Shown: positions 1-64,000 of the stretch, one piece after another | Layout: each line of letters starts with the position of its first letter | How positions within the stretch are numbered: the first letter of the stretch is position 1 | Source of the DNA: Tomocerus qinae | Taxonomy: Eukaryota; Arthropoda; Collembola; Entomobryomorpha; Tomoceridae | Length of the DNA stretch: 64,000 bases | Assembly: GCA_020055645.1 (NCBI GenBank) | Contig: CM034546.1 | Span: 117,788,375-117,852,374, forward strand | Direction: 5' to 3' | The notes under the pieces: model-generated | Database searches by the model: none | What the model saw: the letters and a program-made list of their open reading frames with translations, nothing else | What the model was told of the DNA's origin: nothing | Program-made: the position numbers and the translations under genes

Positions 1-295
1 CTTAAATCTCTACTCTATATATATTTAGTAAGTCTATCAATGAAAATTATGTAATCAATTTAGCTATTTACATGCAACAATGATTTATAATAATGCTAGT
101 GTATGGTTACTTAATTAGTATTATTAGTTTGGTAAACTGTCTCTTAAGACTTGCATTCATGGAAAAATATTAGTCAATCTGATTGGAGACTCGAATGATT
201 TCTGCTGAAGTATTTTGATATAGTATAAAGAATTCCTAGCAATAAACATTTCTTTTGTTGTCTGTTTATTCATTTGTTTTTTTAATTTCCTTTAG
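1..295 (+). other. Probable intron end preceding the exon at 296
   Basis: No open frame stands out here. The last 50 bases are T/C-rich and run into TTTAG at 291-295, a good 3' splice site for the exon that starts at 296. I read this stretch as the end of an intron of a plus-strand gene entering from the left edge. Confidence 0.4.
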
Positions 296-379
296 GTATT
301 TCGAGATATAACACGGATCACACGTTTTGAATATTACGTGCATCGAGAACATGATTACTATTATGGATGTGATGTTTAG
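296..379 (+). CDS. Putative 3'-terminal coding exon of an unidentified plus-strand gene (5' part outside window)
   Basis: A T-rich tract ending in TTTAG is followed by an open frame of 27 codons and a TAG stop at 377-379. The peptide begins VFRDITRITRFEYYV and ends HDYYYGCDV. It is rich in charged and aromatic residues, unlike the Ile/Leu/Ser/Cys mix of chance frames in this AT-rich DNA, and of the three frames only this one (intron phase 0) runs well beyond ten codons. An AATAAA at 1126-1131 could end the 3' UTR. No family is recognised; the peptide could be the cytoplasmic or secreted tail of a larger protein. The assignment rests on splice signal plus composition only, since the rest of the gene lies to the left of the window. 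Confidence 0.42.
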   Translation, partial: VFRDITRITRFEYYVHREHDYYYGCDV

Positions 380-1125
380 ATGTCTATTTAAATACAGTTA
401 TCTTTTAGTTATTTAATTACAGACTGGTTTAGACTATCATTTTGCCAATGTCATGTAATTTTAAAAAATGTACTGTGCCTTGTTCATTTACCTTCTCCAT
501 TTCATGTTCAACTTTATTATGGTATACTACTTATAGCCGCATTATAATATAGAAATTGCTATTAATTTATTAGCATTGGCCTTTATTACATAGTTAAAAA
601 TGAACTTTTTTCTTGAAGTAACTTCTCTTGCCTTAACTATTACTATTGGATAAACGTGTAATTTAGAGTCTTTGGTGCGTATAGTTTTTGGTGTAAATCT
701 GTATGTTTATTTCATGTTTTCGATACACATAAGCATATTGTTAATAACCTATCGCATTGTTGTTCTCAAATATTGTGTTCACTTGAAAATGAGGTTAAAA
801 TACCATAATATATATATATTGTAATAGCATATATGAATTGTAAAGATTGTATAATTTGAATGAAATACAGTCTTAACATGATAAAGACCTACATAATTTG
901 CTTTATTTCAATATTTGCAAATTTTTTGCATCAAAATCAAAAACATACTGCTGTCCAAAGTGACTTTCGCCATCTGCACAAAATACATTGCCCTGATAAG
1001 TTAAGCGAAGTACATGCAGTGGTCGACTTTGCGCATTTACTCATACAGAGCACTTGTAATGCAGATTTTAGCAGAACATTCGTGACATGTTCATATAATT
1101 TAAGCATAGTGCATGGTTATGATTG

Positions 1126-1131
1126 AATAAA
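1126..1131 (+). terminator. Candidate poly(A) signal AATAAA
   Basis: A canonical AATAAA lies about 750 nt past the stop of the putative terminal exon at 296-379, so it may define that gene's 3' UTR. Chance AATAAA hexamers are common in AT-rich DNA, so this is supportive only. Confidence 0.25.
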
Positions 1132-1149
1132 CGAATGCTCTCTATTTAC

Positions 1150-4100
1150 TTGTGCCAAATGTTTCCCCGGTTCGACTATAATTGTTTTGTCATGGAGTAG
1201 CAGTTACGGGTAATTTAAAGGGTTAATTTCGGTTTATATTTTACTATTTGGTATCTGGCAAACGTGCCTTTGTAATAATATGCCATATCAGCATTCAAGA
1301 GCTCGTGCCGAAACGAAAAGGAAGTATTTTTATAGCTTCTGTTTGATTTACTTCAGCTCTTGAGAATTTTTAGGTGTTTTCCCCGACTTTTATGTACTTT
1401 TAGAGACTAAATATTTGATATTATCGTACTAGACTCGTAGGTAAAAGTGCAAGGACTGTACTTTTTTGTGTAACTGTTTCTAGTTTGAGAATATGCTGCA
1501 GTTGCATGTAGCAAATAGTCAAGAGTACTATGTAGGGGATTTACTAATGTGTTAATGCATAGTAGATGCAACTTTTATTTTAGCATCAGCTCTGTTTTCG
1601 CAAGCCACGAGTGAGAAAGTCATTTGTCAGCATAATTATTGGATTATTCACCTCTGATTCATAGTTCTTCATCCATTATACATTCAACAAGAGCTCCTAA
1701 TACTCCTTAAGTGACTTTAATTCTCCTATTAGCTTGCTACATTAGCTTAAATGTTCAGCGAGCGTGGTTGTGCTTTAAGTAGAACTCCCGGCTTGTTTTT
1801 TTTCTTGTTCACAACGTTATTTCATGTGTTCTAGAATTCAATTGGCAAATAGCTATATATAGTAACTACCAACTGTAATGGCACATTGTTATATCAATTA
1901 TTCTGTACCTATACGTAGTAATGGCACAGACGGAATTTGTCAGTCATCCATAGTTAAAATATATCCTATGTAATCCAATTAGATACTATACACAGGTAGG
2001 TTTACTTAGTATCTAGCTACTGGAAGAAATGAAATATTAAATTATCAGTCCTTTGCTGTACAGCAATATTTACACAATACCCACAATACAATACGCAGAC
2101 TCTTTATTGCAAGATGCTAATAATATTTACTTTTCCGATATCTGATTCTGCATTAATGTATTGCCAATATTGTGCCGACTAGACTAGATGTATTAGCGTA
2201 TATGCAATTCTAATTAAATTAATTCCATCCCAGTGACAATGTAGGGTGTTTAGGGACCATGTGAGGGGTTCTTACTATAATATTATAGTTCACAATGCTC
2301 TACCTACGCACATCTGACGAAGTACAAAATGAAAAAGTATATACTGCTACACCATCGCGTAAATCTACTTGCACCTGGGCAAATCTATTTGCACAATAAT
2401 TACAATAAGTGCGTGTTTAAGTACTTCTGTCTTATTCTACTATACCGTACGCATTAAAACGTAACGGGATTAGTTAGCTTACTCTGTGCATTACATTGTC
2501 AAAGATGTGTATGGTAAAATGTAAATTCTTCCAAGGTGTTAAATGAGCTGACCTAGTATTATCTGTGTAAGACATTTCCGTAGGCAATTAAGTAAATGCT
2601 ACGCACATTCTACACGTGCACAATAGGTTCAGCACTTTTAAGATATGTGGTCTTGCAATGCGTGGTAAATTGTATTTCATGACATTTTGAGCCGTTTTCT
2701 TCTATTCCGTGCATATACGAAAGCGGTGCTAATTTTTGATACGCAATTGTAATTGCAAATAAATACAATTCTTTTAAACAAAATAGCCAAGCAAGTAAAT
2801 ATCGTAAAATCCCATTTTCCAGCGTGTGAAGGACTCTATCTCTATAATCTAAGCTACTATACGTATCTTTTAGCTGTATCTGTATATTTTATAAGATAAA
2901 TAGTTAACTTTGCTAGTGTAAATATTTTCTATATTTTATGATTGTAATTCTATTTTGAGCATGTCATTTTTGAGCATACCTTTTTCAGAATTTTATTGAA
3001 TGTGCATTTTCAATTTACATTCTTTTGACAATGCAAATCCATATGGACATGACCTTGAGGATCCTAAAACTTATTTGCGCGTACGGACTTGCTAAGTCGT
3101 AAAACACGGATGAGCTATGCAATATAGCTTTTTCTCATGGTTGACGAATATGTTATGGAACTATAAAAATGATAGTAAGTGACTAGAAATAATTCTTTAT
3201 AGTTTATAGTTATCTATAAAAATGAGCAGCAATATAGAAATAGATTTCCGTTTGGGAGCGATAAGACTGTAGCTTATCTATTGAAGCACCTCCATTACGT
3301 AGAAGCAGGTAGCTCTGTCATGGATAAACAAAAACAGGACAATCATCATTAAGATGTTTATAGGAGGCATACATGGATATTATGAATGGTAGTAATAATT
3401 ATATTATTGCCCCTAAAGCATTGATAATGGTACCCATTTGTAAAGGGGACAGGTTGTCATAAAGGAACGTGCCTTTTGTCACATTGATATTAACTGCCAC
3501 AGTCGTTCACATCAATTACAAAGCAATAGAATAAACCACCTTTTCTCTCAAGGATAATGACTAATGACATAATACTTTACTACCGAGTTATGTATACTTT
3601 TGGTGTTGAAGAACGTAGTACTTAAAGTGTCAACGCATACTAGCACATGTGTATGATAATTTGTCTATGTAAGGATAGGTAACGTAATTTAAACGTAATA
3701 AACAATGCGTAGATCTATTATGATACTTACGATTAACACAGCAGTAGAGTTGGAGATAATGGGAGGATATTTATTATTGCCTTCATGCAAAATACAGAGG
3801 ATATTGTAAATAGTACATCATCAATGCTCGACCGCATCCCAGAATATCCCACCCGTAATCTAGTATCTATATGTACTATCTTTAGTTTAATTATAAAGTT
3901 AAGTGTCTTGAGAATATTAATACCCAATGATTTTAACAGCTGAAATGACATCCAAGGTGTGGAAAACGTTATTATTATTGGCTTGTAGAGGAATGCTTAG
4001 GTAAGCATTGAAACGTATGCATTATTGCATGGACATTTGAAATTAAAAATTAAATGCATGGCTAGTTGGCTAGTTTTTTACGATAAGTTAGTTTATGAGG

Positions 4101-4417
4101 AACCATAATAGCGGATAGTTATAATGCTACATAAAAATTCAAGTATGATTGTATTGCTCAATTCGAAGAATTCGATACGAATTGTTCAAAATCCTTTTTC
4201 AAACGATAATGCTACCAATTACCTAACTAATGACAATTTGCTCCTGATACCAATTTCCTTAAAAACAAGGGAAATGGCTGGTAAAGGTAAGTACTTTAGC
4301 ATATTAACCTAGGACAATCTCCTCTACAATACAACACCACTGTAGAACATAACCCAAATGAATACCCATTTTACACATTGTCTTTGTTTGAAAGGTAATA
4401 ACTTTACTGAAATGGTA
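1150..4417. other. Non-coding intergenic stretch
   Basis: Only short frames of biased Ile/Leu/Ser composition occur. I see no convincing exon, RNA gene or long repeat here. A GTAAGT after the codons Met-Ala-Gly-Lys (about 4273-4286) was examined and rejected as a gene start. Confidence 0.5.
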
Positions 4418-4636
4418 TAATACTACATATTTTTGAAAATATTTAAACGCCGATGGTTTGAAATTAATGCTTTATATTTAAATGAACAATGTAGTAAATC
4501 AGATGGTGATTCGAAAGTTTCATATATTATACACATTTTTAATTAGTTTTCATCTGAAATACTACCCTACACATTTAACCATGAAGCATAAATTGAATAC
4601 TTCGGAGTTTAAATATTTTCAAAAATAGGTAGTATT
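4418..4636. mobile_element. Foldback MITE-like element, about 219 bp
   Basis: The left arm (about 4419-4506) and right arm (about 4551-4636) are imperfect inverted repeats. The outer 35 bases match best: both arms read ATACTAC, then TATTTTTGAAAATATTTAAAC when taken inward, and similarity continues less perfectly to a match of GTAGTA-TCAGATG near a loop of about 44 nt. A TA dinucleotide abuts both ends (4416-4417 and 4637-4638), consistent with TA target duplication as in Tc1/mariner-derived MITEs. There is no coding capacity. The family is not identified. Confidence 0.6.
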
Positions 4637-4639
4637 TAT

Positions 4640-5511
4640 TTGGAGTATCGTTTTATGCAGATGGAGATTGCATAGGCACTTTTAATCTTGTCTACATACT
4701 ATCTTGAATGAATCTGTACAAAATTGTGTTATGAATACACCTTAAATGTAGAGTAGACAATATTCATGTACTTACTTCAGTGCTACTACAAAATTACAAT
4801 TTGCTTTGGATTTCTACTTGGTATGTTGCTTTTGTTGTCAAGCATAAGGTATGTAATACTAGCACTTTAATGAATAGAAAGTAGGACTTGTTAAATAGAT
4901 GCTAATTGACTGTAATTTCAAGAGCTGGAGTAGTAGAGACGAATAACAATGAAGATGATAATATACGTAAGGAGACTACTAGGCTGGATATAAAGAGTAC
5001 CTACACACACCCATTTGTTTATACTCTACAGGTTGGTCCACATAAACGCTTTATGTTCATGCTTAACAGTAACACTAATAATGTCAGAGATGACTAATCG
5101 GCAACTGAAATAAGCATAAGATATAACTTAAGACGTGTCTCTACGTACTTAACTTAAGAGACTTTCAGCATCCTCTCACTCACACCTTACGCATTCACTC
5201 TCTTCATTTCGTAAGAACTGATCTTTCGGTGAGACCTGCTGGGCCAGGCAATAAGGATAGATCTTTGTTTAGCAACAATAGCTCTGTTGTATAATCCTTG
5301 TTACAAAATACAAGAAAGTAACGAATCTGGGTCGAAATTCCTACTCAATCACATACACACATCTTTGTACCTATAGTCCGAATTTTAGTACTTTTTCAAA
5401 TTAAGTAGAAATATGTGATTTCATGAAGCCCAAAATTCTTCCTGTTCCAAATCTCGTAAAACAAGAAAGTTGTGCTGATTTTTCATTCCATTTTCAACCT
5501 CCTTTGTACAG
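4640..5511 (+). promoter_or_regulatory. Upstream region of the claudin-like gene, probable 5' UTR intron
   Basis: A strong 3' splice site (a pyrimidine-rich tract, then TTTGTACAG ending at 5511) precedes the exon carrying the claudin-like start codon, so at least one untranslated exon should lie upstream. The stretch at about 5160-5229 is slightly richer in C and ends TTTCG followed by GTGAGA, a good donor, and is the best local candidate for that untranslated exon. The exact transcription start cannot be fixed from sequence. Confidence 0.3.
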
Positions 5512-5615
5512 GTCCACGCCTAAATCTAAAGTTACTCCTAGCTAGATTAATTTTTTAACCCTATTTACTCTGCAAAGGATTTTGTATCCTTTAACATTAG
5601 AATAGTGACACAAAC

Positions 5616-7179
5616 ATGGAAGATGATGACAGTTCAAACGGAGTTTGTGGCGGAAGGTCAGTTTTTGGGCACCTCGCAGCACTGTTATTTTTCATAGCGT
5701 TCTTAGTAATATTTACTGCCTATGTATCTCCCGACTGGCTTCGTGTGGATGACGATAAGAAACCTCCTGGAACCAAGTTCCAGAAAATGGGACTCTGGAT
5801 GAGTTGTTACACAGATTTACATGACGCATACTACTACGATCCTTATCTTACGGGCGGATATGATGGGTGTCGATGGGTCTATTATCCCGTTGTGGCAAGA
5901 TTTGCCGATTTAAAAGAATTTACTCTTCCTGGTAAGTCATTTTTCATGGTACATTTTTACTCTCAACTAATTTTATTTCTATTAATACTGCAATTATATT
6001 CCATTATATATACAGGTTTCATCAGATTCTGAAAATATAATGTTTCCTTTCGTAATTCTGTACATTAGTATTAAATGAAACTTGGTCTCACAAGTTCTAA
6101 TCACAACCTCAATAAATTCCCAGCACAAGTATAAAATAGATTTATAGAACTGCTTTTAATATTTTACTACTTGAAATCAAGGAAGATAGATATAGGTAAT
6201 AGGTTAACCTGGAAGAATAATAGTGTGGATGGGACGAGGACAGTAGCGGAGCTGCAACCACGACATTTCCAAATACAATTACAACCTGTCAGTTGACAGG
6301 AGAATTAATTGGCGCCTCCTACTATATAATATCTATCTCATTGACTCACATTACCAATACCATTAACTCCCGCTCAGACTGTTGGACCAAAAAATCTCCT
6401 ACTATAACCCTAGATTTTAGATGGCTTAGCCATGGGTTGCTTGAAATATAAAATGTCATGTTAATGCAATTAGTACATGTGCATCGTTTGTTTTGGTAAA
6501 ATTAGATGAGTCTGATTGGAAATATTATGACAATGTATTGATGAGACATTTTGTTTGTTATATGCTTGTTATGCAATGTGCATGAATCATAGAGAACCTA
6601 ATTTAATTTCGAAGCTAATTGAAAACAATTTGTTAATTTCAGCGTTCTTGATCCCAGTTCAAGTGTTATTCACTCTTTGTTTTCTTCTCCTGCTCATCTG
6701 TTTGTTTCTTGTGATTGTATACATTGCAAGATTTACTACAGAACATGATGGTCTTGTACATTATCTAATAGTTATTGGAATGACATTAAATTCCTCAGGT
6801 ATGTGAAAACATAAATATATTATGTAATCATGACTGAAAACTACAAACCCAAATAAGCAAAATGTTTTACATTAGTGGAAATAATTTGGAATTGGTTATT
6901 TTTTCCAAAGCACTTATGGGGACCGTAGCTGTTATTATCTTCGGATCCATGAGTGCAAGTAGGACGTGGTCACCCGACTGGCAATTCAACTATCCAGCGT
7001 GGGCATTTGTATGTGCTGTAATTGGAGTGGTCCTTGAGCATTTGGCTGGAATCCTCTTTCTTTTGGAAGCAAGTTGTCAATTTCGAAATCGAAAACGATA
7101 TGCACATGGATCATACAATATGTCAACCTTTGGAACACGTGGAACTGCGACTAAAGACTCCAGTCCAAAGAAATCATGA
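5616..7179 (+). CDS. Claudin-like four-pass membrane protein (PMP22/EMP/claudin superfamily), 246 aa
   Basis: Three coding exons: 5616-5931, 6643-6798 and 6911-7179, joined by GT-AG introns of 711 and 112 nt, both phase 1. The ATG is preceded by CAAAC and is the first in the exon that opens at 5512. Transmembrane helices lie at about residues 16-37, 107-135, 144-173 and 189-211. The first extracellular loop carries the superfamily signature: W41, G59-L-W61, C64 and C85. Members of this family build paracellular barriers, in arthropods mainly septate junctions (Sinuous, Megatrachea, Kune-kune and the Pasiflora proteins of Drosophila). I cannot assign it to one subfamily. The second loop ends PDWQFNYPAW just before helix 4, and a basic cytoplasmic tail follows (FRNRKRY). 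The frame ends at TGA 7177-7179 but stays open for another 350 codons (separate entry). Confidence 0.92.
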
Positions 7180-7185
7180 CAATTA
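7177..7185 (+). promoter_or_regulatory. Leaky stop context TGA CAA TTA
   Basis: The stop codon TGA is followed directly by CAA TTA. This matches the CAR-YYA hexamer that makes the tobacco mosaic virus replicase stop leaky and that supports readthrough of all three stop codons when tested. TGA followed by C is also the context most associated with readthrough in Drosophila. Here the motif sits exactly where a long coding-like frame continues. That leakiness happens in this animal is an inference. Confidence 0.75.
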
Positions 7186-8232
7186 ACAGCGGGACAAAAA
7201 CCACAACTTTCTGAAAATAAAGACCTTTCGAGAGAAACTCCTCAACCAAAACCTTCGGCTCCGGTTTCAAATTTCACAGAGCCAGATTCAGAAAGTCGAG
7301 GACTTGTTCCGCGTCTCGTACAAAGGATTACAACAGCAGCTAAAGAATTCCGATCTCCGTCTATTTCCGGTTTATCAGGAAACGAATCATTTCAACCTGC
7401 CACAATTGCATCTACACAGCCTGTAAAAAGTTCTGCAAGAGGTAGTTTTAAAGCAATTTTCAACCCAACTCCAACTGCCTCTTCGGATGACTCTGGAGGA
7501 GAGAACGAAAGTATGATCCAATCTTCCAAAATTCTTCCTAGCAGTACACCTACAAATATCCCTGCGATCATCCCAGTGTCCACAACTACAATTTATTCTC
7601 AACCGCAGACAAAAGAGCCAGAAAAAAAGCAAATGATGTCTTCTGCTTTGATGAGTAAATTTTCGTCGAGGGGAGCCGAGAAGCCTTTGCCACAGACTCA
7701 GCCCCTCTCAAATAAAACAAGCGATGAAATTGACAGAAAAGTTATTGCTGCAATGTCTGCCAACAAACCTTTGTCTACACAACAGCAGCCTCTTTCCACT
7801 CAGAATCTTCCACATTATCCCCCGTCAAGTTATTCAGCAGCATCGACTCTTCGCTCCATTGATAAATATTTCAGCAGAACATCTGCAGAGCCAGAAAAGA
7901 TACCAAGAAAATCTCCTCCTAAACGGGAATCTGATTCAGACTCTTCGCCCCCTCCATTACCTGCAGTTCCACCTCCGAAGAGATTATCCAGTCCTACTAG
8001 GGAAATCCCTATCCACATTGTGGAAGACACTATTCGTGCTAGTAGCAGTGCCAGCAGCAGTTCCAAGCCAATATCCGCTGCTGCAGCAGTGGCCGAAATT
8101 TTGGCAGCGCATAAACCTTTAGCTCTACGAATTCATATACAAAAACAAAAAACTGAAACTTCCTATTCTAAAACTTGTGTAGCTGAACCAAAAAATGGCT
8201 CTGGATTCGATTACAAAGAGTCCTGTTTATAA
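7180..8232 (+). CDS. In-frame C-terminal extension of the claudin-like protein by stop readthrough, 350 codons
   Basis: The frame of the claudin-like exon runs without any stop from CAA at 7180 to TAA at 8230-8232. The first Met codon is at 7513, so 111 codons lack a start and the segment is best read as an extension giving a 597-residue protein. The peptide is Ser/Pro/Lys-rich and probably disordered, as expected for a cytoplasmic tail. It contains a segment like an amphipathic helix (LVPRLVQRITTAAKEF), a proline-rich SH3-ligand-like run PPPLPAVPPPKR at residues 504-515, Ser-rich runs, and an Ala-rich stretch (SAAAAVAEILAAHKP) before the end KESCL. Codon choice looks coding, richer in G and C than the flanks. 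Alternatives are removal of the stop by a 51-nt in-frame intron (GT 7139-7140, AG 7188-7189, weak donor) or a recent nonsense change or sequence error. Confidence 0.75.
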   Translation, partial: QLTAGQKPQLSENKDLSRETPQPKPSAPVSNFTEPDSESRGLVPRLVQRITTAAKEFRSPSISGLSGNESFQPATIASTQPVKSSARGSFKAIFNPTPTASSDDSGGENESMIQSSKILPSSTPTNIPAIIPVSTTTIYSQPQTKEPEKKQMMSSALMSKFSSRGAEKPLPQTQPLSNKTSDEIDRKVIAAMSANKPLSTQQQPLSTQNLPHYPPSSYSAASTLRSIDKYFSRTSAEPEKIPRKSPPKRESDSDSSPPPLPAVPPPKRLSSPTREIPIHIVEDTIRASSSASSSSKPISAAAAVAEILAAHKPLALRIHIQKQKTETSYSKTCVAEPKNGSGFDYKESCL

Positions 8233-8300
8233 ATGGAATGCTTAATACCTACTTTATATACAATTTTATGCTTAAGGTCAACAAATATGCTTTTTAAAGT

Positions 8301-8306
8301 AATAAA
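8301..8306 (+). terminator. Poly(A) signal AATAAA of the claudin-like gene
   Basis: AATAAA lies 69 nt after the TAA that ends the extension, whereas the TGA is over 1100 nt upstream. A second AATAAA follows at 8592-8597. The first signal lying just past the extension, not just past the TGA, shows that the extension is within the mature transcript whichever stop is used. Confidence 0.6.
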
Positions 8307-8828
8307 TCATAATTTTTAAGAATCAAGCTATAAATTGTTAACCTAATGTCATGTCATCGATCAATAACTCCTGATTCCTTGTAAATATTGTTGCTTACTT
8401 ATTTTACATCGTTTTTCATTTACCGTATTTACCCTTTATTGTGTATAGCCACGTCTCCATTCTCACTCTAATTGAACATACCTGTTAACAACAACCATTA
8501 TGTTAATAGACCTAATCAGGTAGACATTACTCTAACTGTAGTCTAAAGTTTTTGTTATTTACATAAATACAGTTTACAAAGTAACATGAAAAATAAACAA
8601 TGTGTTCACTGACTTTTCTAGCATGCGGCCCTTTTGAAATTTCTTAGTCCAAAAACCTTTCCATATTTTATTACTACAATTATTTTGAATTTCAATTTAG
8701 TTGGAAATGTTGGAATTTCATGCATCTATTTCGGATTATTCCACTTTCGCAATGCACTGGTTGATTATGCAAAAAATGTCAATCATAACCATACAGTGTG
8801 ACAAAGGCCGGACAGCGTCACGTAAACT

Positions 8829-9012
8829 GGTCTTAGTAAACTTGCCTTTTGTGCAAAACTATTAACTAGTAACCTTGGTCTTAAATTAAGACTTGAGACC
8901 TCTGTATATTTTATTCTAGGTTCTTTGCTTGAGACTTGTACTTCTTTGGAAAACTGGGTATACTTTTACTGTAACATTTTACTTTTACCGAAAAAGCCAG
9001 TTTACTAAGACG
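8829..9012. mobile_element. Short terminal-inverted-repeat element, 184 bp
   Basis: A perfect 13-bp inverted repeat (GTCTTAGTAAACT at 8830-8842, its complement at 8999-9011) extends inward with a few mismatches to about 21 bp. AACT flanks both ends (8825-8828 and 9013-9016), a possible 4-bp target duplication. The interior has no coding capacity and contains a near-palindrome, GTCTTAAATTAAGAC, around 8879. It is unrelated in end sequence to the element at 4418-4636. Confidence 0.45.
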
Positions 9013-9119
9013 AACTATTATTATTTACTTAGAACCGACAGAGATACTCATTCGACAAAATAGTTTCAGTCGTTAATATTAATAATTGAACTGATATATT
9101 TGAGAAATTTTATGAATTA

Positions 9120-9125
9120 TTTATT
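9120..9125 (-). terminator. Poly(A) signal AATAAA of GSTO (minus strand)
   Basis: TTTATT on the plus strand reads AATAAA on the minus strand, about 140 nt past the GSTO stop codon at 9267-9269. Confidence 0.55.
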
Positions 9126-9266
9126 AATATTTGACAGTGCTTCTTATGGATTAAATTCTGTCCATAGACATTCAATGCACATTGATTATAGGCACCAATA
9201 GAAAAATATGTAATGCTAGTGTAGCAGCAGGTACACCTTAAGTAGCGGAATTAGTTGAGGAAGAAT

Positions 9267-11762
9267 TCATAGACAGTATTGTGCTAAATTGAGCAAAGCT
9301 GTAACTGAAGATCCTCCTTCGCTTCTTTGTTCAAGGATATCATAATTAGGAGATCCTGTTATGTAAGTCTTCCTGTACTCGAAATGCACCTTTTCTTCTA
9401 TAATCGTTGCCAAAACCGCTTTATCTTGTTTCATTGCCACAATCCACTTTACCTATAGAAAGTAACAGCAAAGCATTTATACAATATTCCTTCCAAGACT
9501 ATACATCAAAGATCATTGCAAGTGTAATTACCATATTTGGGATACAAATAGATAAATCTCCAAGATTTAGATCGATTCTTTTGTAAAAATGATTAACATT
9601 CGGTAGTCTTTCCATCCATGGCCAAATCATATAATCCAGCATTCCTGGTGCATCGTTCCCTGAAAAAATAGAAGAAATTATGAAAAATATTTCTGTCTTG
9701 ACAAAATCTGCAACTTTCTGATGTATACCTCCATAGAATAGTGTTCCTCGTCTTGATAACTCTTTCTCAAAAACAACTAACGCATTAGTAAGTTCTTTCA
9801 GCACATCCATAGCTTCCTTCTGATCCACTGTTTCTCTGCCTATCAACTCCAAACTTTTGTAGTAAAGACTTATAACCTGTTGGAAAATGAAAGATTAATG
9901 GTTATCCATTCATTGCAATCAAATTGAAAATTAACTAAAATTTTATCAGATCTACTATATTTTCGTACTGAAAATACAATTGCCGATTCATACGCTTATA
10001 GCACCAAAAAAAGTTAACACAAATTACTTTGTTAAAACGTTCAACCCAAACTCGGTCCAATCCTTTTTGATATGGAACTGGGGAGTTCAGTTTTCTTCCT
10101 GAATAATTTTCATCGATGTAATCACAAACAATTAAACTTTCATACAAAATTCCATTAGCATCTTCAGTAGTCGGCACTTTTCCTAAAGGATTTTTTTCCA
10201 GTAAGAATTCTGGTTTTTGTTTTAAGTTGCAATTTACCACGTCGTATCTGCAAATATTTCACAATTGAATTTCCAAATGTTCAAGTTCTTATGTTATTGA
10301 ATTAAATTATGATAATATAAATTTCTTACTGAATGTTTTTGGCTTCAGCAACAAGTACAGCCCTTTGAGCATATGGACAAAATCTCATATTGTAAATTCG
10401 AAGTATTCCTTCTTTCAATGGAGGACATTGAGCACCTGTAATTACCACATGCATATAATTAATTATTGTACCTTGCATGTCCTTTAGCCCCTTAACTGCT
10501 TATCTATCTGCACTCATAAATAATGTATTTCGTCGTGTTTTGGTCTTCACCCACCTTTAAATATGTGCTATATAACCATTTAAAAAAATAAATACTATCT
10601 GTGTTTGTACATACTCTAGAATACTGGCTTTTTGTCCATGGCTATACATCATCTACACAGGTCATATTAGTCCAATGAAATTTTGTAATTTGGAATTTAA
10701 ATCCTTAAGACGGCCTTTTTAATGGTATAAGCCTTGTTAATGTAGTTATACACGGGGGCTATTTATTTTTAGGTTGATGATTTATGTAATCATAGTATTA
10801 GTCTTATATGATCCTAAACGACAATTTTCATATTAGTTTAATGTCGTACTTTCAGTCAGACAAAGTAGGAGAAGTCCAAAGCATAAAATTGCTATCATAT
10901 ATAGATATCTTTGCGATTTTTCAAGAATAATGATTACATTAAAACATTTCAATTTTATGAAAATGTCAAAAGAATATCGTCATGTAAGGAGTGTGTTAAA
11001 TACAAATTATATCAATAATAATTTTGTCAAACAATTACTAGATGAAGTAAGAAATACGTAGATATTTTAAGGAGGTAAATATCATTCGAACCAAGAAGCT
11101 TTAACCTGGGGTATCCTTTGATTCGAACGATGAAGCGAATCATTACTATATAATAAAAATATTTAATCCTATGTTTTATGTATCCATGTCTCTTGGACTT
11201 TGTGGCTTTTTGTTGCAATGAGCAAGCGTATGCATAACAAAACGGGTCAAAAGTATTTCGAAATTAACCAATACACATGATTATGCTGGATGCCTATCTT
11301 TCCAAATCGAGTCACTCATGCTGGGGGCTACTAGTAAACTATATAACAGAATATTTTTACCAAATGTCTGCCGATATGTCAAAAATATTGGAAAAGTTGA
11401 GATACATATCATGAAATGTCATTTTTTGGTTTTACCATCCAAACATACACACGACGAACTTATAAGTAAATTATTTGGTGCTCTAACGTCAGAGTTTTGT
11501 AAATACATATATAACCTAACAGCAAAACAATATGAATATTATGTTTTAGCATTGCATTACATCGATCAAACTCCAAACCAAACATACTACATATTTTCAT
11601 TAGAAAATTTGAAATATTTATATATAGTCCATAATAATAGTAATAAAATCCATCACAGAGCTATATCTAATCTAAAATGTAATATAATTACATTTCTTTC
11701 ACCAGCAAGAATTTCAATGTGTGAAGTTAAAACTTACCAGTGGACAAATGTTTAGAGTTCAT
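9267..11762 (-). CDS. GSTO1: Glutathione S-transferase omega, complete six-exon gene, 270 aa
   Basis: Exons in transcription order: 11738-11762, 10330-10435, 10028-10247, 9729-9876, 9532-9659, 9267-9452. They join in frame at consensus GT-AG sites; introns are 1302, 82, 151, 69 and 79 nt. The start peptide MNSKHLSTG is typical of omega-class N-termini. The thioredoxin-fold half holds the omega active site RFCPYAQR with catalytic Cys28 (other GST classes use Tyr or Ser), then the glutathione-binding motifs KNPLGKVPT and YESLIVCDYIDE. The helical half has the family motif DYMIWPWMERLP. Omega GSTs are cytosolic enzymes with thioltransferase and dehydroascorbate reductase activity used in redox defence and detoxification. 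The product is about 20-30 residues longer than the usual 240-250, with a C-terminal tail after TGSPNYDIL. An A at -3 supports the start codon. No defect is seen. Confidence 0.97.
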
Positions 11763-12460
11763 TGTGGGAAGAACAAAATTAAATTAAATTGGCTTATAAG
11801 GTAATTGCGTAGGGTTACTTATAAAATTTGAAATTATAAAACCGAATGAAAAGTAAATGTACAGATATTCAGCAGCCGGATTCAAAATTTTGTAGCACGA
11901 TGACTCTAGCTCCTGTTGCTCCTATGTTCGTCTTTGTTTCAAGAGATGCTCTCACAAGCACAACAGAAATGAGAAAATTTACATCTTGAAGCTGTACTTC
12001 TCCTATGTCAATGTTCCGTATTACAGAGTAAACAGTGAAGCCTGTATTGAGAAATCTCACAAAAGCAGATAGGAAGATACAGCTAAAAGTATAAACTTGT
12101 AGAGTTTACAATCAAGTGGAATGCACTTTACGTACTTTCAAATCCTTTAGCTTCACTCGCCTACTTATGCAAAAATTTTAATGAGATATGCAATGTACGC
12201 GTGTATTGTCTGTTTTCTTATGAGATTTCCGAGTCGCTCTGTTCGGTGCGCGTTAAAATTTATGTAGTAAGATTGAATTAATCTTGAGAAAATAATATAA
12301 TTTAAAAAAATAGGATTTTACAACAGTGTTAGTAAATAAGAGATAAAGACATTTTTTCAAAGGAAACATTCTTTCCACATAAATACTTTGATTTGATCTT
12401 CAAACGTGTACCGAACCGAATGACATTTACTATACACATACTCTGATATCTCATAATAAA
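11763..12460 (-). promoter_or_regulatory. GSTO1: 5' flank and likely promoter of GSTO
   Basis: This sequence lies directly upstream of the GSTO start codon. A TATA-like TTATAAG occurs around 11790-11830 on the minus strand, and a small GC-richer patch with CG dinucleotides lies at about 12195-12255. I cannot choose a transcription start, and the first exon may extend into this stretch as 5' UTR. Confidence 0.3.
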
Positions 12461-13411
12461 CTACATTATATCACAATTTTGTTAAAGCATGCTAGAGACA
12501 GTGATTGATTTAAATGCATTTGGCATTGTTGTAATTGTATTTAAACAATGACCTTTTGAGAAATTATAGCACAAAGTCGTGTTTACGATATTATTTGTTT
12601 TGTTATCTGAAAAGCCTACTAATTAGTATAATAGTTGTATTTATATTATAATTGGAAAAAATAAAACTTTTACTGAGCATGATGTGTGTCAAGAAAGTGT
12701 GTGACTCGCAATTAATTTTGAAAAACTAGGTATATAGATATCGATGAATTCCAAGTTTAATTATATCAGAATTCAATGTAGATCTTGAATGACACCAATC
12801 TAAGGACACTTATATAATTCTTTAAATCTATCTGAAAGCAAGAGTTAAGAAATACTCCATCAATACTCTAAATGTAGTATTTGTACGTAAATACGTGACG
12901 ATATTGGCATTGAAACAGCCCATTTACCAGGATTACATTGTTTAGCACAAATTATAGCTATCAGGAATATTACAATTGCAACAACATGGCCTACATTTCA
13001 GAATTTCTTTAATAGACAACTGGAGAATATATACCAAATTGTCTAGAAAATGTTTATATAACAATAAATGATACTTATAGCAATGCTATACAGGCCAATA
13101 GTAAGCAACTGAAAATACTGAGAATATAAACTTGATGCAAATCAAATTGAAGTGTATTTAAGTCATGTCGTGTCTCTGTCTCTGTCGAATCGTGATTTCA
13201 AAATCGAACCACCAGCATGTAGTCAATATTTAAGTTTTGACTGAATGATTCTCATCAATATCTGTACACTATAACTACTACTCATCTTCTTCAAATAATT
13301 ATACCTTAAAATAATTGCCCCAACCATCTTCTCATTATACCTTTATAGATATGTCAAATATAATTGATCTGTGTCCAAAAGGATATGTTGCAAAAATTAT
13401 TATTTTCCGAT

Positions 13412-13459
13412 GGAAAAGGATATCCCACTATCTACAATTTATACCGGATATCTTTTTCC
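13412..13459. repeat. Hairpin, 14-bp stem and 20-nt loop
   Basis: GGAAAAGGATATCC at 13412-13425 pairs with GGATATCTTTTTCC at 13446-13459 with one G-T/A-type mismatch. Pairing does not continue outward, so it is shorter than a microRNA precursor. Confidence 0.5.
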
Positions 13460-15997
13460 TGATACACTATCAGATATAGCAAATGCTACTAAAGTACTTC
13501 TAATCACTTCTAATAATAACAATAAACGATTCTAATTTGTAAAAAAATTCGTATAGAAATTCTGATTACCTATTATAACTGTCCATTCCATGCATCAATT
13601 AATAGAAGTCCTTTTATCTCAGACCTCGTAAATATTTATATTTTTTCATATGAAAATACGGAAAACAAGTAACTGCAATTTGTGATTACCCTTGTAGATA
13701 CTAGCTATGCCTGTTCAAGTACATAATGAAAATTAAAAATGGTAGAATGTTAATTTAAAGAGGTTAAAAAGTAAAATCGTTTACGATTGCGTGTAAAAGG
13801 TAATTTTATAATTTATTCCAAGTAGCCATATATGCCACATGATCCAATATATCAATCAGAAAATGTGAGGTGTAAATAGTAAATAATTATAATTAAATAC
13901 CTAATGCAACAAATTATTGCAGACAATTATTGCATTAAGATACATGTGTGAATGTACCTAATAAAATATTTTTCGAGGTTGGAAAACAAATAGGAAGCAT
14001 GAGTTTACATTGTTTGGTATGCACTGAATGCTTGAATATCCCTTGAGAGTTGTCAATAACAGTTGCATATTAGAGATAAACAAAAAGAAAGCCCTGCACG
14101 TGAGTAGTTGATCATTAATACGGTCATTGTGTTCAAATATGTAACACCAGCATCAATAAGTCCATGTCTTAATACATGCATTTGTATATTTTATGTTGTA
14201 AACGTGCATTAATTGTTCGTACTTACATGCATTTGAGAAGCATAATTTGTATAGCGGTTGCACAAGACTATTTATTATCTCTGCTCTACTCTAGTGTAAC
14301 TATCCTGATGCATTAAAATGAGATTCACTCTTAGATTATGACCCACATCGCATCATATAAAATCTTAGAATAATTTATATGATGCAAGAGCAAGGGTCAA
14401 AAGTCAACTTGCACTTAATTGTGAATTACAATAGATTCCAACGTGGCATAACATAACGGCGATACAAAACCACAATGCAGTGATACAGTTCTGTTTATTA
14501 CAAACCCGTAGTGTAAATAATACGTCTAGACTTACATCGAGACTTTCCACTCCTCTCATTTTTACTCCTCTTGAGTGCATGTAGTATTTTAAAACTAAAC
14601 AAACAATGTATCGTTATGTGGCTATGAATACAAGTAACAGATCTATTTTTTACTATTGCTCTTTCAAGTACTAAATTTCTATGTTTCATCTACCTAAGTA
14701 AATAATATCTAAATCCCCGTGGGTATAAGTACAATGCCTACTTAATTTGTAGTTTCAATACTATTGCAAAATACAACCCGCCTTGTCTACAAGAACAATT
14801 ATGATTCTAATCTATAACCAAACTGAATAAGAAGATACAAACAACACGACCATGGCCTATAATTGCCAAAATAGAAAACTGGAATACGTCATACAAGTAT
14901 AACTCAATATTGGGGAATACGCATATTGATGTAGAATTATATTTTACACTTACCCATCATTAATATGAAGTTTACTAGAACTAGAACACAACAAATGTAC
15001 AATTCGCATTGCTATGTACAACGAAACAAGAAATTGATTTGAATGGGAGTGCCAAATTGCCAAATATTTCAAGTATTTAAATGTGTTTGCCATTCATCCA
15101 CTATTTCAATGTTAGAGTTTTTGTATAGTTCTTAAACTACTATTTATTATGTACCTACTATAGTATTTTGAAATAAGTAGGGGTTTAAATGTGTATTGCA
15201 TATTGAGAAATCATATTGTCTAGCAGGTGAACGGACTGCAACTGACTGAACTGATGATACAGATAGATAAGGAAGTTAATCAACGAAGATTCTCATCAGA
15301 CATACAAAAATAGAACTTTAGGTATGTCTACGTGATGTAGTACCTATGTACATTTGCGAAGTGGATGAAGGTATAGTATAGAGACAGAATAGAAGAAGAA
15401 AATCGTCTCTTATCAAAGATAAATAAGCATTTTTCCTTATCAGATTACACCATTAGCCCCAATTAAAGTGCAGTTTTCTTTCGTTCTTTATTTTACACTG
15501 CCGCATACCAAAAACTGGTGTTTTTTATTGCTTTAGTTATATTATTAGGACACTATAGAGTAAGATCATCTTCAATTTGTAACGTCAAGTTGTAAAGTAA
15601 AGAGATCACATGAAATTACACAGGAAAAGATAGGCCAAAAAGCTTCTTGAATATGTAAATGGCGTACTTGTCAGCAAAGTTGTAGTATAGGGAGTGCAGA
15701 AGATGAATGTATAGGGATCCTCTATTCTGAAACCTTATTGCGAGTGTGAGCCACAAAAAGCGCGCAATATATATGCTACAAAACACACGTTGGGGCGGCC
15801 CTACTCTTCGCCAGCTTGAGCATGAAAAATGCTATCTGCCATGTTTTAAATCATAAAAATATGAAATGTTTTTTAAAAATACTGGCTCGTTATTGCAATC
15901 ATTATAGGAACAAAAATATTTTCAAAATGTCCATATGTTGACCAGAATTAATTTTTTAGCATTAAGTGTGCTTTGAAATACAGCTTCCTACGCCCCG

Positions 15998-16030
15998 GCG
16001 TGGCTTTGGTCATTTACTTACGCGCCACGC
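15998..16030. repeat. GC-rich hairpin inside a GC-rich island
   Basis: GCGTGGC (15998-16004) is complementary to GCCACGC (16024-16030) with a 19-nt loop. It sits in an island (about 15750-16090) much richer in G, C and CG than the surrounding AT-rich DNA. The role is unknown. Confidence 0.4.
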
Positions 16031-19000
16031 ATGAGCAAAGGAATGGAGGGGGCCTATAGCAATTGTGCATGTCTGTACAACCTGCCTTTCATGATCATCT
16101 GATTTGGTTATACTGAAATTGTGTCACGTTCCTCTGGTAGACAGGTAATGTATACTATTCGGTCAGTGTTCCATAAAATAATTTGTAAAATACACTGATG
16201 GCTAATGATTTCAACTTTCGAATGTTTTCCTTAGGTAGTTTTTTTTAACAGCAATAATACTATCAACTAGGATACAAAATGGTAGTTGAAGTAATATAAA
16301 ATTTACCTTATTGTTATTACTATCTGAATAGTAAAATGAAAAAATCTACGCAAATTACATGTAGTGCCATAAAGATCCGATTAAATCTGAGTGTTTGATC
16401 ATAATCTATAGTATTCTAATATCCTCACTTCTCTTCCTCGCCATTGTAAATGACTATTCGACCGTGCAAATCAAGAACGTTTAATTTTGTGGCCTAATAT
16501 ACCAACTGAGTAATAGAGCAATTTCAATGTTGCACACCTGACCAATCCACATTTATACAGATTCAATTTAGTTCAGCTCAGCTGCAAGTCACGAACAAGA
16601 AAAAGTTAATTCAAACGTCCTACAACCTTCCTACTACATTCTTTTACTAAGCTTTTCTCAATAATAATAAAAACTACAAAGATTACTGAATTCCTCACAC
16701 TTGCACACACCAATACAGACTTCTTCACTTCTACCACAGCAGGGTAAAGAACACAAAATGTAATTCATGTCAATGTCAATAAAATTCATACTTACTACAA
16801 TTTGTCTACAATGAACACAAATATACGAATACGTCAACATCACTACTGCCCTAGCTTTATGACTTTTAAATCTCATTTACTATGTGCGAATACCTCACAA
16901 GATTTTTGAATTTTCAGAGAACAGGTAAGGCACAGCGTATACAGTCACAATTTTCATGTTCTTCTCTGAAAAACCAGAAAGATAACAAATTGAAGTTTTT
17001 ATAATCACCGCCTATTATAAAAATAACATTGACACTGCTTAAACTTTATTAGCAATCTTTTATCATTACACACAACCTTGGAATGTACTTTCTGTAATTG
17101 TTAAAAATCTAATTATTTTTAATATTTTAAACACTACATCACCCCCAAGAGATCATTTAACCGAAATGACGGGTTTACATTTACACACTAACCGCATTCA
17201 CACAGACTAACAACTCAAAAGTTTTAAACTTGTTTGCAATGTACCTTTACGATTATAACTTGAGATAATCACCTAGCTGAATCTAGCAAGCAATTATTTT
17301 TTGGGCTTTTGTTGAAACTATCTACAAGAAAGATAAAAATCTTAGGTTTGAGTTATCATGCAAATTTTAATTGATTTTAATAGTACTGAGAGTGTTTGAT
17401 GAATAATCTTTAATAGAATTTTTTCACCCAGAAAGTTTTCCTGTAGTCTTATATGTGGTTAAACTCGACTCACTAGGACAGATGATAAATTTCGCATCAA
17501 TTAATTTCTGCTTTGTGCATGGTTATGGGCTATTTGCATGAAGACGTCAAAAAAGTTGATAGTTTTACATTTTTCAGTCCACGTAGTGTAAGTTATTTGA
17601 TTATTTTGATCGTCGAAGTAGTATTGGTGTGATCCACAAATACAATGTGCCATTTTATTTAGTTTTCCTTTGAAAAGAACAAGTTTCCGAATAAAAAATA
17701 AGGAAAGAATTGTAATAGGTATAATACGTGTGTAGAGCATATCGGATCTGAGACAAAATGTTCTACTTGTTGGTTAGGCACGTTTTTCCTTTTGTTGTTG
17801 ATAAGTATAAGACATATAGTAAAGGAAATGCATGCAAAGAAGATCATCATTCATTCCGCCCTGGTCATATCATAAGGTCTGAATTTATTTACCTTATGGT
17901 GAGTGTTGTTGTGAGATGAATTGTGATTGGAGTGGCTATGAAGGAAATCAGGTGTGGTGTAGGTGAAGTTCAATTTGAATCTTTAGCCTACATTCAATAA
18001 GCTTTCTGTAGTTATAATTTGATATTTTATACGGGGGACAATAGTCTCTGCGTACATATTAATATGCACTTATATTTTATACAAACTCTTCCGAATAGTT
18101 ATGAGTGGAGTAGAATAACGTAAATATTTATGCATTTAAGTAGAATATGATGTAGATAGGGCCGATGAAGTGTGGAGATAGCGTAAATGAACTTGCACCT
18201 GTATGTCTGATATTAAAAGTGCAGCAAAGTCAGTTCAGTGTCCGTCTCTGTCGTTTCACGTCTGACAAGTGTATTCATTTGTTTTAAACGAGTTGTGCGC
18301 ACACTGTGTGTGTTGGGGATACGACGCTGTCACATATCTCATCCTCATGAATCTTCACTTTCTTTTCGAGAATGTGCAGCATAAATGAAGGAGAGATTTT
18401 TGCGACGAGTTATGTCAATATAAACGCATTAGTGTGCCTATTTGCTTATTAACTATCTATATGTACCTACGTAATTACAAGTTTACAAGTCAGGTGCTCT
18501 GGTTAAGGGTCAGCAACAATTTAATAGCTAAAGCAAACCAGTCAGCAAACAAATCTGAAAGAGATCCAATTCACTTGCACTCTCTACATCATTTATATTT
18601 CTATATAATAATACCCTCCATTATCACATTAAAGGTCAATACATCAATACATTTAAATTGATGAGTTGATGATTTGTCAATGGCAGAGTATACATAAATC
18701 CCTGTATATATAAGCCCATATAATGCATAGTAAAATTCTAACCTCTACTCTTGACTCTTACAGTAGTTCTGCTTATGATTGTTAGTTTCTGCAAACTACT
18801 AAATCGTGTATGTTAAACACATGGGATAATAGGGCAAGAGAAAGTGTAATTAAATCCATGTAGATTTACTACTAATTCTAATTTAATTAATCAGTTAGCA
18901 TTTGTAACTGTTGGAGAATGGTTATGACAACTTTGTAATAACTTTTCAATGGAAGGTCAGTTACCTGTCATGTATTTCTCTACTACTGACATTGTAAAAA

Positions 19001-21080
19001 GGAGTTACATCTGTAAAAACGTGAATGTTATGTGAACATGAATTTTTTTTTTGTTAATCCTACTACAGCTAGCGTAACATTCTGACATTGAGAAAGTCAA
19101 ACCTACATAAATCTATTTTTGTTCATAAAATCAGTAAAGCTTGATGCAAATAGAACATTTCTATCTATGGATAAATAAATGAGGAAACTGTGAATAGATT
19201 GACATACTTTGATGGAATAATTTCAGAATATATGTAAATTAGAGCAAATGTAGATCCGTATTTAGTTCTACATCATGCATCTTCCTTACCACAAATGGTA
19301 AATGTAAAAAGTAATAAGATACCTACGAACATGATAATTTACCACATGCATCTGTTGAATATTTAGAAAAATAATTTCGCTTCTTTGAAGAATTACGGTT
19401 CATAAAAATGTATTTCCTCCTCGATTTAGAATATAGCTCAAAGGTCGACCTCCTCGGTAGAAGATTGAAACCGCAATCAGACAGAACCGACCTAGCAAAG
19501 AAAATTAGAATGCTTAAGAACAGATATTTGCATTTGTAGTTTTAACAAGAGGAAATGAAAGTTTGAAAATAAGAATGGTTTCGCGTGATCAAATAGGAGA
19601 TTATACATACGCATAACAATAAGTACATACTGAGAGCGTTAAATCTGAGACTGGAGGACGTAAACAGATTTAAGATCAACTCCTGAACAAGTGAATGCTT
19701 TTATCTCTATCTGTGGTGGGGTCGTTATTGGTTATTTACTGCTAGTCGAGTGGAGATAGTGTAATATTGTGTGCAGAGAAGAGTTGTTAATGCAAATGAC
19801 ACTGGAGAGAGAGAATGAATGAATGGTTGCAATAATGAGGTGAATTAGCAAAGTCTTGAGTGCTACAGCTACAGGGAGTGACTTACTTTTCTCTGTCAGT
19901 TTCTCTTGCTCTTCTTCACTTCTTTACAGCTTGAGCTAGTGGCAACCATTAAATACGTATTTTGCGGTCAGTTTACAGGAGACAAATTACTTTTGAATAG
20001 CCCAATTGCTACACCCCTCTATGAAGACTTTCCACGGAGTATGTGGAACTAATCTCTCAATGGTTAATTGATTGGGCTGCATTCAGACTATATTTATTTA
20101 CAGCTAAGAGCTTTTTGAAAACACTCCTGCACCCATTTGCATATAAATTCTAATTTCACTTAAGTACTCATTCTAAACCCCAAATTCTTGTTTTCATACA
20201 AATGTACGTGATTTGCGAAAATTAGTGAAATTTTGTTGTTTCAAATAATAAAACTGTGAAATTGTAAACACTAAATGTTCTCAATACGCCCTTTGTGTGG
20301 ATTAACATATGATATTTACACAGTTAATAGTTTTCAAAGCGACATCAATGACCAATGTGGACGAATAATGTTCATAGGTACACAACAACAAAACAAGATA
20401 TGGTAATGGTTCTACTAGAATGATGGCCATGAGGCACTATGAGCATTAAAACGTTAACTATTAAAGGCTAGGCTATCTAATCCCCAAAACTAGTAGTGGA
20501 AATAAGTCTGATGAGAGATATAAAGGAGATAGCGGTCAACAGAGTTTACAATAGCTGATTTGCACCCTTATTTACCCGATGGCTACTCCACACGGCAGTT
20601 TTTACTCCATGCCATGTTACAATTTTCTCGTGAATACATTATGTGTATCAGATCAAGCAATCCTCGAAAAGGTCTCTTTATCTACGTGCATCACATATCC
20701 TAGTGTGGCTGGCATCATTTCTCTAATTTACGCATCCATTCCATATGATGAATAGTCCTTAATGCTATGTACGAGACTCTATGTACGTTTTACATTTCTT
20801 TGGACAACATTCGTTGTTTGTGTTCTGTCTATCTCTGTATCTGTGTATAGATACCGTTAAAAAGCGCGTTATGAACTGAATTGAACTGAAACATGAGCAT
20901 AATCAATGCGTCCTCAGGTCATTTATTGGCATGACGGATAATAACTTGTGGGAATCTCCTCCGTATAAAAATCATAGTACATCTTCTTTACTGTATATTT
21001 CAAATTTATAGTCATATTTATTACATAGACGTGTGTCTGCTCTCTTTCCTCCGCTTTATTCTTATCTACTTAATATTCAG

Positions 21081-21318
21081 GGCTCCTCTTCAATTCTCAT
21101 ACTCACATTTTTACATATGGCAAATGTATTTATATAGTCAAAATACTATCAATGAAGACATGGAACTACTCAGTGTAAAGCCCAATGTCCAAGATCAAGA
21201 TTCAAGCCGTTTTCTGAACTTTGAATTTACAGAAACGCATAAATGTCGAAATATACATAAAACCGGATTTCTTTCCTTGCGGAGAACTCCAAAACATTTC
21301 CTTTCACATTCCGTATAA
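21081..21318 (+). CDS. Putative 3'-terminal exon of an unidentified plus-strand gene
   Basis: A strong pyrimidine tract ends in TTAATATTCAG at 21080, followed by an open frame (phase 2 entry) of 78 codons to a TAA at 21316-21318. An AATAAA sits 92 nt further on, at 21410-21415. The second half looks coding: it contains INEDMELLSVKPNVQDQDSS and ends KTGFLSLRRTPKHFLSHSV, with charged residues and RNY-type codons. The first third is Tyr/Phe-rich and could be intron if the weaker acceptor TTTATATAG at 21137 is used. No protein family is recognised and I found no matching upstream exon between 12 and 21 kb. It could be a real last exon, a decayed one, or chance. Confidence 0.33.
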
Positions 21319-21409
21319 AAGAAATATCTACTTTTCCTAACTGAAATTGAAGGTTTCATCATTAGACTCATATTGTTCCCCTGTAAAGATGCAATTCCAT
21401 TTCTAAGTC

Positions 21410-21415
21410 AATAAA
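21410..21415 (+). terminator. Candidate poly(A) signal AATAAA
   Basis: AATAAA lies 92 nt after the stop of the putative exon ending at 21318, at a spacing normal for a short 3' UTR. Confidence 0.3.
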
Positions 21416-21899
21416 CGTTATTTCTCAGTTTCGCTTTGCTGACTTACGGACACAAGAATTAACTTTGTGCTTTATTGTTCCCGATGATATACGATGTGTG
21501 ATAAGCAATTTATATTGAAGCCGAAAGGAAAATGTGATGACGTAATCCTGTCAAGCTAAGTTTTACCCATAAATAACATTAACCCTCCAATTTTCATGGG
21601 ATTTGAACAATTGTCAAAATAATAAAAATTACTAACAACCTGTTTAAAATCAGATTCACATTCTGTCTCATAAGACAAATGTGCACTTACTCTTTCAACA
21701 AGATTCTTTTCATTTTTTCGTTCTTGCCGATAAGTACTATTGCCTAAAGTATAGATTACCCATGGACAATATTCACAGTCAGTTCCTTAAATTTAAGTTA
21801 AAATCTGCACTTTGTTTATCGGTACAACCGCCTGCAAATACATTAAAGCCCAGGTGCCTGGAAACGAAAATAATTTCTCGACTATCATATTTGCCAGTA

Positions 21900-22229
21900 A
21901 CTTTTTTTTGGAAATTCCCTAAGGATCTGAGACCACTGGTCCTACAGCCGTACATTAATTTTTTTAAAATTCTTCGATACTTATTCTATGGTAGTTATAT
22001 TGAAAATTCCACATTTTGGGCTTTGACTTGAAGATATAAATTCGCAATATATAATTCACAAAAAACACACATTTTTCGGCTTCAAACGATGATATCTTCA
22101 AGTCGAAGACCAAAATGTTGAATTTTAAATATAACTACCATAGAATAAGTATCGAAGAATTTTAAAAAAATTATTGGACGGCTGTAGGACCAGTGGTCTC
22201 AGATCCTTAGGGAATTTCCAAAAAAAAGT
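21900..22229. mobile_element. Near-perfect long hairpin (foldback element), 138-bp arms and 54-nt loop
   Basis: Arms 21900-22037 and 22092-22229 are reverse complements with only about six mismatches and no net indels. The tips read ACTTTTTTTTGGAAATTCCC. The low divergence points to a recent insertion or arm homogenisation. It has no coding capacity: the frame open over 21681-22031 overlaps the left arm and is an accident of the repeat. If transcribed it would fold into a long double-stranded RNA, a possible hairpin-siRNA source. No clear target duplication is visible. Confidence 0.75.
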
Positions 22230-24739
22230 ACGAATTTTTCCGATTCCCATTTACCCTCTATGATAATTTTTGCTGGTTGCCCAGCAACATCCCCATTTGT
22301 GGCAAAAACAATCTGAGTCTTTTGAAACATGCACCATTGCCTTAAGCTAAAATGTACACCCTTCTTAATACACGACTGATATTAATTACACGTTTACCAA
22401 ATGGTAGATAATTTGCTGAAGATAAAGCACAACATTTTTCTATTTCGATCGGAGAGAGCTAAATAAATTTCAATAGTGGTTTTAAATTTTCTTATGAGTA
22501 AACATTTTATTATAATTTAAATACCTGCTAATACTATTAATATTTTTTCAGTTCTATAACTTTATAGTTGGTGGACTTAAACTGCTGCACGTTTGACTAA
22601 ATGGCCTTATGGGTTCGCCCAGTTCAAATTTTAAAAATTTAAATAATTATGCAAGTAAAACCTTAAATATTTAATGTAGTAAGAAATTATAGAAGTAATC
22701 GTTCATTTCTCGGTGCCTACGCACATTCCTGACTTCCTCTGCAAAAAGCTACTTTTAAGATTTTAATCCTGCAGAGGATTATACGAAAAGTTTCTTATCT
22801 TTGTTGGTTGAATTTCAATTTATGAGCCTTATATGTAGTGAAAATTGAATTGTTTAGGGGTAGTAATTGGAGCTCAAATCATTAAGACAAGAGTAGAAAA
22901 AATCTAATTATAATGACTAAGCCAAGCCGCCTCAGACTTGCTGGGAGGTGGCAATTAACAATGGTAAGTATATGGACATAACTATAGTAGGGATTGTGCA
23001 ATTCCAAATTGAATAGGTATCTCTTGTTATAGCTGGACAACATTATCTAGACTAAAATGAACTAGGAAGCAAAAAGTAAAGCAGGTCTGCAAGGATCTTT
23101 AAGATTGGATAATGATAGCAGGAGAGTAGATAGTGTGGTCAGCTTTCCCATGCTGGTTTTACAATGGAGAGTTAATTAATTAAAGCTGTATCATTTGTGG
23201 ACGTGAACTAGAGTTAAGATGAGGTGATAGCTCATCATTTTCTACTGCATCTGAGATAAACCAAGGAAAAGCGAGGAACAACTGAGCAATTGAGTTTTTA
23301 GGTAAAAACGATTAGGCTTTGTGTATTTAATATTCCTTTGCACAGCAACAAAAACGAGTCCTCATTCTTATGCTGGGCGCATAGAAGATCTTTGCTTAGC
23401 AGTCCCTAAACGGGAAGATAAAATAAAATGCAGTGTAACAAAAAGACCACAGTTGTACTTTGAGAATCAAATAACAAAATGCGAGTACAAGATATTGTAA
23501 AGAAACAGACAGATTGAGGAGTCATTCCAAGTTTGTCTTGTCTAAAATTTTACTTGACAGCTCCGTCAGTCATTGAGTAGACCAGAGCTCTGAGACTACA
23601 CTCTATATACACACACACCATTATTAACCAGAATTTCATCAACAAACCTCCGACTAACTAACATAGGGTTATTCTCACAGTATTCCTGCCTTCTATTCAA
23701 TATTAATGTGTAACTAACGCATAATTTTACAACTAGAAGAAAAAAGCATTTCGAATTCACATCCTTTTTCTTATTCATCATGCATGCACGTTTCTAGCTG
23801 ACTGTGCCATGCATTTACTCTCCTCCTGGCCATAGAAATATTAATGCAACAAGAGCTTTAATAAGATATGCAGCAGTATTAGAGTAATTAATTATGCTCA
23901 AGTGTGTAAGTAGTGCTTACTATCACCAGGGTATACAGGGACTGATAAAATTCATATTATAACTAACACAGTTCCTTACTCACTTATGATATCAATAAAT
24001 CACCTAGACATGAACTGAAGGAAGTGGATATCAGTATAATAGTACCATAATTATAATACAATAGATAACTGCTACGAAAAGACTGAAAATTAAGTATTTT
24101 ACTTTTTGAATTACCATTACCTTCCATCATTCCATGCTGGATTTAGATACATGTCAGATTTGAGATTTTAATTTCTTAACGACAATATTCATTTTGAAGA
24201 AGTTTAATTTTTTACGTTACTCAATTGTCTGTAGATTACATAGTGTTCAATTAGGTGTTTGCACTAATGTTACTAAGTTAAAATTCTGAAAAAGTAAAAC
24301 TTTAATGTTGCAAATTGCAAAGCTAAATTGGTTGTTCGTGTTCGAAGCTTTACCAAGCAGTGTTTAAAGTGTATGTGACAAGTTTAAGAATATTTTCAAG
24401 ATATTTGCTATTGCAGCTTATAATTGAATTTAGAAAAGGTGCAATTAAATATTAGTTGCATGTAGTTAGTGATTACAGTTGATATCTAATGTATTTATGT
24501 GCTTACATGATAAGTATGTGGTAGTTGTGCATAGTATACATAGGTTCCTAATTAATTACTTCCACAGGTATTTATATTATGTGCCGACAGTATGCAATGC
24601 AGTAGTGAGGGTTGGGTAGTAAATAAGCTAAGTAATGTATGTATATAACAATATACACTTTAAGTAACATAGGAGATCGGAAAAGGGAGTGACAAAGGAA
24701 TTAATGGATGCAGTTGATTTCCTCTGGCAGCCTTATACT
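22230..24739. other. Gene-poor stretch
   Basis: No supported exon. A GC-richer 17-codon frame from ATG 22913 ends at a good donor (ATG then GTAAGT, 22963-22969), but there is no partner exon and I do not annotate it. A short (AC)n run lies at 23609-23619. Confidence 0.5.
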
Positions 24740-24747
24740 TATATAAG
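24740..24747 (+). promoter_or_regulatory. Candidate TATA box
   Basis: TATATAAG lies 57 nt upstream of the ATG of the small frame at 24797, a spacing that would place transcription start about 25-30 nt before the ATG. TATA-like words are frequent in AT-rich DNA. Confidence 0.25.
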
Positions 24748-24796
24748 TAAACGGACATTCTTACTTCCCATTTAGTAAAGGCATAATGTAATTAAA

Positions 24797-25000
24797 ATGA
24801 CAAAGGTAGCTGTAGCCAGTCAAAACAGGTTTAGAAGTTGTCATATAGGACGCACAAATATAGAACTTCTCAGGAATTCGAAAGTTGCAAGCAAAACGTG
24901 GTCGTTTTACGAGAGTGTGCTCAGCAGTGTCACTTACTACATTATTGTGCTCATCCTCATTCCATTATTGTGGGGAGCCATAGAGAGAATGAGCCGATGA
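24797..25000 (+). CDS. Candidate small single-pass membrane protein, 67 aa
   Basis: The ATG has AAA before it (favourable -3 A) and a TATA-like box 57 nt upstream. The 67-codon frame begins MTKVAVASQNRFRSC and has a hydrophobic helix at about residues 42-60 (YYIIVLILIPLLWGAIE), followed by a short basic end (RMSR), as in tail-anchored or small integral membrane proteins. A second frame overlapping it (to 25092) is Cys-rich and also open, which weakens the call because both cannot be coding by the same logic. No homologue is recognised. No canonical poly(A) signal follows closely. Confidence 0.28.
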   Translation: MTKVAVASQNRFRSCHIGRTNIELLRNSKVASKTWSFYESVLSSVTYYIIVLILIPLLWGAIERMSR

Positions 25001-25460
25001 GGAACGTAATATTTATTCTGATGTGTTTCCGATACAAATCAAGCAGTTCCGCATATAGAAGGTATGCACCAGAAGTCTACTGTGAGGTATGAAAAAAAGT
25101 TGTTGCTACAGACAAGTTATGTTGAGAGTTGCATTGTTAATTTAAATATTCCTGTTTTGAAGAGTTTTATTTGTCCTGTCTTAGCATAAGTGTCAATAGG
25201 TAAGTGTATTTACGGATGTTTAGTCTGATAATGCAACATCTTAGATTTGAAACCGGTTTAAACGCCAGTGTGCCATTCCAAGAGAGGCCAAACTACAATT
25301 AGGCTCATTTAGTTCTATATATAGAAATGAAAGTAAAATGAAGTATACATACCTTCATCTGTGAGCGGTACTAATCTAGTGAGCAAGTTTAGTCTACTTC
25401 TCAATCTTATGGAAAGCTTGGTTAATTAAGTAATACTCCTTGGTATTGTCAAACATAGCA

Positions 25461-25946
25461 TTAATAATGTATTAAAAGAATTGCTCTAATTTTTGTAGCA
25501 AAACTTTTGCAACAACAATACAATGGTCAAAATGGTCAAAATGGCTAAAATGGACAAAATATCAGTATACAGTTACTTAGACTAGCAAATGAAATTTAAA
25601 ATATTTAGAGAATGAAATATGGCCTAAAACCAATGAAACACTATTCTACTAACATCAGACTACAGAATGACACTCTCTAATCATTTTTAACTGCAATCTT
25701 TAGAAAGTTGTATTTGTTGTTTACTTTTGCAGTAAAAGCTACCTTGGGGTCTCAATTTACCCCAAACAGGCATTTTGTCCATTTTGACCATTTTGACCAC
25801 TTTTTAATTTTTTTTGACCGGGCCATTTTGACCATTATGACCATTATGACCACTAGTGGTTTTAACCACTGCACAACACTGTTAATAATGTATTAAAAGA
25901 ATTGCTCTAATTTTTGTAGCAAAACTTTTGCAACAACAATACAATG
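25461..25946. repeat. Identical 65-bp direct repeats flanking a 356-bp insert with 9-bp motif arrays
   Basis: The 65-bp copies at 25461-25525 and 25882-25946 are identical base for base. The insert between them holds arrays of the 9-mer GGTCAAAAT and variants: four forward units at 25525-25560, three inverted units at 25772-25798 and three more inverted at 25825-25851, followed by the small palindrome CCACTAGTGG. Inverted subterminal arrays of short motifs resemble transposase-binding sites of DNA transposons, but a 65-bp target duplication would be unusual. A tandem duplication around the array is the alternative. Confidence 0.7.
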
Positions 25947-28900
25947 TGTACGCAAATAAAGAACAAACACGAAATGCGTTGAAAAATTGCACGTTTATCG
26001 TGAGAAACTGATAAATAAAGATTAGACAATAGTTATAGGAGTTGATTAGTCTGGCTGCCCAAGTTTACAGAGACTGTCTCTAATCTTGAGATAATTTTAT
26101 TAGGACAGTAGCTCTCAATCTGTGTATAATGTCCCTCTACTATATACATTTGCATTCCCGTAGCCTATATAGTGGTTTACAGGTGTACTACTACTATGCA
26201 TTAATCCCGAAATGTGCGTAGAAGCATTATTAGGCGAGACAAGTGCATGTTACAGTATTTTCAATAGAAATAGAAGTCAAGAATACATTTATGCTGCAAT
26301 TACAAGAGCAGTAGCTCTGCGTATCTTTAAACTAGATATATTAAAAGAGGATGGAGACAAGGTAAGACAGTAGTAATGCACTGCACTCGAACATGCGATG
26401 CAAGTTGTACAATGTTATGGTTCTCTGAAATAAACCGTTGTAAGAGTCTGTCATGTGGAACACCCGCTCACTCACATTCACGTCAACTCGAAACTCACCT
26501 GCTTTGCTTTGGTTTTCTTTGCTTTATATTAAACTGACTTGAATTAGGTATAGACATTTCTTACTTCTGACTTGGTTTTCCTTACAAATGCCCATTTATA
26601 TTACGAATGTGATAGTTACGGACGATATCATAGTTCATTCAATTCATTTTGCGTTCAATCCCTTTGGTTTGGTGCAGCTATCATCCGTGGCATGCTTTTC
26701 TTACTATATCTCACACTGTATAATAGACAATCCCAATGAATTAACAACATAGAAACTCATAGCGTACGTATATACGTACGTTATTTCTATACCTACACAT
26801 CTTCGACGTACGTAAACGTAAACTACGTAAACGTATAAGACGTCCCACCTACTATAAGTTTACGACGGATGGATGCAGTGCTTGTGCCTTGTATTTGTTG
26901 TGCTCTCCTCAATGCATTATTGTATACACACAGAGATATCTGAGGTGAGTCAGGAGCTCAACTCTTTCCCTCGCGACTTGACTTGACTTGCAAAGCTATC
27001 AGTAGTGATCCACACACCTCAGACCACACTTCCTTTAGCCCACATTACGTTTTCACAGACAAGAGCCGAGGAGAGCAGTTCAGTAGTGTTGTTTGTTACT
27101 CGGTTTGATTCGTGCTATACAATACACTCACATTACCCAAGCATGTGAGGTGACAATTCTTTATGTACCAGTGAGACACTAACTTCATCAAACCCGGATA
27201 AGTGCTCCTCTACCCGGTTTTCCCAATTTTCAGTTTACACGGATTTATCTGAGTGAGTGAAATATATATTTTATTGTCTCATCCTGGAATTATTATCTGT
27301 TCCATACTACAATTGCAAATTATTTTTATCAACAGTGAGAATCAATATCTTTCTAAATAATCTTACTATTGAAGTGATCTTAAGTATTTACTATTTTTAG
27401 GACTTATACCCAAAGAGATTCGTTAGTAATAGTAGAAAAATTATACATTGATTATTGGATTGATAGGTCAGAAAAATTATTAGAAAATTCGTTAGGTTTT
27501 TATGTATTATCATTTTAGTAGACAGTTGCTCTCTTCGTAAGGATAACAATAGCCATTGACTATACACATTGTATTGAAATACCCGAAGTGCAGTGCAGCT
27601 GACGTTATACAAGCTGACATTTATGTGCAGTTGGACTGAGAAGCAATAATCCTTTTAAATGAAACACAGATGAAAAGTAACAGCCGGGTAGGGTAGCTTT
27701 TGTAGGCAGTTCCTTTATGTACAGGTATCTTCAACTTTTGTATGGAGTTTGTAAGGAAATTAGTATTACTCAGTTGAGAACATGGACTTTTTGACTTTCC
27801 TGTGCACCGTAATGAAATAGGTTATTCTGGAAGGGTGAAATCCTAAACGGTTCGTGCTGTAGTAAAACCACTATTTATGACCAATACTGATTGTGGGCAC
27901 TCGGAACATGCAGGATGAGATCCACTCTGCCTAGACGAGGATGTTATGGGGCTCAATTCAACCCTCTGTTTCCGGAATACCTTTCCACTAGTTTATTGTT
28001 CTACATTTTAGGCAGTGCAAGGTGTGAGGGTAGTAGATGAGAAAATAAAAGCAAGATTATCATTACCAATTGCCTACTGTATCTCCCTAAATCAACATTT
28101 ATTTTTCACAAGGGACACTTTTTATAATTTATTTTTTTAGATAATTCTTTTATATTTTTTCATCACTTAAAATAAATTCGTGTTCCGATTTAAATTGTAT
28201 TGAAATATAAATCAGGTATTTATATTGGCCATATATTGTTTAAAACTTGATAAATGTAAAACTTAAACAGGATGGTTAATTTCAATTAATTTTCATGGTC
28301 AGAGTAGATCGATTGACATTCTGTTAGATATAGAATAGAAGTGAATCTTATATCCAGTATTTTTATTACCCGTCATAATTAATTCCCGTAATAATTGAGT
28401 AAATTGTAGGAAATAGCGTATGGCTTAAATACATGTAGGTATTTAGGCAGAAAGAAGGTAAATTGTGCATTGTGCATACCCATAAATTCTTTTCTCTCAT
28501 CTCATCAACATAAATATCTAAGCGAACCGGCAAATAAAATAGAACCCGTAATAAAATGCTTTCGTCCACATCAAGGCATAATAAGCTGCAACTGAATAAA
28601 AATGTTCCTCATGAACCGAAACAGTATCAAGTTAAACTTTCGAGAAAATAAAGCACAGCTGAAAATAAAAACATTATATCAAACTTTGTAAACCATGAAG
28701 AAGCACGGATACTCATCCTGAACTCTTTTATAATAAGAGTATATATATAGAAGTTATAAATGAAACTGTGTCTGTATTGTATGTGTAGAGGGGTAACAAT
28801 ATTAGAATCGACAGGATGATAATAATAGTAAGTGGTAAATAGGAAGGAATGAGAGTCAAACATCATAATATAGAGGAGAGTACAGCAAGCAAAAGGAGAA

Positions 28901-30398
28901 TATGTATGTAGTGCTGCAAATTGCAATCCGAGAGCAATAATTTCCACTGACTGAATTTATAACTGACCAACAAGTAAAGTAACAGGCTGGTTTGGTTTCG
29001 TTGTTTGGACGGCTGGTTGGTTGGTGTTATGGTAGGGATATTAAATATATATAGAACTATTAGTTTCGGAATTCTTCCTTTTCTGCTGAGGTCCATATGA
29101 ACATCCTCAGCTAAGCTTAACTATCAGTTTGTCTACTTACTCTGTCTTATCTCTCCGTTCCGTTCTCTCCTAATGGAAGTATATCTAACAATGTATCTCT
29201 CTGTACAATAGAAAGGTAAGCACAGGGATGTTAAAGAGAATCCAAGAAACTCAAACTTTGTTTTATATTAAGTACAAATTATGTTGTATTATATCCCGTC
29301 TATGGTTTGTCGGATTGTGGTTGCATTTCCACCTACATGCTTTGGCTTCTTCCGGAGTGATAAAATAAAAGCTTTTTTGTCAAAAATTCTATTTCATTCA
29401 CTTATACCAAGATATACATTGTTTTATACCTTCTATACCTATCAGATTAACTTTTTGTCCAATTCTCCTTGGCTCCTCTTAGGTTTACGCAGTCTGACTT
29501 CGTCTCAACGTATTCAAATACTTTTAAGTGCATATTATTGCACATTAATGTATTATTTCTTAACTAACCTTCCTTTTCGTCAGATTGACGTTAGTTTTCG
29601 GATTGTTTTCACACAAATGAACCACTAGGGCACGTGTTGTCTTCTACTAATGAGTCAAATAATACGTACGTAATATTCGAGTTCAAGATTGTTCTATCGT
29701 GTTATATTAAACAGGAATATTGTGGTACAGGATGATTTGAGATTTCTAAATTATTAGCTATACATGCAATGCAAAGTAACATATTTCTCAACTCTACTAT
29801 GTAAATACAATGCTAGGAAAGTCATTCGTAGAAAATAAAATAACAGTAGTGTCCATTTCGGCTGAATTTACTATGAAGGAGTCAAGTCAAATGGAGGATG
29901 TATGTAATACTTTAGTTAATGAAATAATACATGCACAGCTCAGTGCAAATATAGGAAATGGTAATACAACAATGTAGTACAATACTGTGTTAAATACAGC
30001 TAACGGAGAGCGACAAGCTTAAACTTTAAACACTCGCATGAGACGAGTTAAGTATTTGCACGTATCTCACTCCCTGTTACTCATAATAGTGTGTGTGTGT
30101 AAAGAATTGTTTGTATTAAGTAGTGTACCTATTTAAGTATGTTACTTGTGGGTAAATATTTTCTTATTCATAAAGTAAGTCGAGTTATTATACAAGAAGA
30201 CCATGTATTATGTCTGGCTTATTTAACGAATGCCATGATTTTTGTCTTACTACTACAGAAACTTCTTTTAGTGCAGCACTTTATGTATAGAGATAAGATA
30301 AACTACTACAAAGTGTGTATAATCTATTTGTGCTACAATTGAAATGCGTCTTAAAATGACAACAATTTGTCTAATTATTATTTTTTTTGAATTTGCAG
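25947..30398 (+). promoter_or_regulatory. Upstream region of the gene with its first coding exon at 30672
   Basis: No coding exon is supported. The stretch at about 26880-27170 is richer in C and G and contains GTTCAGTAGTG, an arthropod-type TCAGT initiator word, followed at about 27149 by GAG/GTGACA, a possible donor. It is the best local candidate for the promoter and untranslated first exon of the downstream gene, whose exon at 30399 opens with a 3' splice site. Frames here are Tyr/Leu/Ser-rich and probably chance. A (GT)5 run lies at about 30089-30100. Confidence 0.25.
26763..26842. promoter_or_regulatory. ACGT-rich palindrome cluster
   Basis: A perfect 18-bp palindrome, CGTACGTATATACGTACG, at 26763-26780 is followed within 30 nt by ACGTACGTAAACGTAAAC, CTACGTAAACGT and GACGTC up to 26842. 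The repeated ACGT cores resemble binding sites for bZIP factors of the CREB/ATF type. It lies just upstream of a CG-richer, promoter-like stretch (about 26880-27170). Confidence 0.35.
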
Positions 30399-30671
30399 GA
30401 ATTCGTTTTAATTTACGGATACATCTTATGGTAATTGGAACAGTGATTATGCTGCCGTTTGACTCTAGCGGCCATTAGTGGCCGTCCCAGTGGGAACAAA
30501 TCAAGTTTAGTTTGACGAGTGACAAAATAAAACAATGTGCCAGACAAATACTGGATGATCAATTGTGTTTTGTGTTGAAAATTACGAATTGAATTGAGAA
30601 ATTCGAAATAACTATTCTAAGTGTGAGCTAAGGAAGGAAAAAGTTTGACAGTAATTGAAAAATCATACAAA
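30399..30671 (+). other. 5' UTR part of exon with three short uORFs
   Basis: A T-rich tract and GAATTTGCAG precede 30399, so the exon starts by splicing and an upstream untranslated exon must exist. Three upstream reading frames occur: 30428-30478 (16 codons), 30535-30558 (7 codons) and 30555-30578 (7 codons); the last two overlap as ATGA. The first uORF's stop lies in the loop of a hairpin, CGGCCA-TTAG-TGGCCG, at 30469-30484. An in-frame TGA at 30624-30626 closes the main frame upstream. Such uORFs usually lower translation of the main frame; that role here is inferred. Confidence 0.55.
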
Positions 30672-30828
30672 ATGTGGTGTAAAACGGACACATCAGCCAA
30701 CTGCTCATTAGCAGGCAGCAGAAAATTAAGTAGAAGACACAGGTTGGGCACTAGTACAGTTTGGTGGGCTGGAGTATTGCTCTCAGCACTTGTTCTTCTC
30801 ACTTGCTCATATGCGGATCCCTCTGAAG
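30672..30828 (+). CDS. First coding exon (signal peptide) of a secreted or membrane protein; rest not found
   Basis: The ATG at 30672 is preceded by ACAAA, and an in-frame TGA lies 46 nt upstream. It encodes 52 codons plus one base and ends at the strong donor GAAG/GTAAGA (phase 1). The peptide begins MWCKTDTSANCSL, has a strongly basic stretch (RKLSRRHR), a hydrophobic core WWAGVLLSALVLLTCSYA and then ADPSEG, which fits a long-n-region signal peptide cleaved near SYA or a signal anchor. A phase-1 intron right after a signal peptide is typical of modular extracellular proteins (Ig, EGF or LDL-receptor families). The family cannot be told from this exon alone. No later exon was found up to 64000, so the next intron probably exceeds 33 kb. 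Confidence 0.72.
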
Positions 30829-33800
30829 GTAAGATAAATGATTTTAATTGGCAATCAATCTAAACTAGTATAGTTTCTATTTAGTAACTAGATCTAACTC
30901 GGGATGACATTTGTTCACACTCCGTTAGATATTGTATTAGATTCCTAAGCAAGTATGTTCAGCTGTCTTTGCCAAATAACAAAGTCAATGCCGCTGGGTG
31001 GGAGAAAGATTTACTCAATGGTTATGTAAAATCACATCTGTATAACTTTAGATAATATAGATAGATACCTATATAGTAAAAAATATCTAATACATAATGA
31101 TGACTGTCGGTATGTTTTGCAGATAGTTAGGTACTAATACGTAGGTAGGTACTATTTGTTTATTATCTCTAGTTAGCGATAAGAAGTCAAACCCCACAAG
31201 GAAAAAACCGATTTGCAAAAACCAAAACCAATAGCAAACCAAGTGCAACACGAACAAAGTCAAAAACAAAGACAATCAACCGGTTTCATCGTAATTAACA
31301 ATTTAGTCTGCACTCTCCTGCCTATACCTGCATTACTACATTACAATTGCAAACAAATGCTAACAAGCCGAAGCCGTAAAGCAAACGGAATATTGGTTAC
31401 ATTAGGTTAGCTGGGCTTTGGTTCATAGCTTTTTCTCAATCATAATATAGTAAGACAGATAGAGCAAAACAATGCAATCGATTCACACATTACTCATAAC
31501 AATCCTTACTTGTCAGTTCAGTCGAGTAGTAGAGCCAAAGCCTAGTCAACTTCATTTACTTGCCTTCTTTGGCAAGTATCTTGTTGAATGGTATATGGAG
31601 ACTCATTCATTCAAGTCAACTCAAATCAAAACTTGAGCATGCAGGAGTTGTTCGATAGAAAATGAAACATTTAATAGGTAATCATTAATCGCTAATCGAA
31701 TCTCATGATCTGAATTCCAATAGAGGAAATAATGCAAAGGGAATGGATTCGCACAATGTAGAGTACACCATAAGGTAAAGGCAAATCTTAGAGGACTTGA
31801 CTAGACCAGTTTCACTACTTAATGACCCATTGATTTTCCTTTGGCTTAAGTGTAGGGGGATTTGCACAGCAAATAGCATTGCAATTCTATCAGCTACGCC
31901 TATTAACAATCCACAGGTGTATATCTATAAACGAATGTTGACTCACTTATGCATTTTGAGGTAGCTCTGATGCATTGTACTCAGATAGATTGTTCAGCCA
32001 TTTACGCCGTCACTAATCTAACTATAGTTAGAACTGGGTAGCTTTAACGATGATATTCTGTCCTTTGTAAACACTGTATACAAACGTGTAATATAACGAA
32101 AAATTCTTTTAAAGCCTATTACACTACTATATTTACGAGCTAAGATATATAATACATAGTGTAACCAACAACTTATTCTTTTCAAACTGCTTAATAATCT
32201 TTGAGTGTATCTTGAACTAAAATCAAATGCAATCGAAATGAGAGAGAGAGTGTATTTATTATAACTACTAACTATATTGCCATGTATAACATACTATATA
32301 CATATAAAAGGAACCCATGTGGGTAGGTGCACATTCTAATGTCTACTAGGAAAAGAATTCGACACACTTCCATAATATTATTACGCTTTGGCTGACTGAG
32401 CTAAGGTTTGCTCTATCTTATCATTAGTTAGCATAGCAGCCTGTGGATAGGTGACTTGACGTTGACGATAAATGTTCAAACGACTGCCCTGCTTCTTCGT
32501 ATACTTATCCTTTGACTCTGATGATTTCCTTTGGCACGCGGACAATTATTATTGCTCAGTGCGTGTGAAATTTTGACTATAATTTTAAAGGAGGATTCCA
32601 TTAGCCAACAAAAGCCTTATCTTTATCGTCTATCGAAATAATCGTTTTCTGTTACTCATTAATGACTGCCCTAGCTATAATAACCAAGTTCGGCGTTGTT
32701 ACAAGTATCTACACACTCACAAGGGTACTTGGCGGTGGCAGTGCTTATTAACAGCACATTGAATAGAACAAGTTTCCATAAAATTGTTTATTTTACATTA
32801 AGAATTAGAACATATTATGATTCAGTACATTGACTGTTTATTATCACAGACTAAGTGATTCGCTGTTGCAATTTCAACTAGTTACTTACATTCATTCATT
32901 CACGTATTACATTAAGGAATAATGATGGCACTGTAGATTTATTTCTTAGCAGTAGGTACTTTGTAATGAATATCCTTTACCTTGTCTCTTACGTTGTCTA
33001 CGATGCTCTGTAATTATATATGTATTGAGACTGAGATGAGTCGACTAACTTGACTTGACTCACTTTCTCTGGAAATATTTCGGCAAGCTTGCAATGCAAC
33101 GTTCACGTAAGATAATACGATTGAAATCCAATATGTATTACTCTTCTGATGTGTGTAAACACTTATGCAGATTGAAAGAAAGTGACAACAAGTATCCACT
33201 TACCACATGCATGGAATTCAGTGACACTCAACCATTCATTATCATTTTCTATACTGTATTTCCTATACCATTCACATTCTGTATACACTCATTCATTGTC
33301 ACTCATAAATTATACAGTATTTGTGTAATTATCTTTTATTTGTGTATAGTAACAAGTTGCTTGTTGATCTTGGTGGACATTTATTCATGTATGCATGTGT
33401 AGAAATTCAGAATTTCATTACTTCTGCCTCGCGCTTCCTTATGTCAAAGAACACAATAAAAAATTATAAATCCAAAATCAATTTTTCAATATATTTCCTT
33501 CTTTATGATATTGCGTCTGAGTGTACACTGTATAGGTGCATGAATGTGGATCTTACCTTGTAAATGACAAAAATATTCATTGAAAAATATATTTACATTG
33601 TCAACTGACTTTCGATAACTTTCTGCCAGTAATACCAGTTAAGTTCAGTAGTTGGCCCTGTACAAAGGTGAAATTGTCGGCTGCAAAAGTATTGAATTTA
33701 TTAAGTATGAATAAAGTAGTGCAAACCTTGTAAGTTGTGTATAGATATAAATAAAGTAGGTATAGTTGGAAATTTATTTCTATAAATACCTGTTGCTTTT

Positions 33801-36800
33801 GTATAAAAATGTGCTAAAAGTGTTAGTACGAAGGTATAACTTGTTAATTTGGAAATTTCGTTTCTATAATAAGCAATGTTATTGGTTTTAATGTTAATGT
33901 TATGGAGGGTTGTAAATGAAAGTGAAAGATTTTCTTTAGTTAGCATAGTAGTGACCGAGATTTAAGAGTTGAAATTTTTTCTACTATGATACTAATGAGA
34001 AGGAAGGAGAGTTTGTAGGTATCAACATTTTGTTATGTACGAGGTTGGTAGGTAAGAACCGGATCAAGAAAGAAAAGAGATATATAGGCTATCTAATAAT
34101 AGAAGAGGATTATGCTGTTTGACCTGGTCCAGTAACAAAGGTATCTGGCTAATTCGTGTAGGTATTAGAGGTAGACACACAACAAAAGAATGTAGTTACA
34201 ATTGAATGAAGGGAAAGTAAGAGTTTCTTTAAAGCTGATACACCCAATTTTCATTTTCGGTGATTGGACGTTTTCATTGTTAGCGACTGTCTGGCTGAAA
34301 CCAAATTAATATTTAGACTTCATAATACACATGAGTGGTTGCACTACTTACTAAATCATTTAAGATAAATACGCCTTCCTCTTTTATATTCTTAGTTTGT
34401 AATTTGGGTCATTTTATAGAGACGATGTCCAAGAATCCAATCAGCTAAATTAATTTAGGTGTACGTGTAATTTAGGGAATGCAAATGAGGTCTGCTCCAT
34501 AAATACATGTTCACAGATAGAGAATAATGTAACATTTATTCGTATATAGGATGCATGTTGTAATTGTCAGGTTCTTTTAGTATTGCAGCAAGACAAGACA
34601 CAGTTACAAGAACAGAAAAGTGAAGCTTGTTTTTTATAATATTTAGCACACAGACATAGCATTACTTTATTAGTCCAGAGTGGTAGAAAAAACAACAGGT
34701 TGTCCTATAATGTCTACTTGTATATAAAATGTCCTGGGTGTTCGTTTCGAGTTGTCATAAATAATATTTTGGTGTAGAGTGTAAATGGTGGTAAGCATTG
34801 AATTTTGGCTGCTTCCTATGAATATAATACAGTTTTATAGTCAGTTACTTTTACTATGTTCCTTGATTGCAATAGTTTATAACTTGCACTGCTTTGGTTG
34901 TTATATATTTTGTTTAGTTCGCCTTTAAGAGTTGACGTGACATGCAAGATAAACGAGAGAGGAGAGTCTTCTTCGTGTGAGGATGCAGATGGAGTACATA
35001 GAAGAACAACTCATTTATTGTTAGATCTTATGTTGAGATAGATGCCTACTTAGCAGTCCAGCTATCTATATCACAATTACTTGGAGTGCGTGCATCAAAT
35101 TTTTCTTTCGCTCCTTCCACCACCGTTGTAATAATAATGTGTACACTTAGACGTAAACAGCTGCTTTTCCTAGTTCCTGATACTACTGTTAGTATTAGGA
35201 TTGAATTTTAATACTCGCTACTGATAAGTGCTTGCGCTTCAAATGAGACTTTAAACATTTTAAAAGGCCACTTTTAGTTCAATTTAAAAGAATACACTGA
35301 AATTAAGGCTACTAAATATTTATGAACTGATATCATAAAAGGTACAATGGCTAGCCATCTCTCTACAAACCAAGACAGAAAAAGATACAAAACTTGCGTG
35401 TCTCGATCGACAAGTTTTTGTTATTATTATTCCAGTCTGGGTTGTGATATTTTATCATACGAGGATTGAGAAAGAATAGGGCATGGCAGTGTCAGCCTAA
35501 TGAATATATTATCATCTCTACTAACGACTTACTTGGCAGTCTTATAGGACCAAATTTTCATTTTTAATAAGCTTAATATTGCAATATACACATTTTTATA
35601 CTCCCCAAGTTGACAAATGTTCCATTTTTCACTCCGATATAAGTTATGATGTACTTGTAGCTACTAATCACAGTATAATTGTTGTAGTAGCTATATAGTA
35701 TGTATATAGTGACTACAAGTGATACTTATAAATATATGGAACCCTTTCGAGTGCAAGTGTGTGGGCTTTCACTAGCCTCAATATACAAACGTAAACATCA
35801 TCTGCCGGCACGGAAGACATGGCTAGCCAATTTTATCAGCCATTCTCGCTGTCACTGACGCAGTCTCAACTTCTGATTTTCCTCTCTAATTTCGCTACAA
35901 CCACAAATTAAGTCGTTCAGTATTTTCTGAAAGATTTCGAGCGAGTAGAATTAAATCCACTTGAAAAGACTGCATTTTACTTGTTACAAGGGCAATCACT
36001 TTCTTAAGATGCATGCATGTTATTTTAGAGTGGTGAATTATGATTTTCGTGTTCCTCTTCCATTGCCCTACTGAGATACTAAATAGAAATATCATCAAGC
36101 ACATTTGTCTTTCCATGACAGAATTCGTGATTAATATGGTCTAATTTTTTGTTTGCTTTCTACAAGGAACTTTTAAACTTATTTACTAATGAGCTGAATT
36201 ATTATACTTGCAGATGTGTATAGCATGTCACTTTTAATTAATCGCACGAATAGGGACATTTAAAATGTTTTCACTCTTGAAATTGAATACAAATTACACG
36301 CAAGTTTGTTTAAAGAGTATGTAATACATTGAATTTCTACTCATACAAATATTGTATAGGTCAGGTGTCAGGTGATTGAATCAACTTTCAGAACATTCAA
36401 AAATTATGGGAGGTAAAAAATGTTGTGACCTTTTCAAAAGGATGCGTCTGAGTGAATCGGTAACCTAAATGAGAAAGAGATGCTAATTAATTATTGCTTC
36501 ATTGGTTACAATAGAGATATTGAGATTATCGATTAGCTAATCTGTGAATCTACTGCCCTAATGACAGTAGTCCCGTTCGTTGTCTTCAATACATACTGAC
36601 GCAATTTATTACTATTAGGTCCCCGGACTTGTTAGGTATTTATTGTCAGTATCAATTGGTGGCAATTGTATGGTATATACCTAATGAATGATTGTCAACG
36701 AGTTGCTAGTATAATAAACAGTTCACCAAACTGAATCCTGTCTCGTGGGTTTAATCAAGAGCATTCATTCAACTACAGACAGGATTAAGTTTATGTGCAA

Positions 36801-39800
36801 ACATTGGCATTAATGTGGTAATTATAAAAATATCTGATTCAAGGTAATCCCTGTCAGACAAAGTAGAGTCACATTCTTGTAGCTTGTTCCACTGGCCATT
36901 AGCTCACTAGAGATGATTTTATAAAGGTAAAACCTCTTTAATGCTACCGATACTGTATCCAATGGTTTAATTATGAGAAATACTAGCCTCAAGTTATACT
37001 TGATCAATCAAGAAAGTTACGTGAAGCATTTAATTATGTAATGTATTATAAAACAGTTAATATAACGAAGTGCAGCTGCAATAGTAGTGATTGCATACTT
37101 AGGTAGGTATACATGTATTATAGTTGCAAATCCACTCTAAGATGTTTGTAGAACAGTGTAGGTTCTAATACCTTCTCAATAATGAACGTTTCGTCTACTT
37201 AACAGAATATTAGTATCAACACTCTAATCTGTATCAATTGGATATGTGTATCATCACATAATCATAATAATAGTTGAAGCACAGCCGTATGGAATTAACA
37301 TGACTAGTAAGATTCATTATTCTTATTCATTGGGCAGTATGAATGGAGAGCAGGTACTACTATCAACCTACTTACTGCAACACTTATTAGTTATTACACT
37401 GAAATGATAGCCAAAGGACATGAATTTCCAATGATAAATCTAACTCCTGATCATTACATCCAATCCTATTAAAACTATCTACCTGTACATCTTTTTATTC
37501 AAACACAAGTAGCAATCTTGAATTGCTGCTTTGTTTTACAGTCAGTCGAGTAGTCTAAACAAGAAAACAACGCTCTATAATGTTACATAGTTTCGTTGGA
37601 TAGATTTCAAGTTAGTTAACATTGGAACGTGTGAGATCTTAGACTCGGCTTTATTCCTATCATTCCCACTATTACCTAACTTTTTTTGCCAATGTATCTG
37701 TCTTGTAATACAATGGAGATTTGCAATAGATCGCACTACATGTGTATATACATTGCACTATGAACATCAACCAAAACCAAATCTACAAAAATTCGTAACG
37801 GGACTCTTCGACAGACTACTATAGAAATTATAGACCTACCTATATTATACACTTCTCCACAGAGATACTAATTTGTTTTCTCTTCTTCTTCTTCTTTACT
37901 CATCCTCAGTTCTGATAGGTGATTACAATCCTCCTCGACAAGGCTAAGCAACAATAACATTTCCAAAATGACTCGGCCTAACCACGATGGCTATCCTAAA
38001 TAACTTTGTTTTCTATCTCATCCTTTTCTTATTAAAAAGTCAACCTTGTCCAACGAAGATCCAATCATTTTACTTTGTGATAGATAGTAAGTCACATCAA
38101 AAGGTGAACTTATTTACTTCTCAATTTTCTAAGCACTCACCACAGTCACGGTCTTCCAAAATGGCTCACCTCTTCAAGTCATAGGCCAAAATCGTTCGTT
38201 ACTATCATTTATTAGATATTTACTAAAGACATTTGATTTACTAACATTGATCTCCTTTGCTGTTACAACTGTCTCATCTTTATTGAAACACGATCAATCA
38301 TAGATGAGATGAAGAACCCTACAAATAGCTAATTACTTCCATTAATAAATTATTAAAATTATGCCAATGCTGTATGCTAGTCTGGTTGAATAATCCATTT
38401 TTGGTTGTAAAGATTGATGATTGAAGAATTTGAATTTTTTTTGAGGTAATTCGTAATCTGGGACTTTTGGATTAAAAATAGTTTTGAGTTGCGCTTCTAA
38501 CGTAACTAGCATCATTGTTCAACCTAAATAGAACAGTATTTGTTAATGTAAGTGCTCAATTGAATGTGGCCATTTATCTTATGCATTAATTTTACGCTCA
38601 TCGAAGACAGAATGATTACATTACGATGCGATGGTAGTTCTAGGGGTTATTTCAACAGGTAGAATTGCATCGTGTTGAAATAGTCTAATAATCTAATACA
38701 ATAGAATGAGCGATTATTTAATTCAGATTGTAGTCATTGAATGAAAATTCAAGTGATTGCAAAACGAAAACTTGCTCTGTAATGTAATGAGTATAACTCT
38801 ATGCTTGATATTGCAGATTTATTGGGTTATTTATCTGATTTGATTATGTTTTGATCTCGGTAGTGTTAAAGCAAGGCTGTCTAATCTCAAATGCTAATAA
38901 TGCATAACTAGTGCTTACGGGTGAGGACAAGAGATTTGATAATTCTTTACTGCTTTATTTTTAATCTTTCACAGCTGACGCGGTTATATTTTATTTTCTG
39001 CTGTTAACTATTATCTTGATTTGTAGATTGTGTCTTCGCTTGAGATTTTTTAGCTATTGTTTTCTGATTGTTCTCAAAGTCCCGCTACTATTACTCATGC
39101 TCACAATCTCTCGGAGCTCTCTAACTCCTACGCAGGCAGACTACACTAAAATGTAATGTATTATTTTCTGGCTTAGTAACAGTGTATCTTTTTATGTTGT
39201 GTAATGTGTATTTTAGCCATTGCTATCCTATTTCATTATCAAAGTAGCAAAAAGTGTTTAAACCATTTACATATATTATACTGAGTGCTTAACTGTATCT
39301 TTAAACATGGCATAATACATGAATTATGTATGCGATACAAAATAAGCATACCAGTAGTTGCACCTGAAATAAAGCCAAATTAAAATGTCAGATCAGATAA
39401 TCATTAAAATTCCAAATGGGAAGCCAAAAAGAAAGCTACCCAAAATTGCATGACAAAAAGCTGTTAATCTAGGAAAATAAAATTAAAACACATTAGCATT
39501 CTGAGTAAAACACAGTAGAGTGTAGTCCAGCCGAGCACAGTAGGCAATGAGGAGGTTCTTCGAAGATTAACCTAGCCCAACCTTAACTAACCTATCCCTT
39601 CATCTAACGCCTAAACACACTACAGAATTTACTGTTTATTTTATACAAGCATAAGGCTATATTAATTATAGCTCTTCAAACGTTTTATACAAGCAAAAAT
39701 GGGGAAATTTATGACATTTCTTATTTCATATGAAGTTGACTGTTAAAAAAACTCTGGCATGGTACAACCGGTACTTCCACATGGACATAATTTATCTTCC

Positions 39801-42800
39801 CTAATAAAGCTATTGATACATACGTATTAATAATAATAACATACCTAGTTAGACAATGTAATATAACCTTAAATGAAGTAGAAAACACCAACGGACCAAA
39901 ACATTGTCGTGTCATTTTTTCATATTTTATCTTTTCTGTTATTACATTTCATTACATCTCTCTTTACGATATTGTATAGTAGCACGATAGAAAAAAAAGG
40001 CCAAATGAAATGGATACAATTGAACACAAGGAAGGGTGTAGAATGATGTTACATACAATTGTTTCAAGAGAACGAGTAATAAAATAGCACACTACTACCA
40101 ACTATACCTACACGTAGATACAAACTCTGCATGCTGCACTATTCCCTGATGAAATATATTCTTTTTGCATGCTATATTTCAATTTTTATACTTACACTCA
40201 AATCCCTTTCAGCAAATCCAATTGGAATTCCATTTCAACACGTTCGAGTAAAGGCTTATTAGCAATTACTACAGACATAGCTGTGCGAGAAATTCAAATG
40301 GAACTCAATAATAGTTTTGAAGATTACGTGGTTTTTATTTGTGTTCAAATGCGGCTGACCATAATATTAATTCATAATAAATAACAACAGTAATAATAAT
40401 AATATCTTGTCATTTTTATGATGTATAGTATGCATTAATGAAACCTTTGCCGCTCAAGAGTTATCCTATTGCTCTATACTTAATACTTTACATTAATATT
40501 ATTAAATAGGTTGAATAGTAGGATCTATCCTAGAAGATCAGCGCATAGAGCACAGATTTATCTATTCATTTCGATTTATTTTGCTCAATTCATCTGCATC
40601 ATCGTCAGGCTCATCTCGCCTTTCTTCTTCTCATTTTGTTGTAATGAATGGCTGGACATTTTCACCCCAACACGAACTTGACCCCAAGACTCACCTTTCT
40701 GACATTTACCTTACCTTACTTTATATTATATTAAACCACTCACACAGTCAACAGAGCAGTCAGGTGTATTCTTTGCATTCTAATCCTCTTGAGTATCACT
40801 GGCACAAAGATGAGATGGGAGAACTCTCCAAGGATTGCATAAACAATCTATGACGGTGAGTTAGTCAGGCTTATGGCTACACTTGAATCAAGTCAGTTTA
40901 CGTTGTGCTATGCCATAAAATTCTCACAGTACACATTATATTATCGGCCAGACCTTAGGTAGTATTATTTTTCTACTACAATTTAAGATTTGTGTAGCAT
41001 TGCGTTACATAAACTACCTATCTACGTGCATTTGCAATGCACCGAACCATTTCATAGTTTTAATGTAAAAGCAACCATTACTACATCTTAGATAAGTTTA
41101 GTTTCATTCGCTATGCCTTTTATTTCCCTCAAGTGATATCAACATCGATAAAAATCCCAAATAGAACGAAAAATCCGAAATTGCTCAAAGTAAAATAAAC
41201 GGGGCATATCATGTTCTTACTACATTTGTATATCATGTATTTACTGATTGCATCACATGTGCAATGAAAACAAATTTTCCTATTGAAATAAGCTCTAATT
41301 ATCTTTCTAGATTAGATGTGTAGGTAAATTGCTTTATTTTTCCAATACGACAATTTACTAGTCTCAAGTGCATATTTCTGCGTACGAAATTCTAACCTGT
41401 CACGTAGCATTGCATGTGATTGACTATTTTCCCGTATCAGTTTGTATTTAGGTATGTACAAATAAGGCACACACTGGAAGAGTCAGCTAAAGTATTACAT
41501 TTCATTTGATTGTCTTGCCATTTTGCAATCGGTTGTAACGGTATGATCTATCTCTCCTTCACTCAAACCTTTTGCAACAAATCTTTGTTCTTATTGTGAT
41601 CGATTGGTATTTCAGTTTTCGTTTACCGTATACCATAGTCAAGTCACAAAGAGTTACTAAATAAAAAAGATAAAAAAATTGGCATTCTACTTTACGGCAT
41701 ATTGGGCATATGTACAAATATCTATATAGGTATCTATCTGTCTACTGTCTGTGCAAGAAGAGGATGCAACTAAAGTAAGGAAAGTCTTCTGGATTTTCAG
41801 TTTCGCTTCACAAACCTTTTCAGTTCACTTGAGTTTGTTACCTAAAGTCAGTGAATTGAGTATTGAAAGACATTTGCAATATTCTGCAGTCTTGTTGTGT
41901 TCACTTTCATGTTTTTATTACCAACTCTCAGCTAATATAGATGGAATGGGAACGAAGAAGACAAAAAAATTTTAGAAACAGTAGCACGTGGAATTTTATA
42001 ATACTCGAACTCAATATAATGAATAGAATGGGACACTATAATACTAATCTAGTGTTTGCTATATTAAAATTGAGATAAAAGACAAAGTATGTAATATAAT
42101 TGCTCTGAAATGATATTCCTGCCTTAGGAATTTCAGTTGCATTAGGTTGTCGTTGGGTCTGGTGCAATGCACGTTGGCTGTTTGTTAGTGTTGGATTATT
42201 ATCCTTTGCTTTGCTTGTTTAAGTATTAATGTGCATTCTTGGTTTGCTGTTCTTCTATTTGGGTCTCGTTTGAAGCAGGAATTATTAGATTGTTCGATTT
42301 AATTTAAGTCGTGATTTAACTTGAGGAGAATGAAGTAAAGGTCTGTGGAGAAAGAAAGGCTGTAACCACACAGGGGTGCCCATGACTATAATTACACTAC
42401 TACCATTGCTAATTCTAAAGAATTCCTTGTTGAGCTTTCTGTTAAATCCTTTAATGCGTATGTTGTATTTATGTAAATTATAACTAATATTCGTCATGTA
42501 CCTGCATGTGATACACATTATGATTCCAGAGAGACGAGATAATAGCTCCACAACTTAGCAAATGACTCTCGTCAACTGTTTTTTCCTAGTGTTGATAAAA
42601 ATTGTAGATGAAAAAGAAAGGAGTGAAGTATAAAGTCAGATTCATTTAAATACAAGTTTGACTTTGCACGAGAACTTTAAAAAAACTCATCCTTGGCAGA
42701 TTGCATTATCGTAATATACTTAGCATTTTTGTACAGATAAAGTGAAGTTGAGCACGAATCTGTCGCTGTTCTTAGTCGTCAGGTAAATTAAAACGGTCTG

Positions 42801-45800
42801 AAAAAAATAAATGTAGTTTATAATCTTCCAGATTCAACATAGGAAAATATAGCATTTGAACGATTTGTCTAAAATGTATGTATGAAAATAATTACGGGTC
42901 TCTGATTTTCAAAAAAGTTTTTTTAAATAAGTCAAATTAAATCCTTGTGATTACACCAAATGCAAAACTGATTTTCCTGTATAATTAGAAACAGATGTAT
43001 CATACTAAGAATGAAAATAGGATTCATTCAGCCATATTTGCAGTAGAGCGTGTTCTATTTTAATACTGAGAAAAAGATTTTCAAGAGTAAATAAAACAAT
43101 TGCATTTGTTTGTAGCATGGAATTCGATCGTGATGTTGATAAATATCAACAAGAAGGGGCCAAGCCCGAAAAAAATGATGCAAAGCTGTTTTAGCTTAAG
43201 GTAAAGGTAACAAAGAGCAGGACACGTTAAGACACGCATGTGTTTCGATTAGTCTCCATACCTATTAATACGGAAACCTAATAATCCTGTGATTGAATTT
43301 TGAATAGATTGAAAATTATAGCAAAATTCCTGTAATAGAAAACAAAACAAAAGTACCTACATGTAACGAAATAGTAAACAAACACCTTAGAAGTTGTTTT
43401 ACAAAGGACATGATAGGAGAACGTGATGGTATTTTACGCAGTTATGAGTCTGCTTTGCATATGCACACCTTTCTAAGGAGTATATCCGTCTTATTTACTA
43501 TCTCTAATAACTATTGGTAGTTGCTACTATAAAGTTGCATTTAAATGTTTGTCTCCACACATTGACTCATTTGAAGAGAAAGAAAACAAGTTAAAAAGAA
43601 GGAAGGGCTACAATTCATCTCATTTCATTGGCAAATTAAACCATGTTATTCAAATAGTTACTTACCTGTCGACGAGAGTGGTGTTGACTTTACGAAAACT
43701 GAAAGAAAAGAAAGAAAAGCTAAGGAGAATGTAGGACATGGGCAAGGCAATGTAGATAATGGGCATATTGAAGTAAAGTGAAACAAGACAAGCAAGGCAA
43801 TTGCAATTATATATATATCACACTTTGATATCCTATCTTGACTAGATATAACTAACTAGCCGCAACCAACTCGAGCAGTAGTCGAATGACATTTGACGTA
43901 GTTCTGATTTGAAAATCATGACTCTCCTCTTGGATTCCCTTTTTGCCTTCTGTTTGCTAAGTTGATAAAATTTCAACACTGAACATTCCGCATATTGTTC
44001 CTATACAAAGAAATAAATTTGTTCTTGACATGGCTTAACTCCAACATCTCAACTTCACAAGTTGACAATAATATTCTTTTCTTGGCCTGTGCACGATTAT
44101 TTTACAATTGAGTGCCAATGAGCTTGTGTGCACAAATGTTTAAGAATAGACTGCTGATAGCCCAACAACTGAACTAATGATAAGTTGATACATCATTATA
44201 ATAAAAGAGCATTTAGTAGAGGTAGCATTTTATTATCCCACCTTTGCTTCGAGCTTGGAATCTTGTCCTCCTGTTAATCCCCAATAATAATCTACTGTTA
44301 CGAATTACGATCACTTGTGTAAGGTGGGGTTTGTATAGTCAAACTGGTACATTATGTAAATAGGTTATAGGATCCAGTAGTACTAAAACTAGCTAAATAT
44401 AAAGCATGTCTGCTTTTGCGTCTAATTTCATCTTTTCACCGTCGGCATAATTTCCTCCTGTCTTGTCTGTCTGGTTTGCTATGGACTTGACTTACGATTT
44501 AGTACGTATTTACTTTGATTAGAGTGTCGTGCTTAGCTTCACTGGGCGTCTCCCCGGAACCGCTATGATTTCGTAAGCAGTTGCACCAGTATGGTGTAAA
44601 GAGCTATCTAAATTATGTCGATAACTCCACGTTGTGAGTGACTGTAAATAGGCACCATTATTTAAGCATAATTTATTCTGTTACATCTTATGCATATAAA
44701 TATCTATATTATACTTGAATATTTGTAGATAAAAGGAAGAATACTGACCACAATTTGAAGGGAATCTCTGTTTTTATTGTCACTTGCCATACCGCACTAA
44801 ATGCAATGAAGGTTTTGATGAATACACAAGTTATTTACGATATCTCTCTAGAATTACCTTACAATCACTTCGAATCGCACAACCGACTTGGATAATGGAT
44901 TGAGACAATGAAAAACTTTCATGTACTGTTCTCTTTTCCTATTATCATCCGTCTCTGAGAATTTACACAATCCGTCAATATAGTTACGACTGTTCTACAT
45001 ATGTAATTTACATACGTATCTCTTTGTACTATGAATTATCACAATTCACATGTAAAGGTAAAACTAAGAATTGTCATAAAGATATCCGTAAGATATAATT
45101 ATTTATATCTCACTCATAGTAAGTGTTAGCTTACAAACCAAAATCATACAAAAAAATCTTGTCTCACATCAGAACGAAACTTATTTTGTGGGAACGAGCA
45201 AGACAAAACATATTAGGATAATAGTCTTCCTCAAATGTTTGAGAGAAAAACAGTTCCTCTCCTGTCTTATGAAATTTCGTTGCGTGTAGCTATTTAGTTA
45301 GCATATGACAGATGCATTGTGCATTTCCGCATGGAAAATCTACTCATATTTAGTGCTACTATTTCAAGGCATTTCGCCAGAAGCATTTAAGACTTATTGT
45401 ATTTTATAAATACATTTCATAGTTATATTGCATGTACTATTGTGTCTTCCCAAGTCATGACAAGATGCATTTAAGCTTGTCTGCTAGTTGAACATAACAA
45501 TCAGTGACAATCATGATTTTATGACAGTTGGACAGACGGACAACGGAATAAACTTGAATTTACCTGCATTAAACTTTCTACTTAAGAATAATGCAACAAT
45601 ATGCTCAACAGCAGTTGTTTTGAATTCTAACGAATAGTTCATGCTCATTTATATCACTTTTAGTGAGTTACTCAGTATTTATTGCAAAATAACATTGTCC
45701 AGCATGTTTACGATTGTTACTTGATCTTCTTGTTGGCAGAATGAGTAAGTAATGTCGAGTCAATTTAGCATATGGTTTCTCCATTTAATTTTTATCTCGC

Positions 45801-47738
45801 GGAACGATGCATACTTAGTCTTAACATCTGTCCTTTAAGAAAACTCCAGTTCCCTTCTTCTAGGAAATCTAAATAAAGTCCATAAACAAATCGCACGTTT
45901 TTTCGAGCAATCTAAGATCAAGGCACACGAGCGAACGGCTAAATTAAATTAAGTCGAGTCACGTTAAATCTCAGTAATCTTTATTCTTATAACTTCTCTA
46001 TGTTAAATACTCTACGCACATAATTCCACAACAGACATAAACTAATGTCACAAGTAATCTACCTGCAAATCGGAAAAGACCATGACCAAAATGTTTGGCT
46101 TATCTCAACAAAAATTCATACTGTAGCTGTGGAATGAGTAGGAGAGCTCGAATTTTTTATCTGTCTATCTTTAGTAAGCAAAGTTAAGGTTAACTTGCTC
46201 ATTTCATTGTGTGTGTTCTACCATCCTATGATATAGTAGTAGTATAGTCCCTTATAGTTTTATAGTACAGTATACGTTTTTTTCTGTTTTCTTCCAACTC
46301 GTACGCTCCAACAGAAGAATAACGGAGAAGGTAATCAGAGTCAGTGTTTCGATGAGGATACGTACACTAATGGCAAGATTTAACGATTTTCTGTGCTCTT
46401 ACCTTCACCGTGCATTCTATTTTTTACTTATTTTTTACGTGTTTGGCAGATCAACCCAGTTTTCGAACACTCGTTGCAATTGGATTGGAATTAACGTGGA
46501 AAATCGACTGCGTGTTACTATTACATTTCTTTCTATAAGATGAATTCCCAAACAAAGTCAATTCTCACACAGACTATGTACCTAAATACATAAGTAGAGA
46601 ATAGGACTAGACCCACACGTTATTTTTGTGTATTCTGATCCTGAAGTACATTCTGTACTTGGCATTGAAGGATTTTTGAGTCCATCCAACTCTTGAGTTA
46701 TTTGCTTCGATAAATCCACATGTGACCTCCCTTACATAAAAATTGAGTTTGTAAGAAACTCTAACTGCTAATAATAAACATGTTGGCTAGCCCCTGTGAT
46801 TAGGTACCCAAAAAATCTACCTAAATACAAACGAAGCATTTCTGTTATACTCTGTAAACAAAGAGTTTATTTCCAATTTAAATGCTTCTTATTAGCTAAA
46901 CCAAATATAAAAGTGCATTTTATTGTGTTCCTGGCGTTGATTTTTTTACCTGTAGCTCATCTCTGATGTAAATTGTTGACTTCAGATTGTCTTGAGTGTA
47001 ACTTCAATTCCTATCCTGATTGTTAATGACTGTTATATCTTTTCCTGTTTAACTTTACCTACTTAAGAGCTGCGCTCATTTCTTACACACATAGTTGCAT
47101 CAGTGTGTGCATGCATTTAAATAACAGTAGCCCCGTGCCCTCGTAGTAGAAATAAGTACACTAGTAATTTGTATTGCAATTGAGTAGTTACACACAATTT
47201 AATGGAGTACCAATGTTAATATGTTATCGTAAACATTGTGAATATTTAAAGTGTATATTTATAGTAATTGAAAGTATTTACGCTCTTTATGCCTATTTAT
47301 CTACCTGATTGTGGCACAATTAAATGTTCTGAATGACACACTTATTTCATGTTATCAAAACAATTAACCAGACAAACATGGCCAGGAAAGAACTACTGAT
47401 GCATACAAGTCATCTTATTAGTGTTCTTATTATAGCTCAACAAGGAACTCAATTCAACATCGCCTAAAGTGGGATCCTTACCCAAGAGGATTGCTCTTCT
47501 TTGATGTAGAACCGAAATCTTCTTGTCTTTTGTTTAGGAAATGAGATATCCCAATTGATTTCAACTAGTAATCACTCCTGGTGAATTTAAAAATTGTGAA
47601 CAATAAATTATTGCCCACATAGAGATTACTTGTATCTTTGACTTGACTAGTGAACTCAATGGGGCAATAAATTAGTACAAAAAATTCAGTAACATAGCTG
47701 AGAGCGAATCAATTGAATAATAATCGCTCCCAATGTCT
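30829..47738 (+). other. Probable part of a very large intron; no supported exon
   Basis: About 17 kb with no convincing coding exon on either strand. Minor structures: (TCT)n at about 37881-37895, a 10-bp-stem hairpin at 38648-38682, and a GC-richer patch at about 40570-40856 ending in a good donor (GACG/GTGAGT) that could be an untranslated or alternative first exon but has no coding support. Confidence 0.4.
38648..38682. repeat. Hairpin, 10-bp perfect stem
   Basis: TATTTCAACA (38648-38657) pairs perfectly with TGTTGAAATA (38673-38682) around a 15-nt loop. It is isolated, and no role is apparent. Confidence 0.45.
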
Positions 47739-47744
47739 TTTATT
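47739..47744 (-). terminator. Candidate poly(A) signal AATAAA (minus strand)
   Basis: TTTATT on the plus strand is 30 nt beyond the stop of the tentative minus-strand gene. It also lies in the arm of a small hairpin (ATTGAATAA with TTATTCAAT, about 47713-47747). Confidence 0.25.
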
Positions 47745-47773
47745 CAATGAACTCGGGTGGTGGATCCAAAAAC

Positions 47774-48885
47774 TCAATCGATAAAGATGATATTGACAGA
47801 TGAGAAGGGAGCTTGTCGAAAGATAAAATATTTCCTGCAGCATAATTCATCTTCAGAAATCTGGTTATGGTCATGGTCTGGCTTTGACTGGACATTGGAC
47901 GAATGAACTAGTATACGTGGTAATTCCATATCTAGCACACCTGCTATAGGTACATAACCAAATATCTGTAGCACATCAATCAGAATTTTTCAACTACTCA
48001 TTCAATCACAATAATTTACATAGAGGACTAGAGACTGTCATACCTATCTTTATTACATATTCTACTATAAGTAAAAAAATTATATAGCTGGTAATATCAT
48101 TATTTGGCACATGATACTGTAGAATGTAAAATTGCAATTAATTCTGGACTTTAGTTGCCTCCTAGCTCTCGTACGCATTAAACGCGGTGTACGTATATAC
48201 AGCTGTAGCTATCATCATAGAAAATATGCATAACAAAACGACAACAGTAAATATCTTATTGTAAAATGCATTATGACTCTATTGTACCTATATTGTATTA
48301 TTGTCTTGAAGATTGCATTCCCACAAGATAAGACAACGTTCTAGCCTCATCCATCAATAAGTATAATGTATATCACCTTTATCAGGCTTAAGTAATAAGT
48401 GTCACGAGTACAACCCTAGCAAAGTACATTCATACACGTATAATAAAGTATTAAGAAGCTTCACATCCAGTAATTCGCCTTTAGCGTTAATGTTTTGTTT
48501 CACAGTTCTTCTACTATATCCTAACTAGCAATTCCCTCGGTTGACTCATATATTCATAGATAGACTTGTTTATGAATATTTTATCGTGCATGCAATACAT
48601 TACTACAGAAAATAAGTAATTTTAATATTGCTAAACCTCCAACGAAGCTTTTGCTAAGTGAGTTTCAGTTAGTAAATTAAAAAACTGCACAAAATGCGTA
48701 ATGACAGGCTTGAACTCTACAATGGATATCTCCTGCATGTTATCTATTATTAATACCATGTCGTTAATGATTACCGAGTTGCTGTTAAAGCCGGTAAACA
48801 AATAATAGGTACTTATCCCTTCTATATAGTCGGTTCCTCTATTCTGACTGACAGCAGAGGAATTCGCAGTTGTCACTGAACTCAT
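47774..48885 (-). CDS. Tentative two-exon gene, about 146 aa, unrecognised
   Basis: The first frame (48885 down to about 48637) begins with ATG right after an in-frame TGA. It has coding-like composition and RNY codons (for example MSSVTTANSSAVSQNRGTDY and VITHFVQFFNLLTETHLAKA). The second frame starts after ATGTGCTACAG (exon from 47965), has IFGYVPIAGVLDMELPRIL and SKPDHDHNQISEDE, and stops at 47774-47776; AATAAA follows about 30 nt later (47739-47744, minus strand). The two join in phase 0 if the donor is GAG/GTTTAG, which is a poor donor and the main doubt. Without the join the first frame is an 84-residue protein. No family is recognised; decayed exons or chance remain possible. Confidence 0.3.
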
Positions 48886-51800
48886 AAGTCACTATTTACA
48901 TTTCTCATTATAATATCATAATATTTATTCGCTGCGTTATAAAATGGGCTTGGTTTACCTCGCAGGCACCGGACGATCACTCACCTAATGCTTTGAGTTC
49001 TATTAAACACAGTCACTCATCATACGTTGTGTACTGCACCCATAGATTGATGTAATCTTTTCCTTAGTCGCTTTCTATTCCTCAAAGAAAGATTTTTTTA
49101 CCTTTGTGACTTCAGGAAGCTCTATAATGTAAATGGACAAGGAAAGGATTTTTGAAAAGCATTCATGCACATGTCACGTCCACATCGTGTCAAGTCAAAC
49201 TGACTAATTGTAAGAACTATAATAGCACACAATATACTGTAACAATCACACACTCTGTATTAATACCTTTTGCGGGTTGACTTATAGCTATCCTGTAACA
49301 TGTCAAAATGATATTTTCTATGCTGATACTTTGATATAATAATTATAAGTGCGAGTTATATCTATATTAGTACTTGCCGATGTCTCTATAGAAGAATAAC
49401 AAAGCTAAGTGCATACTGTGCTGAGAAAATAATAATAAATAGGATAATATTATGTTTTACACCTGCTTGTCTTAAGAACAAATGGCATCTGATAATAGTA
49501 ACAATGATAATACTCTCTGCATTATATTTCAATGTAACTTAATGATAATAATGTCTATAGCGAAGAAGCACAAAAATAACTGTTCTTATACATTAACATT
49601 GTATGTTTATTGCATTATGGTTTCATTTGATGAACTGTACCTTTCGTATACACTGCCTACAATAATATATAGGTATAGTATGTTTATATCTGACTTGCAT
49701 TGCATCGTATACGCAAAATAACAAAACATAAATAATACATTGCATCGTGTAGTATTATTAGTATACAATGGAGTTCATGCTGTTTAAGTAGACATAGCTA
49801 ACTAGTAATACATAATAATAATAGAAACGGCTTACGTAAGTGCTACTTAACGTAGGATGGTTAGTATAGGGTGGACAATAGTGCAAGCGACTTACCTATA
49901 TTTTCTATGTTCTACTAAAAAAGGTATTAATGGGTATGTCTACCGTTGTGCCGTGCCTTACTAGTGTCCGATGTAGGATACGGCGAGTGTTTATTTGTAT
50001 GCATGTGAAAATTGAATGAATCGTTCACTTGGTCGATGGTTCGCTGGTTCATTTAGGATTTCCGGATAAGAATTTTTTATGGCGACTCTATGAATGATGC
50101 CTTGCATATTAACATGGTCTGAACAATTGGCAAGAGGTCTATCGAGTGTTTTTACAATGTAAGATGACATTATATACCTTGTAGCCCATAGCTCCAGGGG
50201 CAGGAACCCACGACATCAAAGATTATTACCTACTCCTAATGCCCTATCTTCTGATAAGAAAGCACCTTCTTAGCTACATTCTTACGTTCACACTACATTT
50301 ATTATTGTTGCTAACTTACTGTTTAAATAGCATTATTATTGCAGTGTGTGTATGTTAGTACTAGTATTAGTGCATGTGTATAATGTAGTAGTGGTCTAAT
50401 ATGTCACTCCTGATATCCTCCTCCCTCCCTCGTCCACGAGTTTATTTATTTTCTTATTAGCAAGTGCATAAACACATAGCTGTGTCTATTATGTTATCTT
50501 ATCTTACGTGTGGTTGCCCACTGATTGTGGTTGTTAGCTCAGCACGGGTATTTTTATTACCTTTTCTGTTCTGGTAGACACTCGCATTTTACAGGTGCAG
50601 GTTTTCTATTAATTGTCTATTCTATGGTCGACTTTGCACGTATCTTGACGTCTCGTTAATTCCGGAAGAGTATTTTTGCACCATCTACTACATTCCTCTA
50701 ACTCTGTCTCTGTTATTACTACTACGTGCTGTCTTGCGGCTTTATTTAACTAGTAAATTTCAATCCTGTGTTTTAATGAGCTTACATGCTCATTGTTTAC
50801 TCCTGAATTAATGCTTTTTCTTTCCGATACTAATTAACAAAAAATTATACCATTATGCTCTACTACCTACTTACACGTAGATTACTACAACTAACTGATC
50901 ATTCTAACTAGGGAATATCGGTATATTTTATTCATTAATTACAATATTAACATTTGCTATGAAGGCTGTGTACATGACTTCCACGCTTACACATATTTCA
51001 CATTAAGGTAGCCATTCACGTCCTTTTCACCGAAGTTTACCCTTGATAAGTCCCATTTCCTTTAGGTAACACGTAACTTGTCTCGATTAATAATTACATT
51101 AGTCTCTGATTGAAATTACAGCTAAATTACACGGGTATGAATGAATAAGTAATAAATAATTTCCTTGGGTTGCATGGGATCTGTCTGACTATTGTGTTCA
51201 TCACCTTTCAGTGCATGCGTGTACAATTGATAGTTACTTTATTATGTCGGAATAGTGGTTTTCGTTGATGCAACTCCTAATTGGTAGCTACAAGACAAAG
51301 ATTATGTTATAAGATGTTTCTTTCATGTGCTGATGAACTTATTGCTACTGTATGTATGTTTATTCCGTTGGAACTATATGCCATTATTACTGCTAAAATC
51401 TTAAATTTCTTGCTAAATGTACATATTGGGATGTAATGGAAGTAAGTACAGGTGTGATTTACCGCATTAATAATATCATTAGTGGTGCAAATGACACCTG
51501 AATGTCTATTGCGTAGCGAAGCCACATAGATTAGCCGAAGATGCAATGCTACCTTAATCAACGGAGTAATATAGTGATTAAGTGTAATCAAGGGAGCAGT
51601 TGAGCAGTAGGATTATGTTACTGGGCTTTGAAAATTGCTTTTGGATGAGATGTGACGTGAGCTGAGCTGACTTTATCGTCGCTTTTATTTCGTTTTCTAC
51701 ATAGCTAGAGGGATTTCTGTGTATGTCTGATGTTTTGATTACAGTGCAGAGTGCAGAAATATTGCTTTGTATAAGAATGTGAAAATTTCGTAATCAGAGT

Positions 51801-52044
51801 TCATTATGATTCTCTATAAAATAAAACTCTCATGTATAAAAAGGACAAACAATTAAATAATTTTCAGAAAATCGCGTAACTTTCTGCGTACAAAGCTTGA
51901 TAAAATGTGAAACTTGCATTGTGTTATAAAATGATTACTTTGTACGTTGCACATTAACATAAATACGTAACATACTTTTGACTTCCTTACGCATTTTCTC
52001 TCTTTGTCTATATACTCTATACTTTTGTGTAGAGAGATATACGT

Positions 52045-52062
52045 TTCCTTCCTTCCTTCCTT
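52045..52062. repeat. (TTCC)n microsatellite
   Basis: Four and a half perfect copies of TTCC in a pyrimidine-rich context. Confidence 0.8.
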
Positions 52063-53701
52063 ACTATCCTACATTGTATCTTCCTTCCGTTGACTACGAA
52101 ACTGCGAGGCTTCACTTGGCTACACTAAGGCAGTAAAAGAAACACCGTAAATCGTCTTACAGTACTTATCATTTTGTGGTACTGGTTTTGTGCTAAAATC
52201 TAGTATACGTATGTAATGTACAGATATTTTGATTTGTTGATTGTTAAGGTAATTCTTCTTCCTTCCTGTTATAGTACTATTTTCTCGCTTGTTCCGCTGT
52301 ATCATAATATAAGATATTATGTGTTTATAAGTCATATTTCAATCACCCAAAGATATTGTTTGAACTCATGTATACACTTATAATCATCATTCTCATTGTT
52401 TCATTTCATGTTATGTTCGTTGGAGATTCTCATTTCCTTCCTTTCCCATTCTACAATAAACTCGTGGCACACATACATACATAATCCATATAACACATGC
52501 AATTTTTAAACATGAAACCAAACAAAACATAATTATGAAAAACTTACATAAGTTTTTAGTATTAAGAAACTACAGACTTAATAAGTGAGACAGTCCTCAT
52601 TGTTTCAATTCTTCTTCCCTCTCCGTGTTTAGTTTGACTTAGTAAACCTCACGCAAAAATAAAATCATGTTTACCTTTATTACATAGTAGTCTAACTAAC
52701 TTGACTGATGATTTCTTATTCCCAGTAATAATAAAGCTCCATTTGATTCATTGGGAGTTACTTGTTTACCTTTTGTAAACATACATAACTGTATCTAGAT
52801 ACATTTAGTCCTGAAATGAAAGTATCTATTATTCTTCTTCAAGCTCTTTTGTAAATAATTCGAAATGGACTGATGATCAAAGCATTTTCAAATGTAATAC
52901 AAATGAGAGCACTTGAATGAGTGAACATCTAAATAGTACATCAAGGATCGTAATACAAAGAATTCTTCCAGAGTAGTTAGACATAGTCTCTTCAAAATGA
53001 ATAAACCCAGAAAAAACTATTCTGACTGCTCTTGAGCTTAATTCAATTACTATGGACTTTAAAGATACTACTGAATCCTATCACAGTAAATTAAGAACCT
53101 ATTAAATGTTTTTCAAACAAGGTATGTGGTTTGGCTTCGCTTCGACTTACAGCTACTGACTCGTGTTACTCATATTATAGTTAACATTAAATCACTGTTG
53201 TGTACAGTATAGACCTGAGACTCAAAATTTATACTGCGGCAAAGATCCTTTTGGCTAAGGTCATTTTTTTCACTCTCCATTTATCAAGCGGAGCCAACTG
53301 TGTTGTTTTATGTTGGTCGGATTTATTACTATCCTATGTCAATACAAACATCTATACTTTACATTCTTCAAGGCAATGCATGAAATTATCAAATGTAAAG
53401 CATTCGTTAATAAAAGGATAACCAAATCTACAAATGTTAAATACAATTACCACAATAATTAAGGGTTCTTATAAATAATGTACTCTTAAAATTAGTTATT
53501 GTAGGTAGGTAATTGCACTGTAGTTATCTACAAAAAAGGGATGTGATTTATTGCTATTAATAAGTTTAATCTTTAACCATCTCACATGCATTCACTAACA
53601 GTGCACGCTGAGGTGAGTTCATTACAGACAACTTGAACTTATCATTAGCTAGTAAATACAAATATATGTGCAATTAAGGTTTTACTTATATGTAGTTATT
53701 T

Positions 53702-53755
53702 ATTAATTAGGGGTATGCTTGATGTAGGAATCCTAATAAGAAGAACCTAATTAAT
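53702..53755. promoter_or_regulatory. Inverted repeat of homeodomain-type TAATTA sites
   Basis: ATTAATTAGG (53702-53711) is exactly complementary to CCTAATTAAT (53746-53755); the 34-nt spacer contains the palindrome AGGAATCCT. Further AATTAAGG and GCATTAGG words lie within 100 nt. TAATTA is the core site of many homeodomain proteins, so this is a plausible enhancer fragment. The function is inferred. Confidence 0.3.
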
Positions 53756-54223
53756 TGCAACTATTAGATCTACTGGCATCTTGTCCAATTTGCATTAGGA
53801 ATTTAACGAAATAGGATAATAAATAGCATCAGGATCAGCATGTATTACTTAAAATTAGGATACCTACATAATATATGCAATTGTTACATGGTGAAAAGTT
53901 TTTTCATTTAGGACTCCATTTATTGCATGATTTCCATTAGCACTAACACCATATAGTTGCCGACACATTTGTTAAGTGCTTGACCTAAAGATTTTTGCCA
54001 TAGGCTATAAATGAGAGAGAACCGTAGTGATTACATAACGTATTATATGTAATAAGAAGCACATTGTGATACTAATTACCTACTTCAACGTAATATTTAT
54101 TAGTTTTATACGAATAGGTCCGCTAATTAGAGCTATTGAAAGCCAATAAGTACAGTACGACTACCTTCCCTCTTTCTTATGTAGTAGCCGTATAAAATCA
54201 ATCCCAGAGCTAGTTGAAAAAAG

Positions 54224-54543
54224 TTAGAAAAGTGAAATATCTTCTGAATTTCCTCGATATCCAATTAGAAATGGCCAATAATCTTCAAAGAAAATAAGAG
54301 CCAGGTTCTTCAAAGCATAACTCACAGTTGACTGCTTATCTCTTTCATCCCAATTACGTGAATTCCCATCATTGTCGTTACGGTAATGTAGGAAACTTGT
54401 ATTTTCAATGCACTTAATGGGCGAAGACTTTAATCTAGCCAAAATCAGCCTTCCTCGCTTCCATCTACCAAAATCAACACTTCCTCCTTGTTGAAGACGA
54501 TAGAAGAAAGATTTACGAAGATTCTTATATACATAAAACATCC
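54224..54543 (-). CDS. Tentative terminal coding exon, about 105 codons, unrecognised
   Basis: On the minus strand, CTATTATAG precedes a frame that begins GG ATG and runs 105 codons to TAA. The composition is unlike chance frames here: it is rich in Gly, Asp, Arg, Lys and Trp, with segments such as RLQQGGSVDFGRWKRGRLIL, YRNDNDGNSRNWDERDKQS and FFEDYWPFLIGYRG. The codons favour G or A first. It may be a last exon, a small intronless gene, or a pseudogene remnant. I recognise no family. It lies on the strand opposite to the gene at 30672, as does the tentative gene at 47774-48885, but I find no splice path linking them. Confidence 0.33.
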
Positions 54544-57500
54544 CTATAATAGATTATATATATACTTGTTATAAAAACTGTTATACGTATATTTTTGTGT
54601 ACATGTAGCTTTTGATTACGCATGTAAGTATTTGGTTGAAGGATCTAGACGTGAGTATTAAAGGGTACAGCTATAAAATAGGAGAATATATAATTACCTT
54701 GTATTCAACTAGTAAGACTGACGCAGGCAGAGTTAATACTAATGAAGATAACGCTTCTTTCTATTGTCTCTCTCATTCATAAAATTAATAATGACTAAAT
54801 GAGTATCTTTACACAGAATCCACACTTATAAGCGTAAACATCTCACACGAAGCGAAGCTCTTTTTTTTGCAACTGCGCTTTTTGTTGCGTTATGTTTACT
54901 TGATGGATGTTTTATATAGAAGACTCAAAAAGAGAGCTTTATCTTGCATATTTATTATGTAATAAATTCAAAATCACAATAAACTCCTATGTCAGACTTG
55001 TGTGTAGTGTAGTAGAACATTTTCAAGAATGTAAAACATGAAAGAATAGCAAATACTTAGCAAAGAGATAAAAAGATATGCTTTTGCATAAGGAATGAAA
55101 GATGAAAATGCATTAAAGATCCACTTGCATATATAATTTAAAAAGACAGAGATACTAATCCACAGAGAATGTACGGCAGGCAGTTAAACACGTTGGATAA
55201 TCTTTTTAATTGTATAAGAACATACTTACTACTAGTAGTTGAGCTAAGATGTAATTCTTTTAAGCTTGGATTAATACGTTAGCTTAATATTATGTAATTA
55301 CGGTATATTAAGTTACGTTATGTTTATCGTAGGCATGCTTTATGTACTATCTATTGTTTGTGTCTGCATTTCATTTGAAATTCTTTTAGTCCAACCTATT
55401 ATTATTACTTTAGGAAGATTTACTTTTGTTCAAATGCGTAGTGCTTTGTAATTGGGATTTTAATTTACTATTTACATGTAAATGTATGTGTAGCAAGTAT
55501 CTATGTGAGTGAGAGCAACATCTAAAAAGAAATTCATAAGCATTGCTATCATTAGAGTTTACTGTAATACACTTGGCCACATGCTTGTACAGTGTTTATT
55601 TTCCGTAGCTACTAAAATGTAAGTACCTTCAACTTCATGGTGTTCATTCCTGTCGATTTTTACATTTAAGCGGATGTATTTGATGGAAGTAGGTAAATGA
55701 TAGTTATAGAAGTATTTCGTGTGTAAATTTTAGGAGATGTACCTTCTGGCATAACATAGCGTGTGTAGCAGATGGGTTTCCTAGATAAATCTCTTTCGTT
55801 TTGCAGATGATTTTCTAACGTAATCTTGAATGTTTTTGGCATTAGGTAAACAGAAAACAAGGAGCATTGATATTTCGTCAATTTCGTTAGGTACTATAAT
55901 CATTGTCCCTGGGGTGTACATCATAATGGAAGAGAACAGACGCATATAAAAATTATATTTCACTATTAATTTCACCGTGGGTTCAATGTCACTTATCTGG
56001 GTGCAACGCAGAAAAAAAAGTGTGGTGCACTAAGGGCTAGTGGGGAGATAAGGGGCTCACTTTGACAACACTTTGTAGTTCATTAGCTCAGTTAGTTACA
56101 AGATCACAAGTTTCACTAGCATTGATTAGTTTATTGGCAATTCACAGATTGACTCATATGACAGGTTACTGAAGTTGTTTGAAGGTTGAAGGATCCTGAA
56201 TCTTTACCTGACTTGGCTGCAGTAGACTTGCTCTTTATTGTGTTGTAATCCATTTCTTGCCCAGAGGTGTAACAATCGACTTGATCTTACACACCAATGC
56301 TCCATACTTACTCTACTCTGTCAGTCACATATTTACATACTCGCCCAAGTACACAATCCTCCTTTGCATACTACAACGTGCTCCATACTATCCCTAACCA
56401 CACAACTCACGCTAATGTGCTTTGTTTACTCTACTCCATTCAATCCATTTAAGCCATTTTATGTTAACGCTTTGCTTGTCCGAATTGGGGTTCCTGTCAA
56501 ATTCAAAGCCAAAACCGTTCTTTTAAATCCATCAAATAAACAAACTACCACACTGATATGATTCAACTAGTGGGCAAGATCACTACGAAGGACTTATTTA
56601 TAAAATATGCGTACATATTTCCTTACGAATGTAGTCAACAATATAGATCGTAGGATAGTTTTCAATGAACATTTCTTTCGTGTTATTTTGTTAGTGTGCA
56701 CTCATACTTCGAACTGCAATTTTTCAATTAAGCCAAATTTCAATTTATTCACCTATATAAGAGTTACTACAGGTAAAAAATTAATTTCAGACTTTGTATT
56801 TAGAGGCATGCTACATTGGAAAATTTTACAATTATATTTTATTTCGATACTGAAAACTATTCTCTGAAATCTTTCGTTGTAGAGGAATATTTTCACATTA
56901 TTTTGCAACCTAATACAATCGGAATAATAGGTAAAAATTACATCTTGGACTTTATATTTAAAGGCATGGTATGTTGGAAAATGCAAAATCTTGGTTTTGA
57001 GAGTAGTAAAACTGCAGAATGGAAATAACGAGAGGATGACATAACAAGGTGTGGTCTTTAAGAGTACACTCGTGCGCGGTGGTTAGAAAATGGAATTTGA
57101 GGATTTTTAAGTAGTATTTCTGCAGGACTGAGTCAACAGCCCTTCGTGTTCAGACACTAAGTAGTATATAGTTGTGCATGGAATACTGTACGAAACCATA
57201 AGTGGCGACAATTAACAGTTATTTCTTGCATTTAAAATTCCATGATAAAATAAAGAGCTTTTACTGTAGCTTTTAGGATTAATGGTAGTTTTCTTGCGTA
57301 AATTATAGACTAGTCCTTGCTAACTTCTTTTAGGTATTTACTCTTGCCTAAAATAAATTTTTAAAAGTGATATTTTACATTTTCATATTGTTTGAACATG
57401 TGGAAGAGTTTAATGATGACTAGAGGGCGATATTCAATATAGGAGAATATCTCGAGTGAGTAGCATTAGCAATAAACAGAAAAGAAGCGTGTAATAAATA

Positions 57501-60500
57501 ACTGCTAGGTAGAACAAAGTACAAACCTGGTATTCCTAAAAAGCAGCTTTTATCTACAAGAAAATATTGTAAGGATTAACTGCATCTCTTTTCACTCTCA
57601 AACGTTGTAGATTCAATCAGTTGAACAAGAATCGAGTCATGAACATGGAATCATGTCCTGTTTTACTCCCGCCCTTTTGCACGTAAACTAAAGTAACGAA
57701 GTATAGAGACAAGCAAGCAAGACTGGATTCTAAGTACCTACCACATCAGAATTTCACATTTCTATGAACTCCTATTGACAAATTTTAATGGGAAAACACT
57801 TTACATAGTAACTTGTCTGTAACGCCAGGATTAAAGGATAAAAGTTAAGCAACCGATATATCACAAGTAAACGAGTTTGACGGAAAATTTATTTTAAATC
57901 CTTTCTCTTTTAAAAAATCCTGTTTCCTCTAAAATATTGACAAAGTTAACAATAAAAAGCTTCGATATTTGTCTATTTCAGTTAATGACAAATGCATAGA
58001 AATTATTGTTTTAAGAGAAATGTTGTAGGTGTGTTCTGTGTTCTTGTATTAGTTAGCTAAATTGCATTCGTGCCATATAAAGCGAACACAACAGCTTTCA
58101 TTTACTGACATAATGTAAACATCTGAGAATGAATGACAGGTGGATCTGTATTTTTGCAAGTAGGTAGGTAAATTGCAAATTGCGAGATGAGATGACAATG
58201 TGCATGGTTGATTTTGTTTGATTGCATGTTTTCTTTAATTGCTCCTACTTTACTTGGTTAATTGTTTTTTGTGCACTTGAAAGTAGAATATTAAGTATAG
58301 AGTAGAGTATGATTATGATATTATGAGTTAGTGGACATGGAGAGGTACCTGCGTTTATTAATCTCATTCATCTTATCTCATCACGGCCTCTGTTAAGGCT
58401 GATGAAGAACCTAATGCCAAAAGTTATACAATTGTATTACATCACAAAATGAGGGTAACTATATGCCTAATCTATGCAATTATTTCTAGCGAGAAGTAAT
58501 TAGAACCGCCAAGCCAAAAATTATTACAATGAATGCCATTGCCTTGCTCACTTGCCATTCCCACCCTCTCCCTCCGCTTAAAGGAGACAAAAGTCTCTCG
58601 GCTTAATTTGTCTCACAGTCACCACTTTCCTAGTCAAATGAGAATGTTTAGCTTTAAAATGGAGACTCCTATAATCAATCCCATTTCATAACTTTTTTAA
58701 TTGTGAGACAAATCCCTTGATCAGCCAGCCACACCAGACCAACAACCTACACCTGATTTGCTCTGTTTTTTAATTGCGCTCCAACTGCGACTACAAAGAA
58801 CTAATCTCCTCTAAATATCATGTCAAGTCCGTAATTAACTTTCATTAGCTTTGTCTACTTGCACTTGCCTCAATTATCTAATAAATACGCGTGTGCTTCT
58901 CCAATTACAATTCTACTCTCTGTCCTTGCCCTCTTTATGCAGTTCGGAACCGTCAATACACTCTGTCTTCAAACTTTACATAACTTTGCACAAAATTGGT
59001 TTTCTTATTTCTTTTTAGTCATACTTATTTTTTAGAAAACAAGATAAGATAATCTGTATTAATATACTGTCGGCATTAAATCCAATCTACCAAACGTAAA
59101 TAAATAATACATACCAAAATTAGGCCGTGTTACAGATCTATAAATTGAGAATTTTAGAAATTTAATGAAATATGGAAAATTGTCATTAGTCTTTTAAACA
59201 AGGATTAGAGAATTCCCTAAATTAAAGATTTCAAAATTAGATAAAACCCTATACTATAATTTTATACAGTTCCACGTGCTTAATGTTCTTTTAATGAGTT
59301 AACGAAAGTTCACAATTAGACCTTTATTGAATCAAGACAGGCAACAAAGATAAATATTTATTGCACTTGAAACCCACGTTGAGCTTTGAAAAAGATTGCA
59401 TCATCGAATTCTTTGCAATTAGTTAGGCCATTATAAAAGGTGAATACTTATAAATGCACTCTGCACAGATATCAGCTGTGTATCTATATATATTTTTGTG
59501 TGTAAGAAGCAGAGATGGGTATTAATAGGAGGGAGGAGTATAGACATGTGTCTAAAATATTAGTGTAATAATAGCATTATTGTATTAGTAGTGGTAGTAG
59601 ATAGTGAGGTAGAGCGGAGGAGGAGAAGGAGATAGAGGAGTAGCAAAGGAGCGAGACGAAGTGAGTGAAGTGAACGTAATAAAGTTCCGTTAGGTGCAAG
59701 AAAAGCTCTTTTTGTAAGTATTGTACTCAATCTCCAATGATGAACAGTGGATGTGTTAAAGGAACTCTACGTATGTTGATAATGCGTATATTTATGCTCA
59801 GCAGGTATCCCTGAATGCATTCTTGTGTACTTGTCCAATCTCCTGTATTTAAGATTATCCACATTTTCTTATGTAGAACTCATTTGGCCACTTTTGCGTG
59901 TACACACACAGTAAGCTATGTAGTAGTATTCGTAGTATGTGTACTTAGGTACTTTCTTGGTCTGGTTTGGCCGGATGGACGGAACTTCACCTGCTTTTCT
60001 CTCGTACGATCACGTATGTTGATTGTAGTGATTCTTGTAGTTAATGCTCTATATAGATCTTCAATTTCCTCAGAGGAATAAAATGGCTATCAGTCTTTTG
60101 TTAGGTGCAAATTGAAAAGAATTGTTGTGTCTGCTCCACTCTGCCCTTCGTCTATCCCATGCACTTACCTTTGATTCACTTATGCTAACGTCCGCACTAC
60201 TCCATTGTTTGTCCTACCTTGTCTTCTCTTATTCTTGACTCTTACATTGCAGTTCAATTAGATTCATTTCCATACCACCGCCGCGAGGCTCTTCTCTAAC
60301 CCAGTTCCTACGACCCATCAATATTCTTCACTACGCACATTTCCTAGACTGTCTACTAATTCTTATATTCTTAATGCTGTAATGCACAATGCTTAAATAA
60401 GTAGCGATATCTAAAGCTATTTAAAGCTACCCAAGATTTCTAACTCTACCTACCTGAGTGCCATAATAACTTCCACTCCCTAATAATTTCCAATTTGTGT

Positions 60501-63500
60501 CTATTGTAGTATTGATTGTTAAGCACTACCGTTGGAGTAAAATGGCGAAAGCCATTTGAAATTATTTCTAAATTGGAAGCTTGTAGGAAGAGTATGAATG
60601 AAATGATCTATGCAACACCTGTTTAGGAATATCTTATTTTTAAGGTAGCTATAGATCATTTTATTAACTCAAGGGAGACCAAAATGGAAATAATGAGGGA
60701 AAATTGTGTTTCGATTTCATTTTCAGATTTATTTATGGGCTTGTGCTCACAGTACCTATATTGTATTTAACGAGTTGGAAAGTCAGGTGGGTAAAGGTGA
60801 AACATGCGTGTTTATTTTCTCAAGTGTGGAATTTGGATGCGCATTTGGAATAAAAGTACATACTAGAGGAGGAGTTTACTAGTTTACTTTTAAGGGATAC
60901 CTTAGTTAAACCTTTTTTGGTATGCCAAGATAAAATATTTCTCAAGAAAAGAAAATGTGAAATTTTTAAAGGTTCAAATTCCACCACGTCCCTTTAAATT
61001 CAGCAGTAAATATTCCAGTACACATATCCACAAAATGAATAAGTTTTGAGAAATAGTTAGCATTCAATGCCTCTCCTTGTTTTTCTGACCGTTTTGTGAC
61101 TTGTGATTTGTGAAGTATTGAGATTCCTTTATTTCATTCACGGCTCCCATTTTTCAATGTTCATATAATTTCAACAGACTTGTTAGTTGTCAGTGTATTG
61201 TGTTCTGTTCCGCGCTTTCATTTTTTATCACTTTAGCACATCTTCAATAAGATGTACTTGTACTAGTAGAATTACATGGCACTACTGTCGTAGAAAATGA
61301 GCAAAGTTGTAATAGCCACACCAAGAGTAGACGTTAACATTCTTTGCTTCGAATTCTAAAGAATTTTAACATTGAGCGAGGTAGAAAGACAATCCCATCA
61401 GAAGAATTCATTCTACACGTATCCCTACTACTACTCTTTCAATCATGTTACATAATAGGAGAGCGTTAGTAGTAGTAAATGCAAAGGAAAACTTTAAACA
61501 TCAGTAAATAACAGTTTCCTAGTACAGTAGTAGACAGTCGACACGATACGACAGTAGCCAAAAGTGTTTGGGCGCTTCTGATTGTTTGTGAGCATCGCAC
61601 GTTATTATCAATGCATTACTGCAACTCTTATGCAATGTAGTAGTATATGGATCTTTGAATATTTTGTAGCTAGGATGCATACAAACAACACTTGATGATT
61701 CTATGCACTAAAAATTTACGCATTCATGGTCTCTGTACTCTGTCCTCTTCTAACGGATACTATTTACTACAGGATTTCTTTAGAATGTATGTATGCTTAG
61801 ATACAGCTTCAAAAAATCCATGATTCTACTCGCTTAACCAGGCGCGACCAATTTATTTCAATTTCCCATGTTTTATTCACAACAAAACTTCCTCAAGTCA
61901 ACCAAAAACCTCTCAGTCACCCACATATGGACTATTCACCAGGAATGCAGGTCAAAACAATAATTCCTTCGTGAGAATACAGTTCACTGTGACAAACGAC
62001 TTAGATTTTTTTCTCGCTTGCCAATCAATCCCTCAGGAATTTTGAGATTCTTTTTATTCGAAGAAGTAGGAGAAGGATATTCTACACCTAATATACGTTA
62101 TTAACATTATCTCGGAAATCTGACAAATCTGTTCTTCAGAATTTCTCAGTTTCTTAGATTTAATGACATAACAAAGTAGAGTGACCAGCGCTGATTGTGA
62201 AAAGCGGACCAACTCTATAATTCGAAGCAATTTCTTTCTTTGTAGTGCAAGGAACAATAAATAATATACAATTTAGCCCTGTCACATCAAAAACTATTTA
62301 TTTATGTAATAAATGCCAAGGATGAATATTGGTTCAAATTATTTGGATTTTCTTCCATAAGATACATAATTTAGTCAACATTTCAACATTTGATTACACA
62401 CAGCAAGCTAAATGACCCTAAATGTATCAATACATACCTGGTGAGAGAAATAAAATTTTATGTGTAGTAGAAAACTGTAGTCTACTCCATACGCATTTTC
62501 CTTCATTTGCAGCTCATTCTGCACACTTAGCATTTTCATGCGGCTTGCCTGGTAAGGTCATGCTGTGAAGCGTGACTGAAAACGCTCTATGAGTGAAGCA
62601 TACTAAAGTAAAGCGTCTGATTCAAAAGATATTAGGAAGCTAGATTCGATCAGATTGAATTGTTCAATTCTTATACACCCCTACCTTAGATACATACATT
62701 ACTAATACGCTCTACACTTTTCACACACAAAGAATTCTACATACCTAACATCATCTCATCCATCCTAAATCAGTTTACTTACACTCATCTCTCTCCCACT
62801 CGTATTTTGGCAATTCATACACAATCCAATGAATATGTCTAACAGTATACAGAAGAATTGCACCTATAATTTTCCTCCATCTGCAGTTCCGTTTTACACA
62901 ATGTAGTAACATTTGTTTGAACCCAGGCTTAATTCGGAAATTTTTTTCAAGATTTCATCTCAACATGGAATTATGGACGCCACAGAAAGGATTAGACATA
63001 GAAATTAATATTCCTATTCATAATAATCAGGTGTAGAGGAGCCGTTTTAGTCGAATCAAAAATTGTGATGAGTTAAAATCTGTCAGTACTCCGACTTTGT
63101 TGGAAAATGAGATAAATATTATCTAGGATTTTTTGCAGAATAATTTGTCTTGGCAGTACGGATTTATTATTTGTCAAGTGCAAGAATAGATGGGAATTCT
63201 GTTCATTGGTTTTAACAATTAGATTGCGTATATTGTGTGAGTATAAAAAGTGTAACGATAATATGTTACTAGAAAAGTGACGTCCTTGCATAGTAAAGAA
63301 ATGTTGGATAGAGTATTTGGAAGTTAAACTGATATCCTACATAGAGTAAATGTGGTGTGATGGGAGTAAAGTGGAAACGGGATCTGCATTTATCCACTAT
63401 TTTCTAAGATTACACAAGACTGCATCCATTCTTCTTTTCCACCGTCTTCTTTATTTCGTGTCATTGGAATACAAAGCAGAATATGTGTAGGAGGGGTACA

Positions 63501-64000
63501 AACCCATTTCCATGAGACAGGAACATACATATGTCAAGTGTGTAGTTGTCTGCAATTTCTATTCTATACCTATTCTCTCTCTAAGCACGGAAATTTAGAC
63601 ACAACCAAATCAAAGCAAAGAATTGAATCGAATTCTCGGAAGGAAAAAAGTCTCCGAGTAAACCACAAACAGGGAATCCTATGTACTTTACACGTACTCT
63701 AGTAGTACACGTAGATATGTAGTAGAATTGCTGACATTTTAAATTGCATTAGATTTAACCCTGAACTAGTAGAAAAGTTTTCCGTTTACTCGATCTTAAA
63801 AACCCACCTATATAAAAACTAACATTCTCTTAGCTTTATCCGTTACACTTCAATGTGCACCTGTACGCATAAATTATAACATGATGTGTTTGATACAATT
63901 GGAATCGGCTCTGCTTAATATCAAACGTATATCATTCAGTGATACAAAAAAATTAACGAGTACATGAATGAACAGAGTACGTGGTTGGTATAAGTCTGTA
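54544..64000. other. Gene-poor stretch to the window end
   Basis: No supported exon or RNA gene. A purine-rich tract lies at 59601-59675. Frames at 56238-57028 and 59815-60081 are Leu/Ile/Phe/Cys-rich and most likely chance. Probably intron of the gene at 30672, or intergenic DNA. Confidence 0.4.
59601..59675 (+). repeat. Purine-rich (GA) tract followed by a donor-like site
   Basis: About 75 nt almost entirely A and G with many GAG and GGAG words, resembling GAGA-factor binding regions or a purine-rich 5' UTR. A GTAAGT donor-like site follows at about 59715 (CTTTTTGTAAGT), so this could be an untranslated first exon of an unknown transcript. Confidence 0.3.

Follow-up and report, generated by a model that had tools for sequence, protein, structure and literature searches.

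Stop-codon readthrough is the best explanation, and quite probably the right one, for the structure of a claudin gene found in the window, that is, the whole stretch of 64,000 nucleotides (64 kb) of the collembolan Tomocerus qinae that was analysed here. One sinuous-type claudin mRNA would give rise to two proteins. Most ribosomes would terminate at the UGA at position 7177 and release a 246-aa claudin with a KKS end, and a minority would use a near-cognate tRNA at UGA-CAAUUA and go on for 350 codons; judged from reporters, this minority would perhaps represent several per cent to about 15%. The long form would combine the same membrane domain with a disordered cytoplasmic tail, carrying a WW/EVH1-like proline patch and, at its C-terminus, an ESCL PDZ ligand. 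Through such a tail, some of the claudin molecules would be tethered to septate-junction PDZ scaffolds of the Discs large, Scribble or Varicose type, which are described as septate-junction PDZ proteins (PMC8006247). Readthrough itself is of a kind already known in hexapods; what is new is that two sinuous-type claudins both combine a leaky stop with a PDZ-type tail.

The 246-aa claudin is encoded by a single frame between 5616 and 7179 of the plus strand, distributed over three exons and closed by the TGA at 7177-7179. Exon 1 (5616..5931) contains the start ATG, the first transmembrane segment (TM1) and extracellular loop 1 with its W-GLW-C-C motif, and was aligned to the paralogue described below. 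Exon 2 (6643..6798) encodes TM2 and the beginning of TM3, and the coding part of exon 3 (6911..7176), also supported by the paralogue alignment, encodes the remainder of TM3, TM4 and a short cytoplasmic tail with the end ...SSPKKS. Three further combinations of nearby acceptors likewise give an open frame, and the model 5616-5931 / 6643-6798 / 6911-7176 is preferred because of its match to the paralogue. The short protein reaches 80.5 bits with the Pfam family Claudin_2 (PF13903; cut-off 29.1, E=1.9e-22), and the W-GLW-C-C signature as well as four TM segments can be recognised in it by eye; its PDB matches are weak, the best having E=0.0074. Moreover, the three-exon structure is common to this gene, to the paralogue and to the sinuous gene described in locust (PMC11275452). 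By these comparisons the window gene is classed as a sinuous-type claudin, a diverged paralogue of a sinuous-like copy with which it shares 42% identity.

The first stop, which is the proposed readthrough stop, is the TGA at 7177..7179; it is followed by CAATTA (7180..7185), and the frame then stays open for 350 codons up to a second stop, TAA, at 8230..8232 of the same strand. This arrangement had been put forward in the preliminary description and is confirmed in the sequence. The contexts taken as leaky were UGA-C, CUAG or CARYYA, and TGA-CAATTA belongs to them as a CARYYA context of the tobacco mosaic virus (TMV) type. Within the OPRL1 context, UGA-CARYYA is reported to give ~15% readthrough in a HEK-293T reporter, and we infer that the hexamer concerned was CAAUUA because the same source names CAAUUA when mutating that motif (PMC4132726). 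Such contexts are rare: with the focal site counted, CARYYA follows 5 of the 2366 TGAs present on both strands of the window, and CTAG follows 8 of them, the corresponding figures being 10 and 13 of 5449 TGAs at the other loci examined, from which the loci of both claudin genes were left out. The position of the stop is also informative. It is located 35 residues beyond the end of TM4, as compared with 22 in the paralogue and 37 in a third claudin (counted by eye), and thus sits at the usual end of such claudins, a place that speaks against a nonsense mutation by chance. Folding of five overlapping or adjacent stretches revealed no stimulatory RNA structure that stands out from shuffles (z -0.08 to +1.66); a downstream RNA structure is reported in a minority, 9%, of readthrough cases and is no defining requirement (PMC5100048).

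The extension (7180..8229, plus strand) is rich in Ser and Pro and belongs to no family in a Pfam search. On both strands of the 64-kb window taken together, no stop-to-stop frame is longer than its 350 codons, the next one having 177; when the plus strand was simulated 40 times with an order-3 Markov model, the longest frame obtained had 176. Position-specific base bias is strong both in extension codons 1-111 (p=2.6e-8) and in codons 112-350 (p=2.6e-9). It is gone past the second stop (p=0.90 for 8233-8565), and two upstream or intergenic stretches have no codon-position bias (p=0.45 and 0.86). A codon model was trained on 5,457 codons of the same genome, taken from 22 kinase exons and a single glycosyltransferase-like frame. 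It assigns +0.10 bits/codon to the extension and +0.08 to the claudin CDS; with stops removed, it gives -0.21 for the region 8233-8800, and -0.01 and -0.07 for the two alternative frames of the extension. The score of codons 1-30 after the TGA is reached by 0.3% of 4,000 stop-free intergenic stretches. Two further measures add little: the openness of the first 111 codons (P=0.024) is weak evidence taken alone, and the synonymous codon choice of the extension is not significant (z=1.65), this test being too weak in this genome. The extension has coding character from the first codons after the TGA to the second stop, and a coding signal that begins directly after the one and stops at the other supports readthrough. 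A search of the whole genome (334,443,149 bases, 115 contigs) with the extension returned one match, itself. The fly readthrough gene oaf, which served as a positive control, gave no support to the claim, as its last frame in this genome stops at TAA with no sign of readthrough.

With 17% Ser, 12% Pro and 65% disorder-promoting residues, the extension is predicted from its composition to be disordered. It contains the proline patterns PPLP, LPHYP and LPAVP, which resemble WW-II and EVH1 ligands as these motifs are commonly defined; PPLP and LPAVP are found in a proline-rich patch, SPPPLPAVPPPKR, at 7945..7983 of the plus strand. The core patterns of SH3 ligands are [RKY]xxPxxP and PxxPx[KR]. 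Neither occurs in the extension, and the SH3-ligand-bearing tail that had been suggested earlier is thus abandoned. At the C-terminus, ESCL (8218..8229, plus strand) forms a putative class-I PDZ ligand: ligands of this class follow the pattern [ST]-x-hydrophobic, to which SCL, residues 348-350 of the extension, corresponds as S-x-L at the level of the sequence pattern. It had also been stated that the nearest poly(A) signal lies beyond the extension, which proved incorrect, since AATAAA is present inside it at 7216..7221, where it could end a short mRNA, and again at 7711..7716; the nearest copy beyond the second stop is at 8301..8306, all three on the plus strand. Finally, the 8-mer CAGCAGCA occurs twice on the plus strand of the window (7835 and 8052), both times within the extension, and 0 times on the minus strand; it is reported as enriched in the second ORFs of readthrough genes (PMC5100048).

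When the same genome was searched with Claudin_2 and at the protein level, a second claudin was identified 1.5 Mb off (contig 1, 119.32 Mb). This paralogue comprises the same three exons, exon 2 measuring exactly 156 nt in both genes, and is identical to the window claudin in 96 of 231 alignment columns (42%). The alignment stops two residues short of the paralogue stop, and the TGA of the paralogue comes 14 codons earlier than that of the window gene. Its short form ends with ...YTMETKA. Sinuous from locust (Locusta) is described as a 221-aa protein with a Claudin_2 domain and the C-terminus ESKA, encoded by three exons separated by two introns (PMC11275452). As ETKA is like the locust ESKA and both genes have three exons, the paralogue is probably the sinuous orthologue. 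Its stop stands in the context GCA-TGA-CTAG. Four mammalian genes with efficient reporter readthrough are reported to have the motif UGA-CUAG, and for one of them, OPRL1, GCA is given as the predominant last sense codon and readthrough as ~31% (PMC4132726). The frame of the paralogue is open for 26 more codons, LAEERQAQGAAMRPMRPTDPRSVTSL, and its end, VTSL, again has a class-I PDZ pattern (TSL). Among 4,000 null stretches, 0.5% attain the codon score of this second extension; its synonymous score is reached by 62% of null stretches and is uninformative. The presence of two different leaky contexts in two related genes makes an accident unlikely, although the pattern was noticed after the fact. 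The locust authors name ESKA a PDZ site (PMC11275452), and the ETKA end of the paralogue is itself of the form [ST]-x-A. In the paralogue, readthrough may thus exchange one putative PDZ ligand for another instead of making one.

The other claudins of the genome present a different picture. A third, more distant claudin on contig 4 (Claudin_2 E=2.6e-13) has the end HHFV-TAA-ATT, an ordinary stop, and in a further Claudin_2 match, L006, the open frame of the exon stops at TAA-TCC, this exon perhaps not being the last of its gene. A PMP22_Claudin search of the genome for more paralogues returned two sub-threshold matches only, and no relatives were found in the genome-contig and viral-contig sets, which include no eukaryotic relatives.

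Among the other explanations of the in-frame TGA, its removal by splicing survives best, and we consider it unlikely. The TGA would be lost with an in-frame exitron in exon 3, such as one running from donor 7138 to acceptor 7190 or 7379, or by joining exon 2 directly beyond it. Indeed, phase-compatible acceptors are available shortly past the TGA, at 7190 and 7379, and an in-frame intron of 51 nt or 240 nt can be drawn. In leave-one-out scoring, the six real introns of three claudin genes obtain 10.6-18.3, and the best exitron pair, at 10.7, is at the lower edge of this range; the value of 10.7 is based on the matrix of all six introns, and the sum drops to 9.1 when the one similar donor is left out. 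With the in-sample matrix of all six claudin introns, the pair scores 10.7 versus 19.2-27.7 for the real introns, the leave-one-out comparison being the less favourable one to readthrough. However, of 64 coding windows, each of 460 nt and taken from kinase genes of this genome, 9 contain a pair that is at least as good (10.7 or more), so that the existence of an exitron pair is ordinary. Moreover, the U1 pairing energy at donor 7138 is -1.5 kcal/mol, whereas the six real donors have values of -4.6 to -10.9 kcal/mol. The exon-3 donors at 6958 and 6998 (U1 -4.2 and -4.6) precede TM4, and their use would destroy the claudin domain, as would skipping of exon 3. Finally, the sequence that would be lost with the 240-nt intron has a strong coding bias.

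Less likely again is a claudin whose long tail is normally translated throughout and in which the TGA arose recently by nonsense mutation, segregates as one allele or reflects a faulty assembly. A single-base change could yield a TGA, but the one observed is situated only 14 codons beyond the paralogue stop in the alignment, though the frame offers 350 more codons; in such a continuous frame, a nonsense mutation or an assembly error would have no reason to fall at the claudin end. This reading is further opposed by the scarcity of CARYYA, found after just 5 of the 2366 TGAs of the window, by the 350 codons that follow without any other stop, and by the leaky UGA that the paralogue has of its own.

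Decoding of the UGA as selenocysteine is very improbable. The machinery probably exists, with three matches above cut-off among tRNA-Sec-like genes of the genome (as a control, the tRNA-Sec model gave matches in 14 of 14 control genomes, and above the cut-off in 5 of them). However, an Rfam SECIS search over 5500-10500 and 8200-9300, with E up to 10, found no match, and a SECIS pattern scan of 8233-9500 gave 10 loose matches, of which the best three were folded and yielded 0 SECIS-like stems. The SECIS_1 model had no match anywhere in the genome; its sensitivity here is thus unproven, and this negative result is the weaker for it. Just as improbable is an extension that is a separately initiated protein, from an internal or non-AUG start or as a second cistron: a frame of 239 codons could begin at the in-frame ATG of extension codon 112, but codons 1-111 are as coding-like as the remainder and, as already noted in the preliminary description, hold no in-frame AUG, so that a coding signal ahead of the first Met contradicts downstream initiation. 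Readthrough of the claudin TGA remains the best explanation, with the second leaky UGA of the paralogue and the reporter value of ~15% for UGA-CARYYA on its side; of the original proposal, the SH3 and poly(A) details were lost.

Readthrough is common in insects. Lower bounds of at least 614 readthrough stops in mosquito and at least 960 in fly have been reported, with a preference for UGA and a subsequent C in both; abundant readthrough is inferred for Pancrustacea after their split from Myriapoda, and Tribolium and Apis failed the abundant-readthrough test (PMC5100048). In fly, 328 readthrough genes were annotated in 2015, with extensions mostly of 8-300 aa, disorder being reported for many of the longer ones (PMC4528330). 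Great length, disorder and an abundance of motifs are common features of fly extensions (PMC4528330, PMC4999894), and the readthrough gene caps has an extension of 240 aa (PMC4528330, PMC5100048). The window claudin resembles the Drosophila and Anopheles genes by its UGA-C, by its long, motif-rich and apparently disordered extension, by the existence of a membrane-protein example among them, and by the fact that no SECIS was found. It differs from them by its collembolan lineage, and it is known here from the sequence of one genome.

A second parallel is AQP4ex, which results from aquaporin-4 readthrough at UGA-CUAG (PMC4132726, PMC6444679), the context also found in the paralogue. AQP4 is likewise a multi-pass membrane protein, and its readthrough tail is described as required for its glial placement at a cell contact, the astrocyte endfeet, which provides an analogy for the scaffold-tether model; direct binding of AQP4 to a scaffold partner has, according to the same sources, never been demonstrated (PMC4132726, PMC6444679). 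AQP4 belongs to another protein family and has another tail, whereas the window gene has CAAUUA and a tail of 350 codons. With locust Sinuous, the window claudin shares the Claudin_2 domain, three exons and two introns, and W-GLW-C-C (PMC11275452). The leaky stop and the 350-codon extension distinguish it from the locust protein. In tobacco mosaic virus the readthrough stop is UAG, unlike the present UGA, which moreover lies in an animal gene. The hexamer class 3' of the stop, CARYYA, is nevertheless the same (via PMC4132726).

The word "claudin" is absent from the main texts of PMC5100048, PMC3840789 and PMC4528330, and sinu, kune, mega, pck, CG3770 and CG6982 are unnamed in the main text of PMC3840789. 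Literature searches combining claudin and readthrough (titles and abstract openings) gave nothing of this kind, nor did a search combining Collembola and readthrough. If true, our proposal would describe functional readthrough in a hexapod that is probably not an insect, with a very long extension and within a junction protein family for which no such report was found in the literature searched. Furthermore, two paralogues that use different leaky motifs and both gain PDZ-type ends lead to a model that can be tested directly, with the efficiency of termination setting the scaffold-bound share of a membrane protein. A broader proposal, which we put forward as a tentative and rather doubtful one, is that sinuous-type claudins could share readthrough as a conserved switch: at the usual end of both paralogues, a leaky UGA would provide a minority of molecules with a class-I PDZ ligand, the efficiency of termination would determine the scaffold-tethered share, and the switch might predate the split of the paralogues and occur in other hexapods.

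Two observations were made in passing. The gene neighbouring the window claudin encodes an omega-class glutathione transferase, for which the best PDB match is pyrimidodiazepine synthase. A single match to the 7tm_6 odorant-receptor model was found in the genome, and the open frame of this match is better described by the 7tm_7 chemosensory (gustatory-type) model.

Within the 350-codon extension that follows the claudin TGA in frame (7180-8229) lie both of the plus-strand copies of CAGCAGCA found in the 64-kb window, at positions 7835 and 8052, and a published study (PMC5100048) describes readthrough regions of the fly as enriched in this 8-mer. The extension also holds two AATAAA hexamers, at 7216 and 7711, and a short-form claudin mRNA ending near 7240 is possible.

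The Sinuous-like paralogue (L011, 2412-3577; contig 1 of the same genome, about 119.322-119.324 Mb) terminates in GCA-TGA-CTAG, and past its TGA an in-frame extension of 26 codons leads to a C-terminal VTSL, a class-I PDZ-ligand pattern. Two further loci on contig 1, L013 and L014 (1.77 and 1.99 Mb), carry long open frames of 525 and 791 codons, respectively, and match the PMP22_Claudin model weakly, below threshold. Their initial 300 residues look near-identical by eye, and the two are perhaps a recent duplication of one gene. Three tRNA-Sec matches in the genome exceeded the cut-off, two of them on contig 1, about 190 kb apart.

Downstream, the claudin gene adjoins, in convergent orientation, an omega-class glutathione S-transferase gene of several exons (9499-10499, minus strand). 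Elsewhere in the window, the inverted repeat at 21900-22229 (138-nt arms, 96% complementary, 54-nt spacer) is a foldback or MITE-like element.
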